64,000 bases of DNA from an uncultured Arenicella sp. (lineage in GTDB: Bacteria; Pseudomonadota; Gammaproteobacteria; Arenicellales; Arenicellaceae), in contig CALINO010000015.1 of NCBI GenBank assembly GCA_938045295.1, positions 1 through 64,000 of the forward strand. Direction: 5' to 3'. Under the pieces are notes generated by a model. The model worked only from the letters and a program-made list of their open reading frames with translations, searched no databases and was not told where the DNA came from. Each line of letters opens with the position of its first letter. Position 1 is the stretch's first letter. The translations under genes were made by a program, and so were the position numbers. Of this stretch, positions 1-64,000 are shown piece by piece.

Positions 1-40
1 GTTGAGTAACAGCGTTGAGTTCTTCAACAGGCTTGCCCAT
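1..40 (-). CDS. 5' end of an unidentified leftward gene (partial)
   Basis: An ATG at 40-38 opens a leftward reading frame that runs off the window after 13 codons (MGKPVEELNAVTQ). A Shine-Dalgarno-like GAGG lies about 9-12 bases upstream, at roughly 47-51, which supports the start. The fragment is too short to assign a family. The gene-free region upstream carries two NrdR-box-like palindromes, so a link to deoxyribonucleotide synthesis is conceivable but is inference only. Confidence 0.5.
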   Translation of the reverse strand, partial: MGKPVEELNAVTQ

Positions 41-182
41 GGTTAGGATCCTCGTTCTTTTATTAATATTTTATAGGTTAGGTATTTAGACGCACCACGC
101 GCATTGATCACGAAATAAAATTTGAGTTAAATCGGCAACTACCCTAAAGCTTCATTGCTTATTTGTTGCGCAAGACCTGGCG

Positions 183-198
183 ACACTAGATATTGTGG
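183..198. promoter_or_regulatory. NrdR-box-like site 1
   Basis: The 16-mer ACACTAGATATTGTGG resembles the published NrdR box consensus (roughly aCACwATATwGTGt). It shares its right half (TATTGTGG versus TGTTGTGG) with the stronger palindrome 132 bases further on. NrdR boxes normally occur as pairs about three helical turns apart, so this wide spacing is atypical. The assignment is tentative. Confidence 0.3.
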
Positions 199-311
199 TT
201 TCCCCATATACGTGACCCCTATTGGTTCCAGCCACTTTTCTATGACCCAGCCCAAAACGCTTGTTTATACTTGATTTTCTCTATTTTTTTCGCTTTTGCT
301 TCAATGCAGTA

Positions 312-333
312 AAACCACAATATGTTGTGGTTT
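312..333. promoter_or_regulatory. 22-bp perfect palindrome, NrdR-box-like site 2
   Basis: AAACCACAA, a TATG centre and TTGTGGTTT form a perfect inverted repeat with 9-bp arms. The inner 16 bases (CCACAATATGTTGTGG) fit the NrdR box pattern. Being symmetric and AT-centred, it looks like a dimeric repressor operator rather than a terminator, since no T run follows. Another regulator with a similar operator cannot be excluded. Confidence 0.4.
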
Positions 334-653
334 ATTAGCGAACAGACCCAAAGATAATGGGTGTGACAAAAAAGCGCAAGCGCTTTCTATTAATTGTCAT
401 AAAGATTTTTAAAAGCCGAACAATTTGCCTTCTAAGCACGAAAATAGCGGCACACATACAGTACAGCGCATGAACAAAAAACGGCGATTTAAAGTTAATT
501 TAGCAAATATACCTATCGGGCAATTTGATGTTATGATTGCTGGCGCAGTTAATACCCCTATCTAACCAGAATGGCTGCAAATATATTTGAGTGATAATGA
601 CAGGAAAAGAGCTCAACAAAATATTAGTTAACGGATCAAATCGGGTTATGTGT

Positions 654-2189
654 ATGAGTAAAAATATATTACGGGGTGATGGAAATAAGTTGGGTTTATT
701 TCTACGAAACGGAGTGAAAATCGTCGCGTTGCTGAGCGTATTGGCAATGCCGCCTGTTTGTGCTCAAACTGACTTCAACATTAAGTCTGATTCGTCTGAC
801 TTAAAGGCTGAGTTCCAAAAAGAACTGGATGCCTGGATGCTGCGCGCTTACAGCGGCGATCGTGATGCGCAGTTTAAAGTTGGCGTGCTTTTTTCTAATG
901 ACCAGTTCAATCAGCCAGACCATGAGCAGTCTGCGCATTGGTACACGCAGGCCGCACGCCAAGGCCATGTGTTGGCGCAATACAATCTTGGCCACTTATA
1001 TTTACTTGGCTCAGGGGTAAAGCGCGATGAAAACGAAGCCATGCGATGGTGGTTAAAAGCCGCAGAGCAACAGCACGCTTTATCGCAATTTAATATTGGC
1101 CGAGCTTATTACCTTGGCATTGGGCTTGAAAAAGACTTGGCATTGTCACGATTGTGGTTTGAACGCGCCGCACAAAACAATGAACCAAAGTCAATTGAGA
1201 TTCTTAAGCAGCTTGGCTGGTGGAAACAAGACACCACTACCGCCACTGCCTCAACTGAGTTAGCCGCCAACAGCACCAGCAACTCAAGCAACAACTCAGA
1301 CAGCGCCGCACCGGTCAATACGGCAACCAACACACCAACCAATGACGACGCGCAAACACCGCCCACCACCAGCAACGACATTAACAGCAACGCAAACGCG
1401 GCGGATGACGGCCAATCCATTTCAGTGTTCACCAACCCGGCAACTCGCAGCGTGTTGGTGTCTATCTTAGATAATGCCAATGACCTTGTTGTTGTGAAAG
1501 AAACCGAAGCGTGGACCATTGTGCGCAGCAAAAACGGGTTACCGGTTTGGGTGCACAAAAACTTCATCCGTGTGTCGGGCTCAAACGGAATCATTACCGG
1601 CAATTCTGTGAACGCACGATCTGTGCCGCTGATCACCAAAGGCAGCATTGTTGGGCGTCTAAACAAAAACGAACCGGTTATTGTTATTGACCAACGTGAC
1701 GAGTGGTATCGAGTGGTTGCACCAACGCGTTTTAAGGTGTGGGTGAAAACGTCGGATCTTAAGCGCTCAAAAGAGGCGGCCAAAAGACCGAAACCAGCTC
1801 AACCAACAAACACAGCCGTTGCAAGCAACCCAGTAAAGAATAAATTTAACGACAATGATTGGCTTTATGACCAAGAGAAGTCGAGCTACACCTTACAGCT
1901 GGCCAGTTTTGATGACCCAACACTGGTGTCTGAGTTTGTAGACCGATTGCCATTTAAGGAGTCAAATGACTTGCGTTTGTACACCACCATCAATGAAGAC
2001 GGCAAAGAATGGACTTATGTTCTTTACGGCAGTTTAGAGAATGAAGAGCTGGCAAAACAAACCAGAGAAGAACTTAAGCAAAAACGGGCTTGGATACGAC
2101 GCTTTGGCGTGTTACAACAGAACCGTTGCTTAGCGTGGAAACGCGAACTGCCTGCACCAAAAGAACTGAACGAGTACTGCCTTCGATGA
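654..2189 (+). CDS. Periplasmic Sel1-repeat / SH3 / SPOR-domain protein
   Basis: A probable exported envelope protein. The ATG at 654 gives a normal signal peptide: a basic start, the hydrophobic core IVALLSVLA and a cleavage site near VCA-QT. In-frame starts at 591 (GTG), 597 and 648 would add an unusually long n-region but cannot be excluded. About three Sel1-like repeats follow (motifs such as AQYNLGHLYLLGSGV and AMRWWLKAAEQ). Next come a long Ser/Thr/Asn-rich linker, two bacterial SH3-like segments (NARSVPLITKGSIVG and WYRVV are typical) and a C-terminal SPOR-like domain (YTLQLASFDDP to WIRRFGVLQ). SH3 and SPOR domains bind cell-wall material, so a peptidoglycan-associated scaffold is likely. 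Its stop overlaps the zur start (ATGA), which suggests translational coupling. Confidence 0.8.
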   Translation: MSKNILRGDGNKLGLFLRNGVKIVALLSVLAMPPVCAQTDFNIKSDSSDLKAEFQKELDAWMLRAYSGDRDAQFKVGVLFSNDQFNQPDHEQSAHWYTQAARQGHVLAQYNLGHLYLLGSGVKRDENEAMRWWLKAAEQQHALSQFNIGRAYYLGIGLEKDLALSRLWFERAAQNNEPKSIEILKQLGWWKQDTTTATASTELAANSTSNSSNNSDSAAPVNTATNTPTNDDAQTPPTTSNDINSNANAADDGQSISVFTNPATRSVLVSILDNANDLVVVKETEAWTIVRSKNGLPVWVHKNFIRVSGSNGIITGNSVNARSVPLITKGSIVGRLNKNEPVIVIDQRDEWYRVVAPTRFKVWVKTSDLKRSKEAAKRPKPAQPTNTAVASNPVKNKFNDNDWLYDQEKSSYTLQLASFDDPTLVSEFVDRLPFKESNDLRLYTTINEDGKEWTYVLYGSLENEELAKQTREELKQKRAWIRRFGVLQQNRCLAWKRELPAPKELNEYCLR

Positions 2190-2671
2190 CCGACACTGAA
2201 AATGTAATTTCCCCTTTCCATGGCGACCATGATCACTCTCATTGCCAGAGCCAAGCAATGGAAAGCGCATTGCAGCAGTGCAAAGAGCAAGGGCTTAAGC
2301 TAACCACAATTCGCCAGCAAGTATTGGAAATTATATGGGCGTCGCACAACCCAATTGGCGCTTACGATGTGTTACAAAAATTGCAGGAAGCGGGCCACAA
2401 ACCTGCACCACCAACGGCATACCGCGCCTTAGACTTCTTAGTTGCGGCCAAACTGGTGCACCGGGTGGAATCACTCAATGCCTACATTGGCTGCCCATCG
2501 CCAGGGGCTAGCCATCAGTGCCAATTCTATATATGCACGCAATGTGGGCACATTGCTGAACTCAATAGCCTTGAGGTAACGGCGGCACTAAAAAACGGCG
2601 CCCAAGAATTAGGCTTTAAAAGTGTGCAGCCCGTAATTGAAATTCATGGCATTTGCAGTAATTGCCAGTAG
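2186..2671 (+). CDS. zur: Fur-family transcriptional regulator, Zur-like
   Basis: A 161-residue Fur superfamily repressor, most like the zinc-uptake regulator. The start overlaps the previous stop as ATGA. The winged-helix part contains TTIRQQVLEIIW and the family motif PTAYRALDFLV, where Zur-type proteins read PTVYRALDFL. The C-terminal half has the structural zinc cysteines as CTQCG and a terminal CSNC, plus an HGIC segment. The N-terminus is unusually histidine-rich (HGDHDHSH) compared with E. coli Zur. It has no znuABC neighbours in this window; its partner is the envelope protein upstream. Zur rather than Fur or PerR is inferred from the PTxYRALDFL motif and cysteine pattern. Confidence 0.85.
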   Translation: MTDTENVISPFHGDHDHSHCQSQAMESALQQCKEQGLKLTTIRQQVLEIIWASHNPIGAYDVLQKLQEAGHKPAPPTAYRALDFLVAAKLVHRVESLNAYIGCPSPGASHQCQFYICTQCGHIAELNSLEVTAALKNGAQELGFKSVQPVIEIHGICSNCQ

Positions 2672-2705
2672 CCGTCAAAACGGCCACTAAACTCTTTAAA
2701 AACAG

Positions 2706-3119
2706 TTACTCGACAATCTCAAAGGAATGAGTGATATCGGCTGTTTTTCCTAACATGATTGACGCCGAGCAATATTTCTCTGCCGACAGCTGCACGGCTT
2801 TACCCAACGCTTTTTCAGTCAAACCGGTACCAGAGACTTTGAAATGCAAATGAATCTTAGTAAACACTTTAGGTTCTGTTTCAGCGCGTTCAGCCTCAAT
2901 TTCAGCCACACAGTCGGCCACCTCTAAACGGCGCTTACGCAAAATATGCACCACATCAAATGAGGCACAACCGCCCATGCCCATTAGCAGTGTTTCCATG
3001 GGGCGAGCGCCTTTATTCTCGCCACCAAAGGCTTCTGGCCCATCCATCATCACTTCATGACCCGATTCAGAAGTGCCTTTAAAATTAACGTTTTGCTGTA
3101 GTTCAACGGTGACCTTCAT
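2706..3119 (-). CDS. OsmC family protein (YhfA-like)
   Basis: A 137-residue cytoplasmic OsmC/Ohr fold protein. The two conserved redox cysteines are visible in GMGGCASFDV and EKYCSAS. The sequence around PMETLLMGMGGC is typical of the YhfA branch of OsmC rather than of Ohr. Family members are thiol peroxidases or related enzymes; the YhfA branch substrate is not established. A strong GGAGGT sits just before the ATG. The gene follows trpC on the same strand 59 bases later, an arrangement also known in pseudomonads (trpGDC, then vfr, then an OsmC gene), although no crp/vfr gene is present here. Confidence 0.88.
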   Translation of the reverse strand: MKVTVELQQNVNFKGTSESGHEVMMDGPEAFGGENKGARPMETLLMGMGGCASFDVVHILRKRRLEVADCVAEIEAERAETEPKVFTKIHLHFKVSGTGLTEKALGKAVQLSAEKYCSASIMLGKTADITHSFEIVE

Positions 3120-3178
3120 GGCTACCTCCGATTCAGTAAATTAGAATAATAATGTGGGAAAACAGTTCAGAAAAAGAC

Positions 3179-3988
3179 TTAGAAAAATAACTCAGCTAAT
3201 TTTTCGCCAGGTTCATCGGCACGCATAAATGCTTCACCAACCAGAAATGTATTAACCTTATGCTCACGCATTAATGCCACGTCATCGTCAGTGTGAATGC
3301 CGCTTTCGGTCACAACAATTGTGTCTTCAGGAATATTGGGCAACAAATCAATGGTGCTGTATAACGAGGTTTCAAAATTACGCAGATTGCGATTATTAAT
3401 GCCAATCATCGGCATACTCAGTGCCAAGCCTCGTTCTAATTCTGCTTGATTGTGCACTTCAACCAACACATCCATACCCAGCTCTTGAGAACGACCGGCC
3501 AAGTCTTGCATTAGCCCGTCTTCTAAGGCGGCCACAATCAGCAAAATGCAATCGGCGCCCATCGCACGCGCTTCAAACACTTGATAGTCATCCAACATAA
3601 AGTCTTTACGCAACATCGGGATGGTACAAGCTTCGCGCGCTTGCGCGAAATAGGCGGCGCTGCCTTTAAAGAACTCTTCGTCGGTTAATACCGACAAACA
3701 ACTGGCCCCGTGCTTTTGATAACTTTCGGCAATTTGGGCTGGCTTAAAGTCAGGTCGAATCACCCCTTTGCTGGGGCTGGCTTTCTTAACCTCAGCGATG
3801 ACTGCTGAGCGCCCAGCATTAAGAGTGCTTTGCAATGCATTGACAAAACCACGCGCAGACTCAACATCGCCGGCTTTAGCGGTGACGTCGGCCACACTGA
3901 ATTGCCGTTTAGCATAAGCCACTTCTTGCGCTTTATGCGCCATGATTTTATCCAGCACATCTGAGCCGGTAGACATTACTGCGTGCAT
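3179..3988 (-). CDS. trpC: Indole-3-glycerol-phosphate synthase
   Basis: TrpC converts carboxyphenylamino-deoxyribulose phosphate to indole-3-glycerol phosphate in tryptophan synthesis. The 269-residue protein is a single-domain synthase, not fused to TrpF. It has the family motifs [19 protein letters not shown] (catalytic Lys), GINNRNL and VTESGI, all on a TIM barrel. The ATG starts one base after the trpD stop (TAACATG), so translation is probably coupled; a second in-frame ATG lies at codon 5. It is the last trp gene of the leftward trpEGDC operon. Confidence 0.97.
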
Positions 3989-3989
3989 G

Positions 3990-5009
3990 TTAGCTCACCT
4001 CTTGCGTAGCTTGAACATAGGCGTTTTTCGCCGCCAGCGCTTTGCCCGAGTCAACAGACTCAGCCGCGGCCTTTACCCCAGCCGCCAACGAATCGGCAAT
4101 ACCTGATACATAGATGGCGGCGCCGGCGTTGAGCAACACAATGTCGCGCGCAGCGCCAGGTTGACCGTCTAAGACTTGGTCTATTAATGTTAACGACTGC
4201 GCCGAATCGGCGACGACTATTTGTTTGATATCAGCGGTGCTTAAACCAAAATCTTCTGGTGCTATTTTATAGCTTGTGACCGCGCCATTTTTCAGCTCGC
4301 TGACGGTGGTTGCGGCACCAATGCTGATTTCGTCCATGCCATCATCAGAATGCACCACCAAAGTATGTTCACTGCCCAGCTGCTCAAACACATTGGCTAA
4401 AATAGGCGTTAGTTCTTTGGCGAACACTCCCACCACTTGACGCTTAACGCCTGCCGGATTAGTCAGGGGGCCAAGCACATTAAAAATAGTACGCACGGCC
4501 ATTTCTTTACGTGGCCCAATGGCGTGTTTCATGGCGCTGTGGTGCATGGGCGCAAACATAAAGCCCACACCGGCTTGCGCCACTACTTTTGCCACCTGCT
4601 CACTGCTCAGGTTTAAATTGGCCCCCGCTTGTTCTAACAAGTCGGCGCTGCCTGATTTGCTCGACACTGAACGATTACCGTGTTTGGCAACCTTAGCACC
4701 CGCGCCTGCCGCCACAAAAGACGAGGCCGTAGACACATTAAACGTGCTGGTGCCGTCACCGCCAGTACCAACAATATCAATCAGTGGTTCAGCCGATACC
4801 GTGACATGGCTGGCTAATGAGGTCATCACTTGCGCGGCGGCGGTGATTTCATCCACCGTTTCGCCTTTCATGCGCAGCGCAATCAGTAACCCACCTATTT
4901 GAGCATCGGTGCATTTACCCGTCATGATCTCACGCATGACTGACTGCATCTGTGCCTGACTCAGGTCATTACGCTCTAGCAAATGAGCAATGGCTTGTTG
5001 AACTTGCAT
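3990..5009 (-). CDS. trpD: Anthranilate phosphoribosyltransferase
   Basis: TrpD transfers phosphoribosyl from PRPP to anthranilate. The length of 339 residues is normal for an unfused TrpD. The PRPP-binding loop reads [14 protein letters not shown], followed by [15 protein letters not shown], both diagnostic of the family; [13 protein letters not shown] and LGPLTNPA are also present. GGAG lies a few bases before the ATG. It is separated by 11 bases from trpG and one base from trpC. Confidence 0.97.
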
Positions 5010-5020
5010 TGTGTACTCCG

Positions 5021-5590
5021 CTAAATAGTGGTGTTTAAAAAGTTTTGCAGCAGTGCGTGACCATGCTCGGTCAATATAGACTCTGGGTGAAACTGCACGC
5101 CTTCTATGGCCAAGTCTTTATGGCGCAGCCCCATGATTTCACCGTCTGCAGTCCACGCCGTTACTTCTAAGCAATCAGGCAAAGACTCACGCTCAACCAC
5201 CAAAGAATGGTAACGAGTTACGGTAAATGGGTTTTCAAGGCCAGCAAAAACGCCCTCATTAATATGCTCAATGGGCGAGGTTTTGCCGTGCATAATTTGT
5301 TTGGCACGAACGACCTTGCCGCCAAACGCTTGACCAATACTTTGATGCCCTAGGCACACCCCCATTAATGGCAACCGGCCTTTAAAGTGCTCAATGACCT
5401 GCAATGAAATACCCGCTTCATTGGGCGTGCATGGCCCCGGCGACACCATAATGTGGTCAGGCGCTAGGTCTTCAATTTGTTCAATACTAATTTCGTCGTT
5501 GCGAAACGTTTTTACGTCTTCGCCCAGCTCACCCAAATACTGCACTAGGTTGTAAGTGAACGAGTCGTAGTTATCAATCATTATTAACAT
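5021..5590 (-). CDS. trpG: Anthranilate synthase component II (glutamine amidotransferase)
   Basis: TrpG supplies ammonia from glutamine to TrpE. The 189 residues make up a free class I amidotransferase. It begins with [14 protein letters not shown], has the catalytic Cys in [15 protein letters not shown] and the His/Glu of the triad in GVQFHPES. An AGGAG lies about 9 bases before the ATG at 5590. In many bacteria such a subunit also serves PabB in folate synthesis, but the location inside the trp operon argues for anthranilate synthesis as its main role. Confidence 0.96.
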
Positions 5591-5602
5591 GGCAATACGC
5601 TC

Positions 5603-7102
5603 CTAAAAACCAAAACCGCTGGTAGCCAGTTCCACCGCCTTAACCATGGCGCGCGCTTTGTTACGGGTTTCTTTCCATTCGTATTTCGGTACGGAGTCGG
5701 CCACAATGCCCGCCCCGGCCTGAATGCTGAGCACCCCATCTTTAATCACCGCAGTGCGAATAGCAATGGCGGTATCCATATTGCCGTTCCAGCCCAAATA
5801 GCCCACCGCGCCACTGTAAATACCGCGCTTAATGGGCTCGAGTTCATGAATGATTTCCATGGCCCGAATTTTAGGTGCGCCACTCACGGTGCCCGCCGGA
5901 AACGTGGCTTTGAGCACATCAATGGCATCCATACCTTGCTTCACAGTGCCTTCCACATTCGAGACAATGTGCATAACGTGCGAGTAACGCTCAATCAGCA
6001 TTTTTTCAGTCAGTTCCACCGAGCCTGTATTGGCGATACGACCCACGTCATTACGCCCCAAATCAATCAACATTAAATGCTCGGCCAACTCTTTTTCATC
6101 ATTTAAGAGCTCATGCTCTAATGCCACGTCTTTTTCCGCGGTGTCGCCTCGTTTACGCGTGCCGGCAATAGGGCGAACCGTGACTTGATCGTCGTGCATG
6201 CGCACTAAAATTTCAGGTGACGAACCCACAATATGAAAATCGCGCAGGTTCATGAAATACATATACGGCGACGGGTTTATGGTGCGCAGAGCTCGGTATA
6301 AATCAATCGGCTGCGCATCAAACTGGGTTGATAAGCGCTGTGATAACACCACCTGCATAATGTCGCCGGCTTTGATGTATTCGCGACACTTCTCTACCGC
6401 CGCCTCAAAATCGGGCTGTTCAAAATGCGGGTCGTAATCGTCTTCAGCGGTTACCGTGCCCAAGTTAAGCGTGGCTGGGGCTGAGAAGCTGCTGAGCAAC
6501 CCTTTAACCGACGAATCAAGCTGACTGATGGCGTCTTGGTAAGCGTTGGGGTTGGATAAGTCGGCCAGAGTGACAATAAAAATACGCCCGGCTAAGTTAT
6601 CAAACACCAGCACATCTAATGATTCCATCAGCAAAATATCGGGCGCGCCAATATCGTCTTGCTTGTGCTCAAAGGCTAATTTTTTCTCAATGTAAGCAAT
6701 GGTTTCGTAACCGAAGTAGCCCACCAAACCGCCCAGCATTTCCGGCAAGCCTTGGTACTCATGCACTTTGTATTGGGCTTGCTGTTGCCGCACATCGTCT
6801 AAGGCATTGTCGACTTCGGTGGTTTCAATCACCTTGCCATCAACTTCCACGGTTCTGTGATTGCCCGTGTAACTGATTACTTTAGAGCACGGCAAACCGA
6901 TAATGGAGTGCCGCCCCCATTTATTACCGCCCTGCACTGATTCCAGTAAATAGGTATAAGGGTGGTCGGCCAGCTTCAGGTAAGTACTGACCGGCGTGTC
7001 TAAGTCGGCGAGGGTTTCGCACATCACAGGCACGTGCGTATAACCTTGTTGCTTTAGCGGAGCAACGTAAGCGTCAAATTCGGATTGATTAGAAAAAGGC
7101 AT
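5603..7102 (-). CDS. trpE: Anthranilate synthase component I
   Basis: TrpE makes anthranilate from chorismate with ammonia from TrpG. The start is taken as the ATG at 7102; a GTG four codons earlier is possible. The N-terminal part holds the tryptophan feedback element LLES (in [11 protein letters not shown]). The chorismate-binding domain shows [39 protein letters not shown] and [18 protein letters not shown]. It is the first structural gene of trpEGDC. A leader peptide with clustered Trp codons lies about 180 bases upstream, so both enzyme feedback and attenuation are predicted. Confidence 0.97.
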
Positions 7103-7238
7103 GGCAATTATCACTCTTGGGTTGAGCCACTTATTTCATCGGTGAATGGCTCTGGACTAAAATTCATTGTGTGTTGCTGTGTGTTCTTAAAGTACGTGTT
7201 TTCTAAAGTACTCTTAACAAAATAGGCTTAGAGATAAG

Positions 7239-7294
7239 AAAAAGCCCCTTGAAGAACCAGTGCCCACAGCGAGCTGGCTACTAGCTTCGCCAGC
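7239..7294 (-). promoter_or_regulatory. Candidate trp attenuator structure
   Basis: On the minus strand, right at the Trp codons, GCTGGC (7294-7289) can pair with GCCAGC (7278-7273) around a 10-base loop, like a 1:2 stem. AGCCAG (7279-7274) can alternatively pair with CTGGTT (7260-7255), like a 2:3 antiterminator. GGGGC followed by five T's and CTT lies at 7248-7237 and is the most likely termination point. I cannot draw one strong classical terminator stem by eye, so the exact pairing is unresolved. Confidence 0.45.
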
Positions 7295-7337
7295 GCCACC
7301 AACACGTTGAGTTTTTAAGTCGTAAGTAATATTGCAT
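7281..7337 (-). CDS. trpL: trp operon leader peptide
   Basis: An 18-codon ORF lies in the 300-base gap between rpe and trpE. It encodes MQYYLRLKNSTCWWRWRS and stops with TAG. Three Trp codons in the last six residues (W-W-R-W) match the design of gammaproteobacterial trp leader peptides, such as the WWRTS end of the E. coli peptide. The ribosome would stall here when charged tRNA-Trp is scarce and so favour read-through into trpEGDC. No strong Shine-Dalgarno sequence is visible; GAGG lies too far upstream. Position, strand and Trp clustering make chance unlikely. Confidence 0.78.
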   Translation of the reverse strand: MQYYLRLKNSTCWWRWRS

Positions 7338-7371
7338 AGTTTTTTGAACGAGGGTGAACCTCAATACGCGT

Positions 7372-7400
7372 ATCATTGCCGAGGATTTAGTTAGGGTCAA
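7372..7400 (-). promoter_or_regulatory. Predicted trp operon promoter
   Basis: On the minus strand TTGACC (7400-7395), a 17-base spacer and AATGAT (7377-7372) form a sigma-70-like promoter. Initiation near 7365 would leave a leader of about 28 bases before the trpL ATG. An imperfect inverted repeat, TTAGTTAGG/CCTAGCTAA at 7387-7411, overlaps the -35 box and the rpe stop codon. It could be an operator. Confidence 0.5.
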
Positions 7401-7403
7401 GAC

Positions 7404-8078
7404 CTAGCTAATATTCTGCGCAATATTTTTACGCATTTGTGAAATTACGCCGGCGTAATCGTCTTGATTAAAAATGGCCGAGCCGGCCACAAAGGTATCG
7501 GCACCGAGTGCGGCTAGTTCACCAATGTTATCGGCTTTAACGCCGCCGTCTATTTCTAAACGAATGTCGCGCCCAGAGGCATCAATCAATTTACGCGCTT
7601 CCACGATTTTATCTTTGATGTAGGGAATAAATGATTGGCCGCCAAAGCCCGGGTTGACCGACATCAACAACACCATATCTACTTTTTCAATCGCCCACTC
7701 TAATACCGTAAGCGGTGTGGCCGGGTTAAACACCAAACCGGCTTGGCAGCCTTCGTCTTTGATCAACTGCAAGCTTCGGTCAACATGCTTAGTAGCTTCA
7801 GGATGAAAGGTAATCATGCTGGCGCCGGCTTTGGCAAAATCAGGAATGATACGGTCAACAGGCTCAACCATTAAATGCACATCAATGGGCGCAGTTACAC
7901 CATGATCGCGCAATGCTTTGCACACCATGGGGCCAATCGTTAGGTTTGGCACATAATGGTTATCCATCACATCAAAGTGAACCCAATCGGCACCGGCCGC
8001 GATGACGTTATCAACTTCTTCACCCAGTTTGGCGAAATTAGCAGAAAGAATGGATGGCGCAATAATGTAATCGGTCAT
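7404..8078 (-). CDS. rpe: Ribulose-phosphate 3-epimerase
   Basis: Rpe interconverts ribulose-5-phosphate and xylulose-5-phosphate in the pentose phosphate pathway. The 224-residue TIM barrel starts [15 protein letters not shown]. It contains the metal and active-site motifs [35 protein letters not shown] and [11 protein letters not shown]. The start is the ATG at 8078, since the upstream frame opens only with TTG. It precedes the trp leader on the same strand, resembling the pseudomonad order rpe-gph-trpE, but gph is absent here. Confidence 0.97.
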
Positions 8079-8259
8079 GGCTAATAATCTCAGCAATTAT
8101 TAAGTGATCAATTAATCGACTCATTGAGCCGTTTAATTGGGTTTGAAAATTTAGCCAGATTATACCGCCGTTAGTACACAAAGCGCAGCTTCTATGAGGT
8201 CTTAAAACACGTTAATTGGTGTTTTTCTTGAATTCGCCCACCTGAGCTAACCTGAGCGA

Positions 8260-9180
8260 CTAAGTGCCTTGCAACAGTAAGTCGACCACCGGTGTCATGG
8301 GCGCTTGAGTATTTTCATTAGGCGTAGAGGGTTTAGGCGTAGAGGGCTCTATATCAAACAAGTTCAACTCATGCACCGACCACCAATAGCGCGAATCATT
8401 GCCCGTTTGAGTAATTTTAATGTATCGCTGAGTCTGCCTTGCCATGTTGATGGTGGTCATTGCACCCACGCCAACACCGTTGGCAATGGCATTGCCCCAG
8501 TTTATTCCGTCAGTGGAAACAAACACCGAGTAAGACCTTGGGTAGTCGTTAGGGCTGTCGCTTGAGTCCAACACCATTCGGCTAACGCTTTTAGGCGCAC
8601 CTAAATCAATCACCAAGTATTGCCCCGGTGATTGCACTGTACGCGTGGCCCAACGCGTGGAACTTGCCCCATCAATCATACGTGCCACTTCGCCGTTATT
8701 ATGGCTCGCCGACAGCACCCAATCGCTGCGATCCAACCCGCTTTCGGGGCGCGGCGGAATTGGGGTATTCGCATAGACCGTTTCTAGATCCCACTTTGGC
8801 CCTATTTGATCGCAACCCGCTGGGCCAATATCAACGCGCCCTGGGCAACCTGTTTCATCCGCGGCATCATTGGCCGGCCCATTGCCACACTGAATATCAT
8901 TATAAGGAATGCGCCCCGGCTGCGGCCCTTCACCCAACACTCGCTCTATGTCTTCACAAATAGTCACTACGTTGAGCCGCCCAATTGGCGTATCGGCCGA
9001 CTTGGAGTCAAGGTTGTGGTCATAACCATTGCTGTCGCAATAGCATTTACCCCCAACCGCGTAACTGTCTTTCCAACCAATGTTTGGATTCCATGTTTGC
9101 GCAATCACTAAGCTTGGTAACGCAACAAGCCCAATTAAGCACACACGCAACCACGTAGGTAACAAGCATTTAAGACGCAT
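8260..9180 (-). CDS. Secreted discoidin (F5/8 type C) domain protein
   Basis: A predicted exported protein of about 306 residues from the ATG at 9180. It has a signal peptide (LIGLVALPSLVIAQ). The N-terminal half is Cys-rich (GGKCYCDSNGYDH, TICEDIERVLG, IQCGNG, GCPGRVDIGPAGC) and I do not recognise it. The C-terminal half is a discoidin/F5/8C fold typical of carbohydrate-binding modules: ASHNNGEVARMIDG, TRWATR, YLVIDLGAPKSVSRMVLD, YPRSYSVFVSTDG and QRYIKITQTG. A role in binding glycans or surfaces is likely; no catalytic domain is apparent. It ends with a Pro/Thr-rich tail. It stands alone between rpe and a divergent oxidoreductase gene. Confidence 0.75.
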   Translation of the reverse strand: MRLKCLLPTWLRVCLIGLVALPSLVIAQTWNPNIGWKDSYAVGGKCYCDSNGYDHNLDSKSADTPIGRLNVVTICEDIERVLGEGPQPGRIPYNDIQCGNGPANDAADETGCPGRVDIGPAGCDQIGPKWDLETVYANTPIPPRPESGLDRSDWVLSASHNNGEVARMIDGASSTRWATRTVQSPGQYLVIDLGAPKSVSRMVLDSSDSPNDYPRSYSVFVSTDGINWGNAIANGVGVGAMTTINMARQTQRYIKITQTGNDSRYWWSVHELNLFDIEPSTPKPSTPNENTQAPMTPVVDLLLQGT

Positions 9181-9365
9181 AAGCAACCTCAATATCAGGG
9201 TGATATTGCAACATACCTCAGCGCCCCTTGGCACACCACCACCCCGTTCAAAAGTTAATATTCAATCACTGTGCTTTCACGCATTGCCACCCACAACAAA
9301 GAAACTAGTCAATCCGTCTTACTTCTGATACGGTAAATCTCAGACCAGCGATACAAAGAGGGAGC

Positions 9366-11486
9366 ATGACTGATACTAATAAAACGCACTACCGAGCTTG
9401 CCATCTGTGCGAGGCAATCTGCGGTTTGGAAATTAAAACCCGCGGTTCAGAAATTACGTCGATCAAAGGTGACAAACTCGACCCAGTTAGCCAAGGCTTT
9501 ATCTGCCCTAAAGCCACTGCCATTGCCGACATTCACACCGACCCAGACCGGCTGCGCATGCCACACAAACGCGTCGGCGATGCTTGGGTTGAAATATCCT
9601 GGCAAGAAGCAATACAGCTAACAGCGGAAAAGTTAGCGGCCACCCAACAGCAGCACGGCAATGACTCTGTTGGCTTTTTCGCCGGCAACCCAGGGGTGCA
9701 TAACTACGGTAATTTAACCCACGGGCCAGCACTTCGCCGCATTATTAAAACGCGTAATAATTATTCGGCCACCTCGCTGGATCAATTGCCCCACCAACTC
9801 ACGGCTTGGGCAATGTATGGGCACCAATTTGCTTTGCCCATTCCTGACGTTGATCAAACTGACATGATGGTGATTATGGGCGGCAACCCAATCGCCTCTA
9901 ACGGCAGCATTATGACCATACCAAATGCACCCAAGCGACTGAAAGCGATTCGTGAGCGCGGCGGCCAAGTCATCGTGATCGACCCTAGGCGCACCGAAAC
10001 CGCTGACGCTGCCAGTCAGCACTTATTTATCAAACCTGGCACTGACGCCTATGTATTGCTGGCAATGATCAATACGCTGTTCAATGAAGGCTGGGTACAA
10101 GACTCTCACCTTCACGATCACACCAAAGGCTTGCAAACAGTCAAGGCATCGGTGGCGGATTTTAGCTTGCAACTTGCGGAATCGAAATCGGGCATTACCG
10201 CCAATGAGATTAAGCAACTTACCCAACAGTTGGCTACAACTGAGCGCGCTGTTTTGTATGGGCGCATGGGGGTTTCAGTGCAGGAATTTGGCGCACTTTG
10301 CCAATGGGCCATTCAGGTTATCAACTTATTGATTGGAGCCACCGATACCGTCGGCGGCGCACTGCTAACCTCACCGGCTTTTGCCTATGTCACCAAAGGC
10401 ACACCGGGCGCAGGTCATTTCGCCCGCTTTCATTCTCGCGTTAGCCAACTGCCTGAATTTTCTGGCGAGCTGCCAGCGGTCGCGCTTGCCGAAGAAATAC
10501 TCACACCGGGTGACGGTCAAATTAAAGCCATGGTTACCATTGCCGGCAACCCAATCATCTCCAGCGCAAACGCTGGACTGATGGATCGCGCTTTTGCAAG
10601 CTTAGATTTTTACGTGGCCATCGATTTCTATATTAACGCCACCACTCGCCACGCCGATATCATTCTGCCGCCCACCAGCCCGCTGGAGCACGACCATTAC
10701 GACATTGTGTTTTTGCGGCTTGCGGTGCGCAACAGCGCACGCATGAACCCGGCTATTTTTGACCCCGCTTCTGATGCACTGCACGATTGGCAAATTTTCA
10801 ACGCCTTAAGCAACGCCATTGCACAATTAAAAGGCGGTGATTTTAATGAGTTGCCAGCGCCCGATTTATTGGTCGGCATGGGCATTGAACACGATGTTTA
10901 CGGAGCGCAGAAAAACCCTGAAATGGCACTGAACCTAGATAAATTAAAAGCCGAGCCACACGGCATTGACCTTGGCCCACTCACCCCCAGCATGGTGGAT
11001 CGAATTGGCACCGACGACGGCTACATTGATGCCGCACCTGAATTCATCATTCAAGATATTGCCCGCCTGCTGCAAAAGCCCGCCCCCGCCAGTGAGCACG
11101 ATTTACTGCTCATCGGCCGGCGACACATACGCAGTAACAATTCATGGATGCATAATTACCATCGCTTGGTTAAAGGCAAACCGCGCTGGCAATTAATGAT
11201 GCACCCTCAAGACCTAGCCGAGCGTGGCTTGGCCGACCAAGCGAGTGTCACCATTAAGTCTCGAGTGGGCGAAGTAACGACTACCGTCATTGCTACTGAC
11301 GAAGTTATGCGTGGTGTAGTCAGCCTGCCTCACGGCTGGGGGCATAACAAAAACGGGGTAAAAATGAGAATTGCGACTGAGCAAAAAGGAGTCAATTGCA
11401 ACGAACTCACCGATGAGAAGTTCATCGATCAGCTGTGCGGAAATGCCGCGCTTAATGGTGTGCCAGTTACGGTCGTGGCCGCCTAG
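9366..11486 (+). CDS. Molybdopterin oxidoreductase of the DMSO-reductase / formate-dehydrogenase-like family
   Basis: A 706-residue catalytic subunit with an N-terminal [4Fe-4S] site (Cys 12, 15, 19 and 47, spacing CX2CX3CX27C). Molybdopterin-binding regions follow (MGGNPIASNGS, VIDPRRTETA, ADIILPPTSPLEHDHYD) and a C-terminal dinucleotide-binding domain (LLIGRRHIRSNNSWMHN, SLPHGWGHNKNGVKM). No twin-arginine leader is present, so it is probably cytoplasmic. The segment where many relatives carry a Cys or selenocysteine metal ligand reads SATSLDQLPHQ (residues 134-144), with neither. No electron-transfer subunit or chaperone lies nearby. Substrate unknown; formate dehydrogenase would be an over-call. 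Confidence 0.82.
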   Translation: MTDTNKTHYRACHLCEAICGLEIKTRGSEITSIKGDKLDPVSQGFICPKATAIADIHTDPDRLRMPHKRVGDAWVEISWQEAIQLTAEKLAATQQQHGNDSVGFFAGNPGVHNYGNLTHGPALRRIIKTRNNYSATSLDQLPHQLTAWAMYGHQFALPIPDVDQTDMMVIMGGNPIASNGSIMTIPNAPKRLKAIRERGGQVIVIDPRRTETADAASQHLFIKPGTDAYVLLAMINTLFNEGWVQDSHLHDHTKGLQTVKASVADFSLQLAESKSGITANEIKQLTQQLATTERAVLYGRMGVSVQEFGALCQWAIQVINLLIGATDTVGGALLTSPAFAYVTKGTPGAGHFARFHSRVSQLPEFSGELPAVALAEEILTPGDGQIKAMVTIAGNPIISSANAGLMDRAFASLDFYVAIDFYINATTRHADIILPPTSPLEHDHYDIVFLRLAVRNSARMNPAIFDPASDALHDWQIFNALSNAIAQLKGGDFNELPAPDLLVGMGIEHDVYGAQKNPEMALNLDKLKAEPHGIDLGPLTPSMVDRIGTDDGYIDAAPEFIIQDIARLLQKPAPASEHDLLLIGRRHIRSNNSWMHNYHRLVKGKPRWQLMMHPQDLAERGLADQASVTIKSRVGEVTTTVIATDEVMRGVVSLPHGWGHNKNGVKMRIATEQKGVNCNELTDEKFIDQLCGNAALNGVPVTVVAA

Positions 11487-11506
11487 CTGAGCTTAGCTGA
11501 ATATAA

Positions 11507-11534
11507 AGAGTGCCCAGCGAAAACTGAGCACTCT
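11507..11534. terminator. Hairpin between convergent genes
   Basis: AGAGTGC-C-CAG, the loop CGAAAA and CTG-A-GCACTCT form a stem with one internal mismatch. It lies between the stop of the rightward oxidoreductase and the stop of the leftward AsmA gene. No clear T tract follows on either strand, so it may act as a weak or Rho-assisted transcription end. Confidence 0.45.
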
Positions 11535-11549
11535 GCACTGTTTAGCCGA

Positions 11550-13967
11550 TCAGTCAAACAAGCTATTGAGCAGTTTCTTTTTCAGCTCGTCTTTGGCTTT
11601 GTCTTTTTCAGATCGAGTGTCTTCGGCCGGTTGGCTGTCCACGGGCTTGGCTGGCACATCGGCCGCAGGCTTATTACTGACTGGCGCTGCTTTTTGCGTT
11701 ACCGCTTGTTGCTGGCTATTACGCTCAGTCAATGGGCGTTCTTTTGCTGGTGCTTCGCCGTTGATTTTTTCGTCAAGCTTCTTACCTAACAACCCTTTCA
11801 ACACACCTTTGGTTGACAGCTCTTCGCCGCCTTCAATGCCATACTTTTCTTGCAGCAACTCACCTTTTTTACGCTTGATGTCATTGGCAAACAAGCCTTT
11901 GAACATGCGCTTAAAGTCTATAGAGTAACTGGGCGCGGTTAAATCACCACTAAAACGTATGGGAATAGGAATGCCTTTTAAGTTTTCCAGCCCTTCACCG
12001 CCTTGGCCGTCGGTGCTAGCAACCACATTAACTTCCACGGTGTAATCTAAGGTTTGCTGCTCAATATTAATGGTGCCTTCACCGCCAATACGAAACAATG
12101 GCGCACTGAGCGTAAAGTCGTCATTGGTCACAATATTGTCGTTCACATTAAACGTGCCAAACATTTCAGCAAACTTAGTTTCGTCGGTGCTTTTGCCTTT
12201 TTCCGTTTTGTTTTCTTCTGGCGGCTTGGTTTTGCCCTTATACGCCTGGTAATAACCGTAAGCGCCATCAAGCATGTTTTTGATATCCACACCTTGAATA
12301 GCACCGTCTTTAGCTTGCAGTTTAATAACGCCTTGATTGCTTTGCTTGCCATTAACTTCAGTCACCACCAAGTCAACCAACAACGAGCCAATGCCTGAAA
12401 GCTGATCGGTCACTTCCGCCGCATTCAGCATTTTGCCTAACTGCACCAGGTCAATCTCATTTTTCACTTTGAGTTTTGCTTGTTCGCCTTGCTCTGAATA
12501 GGCAATTTGCCCGTCCAGTGAACCGTCATACAAAGACGCGGTTGGCGTAATGGTCACGCTGCCCGGAGTAGAACGCACCTGCACGTCAATGTTGTTCATC
12601 TCAAGCCCGCCAGCAATAAGCTGCTGAGCTTTAAACTGACCATTGGCGTTAATTTCTTTGAATACCGCCATTGGCACCGCCAGTGCATCGCCACCACTGA
12701 CCGCTTCTTCAGCCTCGGCCTCCTCGTCTTCGCTTGGAGGAAGGTAGTCGTCTAAGTTAAGTGAACTCAGATTCAGGTCAAATTTGGTGCTGGGCTTATC
12801 AAAATTTGCCACCGAGGCTGAACCGCTTAACGTGCTACTGTCCAGCGTCAGCTGTAAATCGTTAACTTGCGCGCCATCTAAGCTGCCAGAAAACAGCGCC
12901 GACAAGGCCACTTTCTGCAATGCTTTTGGGTTTGCCGTTTGATAATCAATGTCAAAATCTTTCAGCAATTTGGCGGCGTTAAAATCAGGAATAGACAGTG
13001 AACCAGACCCTTTAGGCGCATCAATAAAACCCGTGACTTTCAGGTTTTTAATCGCACCTTGCAGCTCACCTGCGTCAATGTTCAGTTCTGGAATGTTGGC
13101 GGTTTGTGCATCTAAATTCGCCGCCACTTTGCTGGCACGAATGGCCGCACTGACTGGGCTTTTAACTTGCGCACTTAGCGCTGAAATATCAATAATGCTT
13201 TGCTCAGTAAAATTGAATTCGCCAACATTAAACGCCAGCACGTTTTCTCCCTGCATTACGTTAGCTTGTATGTCTTTGGCTTGCACGGCCACCGTATCAA
13301 TATCAATACGGGCTTGAGCGCTCACGTCAAAACTCACCACGTCTGGCGAGTCAGAACTCTTCATTGAACCAGACGCATCAATATCGGCCAGCGAACTGCC
13401 AATGAGGTTGCCGGTTTCAACGTTTAAGTTGGATATCTCGGTGGTGGTTCCTTCAACCCGATCGTCTATCAACAAATGACCGTCGGTTAATTCCACACCC
13501 TGAATTAACAAGGCCACGGCCGCTCCAGCTGAGTCTTCTTCGGTTACCGTGTCGGCATCGTCTTCGTCACCGGTTAAGCCGGCAAAGCTGTCAACGCCAT
13601 TTTTTAACGTAACCAGTCGTAGCTTAGGTTGCTCTAAAACAACGGTATCAATGTGAACTTGCTTGCTCAGCAGCGGCGCTAACTTAACCCGCAGTTGAGC
13701 GTTTTGTACCGACACCATGTCGCCGCCAATTTCCTCAGGCTGCGAGAGCGTTAAGCCTTGAGTACGAATACCCAACCACGGGAACACCGAGACACTCAAC
13801 TCGCCATCTAACGCAAGGTCGCGGCCGGTCTGCTTTTTCACCAACTCGGCAATGTCTTGACGATAATCATTCGGGTCGAACACCATGGGGATCACGATGA
13901 TCGCGGCAATAATCAATACGGCCAGAGTAACCAAAAAGCCCAAGAACCATTTAATAAGTCGTAACAT
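11550..13967 (-). CDS. AsmA family protein
   Basis: An 805-residue AsmA-like protein. An N-terminal membrane anchor (WFLGFLVTLAVLIIAAIIVIPMVF) is followed by the characteristic start of the AsmA domain (DPNDYRQDIAELVKKQTGRDLALDGELSVSV..., split here for brevity). The rest is a long periplasmic beta-rich repeat region ending with the conserved AsmA C-terminal segment (IQGVDIKNMLDGA, GEGTINIEQQTLDYTV, PIPIRFSGDLTAPSYSID). A charged Lys/Glu/Pro-rich tail follows. AsmA and related proteins are implicated in lipid transport between the membranes and outer-membrane assembly. It is flanked by convergent and co-directional housekeeping genes with no functional link. Confidence 0.88.
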   Translation of the reverse strand: MLRLIKWFLGFLVTLAVLIIAAIIVIPMVFDPNDYRQDIAELVKKQTGRDLALDGELSVSVFPWLGIRTQGLTLSQPEEIGGDMVSVQNAQLRVKLAPLLSKQVHIDTVVLEQPKLRLVTLKNGVDSFAGLTGDEDDADTVTEEDSAGAAVALLIQGVELTDGHLLIDDRVEGTTTEISNLNVETGNLIGSSLADIDASGSMKSSDSPDVVSFDVSAQARIDIDTVAVQAKDIQANVMQGENVLAFNVGEFNFTEQSIIDISALSAQVKSPVSAAIRASKVAANLDAQTANIPELNIDAGELQGAIKNLKVTGFIDAPKGSGSLSIPDFNAAKLLKDFDIDYQTANPKALQKVALSALFSGSLDGAQVNDLQLTLDSSTLSGSASVANFDKPSTKFDLNLSSLNLDDYLPPSEDEEAEAEEAVSGGDALAVPMAVFKEINANGQFKAQQLIAGGLEMNNIDVQVRSTPGSVTITPTASLYDGSLDGQIAYSEQGEQAKLKVKNEIDLVQLGKMLNAAEVTDQLSGIGSLLVDLVVTEVNGKQSNQGVIKLQAKDGAIQGVDIKNMLDGAYGYYQAYKGKTKPPEENKTEKGKSTDETKFAEMFGTFNVNDNIVTNDDFTLSAPLFRIGGEGTINIEQQTLDYTVEVNVVASTDGQGGEGLENLKGIPIPIRFSGDLTAPSYSIDFKRMFKGLFANDIKRKKGELLQEKYGIEGGEELSTKGVLKGLLGKKLDEKINGEAPAKERPLTERNSQQQAVTQKAAPVSNKPAADVPAKPVDSQPAEDTRSEKDKAKDELKKKLLNSLFD

Positions 13968-14152
13968 AATAATTTTCCATTTGTGTATTTAACCGCGCAA
14001 TAAAACGGCTAAGCCAATAATGCTTCACGCACTCGTTCAAACACTAGAGTACCAAGTTATGCAGTCTAACTGAGGCAAATGAATAGAAAATTAACGACTA
14101 ATTAACAGATTGACAACTCGATCGGCTCAACAACATTGAGCAAACAGCGCAA

Positions 14153-15139
14153 TCACCCGCCATTTACCATGGAATCATAGGCCTGTTGCAACACTTCGGC
14201 ACCCGACCCTGGGAAATGAGCGTTTTGACTGATATGACGGCGAAAAAGTCGTGATCGTGGTTCACCATGAAACAGGCCTACAACGTGCCGTGACATATGG
14301 TTTAAACGCACACCCGCCTCGGTATTGGTTTTCACATACGCCATGAACTTCTGTAAAACTTCATCACGACTGTGCGGTTCACTGTCATCACCGTACAACA
14401 ACGAATCAACGCCCGCCATAATGTAAGGGTTAGAGTAAGCCTCACGCCCCATCATCACCCCATCTACGTGCTCTAAATGCTGCTGACAAGCGTCGAGAGT
14501 GTTGATGCCACCATTGATGACAATTTCCAGTTCAGGGAAAGCTTGCTTTAACTGGTACACCAGTTCGTAGTCTAAGGGCGGTACGTCTCTATTTTCTTTC
14601 GGGCTTAAGCCTTTTAACCACGCCTTACGGGCATGCACTAGAAACGTCTTGCAGCCGGCTTGCGCTGACAATTCAACCAAACGCCAAAGCGCCTCACGCG
14701 GCTCTTGGTCATCCACGCCAATGCGGCATTTCACCGTTACCGGAATGTCTACCGCGGCCTGCATCTGTTTAACATTCGCCGCCACTAATTCTGGGGTTTG
14801 CATTAAACACGCGCCAAAACTACCCGACTGCACGCGGTCACTGGGGCAACCAACGTTGATATTCACTTCATCGTACCCCCACTCTTGCACCAGCTCAGCA
14901 CACTGAGTCATGGCGTCGGGCTCTGAGCCCCCTAATTGCAATGCAATGGGGTGTTCTGACTCATCAAAGTTCAGAAACTTAGGCCGGTCGCCGAAAATCA
15001 ACGCGCCGGTGGTAATCATTTCGGTGTACAACACCGCATGTTTTGATATCAAGCGCGCAAGATAACGCTCATGCCGATCAGTGCAATCGAGCATGGGAGC
15101 AACGCAAAACGTGCGGTTAATAGTGGCAGAATCACTCAT
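14153..15139 (-). CDS. dusA: tRNA-dihydrouridine(20/20a) synthase
   Basis: DusA reduces uridines 20/20a of the tRNA D-loop using FMN and NADPH. The 328 residues contain the FMN-barrel start APMLDCTDRHERYLAR, VNINVGCPSDRVQ with GSFGACLM (active-site Cys), TVKCRIGVDD, HARKAWL, INGGINT and GVMMGREAYSNP. The motif HARKAWLKGLSPKENR is typical of the DusA subfamily. It is a single gene with no evident operon partner. Confidence 0.96.
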   Translation of the reverse strand: MSDSATINRTFCVAPMLDCTDRHERYLARLISKHAVLYTEMITTGALIFGDRPKFLNFDESEHPIALQLGGSEPDAMTQCAELVQEWGYDEVNINVGCPSDRVQSGSFGACLMQTPELVAANVKQMQAAVDIPVTVKCRIGVDDQEPREALWRLVELSAQAGCKTFLVHARKAWLKGLSPKENRDVPPLDYELVYQLKQAFPELEIVINGGINTLDACQQHLEHVDGVMMGREAYSNPYIMAGVDSLLYGDDSEPHSRDEVLQKFMAYVKTNTEAGVRLNHMSRHVVGLFHGEPRSRLFRRHISQNAHFPGSGAEVLQQAYDSMVNGG

Positions 15140-15206
15140 GAGCGCGAGTGTAACAAAAACTTACCACGACCAGCAGGGTGAGATGGCTAATTTTCTAAGC
15201 ACAAAC

Positions 15207-15237
15207 AAAAATGCCGCACGTAAAGTGCGGCATTTTT
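15207..15237 (-). terminator. Rho-independent terminator of pntAB
   Basis: AAAAATGCCGCAC, the loop GTAAA and GTGCGGCATTTTT form a perfect stem with A/T tracts on both sides. It follows the pntB stop on the minus strand and is symmetrical enough to work in both directions. Confidence 0.92.
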
Positions 15238-15264
15238 ACTGAAAACACGGTGTGTCGGAATAGC

Positions 15265-16650
15265 TTAAACTGACGATTTAACCGCATCCACACTGTCTTT
15301 GGCATCGCCAAATAACATGCGTGTGTTTTCTTTAAAGAACAATGGATTTTCAACCCCGGCATAACCGGTTGCCATAGAGCGCTTAGACACAATCACGTTT
15401 TTAGCGTTCCACACCTCAAGTACTGGCATGCCAGCAATGGGGCTATTCGGGTTTTCCATGGCCGCTGGGTTCACAATGTCGTTAGCACCGATCACCATGA
15501 CCACATCCACTTCGCTAAGTTCGTCATTAATTTCGTCCATTTCCAGCACGATGTCGTAAGGCACATTAGCTTCGGCCAGCAACACATTCATGTGGCCCGG
15601 CATACGACCCGCTACGGGGTGAATGGCAAACTGCACATCAACGCCTTGGCTGCGTAATGATTTCACCAAGTCGGACACTGAGTGCTGGGCATTCGCCACC
15701 GCCATACCATAGCCAGGCACAATCACCACACGACCCGCGTCTTTCATTAACTGCGCCACTTCGTCGGCTTGAATAGCCACGGCTTCGCCTTGCTCGCCAG
15801 CGTCTTCGTCACCACCGGCGGTAGTACCAAAGCCGCCCATAATCACCGACACAAAATTGCGGTTCATGGCACGGCACATGATGTAGCTTAAAATTGCACC
15901 AGAGCTGCCCACCAATGCACCCACCACAATCAGCAAGTCGTTAGACAACATAAAACCAGTAGCGGCCGCAGCCCAACCGGAATAGCTGTTAAGCATTGAG
16001 ATAACCACCGGCATATCAGCACCGCCGATGGCCATTACCATATGCACACCAAAGGCAAAGGCAATGAGGGTCATGATCACTAATGGCAGCGTACCGCCAT
16101 CGTGGCCGGCGCTTAAAAACCACCAGCCCAGCAATATTGATAAGCCCAACAAGCCCAGATTTAACTGATGACGCATGGGCAATAGCAATGGCTTGCTGCC
16201 AATTTTGCCGTTCAGTTTACCGAACGCCACCACGGAACCGGTGAAGGTAACCGCGCCAATTAACACGCCCAAATACACCTCAACATTGTGAATAGTCGCC
16301 GCTGCGCCAACCAACGTATTGGCCGGGTCAAAAAAGCTAGCAAAACCAACCAACACGGCGGCCATGCCCACAAAACTGTGCAAGATAGCGACCAGCTCTG
16401 GCATTTGCGTCATTTCAACGCGTGAGGCTAGGCGCGCGCCAATGCCGCCACCAATCACCATAGCCAGAATTAACCAGCCATACGCATCCACATTTTTGTT
16501 CAGTATGGTTGCGATAATCGCAATCGCCATACCAATAATGCCGTACCAATTACCGCGACGTGAGGTTTCTTGATTGCTCAGACCCGCCAAGCTCAAGATG
16601 AATAAAATAGCCGACGCAATGTAGGCGGCTGAAATAGTTCCCATTTCCAT
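15265..16650 (-). CDS. pntB: NAD(P) transhydrogenase subunit beta
   Basis: PntB forms part of the proton channel and carries the NADP(H)-binding domain III of the inner-membrane transhydrogenase, which makes NADPH from NADH using proton motive force. The 461 residues match the E. coli PntB length. About nine membrane segments come first, starting [20 protein letters not shown]. Domain III follows, with [38 protein letters not shown] and [12 protein letters not shown]. It lies 11 bases downstream of pntA, and a strong terminator follows. Confidence 0.97.
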
Positions 16651-16661
16651 GATTGCGCCCC

Positions 16662-18203
16662 TTAACCTTTACTAAACATTTTCAGCATGCGCTGAGTCAC
16701 TAAAAACCCACCGGCAATGTTGATAGACGCTATCAATATTGCAATGAAGGCTAAAAATACCACCAACCCTGAGGTCGACGACACTTGCAATATAGCCCCC
16801 ACAACGATGATGCCTGAAATGGCGTTGGTCACACTCATGAGCGGCGTATGCAACGCAGGTGTCACACTCCAAATAACTTGATAACCCACAAAACACGCCA
16901 GCACAAATACAGTGAAATGGCTCATGAATTCAGCAGGAGCAACGCTGCCCACACCTAACAAAGCCAACAGCGCTAAGCCCATGGCACCAAACGTCATTTT
17001 CGCTTTCTGTGCTGTGCTTAATTCTGGCACTGGCTCAGGCATTGCAGCAGGCTCAGGCTTGGCCGCCGGTGCCGCTGACAGTTTTGGTGGCTCCGATGGC
17101 CACGTAACCGCACCGTCATGTGAAACGGTAGAGCAACGAATAACGTCGTCTTCCATATCAAACACAATATTGCCGTCTTTCTCTGGCGTAAGGTCGGTCA
17201 ACATGTGGCGCAAGTTGGTTGCATACAACTGCGAAGACTGCGTGGCCAAACGGCTTGGCAAGTCAGTAAAACCAATGATTTTCACGCCTTTGTGAGTCAC
17301 AATTTTATCGGCTTTTGACAACTTACAGTTACCGCCTTGCTCGGCCGCCAAATCAACAATGACGCTGCCCGACTTCATGCTCTCAACCATATCTTGGGTG
17401 ATCAGCTCAGGCGCTGGCTTACCCGGAATTAGAGCCGTGGTAATAATAATGTCAACGTCTTTAGCCTGTTCACGGAACATGGCCATTTCAGCATCGATGA
17501 ACTCTTTGCTCATGGTTTTGGCATAGCCGCCATCACCCGAACCGTCTTCTTCAAATTCGAGCACTAAAAATTCACCGCCCAAACTCTCAACTTGTTCTTT
17601 GGCTTCTAAGCGGGTGTCAAACGCGCGCACAATAGCGCCCATACTTTTAGCAGCACCAATGGCCGCCAAACCAGCCACACCAGCGCCAATCACCAATACT
17701 TTGGCGGGTGGTACTTTACCTGCGGCGGTTACTTGGCCAGTAAAAAAGCGGCCAAACTGATTAGACGCTTCGACTATTGCGCGGTAACCGGCAATATTGG
17801 CCATTGAACTTAAGGCGTCCATTTTTTGCGAACGAGACAACCTTGGCACACTGTCCATGGCAATCACATTCAATTTTTTATCAGCCAGTTCGTTTAACAG
17901 CTCTTCGTTCTGCGCTGGCCAGAAAAAACTAATGACCGTGGTGCCCGCTGACATTTTGTCGGCCTCTTCAGAGGTAACGGCACGCACTTTCATCACGATG
18001 TCGGTGTTGGCCCAAATGGCATCGCCTTTAACAACCTGAACACCGGCCTCTTTATAATCTGCATCAGCAAACTCAGCCAGCTTACCCGCGCCGGCTTGAA
18101 TACGAAGTTCATGCCCCAGCTTTTGTATGTGTTTAGCCGACTCAGGGGTTAACGCTACGCGCTTTTCACCCTTAAACGACTCTTTAGGAATACTAATAAT
18201 CAT
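16662..18203 (-). CDS. pntA: NAD(P) transhydrogenase subunit alpha
   Basis: PntA carries the NAD(H)-binding domain I and about four C-terminal membrane helices. The 513 residues match the undivided E. coli type rather than the split PntAA/PntAB type. It opens with [18 protein letters not shown]. It shows the Rossmann motif [22 protein letters not shown] and the segment [18 protein letters not shown]. An Ala/Pro linker ([17 protein letters not shown]) leads to the membrane part. GAGGAG lies about 10 bases before the start. It is first in the pntAB operon and is transcribed divergently from the MscS gene. Confidence 0.97.
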
Positions 18204-18427
18204 GCTTCATGACTCCTCTTTTTTCTCCTAGACCTAAAACGTTTATTGCTTTGTAATTGAACTGCAAAACATGGCAAGCGAACTTGGCCTGCTGACGGGT
18301 TACGCCTCAATAAACCAAAGCAACCGCCCACATCCTTGCACCAAAACCATGCAACATACCCATAAAGTAGAATATTGTAAACAGCATTATCCAGATTAAA
18401 CCAGCTTCACGCATGCCTGTGAAACAA

Positions 18428-18455
18428 TTGCTCAACGCTAGGGTTACCGTATAAT
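18428..18455 (+). promoter_or_regulatory. Promoter close to the MscS start codon
   Basis: TTGCTC (18428-18433), a 16-base spacer and a consensus TATAAT (18450-18455) lie just before the ATG at 18464. Initiation 6-8 bases after the -10 box would fall at about 18461-18463, leaving almost no 5' leader. No Shine-Dalgarno sequence exists between the -10 box and the ATG, which fits a leaderless mRNA. Confidence 0.6.
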
Positions 18456-18463
18456 GTAAACAT

Positions 18464-19585
18464 ATGGATATTACAACCTTATTAGCACCGCTCAGCCAGA
18501 TTGATCTGATCACCATTAGCGTCAGTGCTTTGCTGTTTTTTGCAGCAAACCCTATTTGCAAATTGCTCAACAATAGCGCGGGTGTTACCACTCGTGCCAG
18601 CATGATGAGGGCGTTAAACACCTTAATCATTATCGCGGTTCTGGCTAATGCGTATTTGCTGTCTAACGAGAGCGGGTTTGCATCCAAAGTAACGCGTTCG
18701 CTCATGGTGCTTTACTTTGCCGTGGTTACCACGCAAATCATTAATTACTTTGTGCGCAAACGTTTTGGTAAAGAGCGCACCATCAACAACCATAAATCAA
18801 TCTCTGACACCTATTCAAGCCGCGGCTTAAGCTTGGTGATTGCCACCGTAATCACGTTAATTGCCATCATCTCCTGTTTGCGCATTCTGGGTTTTAATTC
18901 ATTGCTGGAGGCTGGCGGCGCCTTAGGCATAGCCGGTTTAGCGTTAGCCATGACGCAAGCCGCGTGGGCACCCGACATCATTGCCGGTTTGATTATTCTC
19001 AACAGCCGATTGTGCGAAGAAGGTGATGTGATTCAGTTTAATATGGCCGGCAATAAAATCGTTGCCAGCGTATTTCGTACCAAGTTGTTTCATACCGAGC
19101 TGCTGGACTTAGCCAACAACCACCGCTTAATGATTCGCAACAACAAACTCAGAGATTACGGCTTGCATAACCTGTCTCGTTTTGCCTCGGCAAAAGGGTT
19201 GCGCGAATGCCTATTTTTTAACATCGGTTACGAGCACTCAAAAAATGACGTCGCGGCGATGATTCAACGTGCATTTAAGAACATAGACCAAGCCGAAGGC
19301 ACACGTGAAGAGCAATTTGAACCTGAGATTATGGTGCATGACACCGGCGATTACGCCGTTACTTGGGCGGTTTACTATTACATTAAAGACGTAAAACGCC
19401 TGCTCGCTATTAAACAAACCTTCCGCGCCTACATTCTAGAAGAGTCAGTACGTTCGAACATTTCTCTGGCAACACCCGATTTACATCTCAACGACCTTAC
19501 TATTACTAATAAAGTGCCAAGCCTTGATGCGCACGAGCAAGAATCAGAAGAAATACGTTCGCACGACCAAACACAAACGATATAA
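18464..19585 (+). CDS. MscS family mechanosensitive channel
   Basis: A 373-residue inner-membrane protein with four or five hydrophobic segments in its first half. The pore-lining TM3 and start of the beta domain, the family signature, are seen as GGALGIAGLALAMTQAAWAPDIIAGLIIL, read here in parts: GIAGLALAMTQ and PDIIAGLIIL. The C-terminal half is cytoplasmic and ends in a polar tail. Such channels release solutes on hypo-osmotic shock, or have other gating signals in divergent members. The usual GDxI segment is EEGDVIQF. The gene appears to be leaderless. It is 58 bases upstream of glnS, with no clear functional relation. Confidence 0.88.
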   Translation: MDITTLLAPLSQIDLITISVSALLFFAANPICKLLNNSAGVTTRASMMRALNTLIIIAVLANAYLLSNESGFASKVTRSLMVLYFAVVTTQIINYFVRKRFGKERTINNHKSISDTYSSRGLSLVIATVITLIAIISCLRILGFNSLLEAGGALGIAGLALAMTQAAWAPDIIAGLIILNSRLCEEGDVIQFNMAGNKIVASVFRTKLFHTELLDLANNHRLMIRNNKLRDYGLHNLSRFASAKGLRECLFFNIGYEHSKNDVAAMIQRAFKNIDQAEGTREEQFEPEIMVHDTGDYAVTWAVYYYIKDVKRLLAIKQTFRAYILEESVRSNISLATPDLHLNDLTITNKVPSLDAHEQESEEIRSHDQTQTI

Positions 19586-19643
19586 TAACCGTTTGCGCAC
19601 CTAGTACAGGCTGCGATCAACCGTTCATCACCAGTTTATCTAA

Positions 19644-21323
19644 ATGAGTAAGAATCATTTTTTGCGCAGCATTGCGGAAAACGACATTAAAAATGGCAAG
19701 CACGAATACGTATACACGCGTTTTCCACCTGAGCCTAATGGCTACTTGCACCTTGGGCACGCCAAATCCATTTGCTTAAACTTTGGCACCGCTAAAGAAT
19801 TGGGTGGTAAATGTAATCTGCGTTTTGATGACACCAATCCTGAAAAAGAAGACATTGAATACGCCGAGTCCATTCGCGGCAGTGTGGAGTGGCTAGGCTT
19901 TGAATGGGACAAGCTGTGTTACGCCTCTGACTATTATGATCAATTGCATGATTTTGCGGTAGAACTGATCGAAAAAGGCGTGGCCTATGTTGATGATTTA
20001 AACGCCGAACAAATGCGTGAGTACCGAGGCAACTTTGAAGAGCCCGGTAAAAACAGCCCTAATCGTGACCGCTCAATAGAAGATAACCTGGATTTATTTG
20101 CCCGCATGCGCGCTGGCGAATTCGAGGAAGGCCAGTACACTCTGCGTGCCAAAATTGACATGGCATCGCCGAACATGACTTTGCGCGACCCCATTTTGTA
20201 TCGCATTCGCTACGCGCATCATTACCGCGCGGGTGATAAGTGGTGCATTTATCCGATGTACGACTTCACGCATTGCATTTCGGATGCGCTGGAAGGCATT
20301 ACTCATTCGTTTTGCACATTAGAGTTTCAAGACAACCGCGCGCTGTACGACTGGGTGCTTGAACACATCACCATTGACGAAAACTTAATCGGTGAAAAAG
20401 GCAAAGCCATGCCGCGCCAAATTGAGTTTGGCCGTTCTAATTTAGAATACACGGTTGCCAGCAAACGAAAACTGATTCAATTAGTAAAAGAAGGCCACGT
20501 TTCTGGCTGGGACGACCCACGCTTGACCACATTGGTTGGGCTAAAGCGCCGTGGCTACACGCCCAAATCAATTCGTGACTTTTGCGAAGAGATTGGCGTG
20601 ACCAAAAAAGACAGTACGGTTGAAATGACGGTACTGGAAAACGCCATACGCCACGATCTAGAGGCCTCGGCCAAACGCGTGTTTGGCGTGTTAAAACCGT
20701 TGAAAGTGGTGATCACCAATTACCCAGAAGGCGAGTCAGAAACATTCACGGTGAAAAACCACCCCAAAGACGAGAACATGGGCACGCGTGAAATACCTTT
20801 TGGGCGCGAAGTGTACATTGATCAAGACGACTTTATGCTCGACCCACCGTCTAAGTTTTTCCGCCTTGGCCCTGGCCGCGAAGTACGCCTGCGTTATGGT
20901 TACGCCATCACCTGCAACGAGGTAGTTCAAGACGATAATGGCAACGTCACCGAATTGCATTGTACTTACGACCCACTCACCGCTAAAGGCAAAACCCCAG
21001 ACGGGCGTAAAATTAAAGGCATCATTCACTGGGTAAGTGCCGAACACGCACTAGACGCTGAAGTGCGCGTGTACGACCGCCTTTATACCGAGCCGAACCC
21101 GGCGGCCAGTGATAACTTTATTGACCTACTTAATCCAGACTCACTGCACACCTACCCAGATGCCAAGCTAGAACCCAGTTTGGCTGACGGCACCCAAGAA
21201 GACCGGTATCAGTTTGAACGAGTAGGCTATTTTTGCTTTGACGAAAAAGACAACAACTCACAAAAGCTGGTAATGAACCGCACCGTGAGCTTGCGCGACA
21301 CTTGGGCTAAGGTAAGCAAGTAG
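19644..21323 (+). CDS. glnS: Glutaminyl-tRNA synthetase
   Basis: GlnS charges tRNA-Gln directly, so the organism need not rely on the Gat amidotransferase route. The 559 residues match the E. coli enzyme length. Class I signatures are [15 protein letters not shown] (HIGH) and [13 protein letters not shown] (KMSKS equivalent, here VASKRK). It also has [14 protein letters not shown] and the GlnS anticodon-binding beta barrels with [14 protein letters not shown] genuine glutamyl-tRNA synthetase (gltX) is present separately at 48601-50004. The 3' end runs into a 12-bp tandem repeat that adds two further in-frame stops. Confidence 0.97.
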
Positions 21324-21346
21324 GTAAGGAAATAGGTAAGCAAGTA
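21311..21346 (+). repeat. Three tandem 12-bp repeats at the glnS 3' end
   Basis: GGTAAGCAAGTA, GGTAAGGAAATA and GGTAAGCAAGTA are consecutive. The first unit encodes the last residues of GlnS and its stop. Because the unit is a multiple of three, each copy supplies a further in-frame stop (TAG, TAG, then TAA just after). It looks like a small slippage expansion. Confidence 0.85.
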
Positions 21347-21371
21347 AATTTTTATTATTAGAGACATAACA

Positions 21372-22430
21372 ATGACGCGAGCAATACAGGTTTTACTACT
21401 TAGTTTGCTCATTAATGCCCACTTTGTTAACGCTTCAACGAAGGCGTTCATCTACCCCGAGTACGATAATATTTTCGTCAATGATTTGGCGAATTTATTA
21501 AGTACCGAAACTGAAGAACGCATCAAAGAGTACCTACAAGAAGTAGAGGCCAGCGGCACGCAGATTTCATTGCTCACCGTTTCTTCGCTTAGCGCCTATA
21601 ACGCCGGGCCATCAATAGAGCCGTTTGCAACGGCTCTATTTAATCATTGGGGCGTTGGGGATGCCGCACGCAATGACGGGGTATTAATCTTAATTGCCCG
21701 ATCAGACCGCAAGATGCGCATCGAATTAGGGTCTGGCTACCCCGCGTTTTGGAATAAAGAAGTAAAACACGTGATCGACGATGCGTTTATCCCCTACTTC
21801 AAACAGGATAAGTATGAGGCTGGCATCGAGCATGGGGTATTGGAAACCATACACACCATCACCGGTAAGTACCCTGACTCAGAATCTGGCATCATAGCCT
21901 CGGCGATTCGTTTTTTTAAGAATTTATGGAACCAACTGGGTTTTTGGATTTTAGCCATTGCCTTGCTTATTGCCGGTGTAATTATGAAACTACTGCGGCA
22001 TGTTTGGCGAATGCGCCCGCGCTCTTGCCACGTTTGCCAGCAAAAAATGATTCGCTTAGACGAGCAAACGGACGATGAGCACATTGACGGCGGGCAACGA
22101 CTGGAAGAGTATTTGCAGTCCGTTGACTATGACGTTTGGCAATGCCAAAACTGCCAAAGCATCGACATATACCGCTACGTTAGCTTTTTCACCGATTACC
22201 AGACTTGCCCACAATGCAGGTATAAAACAGTCTCGGTAGACACCACCATATTGGAACCTGCCACTACCAGCTACAGCGGCCTAAAACAATTAGACTACGA
22301 ATGCAGGCAATGCGATTTCACCGACACCGAAACTCGCACCATTCCTCGCAAGAGTAAATCCTCTTCAAGTGGTGGCTCCAGTTTTGGCGGTGGAAGCTCC
22401 AGTGGTGGTGGAGCGAGCGGAAGCTGGTAA
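21372..22430 (+). CDS. TPM-domain membrane protein with zinc ribbon and Gly/Ser tail
   Basis: A 352-residue envelope protein. It has a signal peptide (LLLSLLINAHFVNAS) and then a TPM (TLP18.3/Psb32/MOLO-1) domain, recognisable from VNDLANLLSTETEERI, LFNHWGVGDAARNDGVLILIA and RKMRIELGSGYP. A transmembrane segment lies near residues 190-210. The remainder has several CxxC pairs (CHVCQQK, CQNCQS, CPQCR, CRQCDF), suggesting zinc ribbons. The C-terminus SSFGGGSSSGGGASGSW is the Gly/Ser-Trp ending common in the YgcG-like branch. The function of this branch is not established; some TPM domains have phosphatase activity. Confidence 0.8.
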   Translation: MTRAIQVLLLSLLINAHFVNASTKAFIYPEYDNIFVNDLANLLSTETEERIKEYLQEVEASGTQISLLTVSSLSAYNAGPSIEPFATALFNHWGVGDAARNDGVLILIARSDRKMRIELGSGYPAFWNKEVKHVIDDAFIPYFKQDKYEAGIEHGVLETIHTITGKYPDSESGIIASAIRFFKNLWNQLGFWILAIALLIAGVIMKLLRHVWRMRPRSCHVCQQKMIRLDEQTDDEHIDGGQRLEEYLQSVDYDVWQCQNCQSIDIYRYVSFFTDYQTCPQCRYKTVSVDTTILEPATTSYSGLKQLDYECRQCDFTDTETRTIPRKSKSSSSGGSSFGGGSSSGGGASGSW

Positions 22431-22455
22431 TAACTTTCGTTTCTTGTGTTTAAGC

Positions 22456-22493
22456 TTCAGAGTGTTGATGATGATCATAAGCAACACCCTGAG
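22456..22493. terminator. Hairpin between convergent TPM and PhoX genes
   Basis: GTGTTG (22462-22467) pairs with CAACAC (22482-22487), extended outward by TCAG/CTGA with one A-C mismatch. It lies between two convergent stop codons and may end transcription from both sides, although the flanking T tracts are weak. Confidence 0.45.
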
Positions 22494-22513
22494 CTGTTTA
22501 TTGGCCTACTTAA

Positions 22514-24451
22514 CTAAGAACCCACAATTCCGCCATCTTTACGCGTAATCACAATCGTGCAATCACGCGGTACGGTAACGCCGTCTTGCGGTGCAGGGAA
22601 GTTAGTCACCGCCGGGTCTCCGTTACCAGGGTGCTGGATATTAACAAACATAGTACGGCGATCTGGTGTCATGGTGATGCCGGTAATTTCATCGCCGGTT
22701 ACGCCAGTAAATAAACGGCGAATGTCTTTGCCTGTGGTATCGGTGACTAATAATTGATTATTTAAACCGTCTTTCTGCCCGCCGTCGGTCTGGATAAACA
22801 CGCGGCCATCGCGGTCAACCATCAAGCCGTCTGGGTCTGAAAAGGATTCTTCGGTGCCGTGTGTGTCTTGGGCTACTAAGAAAATTTCCCATTTAAACTG
22901 TAAGCCAGTGTGCTTGTTTGCATCGCGCCAACGAATGATATGGCCATCAGGATTGGGCACTAATGGGTTCGCTGGGCCCGCTTCGGTACGTCGGCTATTG
23001 TTGGTTAACGTGCAATACACGTCTTGGTTGTGCGCTACTGAAATCCACTCTGGGCGATCCATGGGGGTTGCACCCAATAAATCCGCTGCGACTCGTGCAA
23101 ACGTTAGCACTTGCGCTTGGTCGTCAAAGCGCGCAGCCAAAACTGGGTTGTCTATGGTGAGTTCCAACCATTCGCCTGTGCCCTCTTCACTGAACTTAGC
23201 CACATACAGCTTACCCTCGTCCAATGGGCTAATGCCTTCGCGGCGCATCTGGCGATAATCGCGATCGGACACGAACTTATAAATGTAATCAAAGCGCTGA
23301 TCGTCCCCCATGTAGGCGACGATTCGATTGCCTTCACCTACCACAATTTCAACGCCTTCGTGCTTAAAGCGCCCAAGTGCGGTGCGCTTGGTTGGGGTTT
23401 GTGTGGCATCAAACGGATCAATTTCAACCACCCAGCCAAAGCGGTTTTCTTCATTGCGGTAGTCTGGGTCTGATAAGTCAAAACGGCGATCAAACAAGTG
23501 CCAGCCATAATTAAAGCCGGTTTCGCTGAAGCCATAACGCTCTTGCTCTGGCGTCGCAACCCACGCTGTTTCTCGATTGGAGGCGCCGAAATAACCGTTA
23601 AAATTTTCTTCGCAGGTTAAATACGTTCCCCAAGGCGTTCGCCCATTTGAGCAGTTATTTAATGTGCCCAGAGGAATATTGCCATTTTGGGTTGTTAATA
23701 ATTCTGATTTGGCAACCGGGCCACTAAAAGCAACCGGAGTATTCGCGTGGATGCGTCGAGAATTACGACTACTGATTGTGCGCCATGCCCCATGGCGATG
23801 ACGTTTAGCAATGGCCACCACCGACACACCGTGTGCGTGCTGCGAGGTGCGAACGTCGTCCAAACTTTCTGGCAACTCTTTGCCCAGCACATGAGAATTT
23901 CGACCAAACTCATGATTGATCGCCAACATACCTACTCGGCTGCTATAACGCTTATATCGACGGCCGACCGGCTTACCAAAAAAGCTCATGCCATCGTGAC
24001 CAATACCAATTTGTTCAGCCTGATCTTTAGCACTGGGCGGGTAATTAAAATCAGGGCCAAACGGTTCTAAAGGCGTACCCCAAGGAATCAATACCTCGTA
24101 TTGATAATCTTCAGAAATAGTAGGCACTGGCCCATTACCGAGCGCCAATGGCACTGGGCGGAAATTGATTAAACGGCCCGGCTTGGGGCGTGGGCGAGGA
24201 TGGCGACCAAAAAAATCATTGAAGTTATTGGCTGCAGCCGGCACTGACATGCTAGCTGCGAAACCGACAACTGCGGCGGTGGCACCGCCCTTTAATAAGT
24301 TTCGGCGCGCCAGATCAGCATTCAACACATCGGTAAAAGGGCGATTGCTGGTTGGATTGTCTATTTGATTGTCGTGATCGTTTTGAAATTCTTCATTTGC
24401 TTCAAGTCGATCTTTAAGGCGTACGGTTTTATCAGGTAGGGTGCTCGGCAT
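22514..24451 (-). CDS. PhoX family phosphatase (DUF839), Tat-exported
   Basis: A 645-residue PhoX-type alkaline phosphatase, which takes phosphate from organic phosphoesters in the periplasm or outside the cell; characterised PhoX enzymes use Fe and Ca. A Tat signal with the twin-arginine motif RRNLLKGGA, near residue 49, follows a long polar N-region. Family motifs include TPWGTYLTCEENFNGYFG, RFGWVVEIDPFD, ALGRFKHEGVEI, YMGDDQRFDYIYKFV and DGLMVDRDGRVFIQTDGGQ. AGGAG precedes the ATG. A three-unit PHO-box-like array about 70 bases upstream predicts PhoB control under phosphate limitation, consistent with the enzyme. The symbol phoX would fit but the family is broad. Confidence 0.9.
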   Translation of the reverse strand: MPSTLPDKTVRLKDRLEANEEFQNDHDNQIDNPTSNRPFTDVLNADLARRNLLKGGATAAVVGFAASMSVPAAANNFNDFFGRHPRPRPKPGRLINFRPVPLALGNGPVPTISEDYQYEVLIPWGTPLEPFGPDFNYPPSAKDQAEQIGIGHDGMSFFGKPVGRRYKRYSSRVGMLAINHEFGRNSHVLGKELPESLDDVRTSQHAHGVSVVAIAKRHRHGAWRTISSRNSRRIHANTPVAFSGPVAKSELLTTQNGNIPLGTLNNCSNGRTPWGTYLTCEENFNGYFGASNRETAWVATPEQERYGFSETGFNYGWHLFDRRFDLSDPDYRNEENRFGWVVEIDPFDATQTPTKRTALGRFKHEGVEIVVGEGNRIVAYMGDDQRFDYIYKFVSDRDYRQMRREGISPLDEGKLYVAKFSEEGTGEWLELTIDNPVLAARFDDQAQVLTFARVAADLLGATPMDRPEWISVAHNQDVYCTLTNNSRRTEAGPANPLVPNPDGHIIRWRDANKHTGLQFKWEIFLVAQDTHGTEESFSDPDGLMVDRDGRVFIQTDGGQKDGLNNQLLVTDTTGKDIRRLFTGVTGDEITGITMTPDRRTMFVNIQHPGNGDPAVTNFPAPQDGVTVPRDCTIVITRKDGGIVGS

Positions 24452-24519
24452 TTTTTGCTCCTATTTAATGGTGTTACATAGTGAGGAGCAAAAGGTTAGT
24501 CAGCCAGTACTACGAAATA

Positions 24520-24548
24520 ATGACTGAATAACGACATTTATATGACAA
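24520..24548 (-). promoter_or_regulatory. PHO-box-like array upstream of the PhoX gene
   Basis: On the minus strand three 7-mers occur at an 11-base period: TTGTCAT (24548-24542), ATGTCGT (24537-24531) and CAGTCAT (24526-24520), separated by ATAA and TATT. The PHO box is built from CTGTCAT-like repeats at exactly this spacing. The array lies 69 bases before the PhoX start codon, a normal position for PhoB activation. Confidence 0.7.
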
Positions 24549-24624
24549 ATAACATAACTTGGGCGGCTTTTATTACAACTCATCGACAAAGCACGCATAA
24601 CCAGGCCGATAAAACAAAGAGCCA

Positions 24625-25449
24625 CTAGCGCGACTCTTTCATTCCTTCTTCAAGCCCATCATTCAAGCTTTGATTTAATGCTTCTAAGGCCTTGGTTAAG
24701 CTGCTTAGAAACTGTTCACCCGATTGCTGGTTTTCAGCGCTCGATTGTTCTAAGTTTTGCGTAAATGCTTCAAGCTCTTTCATTAACTCAGCGCCGCCTT
24801 GTGCCAACTCTTTAACCATGGGCGCCACTTCTTCGCTTAGCTCTTCAACCGCGGCGGCTAATTCGGCTTCCGACAAGTCGATGTCTTTCAACGTTTTTTC
24901 AAGCTCTTTGCCGGCTTCTTTTAGGCCGTCTTGTGCGCTCTTCAAACCTTGATCAATGGCCACGCCAACGCTGGCTTTGTCTTGGGCAAAATCGTCGCTT
25001 TGCAAATATTCTGTAAACGCCGCAATACTGTCACTGCCGGCTGAAATACCACTGCCAACGCCCCAACTAATTAGTTGCAACATGGAGTCTAGCCCTTCTA
25101 CCGATTGGCCACTTTGCAGGCCTTGCCCGATGGCACCCGGTGGGTTATGAAACTCTAATGGCGCGCCGTCTTTTAAGCGGTTCACCACAATAGCCGCTTT
25201 GCCGTGTACTTGTTTGGCTTGGTCACTATCAATACTCAATTTAACCACTGAACCGTGTTCGGTTTTGGATATGTCGCTGACAGAGCCAATGACTTTATCA
25301 CCTAAATAAATGTCGGTGCCTTCTTTAATATCTTGGGTATTGGCAAACTTGGTGGTAACTGAGACGCCATCATTGCCGCATGCCGCTAGAGCGAATATAA
25401 GAGCCAGCGCCGCTAATCTGGTGGCGATTAAATTTAAAATTGATTTCAT
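24625..25449 (-). CDS. MCE-domain lipoprotein
   Basis: A 274-residue predicted lipoprotein, with a lipobox at LIFALAAC and the start at the ATG at 25449. The N-terminal half is a single MCE (MlaD-like) domain: TKFANTQDIKEGTDIYLGDKVIGSVSDI, then SIDSDQAKQV, VVNRLKDGAPLEF and PPGAIG. The C-terminal half is a long, mostly helical acidic segment (residues about 150-270) with coiled-coil character. MCE proteins form rings or tubes moving lipids between membranes; usual partners (MlaE permease, MlaF ATPase) are not near. It may act as a free-standing component like PqiC or PqiB-type proteins. Specific role unknown. Confidence 0.75.
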   Translation of the reverse strand: MKSILNLIATRLAALALIFALAACGNDGVSVTTKFANTQDIKEGTDIYLGDKVIGSVSDISKTEHGSVVKLSIDSDQAKQVHGKAAIVVNRLKDGAPLEFHNPPGAIGQGLQSGQSVEGLDSMLQLISWGVGSGISAGSDSIAAFTEYLQSDDFAQDKASVGVAIDQGLKSAQDGLKEAGKELEKTLKDIDLSEAELAAAVEELSEEVAPMVKELAQGGAELMKELEAFTQNLEQSSAENQQSGEQFLSSLTKALEALNQSLNDGLEEGMKESR

Positions 25450-25549
25450 GGTATGTCCCCAAAAAGTACGTGTAATGAACATAGGTTAGCATTCAAACGC
25501 CTTGGATTCGAGTGCCGGCGGTGTTTTCCATACTCCCAGGCGAAGGCGC

Positions 25550-26263
25550 TTATTGGCGAAACGCTCCGTCACGATACATACGCTCAAGCAACTCAGGCTG
25601 ATCAATAAACGGATTTCTATTGCCTTGGATGCCTTCGATCACGTCATTGCGGCGACGTTCTTCTTTAGAGGGCGGGTCGGCCTGATGCCATTTCAACAAT
25701 AGTTTGGCTTGTTTATCAAACAGTTTGAGACCTTGCGCTTTATATTGATGCGCCATATAAAACATGGCGCGCGCCACTTCGCCGCGCACCTGCTCGGTGG
25801 GCTCGGCGGCTCTGGCTCGGTAATCTACTTCAAAATCACAACGTCCAAAATTACGCTTTTCACCGTTTACCATGCCAAAACGATAACTTGAACGCTCATG
25901 GTTTACGTCTACTCGTGCAGGGTAAAGGTTATGTAAATCGGCTTCTATATGATTAAACTCAGAGGAACGCTTACGGCATTGCTTACGCTTGCCGCACTGC
26001 AAGCCTTTGGTAGCCCAAGACATGGGGAAAACATGCTCGACGTTGTAACCACGGCGCTGTTGGCTGGAAAACGATTCACCACAGTACAACGACTTAACCG
26101 AGCCGGAATACAATGAGCGCCAAAAAATTTTACGCGCGGTGTCGTAATCCGGCAGTGGTGAGAATGACTTAGGTTTAGTCAGAGACTCAAGCGTGTCACT
26201 AACCGTCTGTGGCTCGCAAGCGGCCAACATTAGCGCCACGGCCACTGTAATTATTTTTTTCAT
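25550..26263 (-). CDS. Endonuclease I family secreted nuclease
   Basis: A periplasmic or extracellular nuclease of the EndA/Dns family. From the ATG at 26263 it has a lipoprotein-like signal (MKKIITVAVALMLAAC). Active-site motifs are visible: NVEHVFPMSW with its metal-coordinating His, EADLHNLYPA, and the C-terminal GNRNPFID. Four further Cys residues (YCGES, QCGKRKQC, RCDFEV) probably form disulfides, as in Dns. Its roles in other bacteria include degradation of external DNA for nutrients and limits on transformation. The adjacent MCE gene is on the same strand 100 bases downstream. Confidence 0.88.
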   Translation of the reverse strand: MKKIITVAVALMLAACEPQTVSDTLESLTKPKSFSPLPDYDTARKIFWRSLYSGSVKSLYCGESFSSQQRRGYNVEHVFPMSWATKGLQCGKRKQCRKRSSEFNHIEADLHNLYPARVDVNHERSSYRFGMVNGEKRNFGRCDFEVDYRARAAEPTEQVRGEVARAMFYMAHQYKAQGLKLFDKQAKLLLKWHQADPPSKEERRRNDVIEGIQGNRNPFIDQPELLERMYRDGAFRQ

Positions 26264-26380
26264 ACTGCACATGTCACAACCGACTCAACGATTGGCCAAC
26301 CATTGCTAATTATTTGATTATAGCCTCATAGACAACCGTAAAAGCCAGAGCAGCCCTTAAACTCAACCCTAATAAGTTAA

Positions 26381-28255
26381 TTAAACCGCCGTTACCCCAT
26401 GACCGCTGTACAAGGCCGCAATTTCACTTTCGTAGTATTGCATCAACTTAGGGCGCTTAATTTTCAAGGTGGGTGTGATTAACCCATCTTCAGTTGTCCA
26501 AGGCTCAGAACAAATATGGATTTTGCGTATTTTCGCGTAGCCAGGAAACGAGTCCATTTGCTCAGAAATTAACGCCAACAATTGGTCTTTAAGCTGGCTG
26601 TCATCGGTCTTTTTAGGATCAAAACCGTGTTGCTCGCATAAAGCTGAAAACAGCCCTTTATCAAGCACCACTAAGGCCGACAAGAATGATTTACCTTCGC
26701 CCAACACCATGGTTTGCTCAAATATGGGGTTTTGCATGATTGAGGCTTCAATGTCAGTCGGCGGCACTTTCTCGCCGTTTGCCAACACCAAAATGTCTTT
26801 TATGCGGCCAATAATACGAATAAAACCGGCCTCATCAATCGCCGCTCGGTCGCCGGTTCTCAACCAACGCCCGCTGTCGTCATTAACCAAGGTTTCAGCG
26901 GTGGCTTTTTCGTTATTCCAATAGCCCATCATGACGTTATCACCTTGCACCCAAAGCTCGTCATTGTCTTCAAGCTTGGCATTTACGCCTCGAATCGGCA
27001 AACCAATGGTATCGGGTTTATTGCTATCAAGAGTATTGGTGGTGGCAACTGGGCTCGATTCAGTCATACCATAACCTTGCAATAGCGGGATGCCCATTGA
27101 AATAAATGTTTTGGCAACGTCCAGCGACAACGGCGCACCACCGACGGCGGCATATCTCATGTTGCCGCCAAATCGATCTCGAATTTTAGCCCCCACAAGC
27201 GTGTCTAACAGACCAGACACCAATAACAGTGGGCTCCAAGGTTTGCGGCCCTGTTGGTATTCAAACTTTCGCCAACCAGCTTTAACCGCCAAACGAAACA
27301 ATTGCTGTTTAATCGCCGATTGCTCATTAATCGCTTTGTATATTTCATTGTGAACACGCTCAAAGATGCGCGGCACTGACATGACGATAGAAGGCTTAAC
27401 AATTTGAAAGTCTTCAATCAACTCAGGAATAGAGCGATTATAGGTGACTTGGGCACCCGCCATAATCGTTGCGTAATACCCTAAAGTACGTTCAAAGGTG
27501 TGTGACAACGGCAAAAAGCTTAGCAGGCTGTCCTGCGGAGTCATGGGCACGCTGCGCATTGCAAAGTAGGCGTCGCACAACATATTCTTGTGTGACAACA
27601 TCACGCCCTTGGGGCGCCCGGTGGTGCCAGATGTATATACGATGGAGGCCAAATCGTCGGGTTGTGCCATGCCTCGCTCAAGGTGCGCACCGTTCTCCGG
27701 CAACCAATCATTAATGTTTTTGGCAATGCCTTGGCCATCGCCATTAACCACCAAAGCGGTTTGCACTGTATTAGGACACTCATCGCACTCAAGCACTTCT
27801 TGCCAAACTTGAGCATCTGCATAGAGCACTAACTTAGCACCTGAGTCTTGAATCACGTAGCCTGAGTTCTCTGGCCGGTCTGAGGTGTATAAGGGCACCG
27901 TTACCAAGCCTAAGCGCAGTGCGGCTTGATCAAAGAGAACCCATTCTATGCTATTGCGGTAACAAATCGCTACGCGGTCACCTTTCTCTAAACCGCTTTG
28001 CTTAAACGCCACCTGCCAGCGCTCTACTTGCAAAGCAAGCTCAGACCAGGTGATGGTTCGCCACTCAGAGATGGCGTGATCAAATTGAGAGTACGCGACT
28101 TTATCGCTGCTACGGCGCACTCGTTCACGAAACAATTCGTCTAAGGTGTGCACATCATGGTTGTTAATAACGTCCGCTTCTGGTGTATTAAGCAGCGCAT
28201 CGGCGGGGTAATTAACCGCTCTTCTATTGTCTGGATTTATTTGCACAGTACTCAA
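26381..28255 (-). CDS. Long-chain acyl-CoA synthetase (AMP-forming), FAA1 type
   Basis: A 624-residue ANL-superfamily ligase that would activate fatty acids with ATP and CoA. The AMP-binding P-loop is YTSGTTGRPKGVMLSHKN, followed by FLPLSHTFERTLGYY, VPRIFERVHNEIY, LQGYGMTESSPV, WLRTGDRA and DILVLANGEKVPP. These and the length place it in the long-chain FAA1-like branch (COG1022) rather than with E. coli FadD. No ATG occurs near the N-terminus: the frame opens with TTG at 28255, with GTG at 28246 as the alternative. It is probably cytoplasmic and may attach to the inner membrane. Confidence 0.88.
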   Translation of the reverse strand: MSTVQINPDNRRAVNYPADALLNTPEADVINNHDVHTLDELFRERVRRSSDKVAYSQFDHAISEWRTITWSELALQVERWQVAFKQSGLEKGDRVAICYRNSIEWVLFDQAALRLGLVTVPLYTSDRPENSGYVIQDSGAKLVLYADAQVWQEVLECDECPNTVQTALVVNGDGQGIAKNINDWLPENGAHLERGMAQPDDLASIVYTSGTTGRPKGVMLSHKNMLCDAYFAMRSVPMTPQDSLLSFLPLSHTFERTLGYYATIMAGAQVTYNRSIPELIEDFQIVKPSIVMSVPRIFERVHNEIYKAINEQSAIKQQLFRLAVKAGWRKFEYQQGRKPWSPLLLVSGLLDTLVGAKIRDRFGGNMRYAAVGGAPLSLDVAKTFISMGIPLLQGYGMTESSPVATTNTLDSNKPDTIGLPIRGVNAKLEDNDELWVQGDNVMMGYWNNEKATAETLVNDDSGRWLRTGDRAAIDEAGFIRIIGRIKDILVLANGEKVPPTDIEASIMQNPIFEQTMVLGEGKSFLSALVVLDKGLFSALCEQHGFDPKKTDDSQLKDQLLALISEQMDSFPGYAKIRKIHICSEPWTTEDGLITPTLKIKRPKLMQYYESEIAALYSGHGVTAV

Positions 28256-29309
<1,054 letters not shown>

Positions 29310-29320
29310 ACACTAAAACA

Positions 29321-29361
29321 AAAAACGCCCCAATGGCACTCGCTATTGGGGCGTTTTTTTA
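29321..29361. terminator. Bidirectional terminator between adk and the glutaredoxin gene
   Basis: ACGCCCCAAT (29325-29334), a 10-base loop and ATTGGGGCGT (29345-29354) form a perfect stem, flanked by A's on the left and T's on the right. It would end adk on the plus strand and the glutaredoxin gene on the minus strand. Confidence 0.93.
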
Positions 29362-29407
29362 TGCACATTAATAACTGCTTATACGTACTTGGTATTAGTG
29401 CTCGATA

Positions 29408-29656
29408 TTAGTGCTTGGCAAAATACTGAATAATGTCGTCCGATTCGTACATCCACTGCACATTACCACTGCCATCATCAACACGCAGGCACGGCACTTG
29501 AGTTTTACCGCCGCCTTTCATTAAGTCTGCGGCGTGCTGACGGTCAGACGTACTGCGCAATTCGATGTTTAAATCGTCTCGGCCGTGTAAATTCATCAAC
29601 ACTTTTTGACAGAAAAAACAGTATTTACTGTAGTACAGAGAGTAACTTTTGCTCAT
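29408..29656 (-). CDS. Glutaredoxin-like protein
   Basis: A small thioredoxin-fold protein of about 82 residues from the ATG at 29656; an ATG four codons earlier is also possible. The redox motif is CFFC in YYSKYCFFCQKVL, followed by the cis-Pro segment TQVPCLRVDD and the terminal ESDDIIQYF, as in glutaredoxins and GST N-terminal domains. It probably reduces disulfides or mixed glutathione disulfides in the cytoplasm. It stands alone. Confidence 0.85.
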   Translation of the reverse strand: MSKSYSLYYSKYCFFCQKVLMNLHGRDDLNIELRSTSDRQHAADLMKGGGKTQVPCLRVDDGSGNVQWMYESDDIIQYFAKH

Positions 29657-29820
29657 TTGACTACCCATTCAAAACCACCCAGTCTCAAATTGCTTTAGGC
29701 CACATAGACCAGAACCAATAGAGTGGGTGATTAAATAAACCTTATTAAAAATACGGTGATGCCTATTGTGCTATCAAAGACCAAGGCCACTCTCTTTTTA
29801 TTACGGCGCTAATAAATTTA

Positions 29821-30564
29821 TTATTGCGCTTGCGACTTAGTTTGTGTGTCAGCTTGGCTCACAACTTCAATCAACTCAACTTCAAAAATCAACGCTTGGT
29901 TTGGGCCAATCGACGGTGGGCCATTTTCGCCGTACGCCTGACTAGCTGGAATGAAAAGAGTATGCTTAGCGCCCTCTTTCATGGCCATTAAGCCTTCACT
30001 GAAGCCCGGGATCACACCGCTTACAGGGAAATCGGCCGGCGCGCCACGATCGTAAGAGCTGTCAAACTTGGTGCCATCAATCAACTTGCCTTCATAGTGT
30101 ACTTTTACAGTGTCGGTGGCCGTTGGCTGCTTGCCTTTGCCTTCGCGTGACACTTTATATTGCAAACCACTGTCAGTGCTAACAACGCCTTTCTTCTTGC
30201 CGTTGGCTTCAATGAAAGCGGCACTGCTGTCGGCATTGTTTTGCGCTAACGCGGCAAACTCTTGCTGCAACTTCTCTTGATAACCCAATTGCGCTTGCTG
30301 CATTTGCTCATCGGTCATTTGCAAATCAGAACCGGCAAACACATCTTTAAGTGCCGCACTGATGGCATCAATAGAAACCGCTTTATCAAAGTTCTGGCCT
30401 TTCATGTTAGTGGCTATTTGCACACCAACGCTGTAACCCAATTTGGCTTTGTCCGTTGTTAAGTCTATTTTGTTGTTTTCAGCTGCGATTACGGTATTAA
30501 CGTAGGTTGCGCCAACTAAGGCAACCATGCCCCCAACAACGGCTATTTTCTTTTTAAAATTCAT
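29821..30564 (-). CDS. FKBP-type peptidyl-prolyl isomerase, FkpA/Mip-like
   Basis: A periplasmic prolyl isomerase and chaperone of 247 residues. The start is the ATG at 30564: a GGAGAA lies 7 bases upstream, and the earlier ATG at 30576 overlaps that Shine-Dalgarno sequence. A signal peptide (KKKIAVVGGMVALVGATYVNTVIAAE) is followed by the helical dimerisation region (KLGYSVGVQIATNMK, EQMQQAQLGYQEKLQQEF). The C-terminal FKBP domain shows VKVHYEGKLIDGTKFDSSYDRG in parts, VIPGFSEGLMAMKEGAK, IPASQAYGENGPP and LIFEVELIEV. It takes the place downstream of thrS where infC usually lies. Confidence 0.9.
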   Translation of the reverse strand: MNFKKKIAVVGGMVALVGATYVNTVIAAENNKIDLTTDKAKLGYSVGVQIATNMKGQNFDKAVSIDAISAALKDVFAGSDLQMTDEQMQQAQLGYQEKLQQEFAALAQNNADSSAAFIEANGKKKGVVSTDSGLQYKVSREGKGKQPTATDTVKVHYEGKLIDGTKFDSSYDRGAPADFPVSGVIPGFSEGLMAMKEGAKHTLFIPASQAYGENGPPSIGPNQALIFEVELIEVVSQADTQTKSQAQ

Positions 30565-30688
30565 TATGTTCTCCATAAATGGGTTTGGATATTTCTGTCT
30601 AAATTAGACCTAAAAACACGCAACTCATGACCTTACTATCAGCCAAGGCACTGGTTAACAATTCTCGCTAATTGTTAACCTAAGGCCT

Positions 30689-32632
30689 CTATGATGCCGA
30701 CGTTTGCTCTGTCACACTTAGTTGCTTATCGTCTATTTCTGTTTGAAATTGCTCAATAAACTCTTCAAGCGGCATCACCGTTTGAGCTTTACTACCAAAG
30801 CGGCGCACGGCAACCGTGCCTTCTTCCGCTTCGCGCTTACCTATACATAAGATCGCAGGAATTTTTTGCAAGCTGTGCTCACGCACTTTGTAACCAATTT
30901 TTTCATTACGCAAATCCACCTCGGCACGTATGCCGGCATTACGTAAAGCCTTAAGCACTTCTTGCGCGTAATCATTAGCGTCGGTCACAATCGTGGCCAC
31001 CATCGCTTGCTGTGGCGCTAACCACGCTGGCAATGCGCCCGCATGTTGCTCAATCAAAATACCTAAGAAACGTTCTAAGGAACCTAAAATCGCTCGGTGC
31101 AACATCACAGGCACCTGCTTACTGCCGTCTTCAGCAATGTATTCCGCGCCTAAGCGGCCTGGCATTGAAAAGTCGACCTGAACAGTGCCGCACTGCCATA
31201 GACGGCCAATGCAGTCTTTCAATGAAAATTCAATTTTGGGCCCATAGAACGCGCCTTCGCCTGGCTGCAAGTCCCACTCTAGGCCATTATCGTTAAGCGC
31301 TTGCTCTAAAGCTTGCTCGGCACGGTCCCAGTCTTCATCACTGCCCACTCGCTGTTCAGGTCGCGTGGAGAGCTTATAAACAATTTGATCAAACCCAAAA
31401 TCGGCATACACTTCATGCAAGAAGTCGATAAACTCTTTTACCTCTTCTTGAATTTGGTCTTCAGTACAAAATATATGCGCGTCGTCTTGCACGAAGCTGC
31501 GCACCCGCATAATTCCGTGCAACGCGCCTGACATTTCATTGCGGTGGCAAGAGCCAAACTCGGCTAAACGCAACGGTAAATCACGATAGCTTTTCAAACC
31601 TTGGTTAAAAACCTGCACGTGGCATGGACAGTTCATGGGCTTAATGGCGTAGTCGCGGTCGTCGGTAGACAAAGTGAACATGTCGTCACCAAACTTAGAA
31701 GCATGACCTGATTTTTCCCACAAAGAAATATCAACCACTTGCGGGGTTTTGATCTCTTGATAGCCGCGCTCATACTGTTTTACGCCCATGTACTGCTGCA
31801 CGGCCTGATACACCGCCCAACCTTTAGGGTGCCAGAACACACTGCCCGGCGCTTCGTCTTGCATATGAAACAAATCGAGCGCTTTACCCAGCTTACGATG
31901 GTCGCGCTTTTCAGCCTCTTCCATGCGTCTCAGGTAGGCTTTTAACTGCTTTTTATCCGACCATGCGGTGCCGTAAATGCGTTGCAATTGGGCATTGTTA
32001 GAATCGCCTCGCCAATACGCACCGGCCAATTTGGTTAACTTAAAACCGTCTCTTAAAATACCCGTGCTGGGCAAATGCGGGCCACGGCACAAATCAAGGA
32101 ACTCACCTTGTTTATACACAGTAATGGTTTCCGACTCAGGAAGATCAGCAATAATTTCCGCCTTATAGACTTCGCCAATACCTTTAAAGTATTCGATGGC
32201 GTCGTCACGATCCCACACTTCACGCACAATGGCCTCGTTACGCTTAACGATTTCTTTCATGCGCGCTTCGATCGCTATTAGATCTTCAGGCGTAAACGCT
32301 TCTTCACGAGCAAAATCATAGTAAAAGCCGTTTTCAATTGACGGGCCGATGGTGACCTGGGTTTCCGGGTACAACTCTTTCACCGCCTCAGCCATCACGT
32401 GCGCCGCATCGTGCCTTAACACTTCTAGGCCGGCGTCGGTGTCACGGGTAATAATGTCGACCGTTGCATCGGCGGTGATTTCACGGGTCAAATCCCATTG
32501 CTCACCATTCACTGTAATAGCCACCGAATTGCGACGTAAGCCACTACTGATGCTATCGGCAATTTCAATTCCGGTGATCGGAGCATCAAACTGTTTTATC
32601 GCGCCGTCAGGAAAGGTAATATTAATCGACAT
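30689..32632 (-). CDS. thrS: Threonyl-tRNA synthetase
   Basis: ThrS charges tRNA-Thr. The 647 residues match the family length. They comprise a TGS domain (residues 1-60), the editing domain with [11 protein letters not shown] and the zinc His/Cys elements, a class II core ([18 protein letters not shown]-type motif 2 as [12 protein letters not shown], motif 3 [19 protein letters not shown]) and an anticodon-binding domain. In most bacteria infC-rpmI-rplT follow thrS; here 112 bases downstream is an FKBP gene instead. E. coli thrS is autoregulated through its leader; the 220-base region upstream was not resolved for such a structure. Confidence 0.97.
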
Positions 32633-32855
32633 GTTTCTAAATTCACTGTGTTTTTTGTTAAACTGTTCGGCCGGCTGATTTCAACACCGCGGTGTTGCTT
32701 ATCAGTTAAAATGCCAAGCCGCTTATTGTAGCCGAACCGACGGAAAACAAAACCTAGAAAGTGAGTTATTCACCGCAAAAAGCACATTAACTGTACGGCG
32801 TGTTATGACATGACATTTAACCGCTAAACGGTCTGCACACATATTTTAAATACTT

Positions 32856-33893
32856 ATGAATCAAATAACGCTCACCAAACCCGATGATTGGCATTTACAT
32901 TTTCGCGACGGCGAAATGCTGCCTGAGACCGTTCCCGCAACCGCTCGCTGCTTTCAACGTGCGATTGTGATGCCTAACTTAGTGCCACCGGTCACTAACA
33001 AAGCACAAGCCTTGGCTTACAAAAGCAGAATACTCGCGGCCACTGAAAACACCGAGTTTTCTCCGCTGATGACTTTGTATTTAACCAACGACACCACGCC
33101 AGCCGACATTAAAGAAGCCGTTAGCCCAGACATACCGGCCGCCAAACTCTACCCCGCTGGCGCCACCACTAATTCAGAATCGGCCGTGGATGGCATTGAA
33201 GCGCTTTACCCGGTCTTTGAAACCATGAGCGAGGTGGGCATGCTGCTGCTGATTCATGGCGAAGTCACGTCGGCCGATGTGGATATTTTTGATCGTGAAA
33301 AACGTTTTATCGACCAACATTTGTCACAGATTCACGCGCGCTTCCCCGATTTGAAAATCGTGTTTGAACACATCACAACAGCCGATGCCGCTGACTTTGT
33401 ATTGAGCTCTAGCGAAAACATGGCCGCCACCATCACGCCACAGCACCTGTTATTAAACCGTAATGACTTATTAGTGGGTGGGGTGCGACCGCACAATTAC
33501 TGCTTACCCGTATTAAAGCGCAACACTCACCAGCAGCGCTTGCGTGAAGTGGTGGCATCGGGCTCGCATAAGTTCTTTTTGGGCACAGATTCGGCGCCAC
33601 ACTCCAAACACACCAAAGAAAATGCCTGCGGTTGCGCGGGTTGTTACTCAGCGTGGGGCGCCATTGAGCTCTATGCACAGGTGTTTGACGACTTGGGCGC
33701 GCTGGACAAGCTAGAGGGCTTTGCCAGCCACTACGGGCCTGATTTTTATGATTTAGAGCGCAATTCAAGCACCATTACACTGGTGCGAGAACTCTGGCAA
33801 CTGCCAGATGAAATCACCTTGCCTTCAGGCGATAATATTGTGCCTTTTTATGCTGGGCAGCAATTGAACTGGAAATTATCTGACAAAATGTAA
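32856..33893 (+). CDS. pyrC: Dihydroorotase
   Basis: PyrC closes carbamoyl-aspartate to dihydroorotate in pyrimidine synthesis. The 345 residues match the E. coli type II enzyme. Metal-site motifs are [13 protein letters not shown] (HxH), [12 protein letters not shown] with the Lys that is carboxylated in the family, LIHGEVT, FEHITT and FLGTDSAPH. It is transcribed rightward, divergent from thrS, and followed by a TerC gene 81 bases later. Confidence 0.97.
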
Positions 33894-33974
33894 AGTTTCG
33901 GGAGTTTGTTTACGCGCACAAGTGTGCTAAAACAGACAAATTATAATAAAACGTTTGTATCTGGGGGCTCTTAA

Positions 33975-34751
33975 ATGGCCGAATTTTTTACCATCGCTAA
34001 CTTGGTCGACTTAGTTTTATTGGTCGCACTGCAAGCTGTACTCGGGTTTGATAACCTACTTTATATTTCACTTGAGAGCCAACGCGCACCGCTTGAGCGA
34101 CAAAAACAAGTGCGCTTTTGGGGCATTGTGTTAGCCGTACTGTTTCGCATCATTTTATTGTTTTTATTACTCAAAATGATCGCCGCTTTCCAAGAAGAGT
34201 TATTTAAAATTCATTGGGAAGGCGTCATACATGCCACATTTAACCTTCACGCCATCATTGTGTTGTTTGGCGGCGCCTTCATTTTATATACGGCCATGAA
34301 GGAAATTTTGCATATGATGAGCTTAGAAGAAGCTCACTCTGAAGAGCGAAATACCAAGTCCGTTGCCAGTATTATTTTCTGGATTGTGGCAATGAACGTG
34401 GTCTTTTCATTTGACTCAATTTTAAGTGCCATGGCCGTCACTAAGGTGTTTTACACCATGGCTACCGCTATTATGATTGGCGGTATACTGATGGTGGTAT
34501 TGGCTGACACGGTTTCTGAGTTTTTAAAGAAAAACCGCATGTATGAAGTCATGGGCTTATTTATCTTATTTCTAGTAGGTGTTATGTTGCTATCAGAAGG
34601 GGGGCACCTTTCACACATGACATTGTTTGGTAACAAAGTGGAGCAAATGACAAAAACCACTTTTTATTTTGTATTAGGCGTACTGATTGTCAGTGACATC
34701 GTGCAAAGCCGATATCAGAAAAAACTGAACATAATGAAACAGAAACGCTAA
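33975..34751 (+). CDS. TerC family integral membrane protein
   Basis: A 258-residue inner-membrane protein with about seven hydrophobic helices. The TerC/Alx signature acidic motifs are present in membrane segments: ALQAVLGFDNLLYIS and VVFSFDSILSAMAVT, each with the conserved F-D-N/S element. GGILMVVLADTVSEFL and YEVMGLFILFLVG are also typical. Family members are linked to metal ion efflux, especially Mn(II), to pH stress or to tellurite resistance; which applies here is unknown. No ter genes are nearby. Confidence 0.88.
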   Translation: MAEFFTIANLVDLVLLVALQAVLGFDNLLYISLESQRAPLERQKQVRFWGIVLAVLFRIILLFLLLKMIAAFQEELFKIHWEGVIHATFNLHAIIVLFGGAFILYTAMKEILHMMSLEEAHSEERNTKSVASIIFWIVAMNVVFSFDSILSAMAVTKVFYTMATAIMIGGILMVVLADTVSEFLKKNRMYEVMGLFILFLVGVMLLSEGGHLSHMTLFGNKVEQMTKTTFYFVLGVLIVSDIVQSRYQKKLNIMKQKR

Positions 34752-34775
34752 TAAACGGCGTCCATTTTGCTTTAA

Positions 34776-34809
34776 GCACACGATCGGTTTGCATAAACCG
34801 ATCGTGTGC
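34776..34809. repeat. 34-bp perfect hairpin palindrome
   Basis: GCACACGATCGGTTT, the tetraloop GCAT and AAACCGATCGTGTGC form a 15-bp perfect stem. It sits between the TerC stop and the start of the receiver-TonB gene. No T tract follows on the plus strand, so it is not a textbook terminator, but it may still stop transcription or protect an mRNA 3' end. Confidence 0.85.
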
Positions 34810-34848
34810 CGTAGTACTCATAAAAATATATAACAACCGGGAGGCAAT

Positions 34849-36591
34849 ATGTCAGACCAGACTCAAGCCCCATCTGTATTACTAATATCAGATGACACTA
34901 ATGTCGTGGAAGCCATTATCAGTGGCAACTCAACCGATCTCACTATTAATGCGCGTGAGACCGTTGCCGACGTTTTAAAAGAGAAAGAGCTATTTGAAAA
35001 CAATGCGATTGTAATTTTTGATTGCGACTCAAGCGGCGATAATATTAATAAAGCCATTGACCAAGCGGTTAGCATTAAAAAGGCCGACCCGACTCAAGTA
35101 TTGATGATGGTTGGTGAAAAAGAAACCTTGGGTGAAATATTAAAATCAAGCATTCAGCCGATTGTTTACCGTGCATTTAACAAGCCGGTTGGCGGCAATC
35201 AAGTGTTTTTGGCGTTTAAATCAGCACTGTCACTGCACGAAGAATTGGTGGCAAAAAAGGAAGCTGGCGAAGACATTATGGTGGTGGGGCCAGCAGAAAA
35301 TCGCGCCAACCTTGAGCAGCTTGCGGCACAGCGAAAAACCAACCCGTTGATTTACGCTGGCTTAGGTTTGCTGGCATTAGGCCTAATTGCCTTTCTGCTT
35401 CTTGGCGGTGATAACGAGCCTGAACAACAAGTCATTGTTGATAACTCGTTAAACATAGAACAAGCGGCTGAAGAAGAGATCAATGAGGCGGTAACTCAAA
35501 CTAACGATTTGAATCAACAGGCGGCCAATGCATTACTCGATGGGCGCTATGTTTCTCCTAAAGGCGATAATGCGCTGGAATATTACAACCAAGCATTGCA
35601 GATTGACCCATACGATTCCATTGCCTATGAAGGCAAAAAAACCATTGCGGCTTACGTGCGCTCAAACTACGACACTTTAGTATCTGAAGCCAAGTTTGAC
35701 GAAGCCTTAGACGCGGTTAATGCCTTACGCGCCATTGAGCCACTGAACTTAGAGAATGATAAGTTAAGCGAAAGCCTCAGCGCCTCAATTAACGAACACG
35801 TCAAAAAGGTACGTGCATCTGGCACCCAAGAAGAAGTCGCAGCGACCAGCGCCGTACTGGCAAAACTGGGAGATCTTGAAGGCGCTGAATCCGCCACTAA
35901 AGCTCTACAAGTTGAGAAAAAATTGCTTGAAGACATTGATGCTGCTATCGCGTCGGGCAACCTTGTGCCACCGAAAAAAGGCAATGCATATCAATTGGTA
36001 TCATCAGCGTTAAAAGGCAATAAAATTAGCCGCGCTAACTCCGACCCCAGAGTGGAGTTATTAAGTGAGAAGTTAATTGCATTGGCTAACAGCAACCTTA
36101 GTGAGAGCAATTTAGAAGAAGCCGTTAAACTGTCGGCCTTGGTAAAACGTATTCGTTTGAATAGCGACGATGAAAGCTTAGATAAATTAAACGAAGATAT
36201 TAAAACCAAGCGCGAAGCCATTGCCAAAGAAAATGAAGATAAAGCGGCTGAGGATGCACAAGTAGAAGAGCAAGTGGCTAAGGTGGAAGAAGCAAAGCCG
36301 GAACCGCCTAAGTTAATTCCAGCGAAAATTATTTCTCGAGAACCTCCGCGCTACCCGAACCGCGCTTTGAAAAAGAACACCGAAGGTTGGGTGAAGGTTG
36401 TGTTTGCGGTTGATACCAGTGGCAAACCATTCAACATACAAGTGGTTGAGTCAGAGCCAAAAAACATCTTCGATGACGCCGCGGTAAAATCGGTTAAGAA
36501 ATGGCGCTTTTCTCCAGCCAGAAATCAAAAAACTGGCGAAGCGGTTGAAACCAAATCAATTTCAACCAAGGTACAATTTCGCTTAGGGTAA
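34849..36591 (+). CDS. Receiver-like / transmembrane / TonB C-terminal fusion protein
   Basis: A 580-residue protein with an unusual architecture. Residues 8-130 look like a response-regulator receiver: acidic pair D15-D16 (LLISDD), candidate phospho-acceptor D58 (VIFDCD) and K112-P113 (AFNKPV). A single membrane span (about 166-187, PLIYAGLGLLALGLIAFLLLGG in part) follows. A long helical, tetratricopeptide-like region comes next (ALEYYNQALQIDPYDSIAY). The end is a TonB C-terminal domain (PPRYPNRALKKNTEGWVKV, AVKSVKKWRFSPA). With no signal peptide, the receiver should be cytoplasmic and TonB periplasmic. GGGAGG precedes the ATG. It lies near the nine-gene TonB operon. A cytoplasmic signal controlling TonB-type work is inference. 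Confidence 0.82.
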   Translation: MSDQTQAPSVLLISDDTNVVEAIISGNSTDLTINARETVADVLKEKELFENNAIVIFDCDSSGDNINKAIDQAVSIKKADPTQVLMMVGEKETLGEILKSSIQPIVYRAFNKPVGGNQVFLAFKSALSLHEELVAKKEAGEDIMVVGPAENRANLEQLAAQRKTNPLIYAGLGLLALGLIAFLLLGGDNEPEQQVIVDNSLNIEQAAEEEINEAVTQTNDLNQQAANALLDGRYVSPKGDNALEYYNQALQIDPYDSIAYEGKKTIAAYVRSNYDTLVSEAKFDEALDAVNALRAIEPLNLENDKLSESLSASINEHVKKVRASGTQEEVAATSAVLAKLGDLEGAESATKALQVEKKLLEDIDAAIASGNLVPPKKGNAYQLVSSALKGNKISRANSDPRVELLSEKLIALANSNLSESNLEEAVKLSALVKRIRLNSDDESLDKLNEDIKTKREAIAKENEDKAAEDAQVEEQVAKVEEAKPEPPKLIPAKIISREPPRYPNRALKKNTEGWVKVVFAVDTSGKPFNIQVVESEPKNIFDDAAVKSVKKWRFSPARNQKTGEAVETKSISTKVQFRLG

Positions 36592-36638
36592 TTTTTATAA
36601 CTGCGGCGGTCAGTTTTTAACCGCCATTGCATTGATAC

Positions 36639-36681
36639 AGCTCGGTGGCTCGCTTTTTAGAATCGGCCACCGAGCTTTTTT
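36639..36681 (+). terminator. Rho-independent terminator
   Basis: AGCTCGGTGGC (36639-36649) pairs perfectly with GCCACCGAGCT (36666-36676) around a 16-base loop and is followed by a T run. It ends transcription of the receiver-TonB gene before the convergent pgi gene. Confidence 0.92.
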
Positions 36682-36689
36682 ATTGCCTA

Positions 36690-38300
36690 TTAATCAATGA
36701 TTTTTTTGAGTAAGTGAGCCGTAGAAGCATCAAAACGATGGCCACTGATGTCTCCCTTATCTATCAATGGCCTGACTTGTTTGGCCAAATGCTTGCCCAA
36801 CTCTACTCCCATTTGGTCAAAGGAGTTGATGCCAGTTAATACGCCACCGAAAAACACGCGGTGCTCATAAAACGCCAACAAAGCGCCCAGCACTGTCGGT
36901 GTTAATTTTTCTAGCAGAATCGTCAATGACGGCCGGTCTCCAGAAAAGATCTTGGCCTTCTTAGCAATCTCGCTCAAGTTCTCTTTAGCGTGACGTTGCT
37001 CTACTTCATCCAATGTTTGCCCTGCGAGCAACGCGGCGGTCTGCGCCACGCCATTGGCCAACAATTCATTATGGTGCTCAACTAAGTCATGACTCGGCGT
37101 TTTAACCAAAATAAATTCGGCCGGAATCAACGAGGTTCCTTGGTGCAACATTTGAAAAACCGAATGTTGCACATCAGTACCGACGCCACCCCACACAACC
37201 ATCGATGTTTTTTGCTCAACCGGAGTGCCTTCAGCGGTTCGGTCTTTACCATTACTCTCCGTTTCGAGCTGTTGCAAATAGTCAACTAACGACCGAAAAC
37301 GATAATCGTAAGCAAAGATAGCCTTAGAACGCACTCCCATGAAATTTGCATAATAATGATCTAATGCCGCTGCTTGAAAGCACACATTCTGCTTAAGATC
37401 TGCCGTGTAAAAATGTTGATCTATGCTCGCAGCTCCTTGTAAAAACAAATCAAATTTTTCTTTACCTAATAATAACGCGGCCGACAAAGACACCGACGAC
37501 CAAACCGAGTAACGCCCACCTACCCATTGCGGAAAGGTAACCACGTTCTGTTCTGCTATGCCATACGCCAATGCTTGTTTAGGATTGGCGGTAACCCCAT
37601 AGAAATTTTCCAGCGGGTTGACTACGCCGTTCTTTTTGAACCAATCCGAGATTGACTCCAAATTTTTGAGTGTCTCAGCCGTAGTGAAGGTTTTTGAAAC
37701 GCCAATCACTAAGGTAGATTGAACATCACATTGGTCAAACACCGACATCAGTTGGTGTGCGTCAATATTGCCAACGAAATGAATTTCGCGCTCATCGCCC
37801 AATTCTTTTAAGGCTTCATACAATAATTGCGTTCCCAGTGAAGAGCCGCCAATGCCCACATGGATAATGCTTTTAATGGGCACTGCGCGCGCCTTTAGGT
37901 TGGCTTGAATAAGGCTGTACTGCTCAGAAAATTGCTGTTTCGCCTGTTTCGCTTGACTCAACGCACCGGTCTCTTGCATTGCAATATTCTGATTATCGGT
38001 ATCGCGCAATAAGGTATGCAATACCGAGCGATCTTCACTGGTATTAATGCGTTGACCAGATAAAAAAGCATGCCGTTTTTGTTCACAACCTTGCAGTTCT
38101 GCGTAATGAGCATAAAGGTCTATCAAATCTTGATCGATGTGAGACTTACTGAAATCGAAATACAGCTGCCCTAAGGTTTGTGAAAAGTCTTCAACTCGCT
38201 TACTGTCTTGTTCAAATTTTTGTTTTATGCCATTTGCCAAATCCAACTCAGCCTTGGTGCTGAGTTGAGAAAACAATGAGGCTGCACTACTCGTATTCAT
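36690..38300 (-). CDS. pgi: Glucose-6-phosphate isomerase
   Basis: Pgi interconverts glucose-6-phosphate and fructose-6-phosphate. The 536 residues are slightly shorter than the E. coli enzyme (549). Signatures seen are HVGIGGSSLGTQLL, VSKTFTTAETL, FPQWVGGRYSVWSSVSLSAAL and MGVELGKHLAKQV. It is transcribed leftward 73 bases after gap on the same strand, so the two glycolytic genes may be cotranscribed. They sit between two groups of TonB-related genes with no known functional tie. Confidence 0.97.
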   Translation of the reverse strand: MNTSSAASLFSQLSTKAELDLANGIKQKFEQDSKRVEDFSQTLGQLYFDFSKSHIDQDLIDLYAHYAELQGCEQKRHAFLSGQRINTSEDRSVLHTLLRDTDNQNIAMQETGALSQAKQAKQQFSEQYSLIQANLKARAVPIKSIIHVGIGGSSLGTQLLYEALKELGDEREIHFVGNIDAHQLMSVFDQCDVQSTLVIGVSKTFTTAETLKNLESISDWFKKNGVVNPLENFYGVTANPKQALAYGIAEQNVVTFPQWVGGRYSVWSSVSLSAALLLGKEKFDLFLQGAASIDQHFYTADLKQNVCFQAAALDHYYANFMGVRSKAIFAYDYRFRSLVDYLQQLETESNGKDRTAEGTPVEQKTSMVVWGGVGTDVQHSVFQMLHQGTSLIPAEFILVKTPSHDLVEHHNELLANGVAQTAALLAGQTLDEVEQRHAKENLSEIAKKAKIFSGDRPSLTILLEKLTPTVLGALLAFYEHRVFFGGVLTGINSFDQMGVELGKHLAKQVRPLIDKGDISGHRFDASTAHLLKKIID

Positions 38301-38373
38301 GTTATTTTATTTTTTAACCTAAAGGTTTGATAGTTTAGACCATGCTTTTTCTGTTGCTAATAGAACTCATTGA

Positions 38374-39366
38374 TTAGCCCATGGCAATTGCGGTGTCTAA
38401 CATACGATTCGAAAAACCCCATTCGTTGTCGTACCACGCTTGAATTTTTACTAAGCCACCAGCAATACGCGTTTGATCAATGTCAACAATGCAAGATTCG
38501 GGGGCATGATTAAAATCGATGCTCACCAATGGCCGTTCATTAATAGCGAACACGCCTTCTTTGCCTTGCGCGTATTCTACAAAGATATTCTTTATTTCTT
38601 CTTCATTCACCGGCTTAGTTGGTACAAAAGTGAAGTCCAACAGAGAAACGTTCAGCGTAGGCACTCGCACCGCAACCGCGTCTAACTTGCCGTCCAATTC
38701 TGGAATAACAGAACCAATGGCTTTAGCTGAGCCGGTGGATGTAGGGATCATAGAGTAATTAGCCGCTCGACCTCGACGCTTGTCTTTATGATAAGAGTCT
38801 AATAAGTTTTGCGTGTTTGTGTAGGCATGAACCGTATTGGCTAAGCCCGACACAATACCGATTGAGTCGTTCATGGCTTTGGCGACATGCGCCAAACAAT
38901 TGGTGGTACACGACGCGTTAGACACTAGCCGTTGCTCGGCCAACAGTGTCGTTTCGTTTACGCCGTACACAACGGTGTTATCTAAGCCCTTGCCGGGCGC
39001 CGAGACCAATACTTTTTTTGCCCCGGCCTGTAAGTGTAAGCTGGCTTTTTCGTTGCTTCTAAAAAAACCGGTGCACTCCAACACCACATCAACCTCCAAG
39101 TCGGCCCAAGGCAATTTGCTTGGATCTCGTTGGTTGAACATGGCAATACTTGCGCCATTCACTGTCAAGCTGTCGTCGGTATGAGAGACTTGAGCATTAA
39201 AACGGCCGTGCGTGCTGTCAAATGACAACAGATGAACGTTGGATTCAACCGGAGCTAAATCATTAATAGCCACCACTGACACCGCTTCTTGGTAGCCGTT
39301 TTCATAAAGTGCACGCAATACATTCCGACCAATTCGACCAAAGCCATTGATTGCAATCTTAATCAT
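38374..39366 (-). CDS. gap: Type I glyceraldehyde-3-phosphate dehydrogenase (Gap/Epd clade)
   Basis: A 330-residue NAD-dependent dehydrogenase. It has the Rossmann start INGFGRIGRNVLRAL, an acidic residue for NAD preference in VVAINDLAP, and the catalytic Cys in VSNASCTTNC. The substrate-site His is in VHAYTNTQ, and the C-terminus is WYDNEWGFSNRMLD. PLVSIDFNHAPES and VRVPTLNVSLLDF place it in the clade that includes erythrose-4-phosphate dehydrogenase as well as some GAPDHs, so Epd activity for vitamin B6 synthesis cannot be excluded. The neighbouring pgi supports a glycolytic role. Confidence 0.9.
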   Translation of the reverse strand: MIKIAINGFGRIGRNVLRALYENGYQEAVSVVAINDLAPVESNVHLLSFDSTHGRFNAQVSHTDDSLTVNGASIAMFNQRDPSKLPWADLEVDVVLECTGFFRSNEKASLHLQAGAKKVLVSAPGKGLDNTVVYGVNETTLLAEQRLVSNASCTTNCLAHVAKAMNDSIGIVSGLANTVHAYTNTQNLLDSYHKDKRRGRAANYSMIPTSTGSAKAIGSVIPELDGKLDAVAVRVPTLNVSLLDFTFVPTKPVNEEEIKNIFVEYAQGKEGVFAINERPLVSIDFNHAPESCIVDIDQTRIAGGLVKIQAWYDNEWGFSNRMLDTAIAMG

Positions 39367-39406
39367 AGAAATACTCCGTCATTTGTTACTGCTGTGTGAA
39401 TAATAA

Positions 39407-39430
39407 AAAAGCACGCCGAAGCGTGCTTTT
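39407..39430 (-). terminator. Terminator of the TonB/TtpC operon
   Basis: AAAAGCACGC, the loop CGAA and GCGTGCTTTT form a perfect stem with A/T tails. It lies between the last ExbD gene and gap, all leftward. It therefore closes the nine-gene operon and separates it from gap-pgi, which need their own promoter. Confidence 0.92.
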
Positions 39431-39452
39431 CATACGTCAACTCAAAACTGAA

Positions 39453-39863
39453 CTAGTTCTTTGCTAACGAAATTGTTGGTGAAGGAACACCCGCCGCCTT
39501 AATGCCATCAACCGCTGCAATAATTGCTTTAGTTTTTGCCTTGCCTTCGGCTTTAATAATCACCGACGACTCTGGGCGCTCAGCAGTTAAGCGTGTGATT
39601 GTTGATTTAATTGCACGCGCATCAAGCAAACGATCTTCGACACGAATCTCACTCAAATTATTGATTTCAACAATAATTGGCTTTGCGTTAATGTCTTCCG
39701 GTGGATCATTGGTTACTGGCGGCTTATTTAAATCTAAGCCCGATTCTTTTACGAAACTGGCGGTAACGATAAAGAAAATAAGCATGATAAATACCACGTC
39801 CAACATAGGGGTGATATCGATATCCGCTTCTTCTTCGGTTTTTTGTTTACCAAGTCTTTTCAT
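39453..39863 (-). CDS. ExbD/TolR family protein, second copy
   Basis: A 136-residue inner-membrane protein with one span, part of a proton-driven motor complex with ExbB-type proteins. The span carries the essential Asp in DITPMLDVVFIMLIFFIVTAS, given in parts: DITPMLDVVF and IMLIFFIVTAS. The periplasmic part ends with VDGIKAAGVPSPTISL. It is clearly a paralogue of the ExbD at 44283-44687, with an almost identical membrane segment but a divergent periplasmic domain. It is the last gene of the operon, 29 bases after the second TtpC gene. Confidence 0.93.
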   Translation of the reverse strand: MKRLGKQKTEEEADIDITPMLDVVFIMLIFFIVTASFVKESGLDLNKPPVTNDPPEDINAKPIIVEINNLSEIRVEDRLLDARAIKSTITRLTAERPESSVIIKAEGKAKTKAIIAAVDGIKAAGVPSPTISLAKN

Positions 39864-39892
39864 TATTTAATCCTCACTAACTTGAGCCTAGC

Positions 39893-41314
39893 TTAACCTA
39901 GGCTCTCGTATTTTTCTGCCACCAAGCCTGCGGCTTGCTCCTCTAAAATGCCTTCGACGCTCTTAGCCCTGCTGGAAACAATCCAGTGTGCAAACACCGT
40001 AGGTATCGCAACAACTAAGCCAAGAACCGTAGTTACCAAGGCCTGAGAAATACCGCCAGCCATGGTTTGTGGGTCACCGGCACCAAACAAGGTAATCGCT
40101 TGGAAAGTCTGAATCATACCGGTCACGGTACCCAGTAAACCTAGCAGAGGTGCAACCACGGCGATGATCTTAATGAACATCACCCAACGGTTAATCTTTG
40201 GTGATTCTTTTAAAGTGGCTTCAGCCAGCTTAAGTTCTAATGACTCAGGGTCAGATTGAGGATTGTCTTGATACACCTTAATCACTCGACCCAATGGGTT
40301 CTTCAGTGATGGGCGTTTCATATCACGCGCTTGCTTTTTAACCGAGGCTTCAACCCCCATTAACATTAAGAAGCGTAACACGGCAATCGCCAAGGCAATT
40401 AAGCCTAGACCGATAATCACGTAACCAACCACACCACCTTCATCAATTTTTTCCGCTAATGAAGGTTTTTGCACGAATGCGGCCAATAAACCACCGCGGG
40501 CTGGGTCAAGTTTAAACGCGGTAATGCCAGAGCTTGCGTTTTGCAATGCGTTTGAGCCATCAGTAAAGCTTGAGCCCATTTGGCGCTCTAACGCCACCAA
40601 ACCACGCTTATTATCAAACCTAACAATGTCATCGCCAGACACCAAGTTGAATGCGCCAACTCGAGTTACTTTTTTATCACGCTCCTCGTACAGTGCCGTT
40701 CGAGTTGCCTTGCCTTCGTCGTCAACACCGTCTTCATAGCCTGTTAAATAAGAAACAGGCGCATTATAGCTAATGACTTTACCCTGCTCAGTCATCTCAT
40801 TTTGCAGCTGAACCCAGAGGTCTTCGATTTCATCGATTTGCACCAGCTCAGTTAAGCTGGCCATCTTTTCAACCATTTGACGAAGGTTTTCAGCACGCTC
40901 GGGGTATTGAGCACTGATAATAGATGTTTTGTATTCTTCTTGCGCTTCTGAAGCTGACAACTGAATAACACCAAACAACTGTTTTAGGTCACCCAATTCA
41001 CGCGCTAACTCTTCTTGCAGTTCAGCGAGCTTGACATCGTTAGCGTCAAATTGACTTTCAAGGCTGGCGGAGATGTTTTCTTGCCGCACTCGCTCATTCG
41101 TCATTGAGCGTAATCGACCTTGCTCTTTGTTTAAGTTGGCTTTAAAGCGACTCTCACGAGCACGTTCAGCATTGCGGTCTTTGGTTGCACCAGACTGAGC
41201 GGCACGCAGCACGCTGTCAATATTCATTGTTTGCGCATTAGCGGTAGTCGTAATGCCCAAAGAAGTGAATGCAAGTACGCCCGTTATCGCGGCGGTTTTT
41301 AATAGGTGTTTCAT
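39893..41314 (-). CDS. TtpC-like long ExbB/MotA-TolQ protein, second copy
   Basis: A 472-residue protein. The ATG at 41314 follows the DUF3450 stop as TAATATG; the longer frame beginning at 41335 overlaps that gene and is unlikely. A signal peptide (KHLLKTAAITGVLAFTSLGITTTANAQ in part) is followed by a periplasmic coiled-coil region of about 200 residues, then a first membrane span (GYVIIGLGLIALAIAVLRFL). The ExbB core follows: VAPLLGLLGTVTGMIQTFQ and GISQALVTTVLGLVVAIP. This is the TtpC architecture of Vibrio TonB2 systems. It is paralogous to the protein at 45379-46716. Confidence 0.92.
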   Translation of the reverse strand: MKHLLKTAAITGVLAFTSLGITTTANAQTMNIDSVLRAAQSGATKDRNAERARESRFKANLNKEQGRLRSMTNERVRQENISASLESQFDANDVKLAELQEELARELGDLKQLFGVIQLSASEAQEEYKTSIISAQYPERAENLRQMVEKMASLTELVQIDEIEDLWVQLQNEMTEQGKVISYNAPVSYLTGYEDGVDDEGKATRTALYEERDKKVTRVGAFNLVSGDDIVRFDNKRGLVALERQMGSSFTDGSNALQNASSGITAFKLDPARGGLLAAFVQKPSLAEKIDEGGVVGYVIIGLGLIALAIAVLRFLMLMGVEASVKKQARDMKRPSLKNPLGRVIKVYQDNPQSDPESLELKLAEATLKESPKINRWVMFIKIIAVVAPLLGLLGTVTGMIQTFQAITLFGAGDPQTMAGGISQALVTTVLGLVVAIPTVFAHWIVSSRAKSVEGILEEQAAGLVAEKYESLG

Positions 41315-41315
41315 A

Positions 41316-42098
41316 TTAAATAGTCTCCGGCGCAATAATTGGAAGAGTCATCAGATTAGCAGGCGCTTTACCTTGGCTAATTCGAATCGCTTGAGCTATG
41401 CCTTCACTGTGAGAAGAGTCTAACTCTTTCCACTGCTTATTTGGCTTGTCCCAATAGCCCGACTCACCACCATCAATGGTTTGATAGTACAAGCCAGCAC
41501 GACCTACTTGCAGAATATTAACCGTACGCTTGGCACCGTTAATGTCTAACTCTTCAGTATAGACATCAACCGTTTTACCATAGTTGTTTTCGGTTGAGTA
41601 CGCTTCCAACACCTGGCGAAAACGCTCTGCCGCAGCGATATTGGCGTTGGTTAAATAGCCTTTAATGCGACTCACGCGAGCACGACGCTCTTCAAGCTTG
41701 AAAGGCATGTCGGCTTCAATGAATTTATCGAGCCCACTGATCATACGCAACATTAGCGGTACAATTTGACGCTCAATCAACGACGCATCTTCGATTGAAC
41801 GCTCCAACTTAGTCATGGCAACGGTCTGAGCTTCAAGTGTGCGACGCATGCGATCATTATACTGTTTCAACACATCAACACTCTTGCGCTGTTGATGGTA
41901 TTTAGTAATCACTTTCTCAGTATCTTCCGAGATTTTATCAATGCGTTTCTGCGATGCGGTGGCCGTTTTACCACGCGCAACACCGGCGCGAACAATATCA
42001 TCGGTTTGGTCAGCCCAAGCGCTCAAAGGCATTAGCGAAACTAACGCTAATCCGAACACGCCTGTTTTCAATTTTGCCTTAAGTACTGATGTACTCAT
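41316..42098 (-). CDS. DUF3450 periplasmic protein, second copy
   Basis: A 260-residue exported protein: signal peptide ending SLMPLSAWA, then a coiled-coil stretch (residues about 45-120) and the family core DKFIEADMPFKLEERRARV, VGRAGLYYQT and the final PIIAPE. DUF3450 genes are regularly found just upstream of TtpC/ExbB genes, and the product is thought to belong to that complex; its biochemical role is unknown. A copy at 46718-47419 has the same order and the same leader sequence, ACAAGAGGTTAAGT, before the start. Its last codons contain the CGGAG that serves the next gene. Confidence 0.9.
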   Translation of the reverse strand: MSTSVLKAKLKTGVFGLALVSLMPLSAWADQTDDIVRAGVARGKTATASQKRIDKISEDTEKVITKYHQQRKSVDVLKQYNDRMRRTLEAQTVAMTKLERSIEDASLIERQIVPLMLRMISGLDKFIEADMPFKLEERRARVSRIKGYLTNANIAAAERFRQVLEAYSTENNYGKTVDVYTEELDINGAKRTVNILQVGRAGLYYQTIDGGESGYWDKPNKQWKELDSSHSEGIAQAIRISQGKAPANLMTLPIIAPETI

Positions 42099-42200
42099 AC
42101 TTAACCTCTTGTTTTAATTCGCTCTAACCTAGAGGTTAGAGTGTATTTATTTTGTTGTTGTGTCGTGATAATCACAGACCAGAACCAAAAACGGTACGTT

Positions 42201-43574
42201 TTATGTCGTCTTTGGTTCGACATCAGTACTGATGACAATTTCTTTTTTCAATTCTTCTTCACGCTTCATTTCAGCCTGAACATATTTAATCCAGTTGCCG
42301 GCCGTGGCCGCTGATTTTTCATAACGTAAGGCTTTGTTGAAGGTTTCTAATGCCGACTTAGGCCGCTTGAGCTCAAACTGAACCAAACCAAGGCTGATCA
42401 TAGTTTGACCGGTGTCACGCAACTTGCCTTTTGACAGCGCTCTTTTCAAAGCACCTTCAGCATTACGCCATTGATTCAAGTTAATGTAAGCTTGCGCTAA
42501 TTGGTCATCAATTTTGCCATCTTTGGTATTCAACTTAGCCGCTTGAGCTAATGGGTCAAGCGCCTTTTCATACTCTCTGGCGGCAAACAATGCTTGCGAG
42601 TACGTGCGGTAGTTTTTCAATGTTTTCTTGAACACACCCGACTTAAAACCTTCTTCCATAATGCTGGCGGCTTTATAAGGGTTGTCCAAGTTCATCATTA
42701 ACGAACTGACTGTATTTAATTCAGACTCACTCTTCAGCAAGCCATTGTCATACATGCCTAGGTACAAACCACCCATGCTCTGATAATCATCAAGCTCATT
42801 GAACACGTAACCCAAAGACAATAAATAGTTCTTCTTCGGGTAATGCCTTACCAATTGCTTAACCACTGGCAGCATCTTTTTATACTCGCGCTTCTCACGA
42901 TAAATACTGCTTAAAAGATTCAACCAGCCCTCTTTAGGAGTGCTGCCCAACTCTTTGTACTTGCTGATCCCTTTTTGTACATTCGGCAACGCATTGTCGT
43001 ATTGCTTAAGCTGATAATACGCTTGGCCAATCAACATATAAGCATCGGCCGACGGATCTTCTTGAGTTTTAAACCAACGCTGAGCATACGACAGTGCTTC
43101 TCGGTAGTTTTCTTGTAAAAACAATACCTGAGCAACTTGGTATAACATTTGGTTTGAAAAGCCCACCGAAATGCCATCTTGAATATTGGTCACCGCTTTA
43201 AACTCACGCAGCGCGCAGCCTAAATTATCTTGATTCAAGCAGATGCTGCCATTGAAGTTATGGTAGTAGGCCTTCTCGATATTATTCAAATCAGGCTCAG
43301 CACCCAATTTTCGTAATAATGCTTTGGCGCCATTAAGGTCTTCAGCATCCAGCGCAGCACTGATTTTCTCAAATGATTTTACGTGCTTAGCGCGTATCGA
43401 TTCTACTCGACGAGTTTTCCTCTTAGGGGCATCGTTTTGTGCTTGCACCACTTGTGATTCAAACACCGCCGTTTCTAAACCGGCGGATAATGGCAACACT
43501 AACGCGGTGAGCATTAACGGTTTAATAACCGCCTTCACTGCTCGCGTGATACTTACTGTGTTAATACCAGTCAT
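42201..43574 (-). CDS. Periplasmic TPR-repeat protein of the TonB operon
   Basis: An exported protein of about 457 residues. The start is taken at the ATG at 43574 with AAGG about 9 bases upstream; a GTG lies three codons earlier. A signal peptide is followed by a charged stretch, then many tetratricopeptide-type helices: EDPSADAYMLIGQAYYQLKQYDNAL, read in parts, SSIYREKREYKKML, KIDDQLAQAYINLNQWRNAE and LGLVQFELKRPKSALETFNKAL. A TPR protein directly after tonB2 is a known feature of the Vibrio TonB2 cluster, where it is required for full function. It probably scaffolds the complex in the periplasm. Confidence 0.87.
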   Translation of the reverse strand: MTGINTVSITRAVKAVIKPLMLTALVLPLSAGLETAVFESQVVQAQNDAPKRKTRRVESIRAKHVKSFEKISAALDAEDLNGAKALLRKLGAEPDLNNIEKAYYHNFNGSICLNQDNLGCALREFKAVTNIQDGISVGFSNQMLYQVAQVLFLQENYREALSYAQRWFKTQEDPSADAYMLIGQAYYQLKQYDNALPNVQKGISKYKELGSTPKEGWLNLLSSIYREKREYKKMLPVVKQLVRHYPKKNYLLSLGYVFNELDDYQSMGGLYLGMYDNGLLKSESELNTVSSLMMNLDNPYKAASIMEEGFKSGVFKKTLKNYRTYSQALFAAREYEKALDPLAQAAKLNTKDGKIDDQLAQAYINLNQWRNAEGALKRALSKGKLRDTGQTMISLGLVQFELKRPKSALETFNKALRYEKSAATAGNWIKYVQAEMKREEELKKEIVISTDVEPKTT

Positions 43575-43675
43575 ATTGTTCACCTTTTTATACTCATTTT
43601 GACGTTAATATTTCATTGCTTAGCAATAAACGTAATGACGGCCTACTAAATAAAGCCGTCACTTAGGTTAACGTC

Positions 43676-44278
43676 TTAACAATTTCCACCTTCCATTTCG
43701 AACTTAATTCGAATTGGAACGTTTGGCACATCAACAGGCTTACCGCCCACTTGACGTGGCTTATATTTATATTTCAAAGCCGCTTTCACCGCCGCTCGCT
43801 CAAACATTTTTGACGAACTTGACGTTACTACCGCATCGCGAGTACCGCCGGCTGCAGTCACGGTATACATTAACTCCACCCAGCCACACAAACCGCGTTC
43901 AGCAGCTCGGCGAGGGTATACAGGCGGTGCACGAAATACCGGAAGGTATTCACCGTCATTAGAGTTAAAACCTTTGGTACTGGTGTTAATACCAATTTTT
44001 ACTGCGCCTAATGCTAAGTTTGAGTCAATATCAACCTTGTCTGGAACAACATCGTTGTCAGGCAAATCAGGTTGCTCTTGAACCTCGTCAGGGCGTTCAG
44101 GTTTTGCGGTAATCGTTTCTACGTCTTCATTTTTAGGGATGAATGAAAACTCTGGCAACTTCAGCGCTTTGGACTTTTCAAGCTCAGGCTCGTCCATTTT
44201 GATCAACGCGTACATCGCAATGATCAAACCCAAAGTAACGAAAATCGCGATAATAAATGATGAAAAAGATCTAATCAT
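43676..44278 (-). CDS. TonB2-type energy transducer
   Basis: A 200-residue TonB protein: N-terminal membrane anchor (FIIAIFVTLGLIIAMYALI), a short acidic/Pro-rich periplasmic linker (PERPDEVQEQPDLPDND) and a C-terminal TonB domain (FRAPPVYPRRAAERGLCGWVELMYTV, in parts; AAVKAALKYKYKPRQVGG). The short linker is the pattern seen for TonB2 proteins. It delivers energy from the ExbB/ExbD motor to outer-membrane receptors. The start is 4 bases after the ExbD stop. No TonB-dependent receptor gene is in this window, so the substrate is unknown. Confidence 0.93.
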   Translation of the reverse strand: MIRSFSSFIIAIFVTLGLIIAMYALIKMDEPELEKSKALKLPEFSFIPKNEDVETITAKPERPDEVQEQPDLPDNDVVPDKVDIDSNLALGAVKIGINTSTKGFNSNDGEYLPVFRAPPVYPRRAAERGLCGWVELMYTVTAAGGTRDAVVTSSSSKMFERAAVKAALKYKYKPRQVGGKPVDVPNVPIRIKFEMEGGNC

Positions 44279-44282
44279 GATT

Positions 44283-44687
44283 CTACTCCGACTTCGTTGA
44301 AACGCGGGTTACTTCAATGCCAGCATCTCGCAACTTGTCAACCACTTCCAGCACAGCTTCGGCTTCAGAATTAATATCCGCCTGCACCATTATCTCGCCT
44401 TCCGGGTTTTCAGCGCGCAATCGGCCCAAATTAGCCTTAATGGCTCGCGGGTCGATTTGCTGACGATCTAACCAGATGTCATTATTTTCATCAATTGCCA
44501 GCAAAATACTTGCTCTGGGGCGCTTTTCAGCGTTCTCAGCTTCTGGCTTAGAAATTTTGGCACCACTCTCTTTAATAAAGCTTGCAGTGACGATGAAAAA
44601 GATAAGCATGATAAAAACCACGTCCAACATCGGCGTAATGTCGATCTTGGTATCGTCGTCTTGTCTGCTTCTAGATGCTCGTCTCAT
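44283..44687 (-). CDS. ExbD/TolR family protein, first copy
   Basis: A 134-residue partner of ExbB in the proton-driven complex. After a basic, Arg-rich cytoplasmic N-terminus (RRASRSRQDDD), the single span contains the essential Asp within KIDITPMLDVVFIM. The periplasmic domain ends DKLRDAGIEVTRVS. It is 78 bases downstream of the short exbB and 4 bases upstream of tonB, so it is the direct ExbD of the TonB2 module. Confidence 0.94.
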   Translation of the reverse strand: MRRASRSRQDDDTKIDITPMLDVVFIMLIFFIVTASFIKESGAKISKPEAENAEKRPRASILLAIDENNDIWLDRQQIDPRAIKANLGRLRAENPEGEIMVQADINSEAEAVLEVVDKLRDAGIEVTRVSTKSE

Positions 44688-44765
44688 TTAGTTTCTCCTA
44701 GTTTGAATCGGCGCTTATCACGCCGTTCAAAAATGATAAGGATGTTCGTTTAATCCACTGACCGA

Positions 44766-45290
44766 TTAATGATCCAGTGTTAAATGCTCGTTAATCAATT
44801 CGCGCTCTTGTTCAGCCTTACGCTGCAACCAAAAACTTAAGAACAAGCCCGAAAGAGCCGCCACCATGCCAGCCATAGTAGGCACTGTCGCACGCGACAC
44901 GCCACCGGCCATTGCACGAGCATTACTCGTACCGGTTACGGCCATTACCTGGAACACTTCAATCATGCCGGTTACGGTACCCAGCAGGCCAAACAATGGT
45001 GCTAATGCCACACATGCTTGAATCATTGAAAGGTTTTCACGCAATTTTAATGCCACATTCGACACCAATTGCTCACGAACTTGATGGGCTGCCCATGAGC
45101 TACGCTCACTGCGCGACTCCCATTCGTCAAGCGCGTTTTTAACTGCTTTTTTATGGGGGCCATTGATGTAAAAGATGCGCTCTATAATCATGTACCACAT
45201 GACTATAAGCAGACCTGCAATCAAATAGAGTACCGGGCCACCGAGCTCCATAAAATCGCGGATGTACTCGAAGATAGCTGTAATATCCAT
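44766..45290 (-). CDS. ExbB2-type biopolymer transport protein
   Basis: A 174-residue short ExbB. The first span (GGPVLYLIAGLLIVMWYMII) is followed by a cytoplasmic loop and the MotA/TolQ/ExbB core CVALAPLFGLLGTVTGMIEVFQ with GGVSRATVPTMAGMVAALSGLF. It is shorter than E. coli ExbB, as usual for TonB2 systems, in which TtpC is an additional large ExbB-like partner. It lies between the TtpC and ExbD genes, as in Vibrio. Confidence 0.94.
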   Translation of the reverse strand: MDITAIFEYIRDFMELGGPVLYLIAGLLIVMWYMIIERIFYINGPHKKAVKNALDEWESRSERSSWAAHQVREQLVSNVALKLRENLSMIQACVALAPLFGLLGTVTGMIEVFQVMAVTGTSNARAMAGGVSRATVPTMAGMVAALSGLFLSFWLQRKAEQERELINEHLTLDH

Positions 45291-45378
45291 CTTATTGAAA
45301 CCTCTGTCTCTTGGTTAGTGGCCTGAATTCACTGTTTATTAACAACAAATTCAGACCAAACTTAGAGACCGAGAGCAA

Positions 45379-46716
45379 TTAGCTCTCGATCTTACGTGCA
45401 ACCATACCGGCTGATTGCTCTTCCAAAATTTCTTCAACGCGCTTGGCTTTTGAAGCCGCAGCGGTATGAAGCAATACGATTGGAATAGCCACAACCAAGC
45501 CACAAACGGTGGTTACTAGCGCTTTAGAAATACCGCCAGCCATTAGTTTGGGATCACCGGCACCGAACAAGGTAATAGATTGGAAAGTATCAATCATACC
45601 CAACACTGTACCTAGTAGACCGGCCAATGGCGCAACGACAGACACAATCTTTAAGAACATTAACCAAGACGTTAGTTTTGGCGTTTCTTTCATGATCGCT
45701 TCTGACAAACGCAATTCAACCGCTTCCGTTTCATTGCTGTCAGTGTCTTCAGCCGCTTTTAATACTCGGCCAAGTGGGTTCTTCAAGCTAATGCTTGATG
45801 GGTTGGCCGCTTGTTTTTTAACCGCCGCAGACACACCAAACAATGTGATGATTTTGATGATTGCAATGATTGCCGCAATCAAACCTACACTCAAAATGAT
45901 GTAACCAACGATGCCACCTTGCGCCACACGCTCACTCAAACTTGGGTTTTCTACCGCTGCTTCAAGCAGAGTGCCCAATGTTGGGTCAAGAGCAAAGTTA
46001 GCCGTGCCCGTTGAGTTGAATAAGTCGCCCGCTTGAGATAAGAAACGGCCGTCAGGTTGACGTGGCAAGTCAGCCACACCACCAGCACCGTAAGTTAAGA
46101 ACTTACCGTCGCCGATCAGATTAAATGCACCAACACGAACCACTTGTTGGTCTTCGCGGTTGCCCGCAGCGGTTGCCACAGAAGCAGTGAACTTAGCCAC
46201 TTTACCTTGCTGCACCATTTCGTTGAACAGTGACTTCCACAATGATTCAATTTCAGCGGCACTTACCAACTGATTTGACTGGTTAGACACTTTCTGAGAA
46301 ATAGCATCAAAATTCTTTGTGCGATTCGGGAATTGCGCTGAAATGATTGAACCATCAAACATGGCATCGGCTTCACCAACAACTTGCTGAATGGCACCGA
46401 ACAACTCTTTCAAATCACCCAAAGATTGCTGACGATCGTTACGAACTTTAGTTAAAGCCTCATTGTTAACCGTGTACTGCTGCTCAAGCGCCTCGCTTTG
46501 TGCTTCAAGAGAGGCACGTTGAGTACGAAGCTGTTGCAACAAATTAGCTTTACCGGCGCCGGCACCAGCAAAACGCTTTTGCAGGTCTGACGCTTGTTTG
46601 CTTTGTTCAAATGAACCACTCTTAACTTGATTAAGCAGTTGGTCTACGGTTTGTGATTGCGCTGGCGCAACAATAATAGCGGCTGCTAACGCAACACTAG
46701 ATAATAAACGCTTCAT
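45379..46716 (-). CDS. TtpC-like long ExbB/MotA-TolQ protein, first copy
   Basis: A 445-residue protein from the ATG at 46716, one base after the DUF3450 stop (TAATATG) with GGAGGG upstream. It has a signal peptide (KRLLSSVALAAAIIVAPAQSQ, in part) and a coiled-coil periplasmic region with long helices (LLQQLRTQRASLEAQ). The first membrane span is GIVGYIILSVGLIAAIIAI. The ExbB core follows: VAPLAGLLGTVLGMIDTFQ and GISKALVTTVCGLVVAIP. In Vibrio, TtpC is essential for TonB2 but not TonB1 transport. It precedes exbB-exbD-tonB as in those clusters. Confidence 0.93.
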   Translation of the reverse strand: MKRLLSSVALAAAIIVAPAQSQTVDQLLNQVKSGSFEQSKQASDLQKRFAGAGAGKANLLQQLRTQRASLEAQSEALEQQYTVNNEALTKVRNDRQQSLGDLKELFGAIQQVVGEADAMFDGSIISAQFPNRTKNFDAISQKVSNQSNQLVSAAEIESLWKSLFNEMVQQGKVAKFTASVATAAGNREDQQVVRVGAFNLIGDGKFLTYGAGGVADLPRQPDGRFLSQAGDLFNSTGTANFALDPTLGTLLEAAVENPSLSERVAQGGIVGYIILSVGLIAAIIAIIKIITLFGVSAAVKKQAANPSSISLKNPLGRVLKAAEDTDSNETEAVELRLSEAIMKETPKLTSWLMFLKIVSVVAPLAGLLGTVLGMIDTFQSITLFGAGDPKLMAGGISKALVTTVCGLVVAIPIVLLHTAAASKAKRVEEILEEQSAGMVARKIES

Positions 46717-46717
46717 A

Positions 46718-47419
46718 TTACGCGCCCTCCGGAGCATTAATAGTTAAGCTCAATAGTTCTGGCGCTACTGTTTTTGCCGCCACTTTGATTGCCTTACGGA
46801 TTTCACGATTTTCACTGCTTGGCAACACTTTCCATGTCTTATTCGTGTTGTCATACATGGCCGATGTTTTTTGATCTTTAGTTTGATAATACAAACCCAC
46901 TCGACCCACACGCAGCATGTCTACCGGCGTTTCTTGACCGTCGATATTCAGCACTGAGTCATACGCCTCAACTGTAGTACCGTACTCTAACTCAGCGGAG
47001 TAGATATCCATGATGCTGCGAAAACGCACAGACGTACTTGCTGTTGTATCAACCATTAAGTTTTTAAGAAGATTAACGCTCTTTTGACGCTCTTCCAACT
47101 TGAAAGGCAAGTCTGCTTTCACGAACTTATCTAAGGCAGACACCATTTTGCCCAACAATGGAGCAACTTGTGGCTCTAAACCTTGGGCTGATTGAATAGA
47201 CGCCTGAATTTCAGTATTTGCTTTTGATTGCGCCGCAATTTGGTCTTTAAGCTGGGCGTTATAGACTTTCAAAGCTTCTACTAACTTTAACTCACGCGCA
47301 AATTCACTATCGACTGACGAACCGCCCGCCGACTGCGCCCACCCAGTGGTTGCAGCGGCCGCAGCAATGGCAGTTACCGCCACTGTTCGACCAATCCAAT
47401 TCAACACAGATTTTTTCAT
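46718..47419 (-). CDS. DUF3450 periplasmic protein, first copy
   Basis: A 233-residue exported protein with a signal peptide (VTAIAAAAATTGWA) and an early coiled coil (LKVYNAQLKDQIAAQ). The family core DKFVKADLPFKLEERQKSV, VGRVGLYYQTKD and the ending LTINAPEG follow. It is the first gene of the nine-gene operon. It shares sequence, operon position and the leader ACAAGAGGTTAAGT with the second DUF3450 gene at 41316-42098. Function unknown; association with TtpC is known from gene neighbourhoods. Confidence 0.9.
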   Translation of the reverse strand: MKKSVLNWIGRTVAVTAIAAAAATTGWAQSAGGSSVDSEFARELKLVEALKVYNAQLKDQIAAQSKANTEIQASIQSAQGLEPQVAPLLGKMVSALDKFVKADLPFKLEERQKSVNLLKNLMVDTTASTSVRFRSIMDIYSAELEYGTTVEAYDSVLNIDGQETPVDMLRVGRVGLYYQTKDQKTSAMYDNTNKTWKVLPSSENREIRKAIKVAAKTVAPELLSLTINAPEGA

Positions 47420-48600
47420 TTTAGACTTAACCTCTTGTAATGAAATCTACTTAACTAGATTCAATGGTAATCAACCGTAAAATAGTTGATTGATTAGAAC
47501 TCACAGATGAATTAATTAACACGACCAATGCAGACAACCCTACCGAGCTTCACGTCAACCTATGACAACAAATTCAACTACAAATTAAAACTTATACTTC
47601 GCAAACCAAACCTTCCAGCCCTTAACCGGAATAAAGCAAGTAAGAATACTTTCTTGTTTACATTCAGCTTACTGATTAACAACACGTTCAGTGATTTTTA
47701 AAATAGTTAGCGTTGAGCAACCATTCAAAAGCACACACAAACCACGCCCATGCAGACAAACGCGCATGCGCGAGTCAGCAGACCAAAAGGCAATAGGGCA
47801 AATACAACAGACAAAGAGTAAGTCAAAGGAGCGTAGCGGCGAATATCACCACAACGAAAGAGAAAGAAAGTCTCGCCGATTAAAAGCTACCGCCCAAACA
47901 TGGGAACGGAGGTAAACGGAAAAGCATAGTCAAAGATGTCATCACCGACACAGTTTACTTTTCTATTAACTGCAAAAAATTACACACGTAATTAACGCAG
48001 ACAAACTAATAATCGCAAACACGCAACACACAGCAATGAAATCATCGCCATTACTGACAAATGCCAGCACAGTTGCACGCCATTTTGTGACTTTGAGCTG
48101 ATTTAAACATTGCACATACACCAGCAATAAATACTGATCTGCCACAAAGCAAAAACGCTGTCGCCACAAAAGAGGCTTCTTCTTCTCCTAAGGCTTTCAC
48201 CTACCAAACTTGAAAGCGATGCGCCATGTAAAACAGCCAAATCATCACAAGCAATGTCTAACGTAGATTTTATCTATTATAACTGCCTCGTCTTACCGCA
48301 AGGCTTTTGCCTGCTGAACGATTTTTAACATCTCTCAACAAGCGCAATACAACACATGAGTTCAAATTAATAACGCAAGTGCTTTATATGCTGGAACAAT
48401 AACATTTACTAAAAATGAGTCAATACTCTTTTTCAATTAACACTGTATAACCAACATAATTGGGGAACCAATTCTAACAGCGAAGTAATGCTAGGTCACG
48501 ACTCTGTTAAAATTTTTTCACACATAATTAAACAAAATGTCTGCCTTTGTAAATCTTCTTAATTTTCACTCCAGCAAGAAGCTTACCCAGACAACTGCAA
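47420..48600. other. 1.2-kb region without convincing genes
   Basis: The region between the DUF3450 start and the gltX stop, both leftward, contains only short frames without recognisable features. I see no tRNA, terminator with a T tract, or Fur-box match. The operon promoter is expected within the first few hundred bases above 47420. The stretch 47425-47438 (acttaacctcttgt on the plus strand) is the leader motif shared with the second DUF3450 gene. The rest is AT-rich and could be a long 5' leader, an untranslated RNA or decayed sequence. Confidence 0.5.
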
Positions 48601-50004
48601 CTAACTTTGCAATTTCTGCGAAAACGCCGCCTGACCGGCTTTTAGCCGCTGCAAACTCACATCTCGCCCCAACTGCGTCAATGTAGCATCGATTGACGGC
48701 GACATTGTACTGCCCGTGACAGCAATTCGAACCGGCTGAGCCACTTTAGCAAAGCCAACTTCATTCTCATCCACCACTGACTGAACACAGGCTTGAATGT
48801 CTTCGGCCTGCCATTCAGACAACGCTTCGAGCTTCTCAATTAAGGCTGCGACCAAACTGTCGGAACCCGCTTTAATCCACTTTTTCAACGCCGCTGAATC
48901 ATAGGCTTCTATATCAGAGAAGAACCAACGCGATTGTTCCACTACATCAATTAAAGTTTTACAACGTTCTTTTATTAGGTCAATGGCATTGTGCGAGTAA
49001 TCACTGGGCTTCACTTCAAGCCCAGCTTTTGAAAAATGCCACTGACTGGCGCTCAATAACTCTTGACCACTGAGCGCTTTAATCTTCTCTTGATTTACCC
49101 ACAATAATTTTTCCGGGTTAAACGTTGACGGCGCCTTACTCACATCTTCAATTTTAAACAGCTCAAGCAATTGTTCACGCGTGAACAGCTCCTGATCGCC
49201 GTGCGACCAGCCCAAACGAACTAAGTAATTCAATAAGGCATCCGGCAAATAACCATCATCGCGATATTGCATCACACCCACCGCACCATGGCGCTTTGAC
49301 ATGCGTGCGCCATCTTGGCCTAAAATCATGGGCACGTGCCCATACAACGGCAATTTCGCTCCTAATGCGTGCAAAATATTAATTTGCCTAGGAGTATTGT
49401 TAATATGATCATCACCGCGAATAACGTGAGTAATGCCCATGTCCATGTCATCCACAACCACGGTTAAATTGTAGGTGGGAACGCCATCAGGGCGCGCAAT
49501 GACTAAATCATCTAATTCCTGATTTGAGATGGCAATATTGCCTTTCACCACATCGTTGATAATCACATCACCGTCAGTCGGATTTTTAAAGCGAACCACC
49601 GTAAGTTCTGATTCTGCTAAACCCAATTCTCGACAACGACCGTCATACTTAGGCTTTAAGCCTTTCGCTTTCTGCGCTTCGCGCATTTCATCTAAGCGCT
49701 CTTTACTGCATTCGCAATGGTAGGCATGACCGTCATTTAACAGCTGCGCAACCACTTCTTTATAGCGATCAAAGCGCTGAGTTTGATAATACGGCCCCTC
49801 ATCGTAATCCAAACCGAGCCACTGCATGCCATCCAAAATGGCTTGAACCGACTCTTGGGTGGAACGTTGCAGGTCAGTGTCTTCTATTCGCAACACAAAT
49901 TTGCCGCCTTGTTGGCGAGCGTGCAACCACGAATAAAGTGCAGTGCGTGCACCACCAATATGTAAGTAACCAGTTGGACTGGGCGGAAAACGAGTAATAG
50001 TCAT
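48601..50004 (-). CDS. gltX: Glutamyl-tRNA synthetase
   Basis: GltX charges tRNA-Glu for translation and tetrapyrrole synthesis. The 467 residues match the bacterial enzyme. The HIGH-type motif is PPSPTGYLHIGGARTALYSW and the KMSKS-type motif is DGARMSKRHGAVGV; IEDTDLQRS and the anticodon-binding C-terminal half are also typical. It is distinct from GlnS in this window. It starts divergently from the PTPS-like gene, with 72 bases between them holding a TATAAT at 50041-50046 for the opposite gene. Confidence 0.97.
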   Translation of the reverse strand: MTITRFPPSPTGYLHIGGARTALYSWLHARQQGGKFVLRIEDTDLQRSTQESVQAILDGMQWLGLDYDEGPYYQTQRFDRYKEVVAQLLNDGHAYHCECSKERLDEMREAQKAKGLKPKYDGRCRELGLAESELTVVRFKNPTDGDVIINDVVKGNIAISNQELDDLVIARPDGVPTYNLTVVVDDMDMGITHVIRGDDHINNTPRQINILHALGAKLPLYGHVPMILGQDGARMSKRHGAVGVMQYRDDGYLPDALLNYLVRLGWSHGDQELFTREQLLELFKIEDVSKAPSTFNPEKLLWVNQEKIKALSGQELLSASQWHFSKAGLEVKPSDYSHNAIDLIKERCKTLIDVVEQSRWFFSDIEAYDSAALKKWIKAGSDSLVAALIEKLEALSEWQAEDIQACVQSVVDENEVGFAKVAQPVRIAVTGSTMSPSIDATLTQLGRDVSLQRLKAGQAAFSQKLQS

Positions 50005-50076
50005 AACAAAAACAGAAAAATTGTAACGTGCGGATTGTAGTATAATTTAGCCATCAATGACCCAATAATTACCACA

Positions 50077-50904
50077 ATGCCTCGTCTTTTTGTAAACAAC
50101 TTGACCGTTATCGATTGCTCCATACTGGACCCCAAGCGCGGCCTGATCGGTGCAAGCTGGTCTGTGGACGTGGAACTGTTTGGTGAACTCGACAAGCAAA
50201 GCATGGTTTTTGACTTCTCGAAAGTTAAGAAAACCATCAAACACGTGATTGACAACACCGTAGACCACGCACTTTTGGTGCCATCGGGCTATAAGGGCTT
50301 TTCGAGCAAAGGCGCATCATTACGCTTTGAGCTAAAAAGCGGCGACTGGATCAAACACAGCTCGCCCGCGAGCGCGTTATGCCTTATTGAGTGCGAACGA
50401 GTAAATAAGAAACACGTCTCCGCCTTTGTCAAAGAGAAAATACTCGAGCAACTGCCCAACAATGTTTCCGAACTTAAGGTGACCTTAAAAAAAGAAGCCG
50501 GCTTAGGGGCTTTCTACACCTACAGTCACGGCCTTAAAAAGCACGACGGCAACTGCCAGCGCATTGCGCACGGCCACCGTTCCACCATTCACATATGGAA
50601 AAACGGCAAGCGCAATCGAAAGCTGGAAAACAAAATGGCTAAACGCTGGAAAGATATTTATTTAGGCACTCAGGAAGACGTAACGTCATTTAAGAGCGGG
50701 CGCATCGGCTTTGCTTATGCCAGCGACCAAGGAGACTTCAGCATTGAATTAAATGAAACGAGAGTGCATTTAATGAGTTGCGACTCGACGGTAGAATGCA
50801 TCGCCGAACACATTTTAGAATTGCTCGAGGCCGACTCCAACGCCAAATTCAAAGTTCGCGCATTTGAAGGCATTGGCAAAGGCGCTGTGGCTGAGTCAAA
50901 TTAA
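50077..50904 (+). CDS. Tandem 6-pyruvoyl-tetrahydropterin synthase (QueD-like) domain protein
   Basis: A 275-residue protein made of two PTPS/QueD-like halves. In QueD the catalytic Cys and zinc HGH motif come before the DF and DH elements and a C-terminal Glu. Half one (about 1-140) keeps DF (46-47), DH (63-64, in TVDHALLVP) and E140 ([12 protein letters not shown]). It has lost the Cys/HGH part, which reads GAS at 25-27. Half two (about 145-270) keeps His151, Cys160 and HGH (165-167) plus E264, but lacks the DH. The halves therefore look complementary. PTPS active sites lie at subunit interfaces, so a composite site is plausible. Relatives act in queuosine or pterin synthesis; the substrate here is unknown and no que genes are adjacent. 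Confidence 0.72.
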
Positions 50905-50939
50905 TTCATCAGCTAGCTCGCAGCCCACAACAACCGAAA

Positions 50940-52520
50940 TTAAATCTCTCGCGTTGCGCGGAAATCAACATCAGGCCAGCGCTCGATGGTTAGCTGCAGG
51001 TTGACCATATTAGGGGCAATGTAAGTCAGCTCATTGGCTCCATCTAATGCAATGTGTTGCTCATTTTTACGACGGAAGTCTTCTTCCATTTTGGCATCCG
51101 GAAAATGCAACCAGCGCGCCGTGGCCACTTGCACCGCTTCAAACGAGCACTCAACGTTATATTCTGCCTTTAAGCGATGCGCCACCACATCAAACTGCAA
51201 CACCCCTACCGCACCTAAAATCATGTCATTATTTTGCAGTGGTCGAAACACCTGAGTAGCGCCCTCTTCACTCAATTGTATCAAGCCTTTTTGCAACGCC
51301 TTTGCACGCAACGGGTCACGCAAGCGAACACGCCTAAACAGCTCGGGGGCAAAATTAGGAATGCCGGTAAATTTAAGTTCTTCGCCTTCGGTAAAGGTGT
51401 CGCCAATCTGAATGGTTCCGTGGTTGTGCACCCCTAAAATGTCACCGGCCCAAGCTTCTTCCGTGGCATCGCGCTTAGACGCCATAAAAGAACTGGCATT
51501 ATTAATTGCCATATCACGTTTTAAACGCACGTGTTTAAGCTTCTTGCCTTTGGTAAATTTGCCCGACGTGATGCGCATGAAGGCAATTCGATCGTGGTGC
51601 GCCGGGTCCATATTGGCCTGAATCTTGAACACAAACCCAGTGAACTTTTCTTCTGTTGAATCAACTTCTCGAGTTTCAGCCTCGCGCCCCCTAGGTGCAG
51701 GCGCATACTTAGCAAAGTTTTCCATTAACTCATCAATGCCCAAGGTGGCAATTGCCGAGCCAAAAAATACCGGAGTTAAATCACCACTTAAGTACAGCTC
51801 CAGGTCGAATTCATTACTCGCGCCCTTCACTAGCTCCAGCTCGTCACGTAATTCCGCCGCGTCGGCACCCAACAATTCATCTATTTGCGGGTTGTCTAAA
51901 CCCTCGATAATCTGATCTTCCTCTGGGTCATTACCAGGTCGGCCAGCAAACAAATGCACAGTGTCGTCGTATATGCGGTACACGCCACGAAAAAGTTTGC
52001 CAATGCCAATGGGCCACGTCATTGGCGCGCACAAAATATCAAGCACCGACTCAACTTCATCCATGACTTCAATCGGGTCACGCCCTTCACGATCCATTTT
52101 ATTAACAAACGTCATGATCGGCGTAGTACGTAACCGACATACGTCCATCAATTTAATGGTTCGTTCTTCTACGCCTTTGGCAATATCAATCACCATCAAC
52201 GCCGAATCCACCGCGGTTAATGTTCGATACGTGTCTTCTGAAAAGTCGGCGTGGCCGGGAGTATCGAGCAAGTTGATCACTTTATCGTCATACTCAAACT
52301 GCATCACCGAGGAAGTCACCGAAATGCCGCGTTGTTTTTCTAACTCCATCCAATCAGAGGTGGCGTGCCTGCCGGTTTTACGCGCCTTCACATTACCCGC
52401 CATTTGAATGGCCCCGCCGGACAGCAACAGCCGCTCGGTCAGCGTGGTCTTACCGGCATCAGGGTGAGAAATAATCGCAAAGGTACGACGCTTTGCCACT
52501 TCGGTGGGCAACTGGCTCAT
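50940..52520 (-). CDS. prfC: Peptide chain release factor 3
   Basis: RF3 is a translational GTPase that recycles RF1 and RF2 from the ribosome. The 526 residues match the E. coli protein (529). The P-loop is [17 protein letters not shown]3 is [16 protein letters not shown] and G4 is [29 protein letters not shown] is characteristic of RF3. The ATG at 52520 is just before a 100-base gap to gspB, and the convergent PTPS-like gene ends 35 bases after its stop. Confidence 0.97.
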
Positions 52521-52620
52521 GAGGTAAATATCTGTAAGGAATTAGGCACGCGCGAATTATAACGAATACGCTAGACTAAAAGTGCTTTTTTGCTCGATTG
52601 AACCAGCAAAACCTCACTCG

Positions 52621-53058
52621 CTAAGGGGTACGAGTAATCAGCTCACCGCGCACATTGAAAACCACGGCATTCGGCCTAATCTCAACCACCATTAAACCGG
52701 CACGCACAAAGTCATTTTCACGGTACATTTTGCCATTAAGCATCACAAACCGTTGACTGGCCTGCTCAGAATAAGAAACTACATTGACAATTAAATCGTC
52801 AGCCGTGGTGACTGAAGCCGCATCGTTTGCTGGCGAACTTTGCAATACTGGTTGCGACACAGGCGTTGGCGATGAGGCAAACCACCACTGGCTCACAAGC
52901 ACCCCGATGACCAAAGCCAACACCAAACTCAAGATCGCTATGACCACCAGCGGCCAACTCCTAGACTCTTCTGGCGGCGGCATGTCAGACAAGCGGGGCA
53001 CGTCATTGAGCTTGCGCTCTTTCTCTGATTTTCTTAACGCTTCAAGTATGGTTGACAT
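52621..53058 (-). CDS. gspB: GspB/ExeB-like general secretion protein
   Basis: A 145-residue bitopic protein. It starts with the family opening MSTILEALRKSEKERK, seen in GspB and PulB-type proteins. A membrane span (WPLVVIAILSLVLALVIGVLV) follows, then a periplasmic part with the GspB core ENDFVRAGLMVVEIRPNAVVF. With GspA it helps place the type II secretin in the peptidoglycan/outer membrane. It follows gspA by 18 bases. No other gsp genes are present in this window. Confidence 0.88.
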   Translation of the reverse strand: MSTILEALRKSEKERKLNDVPRLSDMPPPEESRSWPLVVIAILSLVLALVIGVLVSQWWFASSPTPVSQPVLQSSPANDAASVTTADDLIVNVVSYSEQASQRFVMLNGKMYRENDFVRAGLMVVEIRPNAVVFNVRGELITRTP

Positions 53059-53076
53059 GATCAGGCTCCCAACAAA

Positions 53077-55107
53077 CTAAGGCAGACGGGGTGACAACAC
53101 GGGCACTTGCGGTTGATTTAAAATCTCATTCATCAGCAAATAGGTTTGGTTGCCAACTTTTCCGTCGGCCAAAATATTAAACTCGGACTGCAATTGACGA
53201 ATTCTTTGCGACAACGCCGCATCAAAAAACGTTGATTCAACATCATCAAGCAATGGCATATCAAGTTTATCAAATACGCGATTCAATTGTATTCGAACTC
53301 GTGGCAATGCCAAGCTGCGCTGGCCGGAACTTAAGAAAGCATCACCCACATCACCCGGCCGCCAAAAAATAAGGGCATTGTTAGTCGACCAGCGATCACG
53401 CAATTCAGACACTGGCAGCTGATAGTTTTGCTCTCCCACCAAAACGTGAGCCGTATCGCCCTCAAGTTTAAACAAGATAACTCGGTGCTGCGTATTACCG
53501 TGCTCAAGCACCATAATGGTTGGCCGATTAAAGCTTCGAATTAAGCCCCAAGTGCCTGCTGGTACACACTCCACTTCTTGCACTGACAATTCATCACACA
53601 CCGGGCCCAACAAGGTGTCGGGGAGCGGCGCATCCCAAGCTGCAGCCAAATTTCGAAATGTGGCAATACGGCCTGTTTTATCAGCCGACGCTTCCAGCAC
53701 CTGAGCAAATGCGGTGGATTTCAAATAAGCCGGCGGCGGCGCGGTCACTGGAACTGCCTCAACCTCAGGAGTTGCATCAATCGCGGAACTGACATCAGAT
53801 TCAGCCACAGAAGTGGGCTCGTCAGCATCTAAATACTCATTGGAGATCACCACCGACCCAGGCTCAACGTCGGTTGCTTTAATAATGGTGGTTAAACTGT
53901 CGAGGGAATCCGGCACTTGTTCAGCGCCAGGTTCACTGATTTCAATTTGACCATCGTCCAGACTCTCAGCTTGTTGCTGTATTACCGCGCCCTGTTCTTG
54001 CACTGCATTGTTTTCAGGTGTGGATCCGTTTTGAGACATGGCACTTTCTTGAGCTGTGGCACTTTCTTGGGCTGTGGCACTTTCTTGAAGTGCGGGCACT
54101 TGGCCAGCACTGTCAAGGCTGTCTGGAGTGGCTTGCGTTTCAGGCGCCGACGTTGCGTCTACAGCAACCGGGCGACTGACGGCCTGGCTCGGTGTTTTTT
54201 CTGAGCCCACAAACCACCACCAAAGCAACGCATTAGCCAATAACACAAGAGCGGCAAGCGGCCACCAACGCCTCATGTTAAAACCTGAGGTGCTGGGCTC
54301 TGGCTCAACCAATACATCTTTAGCGGCCTCTTTAATTAATTTAGAGTCCACCATTAATTGTGATTTAGCGTAAGCGGCCAGTAAGGCATGGTCGGCCAAT
54401 ACGTTTATCTTTCTGGGAATACCGTGACTTAAACGGTGCAATTGCCTTAACGACTGCGCACTAAACAACGGCTTTCGGCAGCCAGCAACGCCCAAACGAA
54501 AATTGACATAATCACCGATTTCTTTGGCTGAGATAGCCGGCAAGTGATAGCGAGCCGTTACCCGTTGCGCCAGTTGCCGTAAATCATTACGAGACAACAC
54601 CCCAGTCAGCTCGGGCTGACCAATCAAAATGATTTGCAGTAGCTTAGACTTGTTGGTTTCCAGATTGGTGAGTAAGCGAACTTGCTCCAGCACATTCGGG
54701 CTCAGCAGTTGAGCCTCATCAATGATTAACACGGTGTGGCGACTTTCAGAGAACGCCTGCAACAAGTACTGGTTAATCGCGTCCAACAGTTTCTTCTGAG
54801 AACTGTCTTCAGCGTAAGCTATTTTCAACTCATCGCACACCGTTTCCAGCAGCTCTTGTTCGTTGATATTGGGGTTGAGTATCAACGCAACATCCACATT
54901 GTCTGGCAGATCGCCCAACAAGTTACGACACAGCGTGGTTTTGCCGGTGCCCACTTCCCCGGTCAATACGATAAAGCAACCGCCTTGCGACAAGCCATAG
55001 CTTAAGTGCGCCATCGCTTCTTTATGGCGAGCACTCATGTATAAATATTGTGGGTCTGGTGCAATTGAAAATGGCTTTTCAACTAAACCAAAATAGTCCA
55101 GGTACAT
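53077..55107 (-). CDS. gspA: GspA/ExeA-like AAA ATPase with peptidoglycan-binding domain
   Basis: A 676-residue inner-membrane protein. The cytoplasmic AAA domain begins MYLDYFGLVEKPFSIAPDP and has the P-loop TGEVGTGKTTLCRNLL, Walker B LIIDEAQLL, and LIGQPEL with QRVTARYHL. A membrane span (WWPLAALVLLANALLWWWFV) lies near residue 290. A long Ser/Glu/Ala-rich linker, which includes the QESATA repeats, is followed by a periplasmic C-terminal part with a peptidoglycan-binding fold (SQRIRQLQSEFNILADGKVG). ExeA uses ATP and peptidoglycan binding to help assemble the type II secretin. It heads the gspAB pair. Confidence 0.9.
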   Translation of the reverse strand: MYLDYFGLVEKPFSIAPDPQYLYMSARHKEAMAHLSYGLSQGGCFIVLTGEVGTGKTTLCRNLLGDLPDNVDVALILNPNINEQELLETVCDELKIAYAEDSSQKKLLDAINQYLLQAFSESRHTVLIIDEAQLLSPNVLEQVRLLTNLETNKSKLLQIILIGQPELTGVLSRNDLRQLAQRVTARYHLPAISAKEIGDYVNFRLGVAGCRKPLFSAQSLRQLHRLSHGIPRKINVLADHALLAAYAKSQLMVDSKLIKEAAKDVLVEPEPSTSGFNMRRWWPLAALVLLANALLWWWFVGSEKTPSQAVSRPVAVDATSAPETQATPDSLDSAGQVPALQESATAQESATAQESAMSQNGSTPENNAVQEQGAVIQQQAESLDDGQIEISEPGAEQVPDSLDSLTTIIKATDVEPGSVVISNEYLDADEPTSVAESDVSSAIDATPEVEAVPVTAPPPAYLKSTAFAQVLEASADKTGRIATFRNLAAAWDAPLPDTLLGPVCDELSVQEVECVPAGTWGLIRSFNRPTIMVLEHGNTQHRVILFKLEGDTAHVLVGEQNYQLPVSELRDRWSTNNALIFWRPGDVGDAFLSSGQRSLALPRVRIQLNRVFDKLDMPLLDDVESTFFDAALSQRIRQLQSEFNILADGKVGNQTYLLMNEILNQPQVPVLSPRLP
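54041..54094 (-). repeat. Three 18-bp tandem repeats within gspA
   Basis: The plus-strand units gcactttcttgagctgtg, gcactttcttgggctgtg and gcactttcttgaagtgcg are consecutive. They encode near-identical QESATA hexapeptides in the periplasmic linker of GspA. The repeat number probably varies between strains without loss of frame. Confidence 0.85.
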
Positions 55108-55158
55108 AATTAAATGGCTGTAATAGGCAACGGTGTGTAGATAATTACAGAAGCACCG

Positions 55159-56094
55159 TCATTGCGCAAGCAAGGTGCGCGCAGAGTTTGCCAAACGCTC
55201 AAATAAGCCATCGCCGCGCCCACCCATAATATGCCCGACTTGTTGCAATGTGCTTAACTCGGCTGAGCGGCGCTTTAGCAGCTCTGGGCTGATGTCAATC
55301 GGCACTTGGTATTCCACTGTGGCTAAACGCTTAGACAAAAAAGCTTGCTCTTGATGCTCACGCAGTTTGGCAGCCAGGCCCTTTGCGCCTCGAATTTTTA
55401 GATGCTTTATGTCATCTAAGTTCTGATACAACGCATCCATTGAGCCAAATTTTTGCAATAACGCTGACGCGGTTTTAGGGCCAATGCCAGGCACCCCCGG
55501 AATATTATCGACGGCATCACCACACAACCCCAAATAGTCTTGAACGGCTTCAGGTGGCACGCCGAATTTTTCGTTTACTTGAGCTGAGCCCAGTTGTTGG
55601 TTACGTGCAAAGTCCCACCAAAAGTCATTATTACGCAACACTTGCGCCAAATCTTTATCGCCACTGATAATCGACACCCGATAGCCGCTTTCTCTCATTT
55701 TAACAGCTGCGGTGGCAATCAAATCGTCGGCTTCATAACGCTCGTGAGCCATGCAAAACAGCCCAGCACCCTCAGCCAAACGTCGACACAATGCAAATTG
55801 CTCCGACAATTCTTTGGGAGGCAACTCGCGGTTCATTTTATATTGAGGATAAATCTCGTTACGAAACGATTGCGTCAAACTTTCATCAAACGCAACGGCC
55901 ACATATTGGGCTTGGCTGCGCTCCACAAACTCAGTTAAAAATCGACAAAAGCCATACACCGCATTCACCGGCTTACCGGCTTCACCGCGCATTGAGTCAG
56001 GCACCGAGAACCACGCTCTGAAAATATAAATGCTGGCATCAATGATGTGTACGGTGGGCGAACTGTGATCAGCCGCAGGAACAAAATTAACCAT
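55159..56094 (-). CDS. xni: 5'-3' exonuclease / flap endonuclease-like protein (ExoIX type)
   Basis: A protein of about 311 residues from the ATG at 56094, which overlaps the end of ybeX by 8 bases; a GTG three codons upstream is also possible. It has the N-terminal 5'-3' exonuclease domain with metal-site acidic residues (HIIDASIYIFRA, FDESL, ERYEADDLIA, IISGDKDLAQVL) and the helix-hairpin-helix DNA-binding region LGLCGDAVDNIPGVPGIGPKTASALL. It is a stand-alone protein rather than the domain fused to PolA. Family members process flaps and gaps; E. coli ExoIX activity is modest. It terminates the ybeZ-ybeY-ybeX run. Confidence 0.87.
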   Translation of the reverse strand: MVNFVPAADHSSPTVHIIDASIYIFRAWFSVPDSMRGEAGKPVNAVYGFCRFLTEFVERSQAQYVAVAFDESLTQSFRNEIYPQYKMNRELPPKELSEQFALCRRLAEGAGLFCMAHERYEADDLIATAAVKMRESGYRVSIISGDKDLAQVLRNNDFWWDFARNQQLGSAQVNEKFGVPPEAVQDYLGLCGDAVDNIPGVPGIGPKTASALLQKFGSMDALYQNLDDIKHLKIRGAKGLAAKLREHQEQAFLSKRLATVEYQVPIDISPELLKRRSAELSTLQQVGHIMGGRGDGLFERLANSARTLLAQ

Positions 56095-56953
56095 TCGACT
56101 CACTCACACTGTCTAACTTGGTAACGCGCACAATGTGTATACGGCGCGAGTCGGCATGAATGATGTCAAACGTAATACCATTAATGTCAACCGACTCACC
56201 CGGTTGCGGAATGTGACCTAAGGTCTGAGAAATCAAGCCACCGATAGTGTCACTGCCGTTTTCACTGAAATAGGTTTGAAAGTGTTCATTGAACTCATCA
56301 ATCGGCAGCAACGCTTTTACCATCGTCTCGCCATTTGACATGGTTCTGATAAACCCTTCTTCTTCATCAACATCGTGCTCGTCTTCAATGTCGCCCACAA
56401 TTTGCTCTAGCACATCTTCAATGGTAACCACGCCGGCAACCGCGCCAAACTCATCGGCCACCAAGGCCATGTGGTTTCGGTAAGTTCTAAACTCACTGAG
56501 CAACACATTAAGGCGCTTACTTTCGGGCACAAACACCACAGGGCGGGTTAAATCGCGTAAATTAAAACGCTGCTTGTTGTCTTCATCAAAAAAGCGCAAT
56601 AAGTCCTTTGCCAGCAGAATACCAACAAATTGATCTTTTTCATGATCAAACACGGGAAACCGCGAATGACCGCTGTCGACCATGACATCAAGGCAATCAT
56701 CTAACACAGCATCACGATCTATAAGCACCATAGAGCTGCGCGGGATCATAACGTCTCTGACTCTCATGTCCGACACATACAATATGCGTTGAATCATGTC
56801 GTAAGAGTCGCGCTCCACAATGCCGTCTTCTTCAGCTTGCTGGAGGCTTTCTAATACATCTTCGCGCGAGGCGGCACGCTTGACTGGAATAAAGTGAGAA
56901 AAGGCAGCGCTTATCCGCTGCATCGTCGATGGGGGTTTTTCGTTTGTATTCAT
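56087..56953 (-). CDS. ybeX: CBS-domain protein YbeX/CorC
   Basis: A 288-residue soluble protein with two CBS domains (VRDVMIPRSSMVLIDRD, SRFPVFDHEKDQFVGILLAKDL; NHMALVADEFGAVAGVVTIEDVLEQIVGDI in parts) and a C-terminal CorC/HlyC domain (ETMVKALLPIDEFNEHF, DTIGGLI, VDINGITFDIIHADSRRI in part). CorC was named for magnesium/cobalt efflux; YbeX is also linked to ribosome maintenance. It follows ybeY by 72 bases and overlaps xni. Confidence 0.95.
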   Translation of the reverse strand: MNTNEKPPSTMQRISAAFSHFIPVKRAASREDVLESLQQAEEDGIVERDSYDMIQRILYVSDMRVRDVMIPRSSMVLIDRDAVLDDCLDVMVDSGHSRFPVFDHEKDQFVGILLAKDLLRFFDEDNKQRFNLRDLTRPVVFVPESKRLNVLLSEFRTYRNHMALVADEFGAVAGVVTIEDVLEQIVGDIEDEHDVDEEEGFIRTMSNGETMVKALLPIDEFNEHFQTYFSENGSDTIGGLISQTLGHIPQPGESVDINGITFDIIHADSRRIHIVRVTKLDSVSESNG

Positions 56954-57025
56954 CTAAATATTAATGAGTTTGCACACGGCTAAATCTTATCGGTGATTCA
57001 ACGGCACTGTAATTACAGCATTACA

Positions 57026-57553
57026 TTATTCGTACGGATTTGGAATACCACTTTTTTGCAAAATGGCTATTTCAAGGGCTTCCATTTCATTAGCGCTCTG
57101 ATCGCATTGGTGGTCGTAGCCACACAAATGCAGTACGCCGTGCGTCAGCATATGGGCATAATGATGATGTTGTTGTTTGCCTTGCACTTGTGCTTCTTGC
57201 GCCACCACGTCATGACAAATCACAATGTCACCCAACAAATTTACGCCAACGCCCTGCGGCACTTCAAACGCGAATGAGAGCACGTTGGTTGGCTTGTTTT
57301 TGCCGCGATAAGCGTGGTTTAACTCCGTCATTTCGGCGGCTTCAACAATACGAACGGTTAAGGCGTTTGATAACGGCAAACCCAACTTATTGGCAACCGC
57401 TTCATAAGCGCTCACAACCCAGCCATCAATAGCCGACTTATCAGGCAATGACGGTGTCTGTGCCTGATTGTCAGAACTCTCTGGCAATAATAATGCGTAT
57501 TGAACATCAACATCGAGCTGACAGTTAATGGCTGGGTTTGAAAGTGGCGACAT
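57026..57553 (-). CDS. ybeY: Endoribonuclease YbeY
   Basis: A 175-residue metal-dependent RNase acting in 16S rRNA 3'-end maturation and ribosome quality control. The zinc motif HxxxHxxxxxH is seen as LTHGVLHLCGYDH, and NELNHAYRGKNKPTNVLSF is seen as MTELNHAYRGKNKPTNVLSF in parts. LLGDIVICHDVV is also typical. The stop-to-start arrangement with ybeZ leaves only 2 bases, so translational coupling is likely. Confidence 0.96.
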   Translation of the reverse strand: MSPLSNPAINCQLDVDVQYALLLPESSDNQAQTPSLPDKSAIDGWVVSAYEAVANKLGLPLSNALTVRIVEAAEMTELNHAYRGKNKPTNVLSFAFEVPQGVGVNLLGDIVICHDVVAQEAQVQGKQQHHHYAHMLTHGVLHLCGYDHQCDQSANEMEALEIAILQKSGIPNPYE

Positions 57554-57555
57554 AG

Positions 57556-58527
57556 TTAGTGATTACGATCGTGTTTTTCGTAGGCGTCCACAATGCGCTG
57601 AACCAATGGGTGGCGCACAATGTCTTTACCGGTAAATTTGGTAACATTAATACCGCGAACACCCTTTAAAATGGTTAGCGCATGCTTTAACCCAGAGTAA
57701 GTTCCTTTGGGCAAGTCGAGCTGAGACAAATCGCCAGTCAACACCACTTTAGAACCAAAGCCGGTACGCGTAAGTAACATTTTCATTTGCGCAACGGTGG
57801 TGTTTTGCGCCTCGTCCATGATAACGAAGGCGTCGGACAGTGTGCGACCGCGCATGTAAGCCAAAGGCGCCAGCTCAATGATTTTACGCTCTATTAACGC
57901 CTGCACCTTCTCGGTACCGAGCAATTCATACAAGGCGTCGTACAGTGGCCGTAAGTAAGGGTCAATTTTTTGCTCAATGTCGCCAGGTAAAAAGCCTAAA
58001 TGTTCGCCCGCCTCAACCACAGGGCGAATTAAGATAATGCGTTTTACATCGTCACTCACCAAGGCGTCAACGGCTTTGGCAACGGCGATATAAGTCTTAC
58101 CGGTACCCGCTGGGCCAACACCAAAAACCACGTCGTGTTTATCGATGGCTTTCATGTATTCGCTTTGCGTTTTCGACTTGGCAACCACCTGTTTTAGTGG
58201 CGCACGAATTTGTTCGAAGTCGACGTCGCCCCCATCGGGTTCCGACATATTATTGATCACTTGATATACTTTTGACTCTTCCAAACCGGCTCCTTTTTTC
58301 GTTAATTTATACAACGCTTCGATGACTTTATAAGCCACGTCAACATTACTGGATTGCCCTTCTATTACAAAGTCAGCGCCTTGTTGGTAACATTTAACGC
58401 CGAGTTCTTGCTCGATAATTTTGATGTTTGCATGACGCTCGCCGCACAAAATAGAAAGGCGGGCGTTATCTACGGGTGACTCTAAAGAGTCTAACGAAAG
58501 TGTTTTCGCTGGTAGCGCTTGATTCAA
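57556..58527 (-). CDS. ybeZ: PhoH-like ATPase YbeZ
   Basis: A 323-residue PhoH family P-loop ATPase that works with YbeY in RNA processing. It has an N-terminal KH-like segment (SILCGERHANIKIIEQELGV), Walker A GPAGTGKTYIAVAKAV, RPVVEAGEHLGFLPGD, Walker B FVIMDEAQNTT and GDLSQLDLP. The frame starts with TTG at 58527; an AAGGA lies 8 bases before it and no nearby ATG fits the family N-terminus, so a TTG start is preferred. It is followed 2 bases later by ybeY. Confidence 0.95.
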   Translation of the reverse strand: MNQALPAKTLSLDSLESPVDNARLSILCGERHANIKIIEQELGVKCYQQGADFVIEGQSSNVDVAYKVIEALYKLTKKGAGLEESKVYQVINNMSEPDGGDVDFEQIRAPLKQVVAKSKTQSEYMKAIDKHDVVFGVGPAGTGKTYIAVAKAVDALVSDDVKRIILIRPVVEAGEHLGFLPGDIEQKIDPYLRPLYDALYELLGTEKVQALIERKIIELAPLAYMRGRTLSDAFVIMDEAQNTTVAQMKMLLTRTGFGSKVVLTGDLSQLDLPKGTYSGLKHALTILKGVRGINVTKFTGKDIVRHPLVQRIVDAYEKHDRNH

Positions 58528-58918
58528 ATTAATAGTCCTTATTTTGTAACCATCGAATTACCGAGCACAAGCATAACGAGCGCACACCAAGCTCGCTAAA
58601 CGCTTTCATGCCAAACAGTTTGGCCGCATAGTCGGTAAACAATGATGAGTGTGAAGTAATGGGTGCGCTTTGCCAAAGCGGATGAACATAAATGTGAGCA
58701 CAAATACGTTGCAAAAAAGATGGGTGAAAAGACAAATACAATCCAGCCAACTTAAATCTACTCGCGGATAGAATCTTTCTTCATATACATCTTTTATAGA
58801 ACACTGACGCCAATAAAACAAGCATTATCGGATTCTATTAGCGCGTGCCTCGTACTCTTTAACACTATTTTAAAATAATTGAGTGTACGCCCAGACTGTG
58901 ACAAAACGACGCTTTGCG
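58528..58918. other. Gap between miaB and ybeZ
   Basis: About 390 bases on the leftward transcript path. In many gammaproteobacteria miaB and ybeZ are closer. A frame of about 70 codons ends next to ybeZ, but it has no recognisable features, so I treat it as non-coding. It may hold a separate promoter for ybeZYX. Confidence 0.4.
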
Positions 58919-60334
58919 CTACACAATAGTGCCGCGCAAAGAATTAGGCAGAGCTTCGGTGATTTTCACATCCACCAACGTGCCAATGAGTGAATGATCG
59001 CCATCAAAGTTAACCACTCGATTGTTTTCTGTTCGCCCTGAAATTTGTTTGGGGTCTTTACGAGCCGAGCGATCCACCAACACGGTTTGTACGGTTCCCA
59101 CCATATTCGCACTGATGCCAGCCGCCATTTCTAAGATGCGTTTTTGCAAACGCTGCAAACGAGCTTTCTTAACATCCATGGGCACGTCGTCTTCTAAATC
59201 TGAGGCTGGCGTCCCCGGGCGAGTACTGTAGATAAAACTAAATGAAGTATCGTAACCAATGGTTTCAATGAGACTCATTGTGTCTTCAAAGTCTTGATCC
59301 GTTTCACCCGGAAAACCAATAATAAAGTCCGACGACATACTGATATTCGGCCTTACTTTACGGATCTTTTCGATGATTTTAACGTAATCTTCGGCCTTAT
59401 AACGACGCTTCATGCCGGCTAAAATACGGTCAGAGCCAGACTGTACCGGCAAATGCAAATGATCCACCAATTTTGGCACATCGGCATACACATTAATTAA
59501 GCTATCCGTAAATTCAAGCGGGTGTGAGGTGGTGTAACGAATGCGTTCTATGCCTTCAATTTCAGCCACATAGCGAATCAGCAGAGCAAAATCGGCCAAT
59601 GAGCCGTCGTGCATTTCGCCCCAATACGCATTTACGTTTTGCCCTAATAATGTGACTTCACGAATGCCTTGCTGAGCCAATGTGTACACTTCGGCCAGTA
59701 CATCATCAAAAGGGCGCGAGAACTCTTCACCACGCGTATACGGCACGACGCAGAACGAGCAGTACTTACTGCAACCTTCCATGATTGATACAAACGCAGT
59801 AACACCTTCCACTTTTGGCGCCGGCAACTTATCAAACTTCTCAATTTCCGGAAACGTAATATCGACTTGAGACTCTTGCGAGCCAATTGCGTCATCCACC
59901 ATTTTTGGCAAACGATGCAAGGTTTGTGGGCCAAACACCATGTCAACGTACGGCGCGCGTTTCATGATGTTGTCGCCTTCTTGTGAGGCCACGCAACCGC
60001 CAACACCAATTACTAAATTGGGGTTTTGATCTTTTAAATTTTTCCAACGTCCGAGCTGATGAAACACTTTTTCTTGTGCTTTTTCGCGCACCGAGCAGGT
60101 GTTAAGCAAAATAATATCGGCGTCGGCTTCAATGTCGGTTCTGACCGCATTATGAGAGTCGCCCAAAGAATCCAACATACGATTAGAATCGTACTCGTTC
60201 ATTTGGCAACCAAAGGTCTTGATAAAGACTTTTTTCTCCTCACCGCTTACGTTGCGAGGTGCCTTGTCAGTGGTAGATTGCGTGGGCTTACTTGATTTTC
60301 GGCCACCAATCTCAGTAATAATATGTTCGGTCAT
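58919..60334 (-). CDS. miaB: tRNA-2-methylthio-N6-dimethylallyladenosine synthase
   Basis: MiaB adds the methylthio group to i6A37 of tRNAs using two [4Fe-4S] clusters and SAM. The 471 residues have the auxiliary-cluster cysteines in [26 protein letters not shown] and [11 protein letters not shown]. The radical-SAM motif CxxxCxxC is in [19 protein letters not shown]-terminal TRAM domain begins near [11 protein letters not shown]. The N-terminus carries about 30 extra residues ([20 protein letters not shown]) compared with E. coli MiaB, so a later start is possible. It heads the miaB-ybeZYX-xni series. Confidence 0.96.
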
Positions 60335-60476
60335 GTCTGTGAGTGCTCGTTACTGTTGTTAAGTCAGGGGGTCACTACAAAGTGGGCGCGTATTTTATCG
60401 GTATTTTCAAACTGGCAACACCCGTTTAGATTAAAAACGCCCCTTAATTTAGTTGTTCAGCGCGAATAACGGGCAC

Positions 60477-60508
60477 AAAAAAACCGCCACTAAGGCGGTT
60501 TTTTTTAT
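60477..60508 (-). terminator. Rho-independent terminator of the C25 peptidase gene
   Basis: AAACCGCC (60481-60488), the loop ACTAA and GGCGGTTT (60494-60501) form a stem flanked by long A and T runs on the left and right. It follows the stop of the leftward C25 peptidase gene and separates it from miaB. Confidence 0.92.
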
Positions 60509-60546
60509 TAGTCCAAAGGCTTACAACTCATATAGCTGCGTCAAAA

Positions 60547-62853
60547 TTATGGGTTCACCATTAACGCTGGGTCACCAATAATCTGCCAACCTAACTGAAC
60601 AGCTGGAAAGTCTTCACGCTGCGCCAATGCTTGCTTGGCTTGAATCACGGCTTCACCAATGGTGATACCGCGGTTGTACATGCGGCGATTCAACTCAACA
60701 CCCAGAGCTCGCTCTTCGGTTGATGTGGTTAATGTGGATGCACCTAATACCGTGGCTGCACCGTTTTCACCGCCGAGTAAAAATTCATCGGCCATAGTGT
60801 TGCCCGCTGGGTCAACAAAATAACTGTTCCAACAACCCCATTGCGTTACCAATGACGGTTTGCCAACGTTAGTTAACTCAGAAATCTGCGTTGATAACAA
60901 CATTGGTGGAGTGCTAAAGCTCCAGCGACGATGCGATGAGTGACCAATAAAGTTAACCACTGACACACCGGCATTAATCGCTGCTAACGTCTTTTCATGC
61001 GCTAACTGACCACCGTCAACATCAGGGTAAGCTCTAAAGTCACTGCGAATTGAATCACGCCACGTTGCTGGCATAGCGGCAATTAAGGCCTCAGCATCTT
61101 GCGTAAAAGACAAACCATTACCGTTGTCTTCTGTGTCAGCGGCAACCAACACACGACCGGCATAGCCGTCACGCGCTTCGTATGCTTTTAACTTATTAAC
61201 CACTGAATTTAATTCAGACTTATTACGCACTGAAATACGACCAACTGGCAAATCAGGCACGCGGTCTTGATTTAAATCACCGTAAGCGGCGTCAGAAGGT
61301 GTTTGTGTTACCACCAATTGACCACCAGGGGTGCTCACATAGCGCGTTGGAATTAAGCTCACAGATTCGGTTTGAAACTGTTTGTAATCGTAAGTGTCGT
61401 TACCAACAAAAACCACAAAGCGAGTGTTTAAATTCGCTTGCGCGTACTTAATGTAGTCGTAAATTGGTTGCGAATCAGCCACATAGTTACCGAACTGGGC
61501 GTAGATTTGAGCCACGTCCACTACTTTTACTGCGTAACGCTGAGAGCGTAACTGAACCAATTCATTTAACTCATCACCCATCAAACTGCTGTGCGCGATG
61601 ATTAAGTACTCGGCATTGCCAGACTTAATATCTTGCTTGGTTAACAGCTTTTGAACTCTGGGGTTACGATAACCTGCGTCTTGCTCATTCGAAGCACCGA
61701 CGACAATGTAGTCTGCTTCAATGCCTTGAGTGTTAAATGTGACGGTGCTGCCGTCTTTTCTTGCTCTGACCAGATGGGCTACCTTTTCACCGTCGTCCGA
61801 CACGCGGTACACAGCAAAATCATTGTTAGCCGCATCAATGCCTTCCACTGCGGCATGACCGGTATTAAAACGACCTTCAAGGTAATTGTTGGTGGCGATT
61901 GAATAACGCTCGTAACTCACCTGAAAGCGATTTAGCGAAATAATGTCAAACGGCACTTCGGCAATCGGCAAAAAGTTGTATTTAAACGAGTTAACACCGT
62001 CATTAACTGGCACCGAGTCTGCGGTGAACGTATCCACAGCATTACCGTCAAACTGTTGATCGCCAACCGTTGTACCGTTGACTTGCACTTCGTAATGATG
62101 GTCATTGCCTTCAATATCAAAGTCTAGTAGACCGTACATTTGCGCTTCAACTTTGGCCGAACCCGCACCGCCAACCACACCATCAAGCGTAAACTCATAG
62201 GTGGGAGTATTGACTATGCTGAAGTTTTGCCCGAAGTGCCAAGGGTCTGTTGACGAGGGTGAGGCAAAGTCATAAAAGTTATTTTCTTCAACCGTTATGG
62301 TGTGCGTGTAGCTGTTAGACGCGTTCGCCGTAGGGTTGGTTCTAGCACGATCACGTTCAATCACCTTTCTGCCCACTTCCGCCAACTCGCGTCGGTTCAT
62401 GAAATGAAGGGTGTAAGCTCGCTCCTCACTGTATAAACTCTCAGCTGATTTAGCGTAAAACTCTATGTAACCACCTGGGCCAAAAAAGTTGCGCGCGTTA
62501 TTACGGCCTTCAATTTCTTGGCCTCGCACTCGCATTGGCACTGCAGCACCATCGAGCGTGATGTTTAATTTACGGTTTCTAAGACCCCTTAAATCAATAC
62601 CCTCGCCTAACAGTTCTTCATACGTGATGCGCTGCATTCCGCTTTCATTAACCATCAGGTTTAAAAGCTCAACTGCATTCGCCGAAGATGCGGTCATGAA
62701 AGATGCGCTCATGGCAAACAGACCCGCGGCAATGCGTTTATTCATTGCACGTGGTTTGTCAGCTTTGCTATTCACAGTGCTTGAAATAGTGCTTGAAATA
62801 GTACTTGAATAAGTGCCTGTTTGCTTTATTGCGTTTTTAACTACTGTTTTCAT
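60547..62853 (-). CDS. Gingipain-like C25 family cysteine peptidase
   Basis: A 768-residue exported protein. The start is the ATG at 62853: GGAGGA lies 7 bases upstream, while the frame's earlier start overlaps it. The N-terminus has a Ser/Thr-rich repeat (TISSTISSTV) before a signal-like segment (GLFAMSASFMTASSANA). An N-terminal beta-rich region precedes the C25 catalytic domain (from about YLIIAHSSLMGDELNELV). The catalytic His is in NFIGHSSHRRW (about residue 638) and Cys in VTQWGCWNSYF (about residue 674). C25 peptidases are best known from gingipains, usually type IX secreted; no T9SS sorting domain is seen here. It follows the SdrD-like protein gene by 20 bases. Confidence 0.85.
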   Translation of the reverse strand: MKTVVKNAIKQTGTYSSTISSTISSTVNSKADKPRAMNKRIAAGLFAMSASFMTASSANAVELLNLMVNESGMQRITYEELLGEGIDLRGLRNRKLNITLDGAAVPMRVRGQEIEGRNNARNFFGPGGYIEFYAKSAESLYSEERAYTLHFMNRRELAEVGRKVIERDRARTNPTANASNSYTHTITVEENNFYDFASPSSTDPWHFGQNFSIVNTPTYEFTLDGVVGGAGSAKVEAQMYGLLDFDIEGNDHHYEVQVNGTTVGDQQFDGNAVDTFTADSVPVNDGVNSFKYNFLPIAEVPFDIISLNRFQVSYERYSIATNNYLEGRFNTGHAAVEGIDAANNDFAVYRVSDDGEKVAHLVRARKDGSTVTFNTQGIEADYIVVGASNEQDAGYRNPRVQKLLTKQDIKSGNAEYLIIAHSSLMGDELNELVQLRSQRYAVKVVDVAQIYAQFGNYVADSQPIYDYIKYAQANLNTRFVVFVGNDTYDYKQFQTESVSLIPTRYVSTPGGQLVVTQTPSDAAYGDLNQDRVPDLPVGRISVRNKSELNSVVNKLKAYEARDGYAGRVLVAADTEDNGNGLSFTQDAEALIAAMPATWRDSIRSDFRAYPDVDGGQLAHEKTLAAINAGVSVVNFIGHSSHRRWSFSTPPMLLSTQISELTNVGKPSLVTQWGCWNSYFVDPAGNTMADEFLLGGENGAATVLGASTLTTSTEERALGVELNRRMYNRGITIGEAVIQAKQALAQREDFPAVQLGWQIIGDPALMVNP
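62776..62811 (-). repeat. Three 12-bp tandem repeats in the C25 peptidase N-terminus
   Basis: The plus-strand units agtgcttgaaat, agtgcttgaaat and agtacttgaata are consecutive. They encode TISS/TISS/TVNS-type tetrapeptides in the n-region of the signal peptide. The expansion keeps the reading frame. Confidence 0.85.
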
Positions 62854-62873
62854 AATAATGTCCTCCGCCAAAC

Positions 62874-64000
62874 TTAGTTAGAGAGCGCACGTTCAGCACG
62901 CTCTTCTTCGTCAAGCTCGGCGCCACGTAGAATGTCTTCTACCGAGTCATATACATCGTCGTTTGCTGGCTCCGGTTTAACCGCGTTACTCCAATCAAAC
63001 TCTTCTGTGCCCGCATCACTTGCACCGTACTCTTGGTCCACTCGGAATGGGCCGTGAGCGGTCACTTCCTCACCGTTAGACACATCCACCAGTGCAAACC
63101 AAGTTGCATCAGTCTGTGCCTTATACGTGTAAGTACGTACTTGCAGTGCTTGGCCAGGCAAGCCTGGAATCAACTCGGGTGAGATCAACTCCCAACCCGC
63201 GTCACTGCGTGCGTAGATTTGGAAACCGGCATGGCCAACTTCGTTACTGGTTTCCCAAGTAAACTGAACTGTGCCACCCGCTCGTGTTGCAGTGAACGAG
63301 TTCATTGTGACTGGCGTCGTAGCAAAGTTGCGTTGATAACCAAAGTCAATACCTCTTACTGTCACACCAGTACCACTGGCACCAGCCGCGTCAACATCAA
63401 TCGGCGTAGTGGCTTTGTCGTCACACAAGCTTGCGGTTGAACTGTCACACACTAAGTCAGCCGGATTAACCGCTGCAACCGCTAAGTCAGGGTCACCAGT
63501 CTGGCCATAACCATCGATGCCTGTGCTATCAGGGCGAACCATGATTTGGTAGTTACCGTCTGGCAAGCCAGTGAAACTATACACACCGTCTGGGCCTGTT
63601 ACGGTTGACTGAATTACCGTGAAGTTACCCGCAGGGTCCTGCACTAATAAGTCTACCGGGATACCTTCTACTTCAGGTTCCAAGTTAGGCGTAGACGAGG
63701 TGTCTGGGCTTGGGCCACCGGCAACACCGTCCAACTCACCCGGGTTAATACCTGGGCCTGCTGGTTCAACAAGGTCTTCGTCTTCAATGAATACGGTACC
63801 GCTGATGGTGTTATTGCCTGATACGCCGAAGTCGGCCGTAAAGTTAGGCACATTGCCACCGCTAGCGCCGTCTTGAGTTACAACGTAAGTCCAAGGCTTA
63901 GCAAAATCATCCCCTACGTTACCGGTTACCACGGTGCCGTCCGCTGCTTCAGTAAAGCCATTCGCGTCAGCCACCGTTACGATGTATTGACCTTCTGGCA
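62874..64000 (-). CDS. SdrD-like surface or secreted protein (5' end beyond the window)
   Basis: At least 375 residues of a larger protein; the frame is open to the right edge, reading PEGQYIVTVADANGF across it, so the true start is outside the window. It contains SdrD B-like/prealbumin-fold repeats (GPDGVYSFTGLPDGNYQIMV, PEGQYIVTV, ISGTVFIEDED with acidic loops), typical of calcium-binding adhesin stalks. A C-terminal domain with FTATRAGGTVQFTWETSN and EVGHAGFQIYAR resembles beta-sandwich domains found in bacterial surface proteins. It ends with an acidic tail. No LPXTG or PEP-CTERM signal is visible. The next gene is a C25 peptidase 20 bases downstream, so the two are probably cotranscribed. 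Confidence 0.72.
   Translation of the reverse strand, partial: PEGQYIVTVADANGFTEAADGTVVTGNVGDDFAKPWTYVVTQDGASGGNVPNFTADFGVSGNNTISGTVFIEDEDLVEPAGPGINPGELDGVAGGPSPDTSSTPNLEPEVEGIPVDLLVQDPAGNFTVIQSTVTGPDGVYSFTGLPDGNYQIMVRPDSTGIDGYGQTGDPDLAVAAVNPADLVCDSSTASLCDDKATTPIDVDAAGASGTGVTVRGIDFGYQRNFATTPVTMNSFTATRAGGTVQFTWETSNEVGHAGFQIYARSDAGWELISPELIPGLPGQALQVRTYTYKAQTDATWFALVDVSNGEEVTAHGPFRVDQEYGASDAGTEEFDWSNAVKPEPANDDVYDSVEDILRGAELDEEERAERALSN

Follow-up and report, generated by a model that had tools for sequence, protein, structure and literature searches.

An uncultured marine Arenicella sp. carries a nine-gene TonB2-type operon in which three genes occur twice. The window, a 64,000-nt stretch of assembly GCA_938045295.1 (contig CALINO010000015.1, positions 1 to 64,000), holds nine intact open reading frames on its minus strand, adjoining or overlapping from 47419 down to 39453. 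Their order is TtpB(DUF3450)-TtpC-ExbB-ExbD-TonB-TtpD(TPR), then a second DUF3450-TtpC-ExbD; the suffixes a and b mark the first and second copies.

46718..47419, minus strand: TtpB-a, DUF3450 copy 1, 233 aa, with a signal-peptide-like start and a shortened N-terminal long helix (PF11932, 206 bits, profile positions 53-238)
45379..46737, minus strand: TtpC-a, ExbB-like proton channel subunit with a large N-terminal periplasmic domain, 452 aa (PF01618, 99.5 bits)
44766..45290, minus strand: short ExbB, 174 aa, single-copy in the operon (PF01618, 85 bits)
44283..44687, minus strand: ExbD-a, 134 aa, transmembrane Asp at residue 22 in an MLD motif (PF02472, 97 bits)
43676..44278, minus strand: TonB, 200 aa, the operon's sole TonB (PF03544, 53 bits)
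42201..43583, minus strand: TtpD, TPR protein, 460 aa, matching several TPR families; in place and type like Vibrio TtpD2 (PMC6957404)
41316..42098, minus strand: TtpB-b, full-length DUF3450 copy 2, 260 aa (PF11932, 249 bits, profile positions 4-240)
39893..41335, minus strand: TtpC-b, periplasmic DUF3450-like half plus ExbB-type core, 480 aa (PF01618, 103 bits)
39453..39863, minus strand: ExbD-b, 136 aa, transmembrane Asp at residue 22, periplasmic domain diverged (PF02472, 83 bits)
39406..39431, minus strand: terminator-like hairpin with an 11-pair stem and a T-rich tail after ExbD-b (consensus match only)

Gaps between the genes, in operon order, are -20, 88, 78, 4, 92, 102, -20 and 29 nt, the first being the 20-nt overlap of TtpB-a and TtpC-a. 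The terminator-like hairpin starts 22 nt past the last stop codon and, with its T-rich tail, is consistent with the operon ending there. Pfam identifies two DUF3450 domains (206 and 249 bits), three MotA_ExbB proteins (452, 174 and 480 aa), two ExbD proteins, one TonB_C and one TPR protein. The ORF list, Pfam and a survey of gene order revealed no second short ExbB or second TonB within the operon.

The first six genes reproduce a known machine. The V. vulnificus TonB2 cluster, like that of TonB3, runs ttpB-ttpC-exbB-exbD-tonB-ttpD (PMC6957404), and the Vibrio TonB2 genes agree in order and type with the first six of the Arenicella operon. The same order occurs in annotated Vibrionaceae (Salinivibrio) and Pseudoalteromonas records, and is how the genes around DUF3450 are usually arranged in the gammaproteobacteria sampled. 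Vibrio-type TonB2 clusters are iron-regulated and essential for siderophore-iron uptake. Arenicella TtpC combines an ExbB-type core with a large N-terminal periplasmic extension, as in such clusters. Whereas these hold one copy of each gene, DUF3450, TtpC and ExbD recur downstream here, and we therefore class the operon as a variant of the Vibrio type. Nor is the repeat a complete second system: Vibrio TonB3 is a separate six-gene operon with its own TonB, whereas module b consists of three genes in the same operon and brings neither an ExbB nor a TonB of its own. The first-pass annotation had described both a Vibrio-type TonB2 cluster and a repeat without a second short ExbB or TonB; order and Pfam content bear out the former, and the ORFs, Pfam matches and copy identities the latter.

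Both modules appear to retain the working parts of a proton-driven motor. The AlphaFold2 (AF2) model of TtpC-b (pLDDT 86) has a core that matches TolQ/ExbB in the PDB. That of TtpB-b (pLDDT 88) is a helix of about 100 residues plus a beta domain, and the DUF3450 model, when searched against PDB folds, returned no match at E<=0.001. The ExbD transmembrane segment ITPMLDVVFIMLIFFIVTASF is identical in ExbD-a and ExbD-b, both of which carry MLDVVF with its transmembrane Asp, and the pore segments of TtpC-a and TtpC-b are nearly identical. Thr148 and Thr181 are essential in E. coli ExbB (PMC12905483). The PDB match, over equal 93-residue spans, places them at T403 and T436 of TtpC-b, which are invariant across 46 TtpC sequences. 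Judged from sequence, the catalytic Asp and Thr residues are retained in both copies, so that each pairs an ExbD transmembrane Asp with the Thr148/Thr181 equivalents in an ExbB-type core, as in ExbBD/TolQR motors. The TtpC core is accordingly homologous to ExbB and TolQ of E. coli TonB-ExbB-ExbD and TolA-TolQ-TolR, with the essential Asp and Thr kept; unlike those motors, which have no TtpB or TtpD, the Arenicella machine includes both, and its TtpC adds a periplasmic DUF3450-like half.

Near-identity of the pore-lining segments makes mixing of the copies possible. Taken to its limit, mixing would yield one obligate motor, with TtpC-a, TtpC-b and ExbB in a single ring around an ExbD-a/ExbD-b pair and every copy required. 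The shared operon, the matching ExbD transmembrane and TtpC pore segments and the co-conservation of all copies fit such a motor, and an unlike pair is conceivable because 5:2 motors hold two ExbD-type subunits per ring (PMC12905483). We nonetheless consider it unlikely: canonical six-gene systems run on one TtpC and one ExbD, and the rate differences described below fit specialisation better.

A single tandem duplication of TtpB-TtpC-ExbD, older than the divergence of the family's two carrier genera in the sample, gave rise to the second module. In a concatenated tree of 91 modules, a and b are each monophyletic and mutual sisters (support 99), and a mixture-model tree of 45 modules again recovers sister clades (support 100). 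Single-gene trees agree for DUF3450 (97), TtpC (91) and, weakly, ExbD (74). Sisterhood in all trees dates the duplication before the genus split and rules out import of module b from another sampled TonB2/TonB3-type system.

The arrangement is a family trait. The full nine-gene order lies on a single contig in 13 genomes (our own, 11 of the same genus and one of another genus in the family), and the remaining seven same-family carriers are fragmented assemblies compatible with it. Both modules occur in all same-genus genomes (in fragments in G005) and in g3. No DUF3450-bearing gammaproteobacterial genome sampled from other families has two DUF3450 copies within 10 kb of each other. Two candidate exceptions were rejected. 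The 3.7-kb contig of G040, from another family of the order, nests inside the Arenicella genus in the tree, and G041, a same-genus genome, has no DUF3450 match; contamination of the metagenome-assembled genome is therefore likely. In G718, the two DUF3450 genes lie 13.8 kb apart, one in a complete six-gene operon and the other in the opening part of a second operon. Two of the checks that the first-pass annotation had proposed, a phylogeny of both copies and a survey of operon structure across gammaproteobacteria, thus reveal an old shared duplication with separate a and b clades, in an arrangement that recurs across the family rather than being a one-genome oddity.

The copies are divergent and constrained. 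They share 40% identity in DUF3450 (196 columns), 44.5% in TtpC (almost full length) and 41% in ExbD, far above chance. In all family members DUF3450 copy 1 is missing the initial ~45-56 positions of the profile, an architectural difference from copy 2. Positions fixed differently between a and b number 29 in DUF3450, 50 in TtpC and 16 in ExbD; at Type-II sites neither copy is clearly nearer the canonical form. Both copies are under purifying selection: dN/dS is ~0.02-0.11 for module genes with unsaturated dS, and for module b, where dS is mostly saturated, dN is just 0.06-0.23. These pairs exclude L016 versus L022, where a second TonB_C gene alters gene order. Identity of 40-45%, the trees and dN/dS rule out a recent or decaying duplicate; a recent, non-conserved one, which the first-pass annotation had said would undo its reading, is further contradicted by conservation.

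Most genes of module b evolve faster than their module a counterparts. Between the window and L030, dN is 0.157 for TtpC-b versus 0.113 for TtpC-a, and 0.110 for ExbD-b versus 0.057 for ExbD-a; in the tree the ExbD-b stem is far longer than that of ExbD-a (1.24 versus 0.44). The short ExbB, ~93-94% identical between close same-genus genomes, is the slowest-evolving operon gene or nearly so. Mere dosage or redundancy, in which module b would supply more of the same motor, could draw on the common operon and the same catalytic residues. We regard it as improbable, since more than half of residues differ, many positions are fixed differently, copy a has lost part of its DUF3450 helix in all members, and the copies fall into separate clades without visible gene conversion. 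The effective number of codons is lower for TtpC-a than for TtpC-b in the window and most genomes checked, a measure too weak to serve as an expression proxy.

Another candidate arm is a neighbouring long TonB_C protein, termed 'receiver-TonB', encoded beyond GAPDH and pgi on the strand opposite the operon.

34849..36591, plus strand: 'receiver-TonB', TonB_C protein, 580 aa (PF03544, 67.5 bits)

Module b might drive this protein, or an orphan TonB2-like one, while module a drives the operon TonB. Several observations would accommodate such a split: the long gene keeps its place near the operon in most genomes of the genus, the Arenicella genome encodes further TonB_C proteins (one, C13, resembles the operon TonB lengthwise at 35% identity), and the periplasmic domains of the two ExbDs, the site at which current models have the TonB D-box bind (PMC12905483), have diverged. 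We judge it distinctly unlikely all the same. Pfam detects no receiver domain in 'receiver-TonB' even at E=1, its reading frame is broken in G002, and no clear ortholog was found in the second carrier genus (G019, G020), yet module b is intact in all three; it is likewise intact in G002, G003 and G020, draft genomes in which the orphan protein was not found (an assembly gap is possible). 'Receiver-TonB' is thus not a dependable partner and is unlikely to be a component dedicated to module b, contrary to the earlier suggestion that it serves the second set. Among the TonB proteins, only the one encoded in the operon was found in all carriers with a contig extending that far, which argues for a shared TonB.

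We think it somewhat probable that the operon encodes one TonB2-type uptake engine in which two sets of energiser proteins share a single ExbB, TonB and TtpD. Tandem duplication would have added TtpB-b, TtpC-b and ExbD-b as another proton-driven stator set, with both sets retained and both using the one short ExbB, TonB and TtpD. From the joint duplication we infer that TtpC-b and ExbD-b may pair preferentially in a 5:2-type proton channel. TtpB-b may pair with the periplasmic half of TtpC-b, to which it is related, and the module b motor may drive the same TonB, with a probable tuning to different receptors or conditions; the genome encodes 32 TonB-dependent receptor candidates. We lean slightly towards separate, specialised complexes over mixed ones. 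More tentatively, one TonB arm could serve two exchangeable or mixed motor heads around the shared ExbB, chosen by condition or receptor, their periplasmic stalks differing between the short-helix TtpB-a and the full-length TtpB-b.

Two parallels may support the two-set reading by analogy, and we count them in its favour. In genus g254 (G398, G845) the operon reads TtpB-TtpC-ExbB-ExbD-ExbD'-TonB-TtpD-TtpC'; as in Arenicella, a second TtpC and ExbD accompany single ExbB, TonB and TtpD genes, but the tree gives them an independent origin, DUF3450 is single and ExbD' adjoins ExbD. The Xanthomonas campestris cluster tonB-exbB-exbD1-exbD2 also places a motor paralog in the same cluster with TonB and ExbB still single, although ExbD alone is duplicated there and TtpB and TtpC are missing. 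Xanthomonas exbD2 is dispensable for iron uptake and required for pectate-induced lyase activity (PMC3551730).

These arrangements bear on the roles of TtpB, TtpC and TtpD, and on why TonB2-type systems contain a short ExbB as well as an ExbB-like TtpC. The six-gene machine is known; an ancient second TtpB-TtpC-ExbD within the same operon is new. Duplication of these three genes beside single ExbB, TonB and TtpD hints at which parts work together and which may be held in common. TtpB and TtpC have related periplasmic folds, pointing to a possible assembly in which DUF3450 packs on the TtpC stalk. If one arm does serve two motor heads, the design would be recurrent, since g254 gained its second TtpC and ExbD independently without a second ExbB or TonB.

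A further candidate RNA feature fills the TtpC-a/ExbB gap.

45291..45378, minus strand: long hairpin directly before the ExbB start, about -34 kcal/mol by itself, -42 when the flanks are included

No Rfam match falls in 39300-48700, and RNAalifold on a MAFFT alignment of this hairpin gave no pairs, the inner stem being unaligned. In most genomes of the genus this position likewise holds a long hairpin, of differing sequence.

Nine minus-strand open reading frames form the operon, with members of the expected families by Pfam. As the first-pass annotation had it, the second set consists of DUF3450 (TtpB), TtpC and ExbD, without a short ExbB or TonB; the first and second sets are modules a and b.

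47419 to 39453, minus strand: operon, in the order TtpB-a, TtpC-a, ExbB, ExbD-a, TonB, TtpD, TtpB-b, TtpC-b, ExbD-b
34849-36591, plus strand: long protein with a TonB_C domain
45291-45378: gap between TtpC-a and ExbB
47420-48600: interval from gltX to the operon

Intergenic gaps are short or negative, save for 78-102 nt at some junctions, and a terminator-like hairpin lies 3' of the last gene. Identity between copies is 40% for DUF3450, 44.5% for TtpC and 41% for ExbD.

Phylogeny places the duplication deep in the family. The concatenated tree covers 91 modules, 17 of them module a and 18 module b; each of these two sets forms one clade, and the two are mutual sisters (support 99), on stems of 0.48 and 0.50. 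Because two long stems may attract one another, we built a mixture-model tree of 45 modules, in which the sisterhood has support 100. Single-gene trees give it 97 (DUF3450), 91 (TtpC) and 74 (ExbD), and this agreement between concatenated and separate trees makes the duplication older than the split between the Arenicella-like genus of our genome (g1) and a second genus of the same family (g3). Module genes have dN/dS of ~0.02-0.11 wherever synonymous change is unsaturated; module-b comparisons are mostly at saturation, and their dN is 0.06-0.23. For most genes module b evolves faster than module a: against the same-genus locus L030, dN is 0.157 versus 0.113 for TtpC and 0.110 versus 0.057 for ExbD. 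The trees, the distribution and dN/dS dispose of the possibility, raised earlier, of a recent, non-conserved duplicate, and the conclusion that the TtpB-TtpC-ExbD duplication inside this TonB2-type operon is ancient, conserved and under selection is well supported.

The duplication is shared by two genera of the family. Two DUF3450 copies occur in 17 of 17 other same-genus genomes sampled (in G005 one is a fragment) and in both g3 genomes. The complete nine-gene order lies on a single contig in 13 genomes, ours (92 contigs, 2.99 Mb) included; the other carriers' loci are interrupted by contig ends, yet compatible with it. Among named homologs that share this layout, most come from MAGs assigned to Arenicella or Arenicellaceae, and the remainder are labelled only Gammaproteobacteria or Proteobacteria. 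One small contig binned to another family (G040) nests within g1 and is probably MAG contamination. A 2.0-Mb assembly from another genus of the family, G018, has no match to DUF3450 or to either TonB query used; this small genome may have lost the whole TonB2-type system. Four same-genus genomes (loci L024, L031, L032, L033) carry a third ExbD directly 3' of ExbD-b, which clusters with the ExbD-b lineage.

Surveys beyond the family recovered no such pair. Of 370 evenly drawn gammaproteobacterial genomes, 83 had DUF3450 above cut-off, including four of our genus (our genome among them); outside the family, none had two copies inside 10 kb. Among 397 genomes of the phylum, 69 passed the cut-off, likewise with no pair inside 10 kb and the nearest 13.8 kb apart; in both surveys the best 6-7 candidates per genome were scored, so weak copies may escape. 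Most loci fetched from the first survey have the six-gene operon, in some cases with an extra ExbD in tandem; several loci end at contig edges. Annotated Salinivibrio and Pseudoalteromonas records have the plain six-gene form, unlike the nine-gene operon, of which the papers searched, a partial coverage of the literature, contain no description.

Both modules retain motor features. Thr148 and Thr181 of E. coli ExbB are essential, with ExbD Asp25 (PMC12905483). TtpC-b 377-469 aligns to ExbB 122-214 over equal spans, so these threonines correspond to T403 and T436, which are invariant in 46 TtpC sequences. The transmembrane Asp is kept in ExbD-a and ExbD-b, whose consensus transmembrane segments are identical; their differences are mainly periplasmic. 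Every DUF3450-a is short of 44-56 positions at the start of the profile, about one third of the long helix judged against the DUF3450-b model, and TtpC-b is ~30 residues longer than TtpC-a. Where a and b have each become fixed for a different residue, the canonical one agrees with either about equally; thus both copies diverged.

Profile and model comparisons indicate that TtpC probably arose when a DUF3450-type domain joined an ExbB-type core. The TtpC-b core matches TolQ and ExbB (Foldseek). In AF2 models, DUF3450-b (pLDDT 88) and TtpC-b's periplasmic half (pLDDT 86) are laid out in the same order, from a ~100-residue helix through two further helices and ~five strands to a last helix. Profiles of DUF3450 (41316-42098) and TtpC (39893-41335), compared as a single pair, align over 190 columns (hhalign probability 85%, E 6e-6), and the DUF3450 model weakly matches TtpC frames in several genomes (for example G294, 39.7 bits).

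A single ExbB, TonB and TtpD serving both sets is moderately supported. Our genome encodes one further ExbB-ExbD pair, flanked by genes that read as ComEC-like and MsbA/LpxK-like; TolQRA and one MotA-like protein are also present. Counting the operon's own TonB, TonB_C is matched five times above cut-off, with a further weak match that is TolA-like, and the barrel of TonB-dependent receptors is matched 32 times. The long TonB_C protein, earlier called receiver-TonB and proposed as a possible partner of module b, has orthologs adjoining the operon in most same-genus genomes. The proposal was not borne out: no ortholog was found in the g3 genomes G019 and G020, and in G002 the TonB_C part sits in a different frame, hence a pseudogene or assembly error there. 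Pfam finds no receiver domain in its N-terminal region. Some same-genus genomes have, away from the operon, a full-length match to C13, an orphan TonB2-like protein; no such match was found in G002, G003 or G020. The operon TonB is the only one constantly beside module b, wherever the contig permits a look, which favours TonB sharing.

Related expansions arose elsewhere. In the unrelated genus g254 (loci L091 and L153), the G398 operon reads TtpB-TtpC-ExbB-ExbD-ExbD'-TonB-TtpD-TtpC'; G845 has ExbD-ExbD'-TonB-TtpD-TtpC' on a contig that stops short of ExbB, its TtpC' 71% identical to that of G398. TtpC and TtpC' of g254 are mutual sisters in the 91-module tree, so the second was gained independently. 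A tandem second ExbD without a second TtpC is seen in at least two further lineages (L095; L065/L066/L067/L099), and no second full-length TtpC was found in six searched genomes with tandem ExbD. Xanthomonas exbD2 illustrates that a motor paralog in the same cluster can hold a separate role (PMC3551730).

Two non-coding stretches stand out. The TtpC-a/ExbB gap holds a long hairpin immediately 5' of the ExbB start, which may act in RNA processing or stability; a hairpin of varying inner sequence occupies the same place in most same-genus genomes (L016, L020, L030-L034). Between gltX and the operon, the same-genus genomes that were checked have ~0.8-1.2 kb with no sizeable gene; in most of these genomes the final ~45-57 nt 5' of the first operon gene share 82-96% identity.
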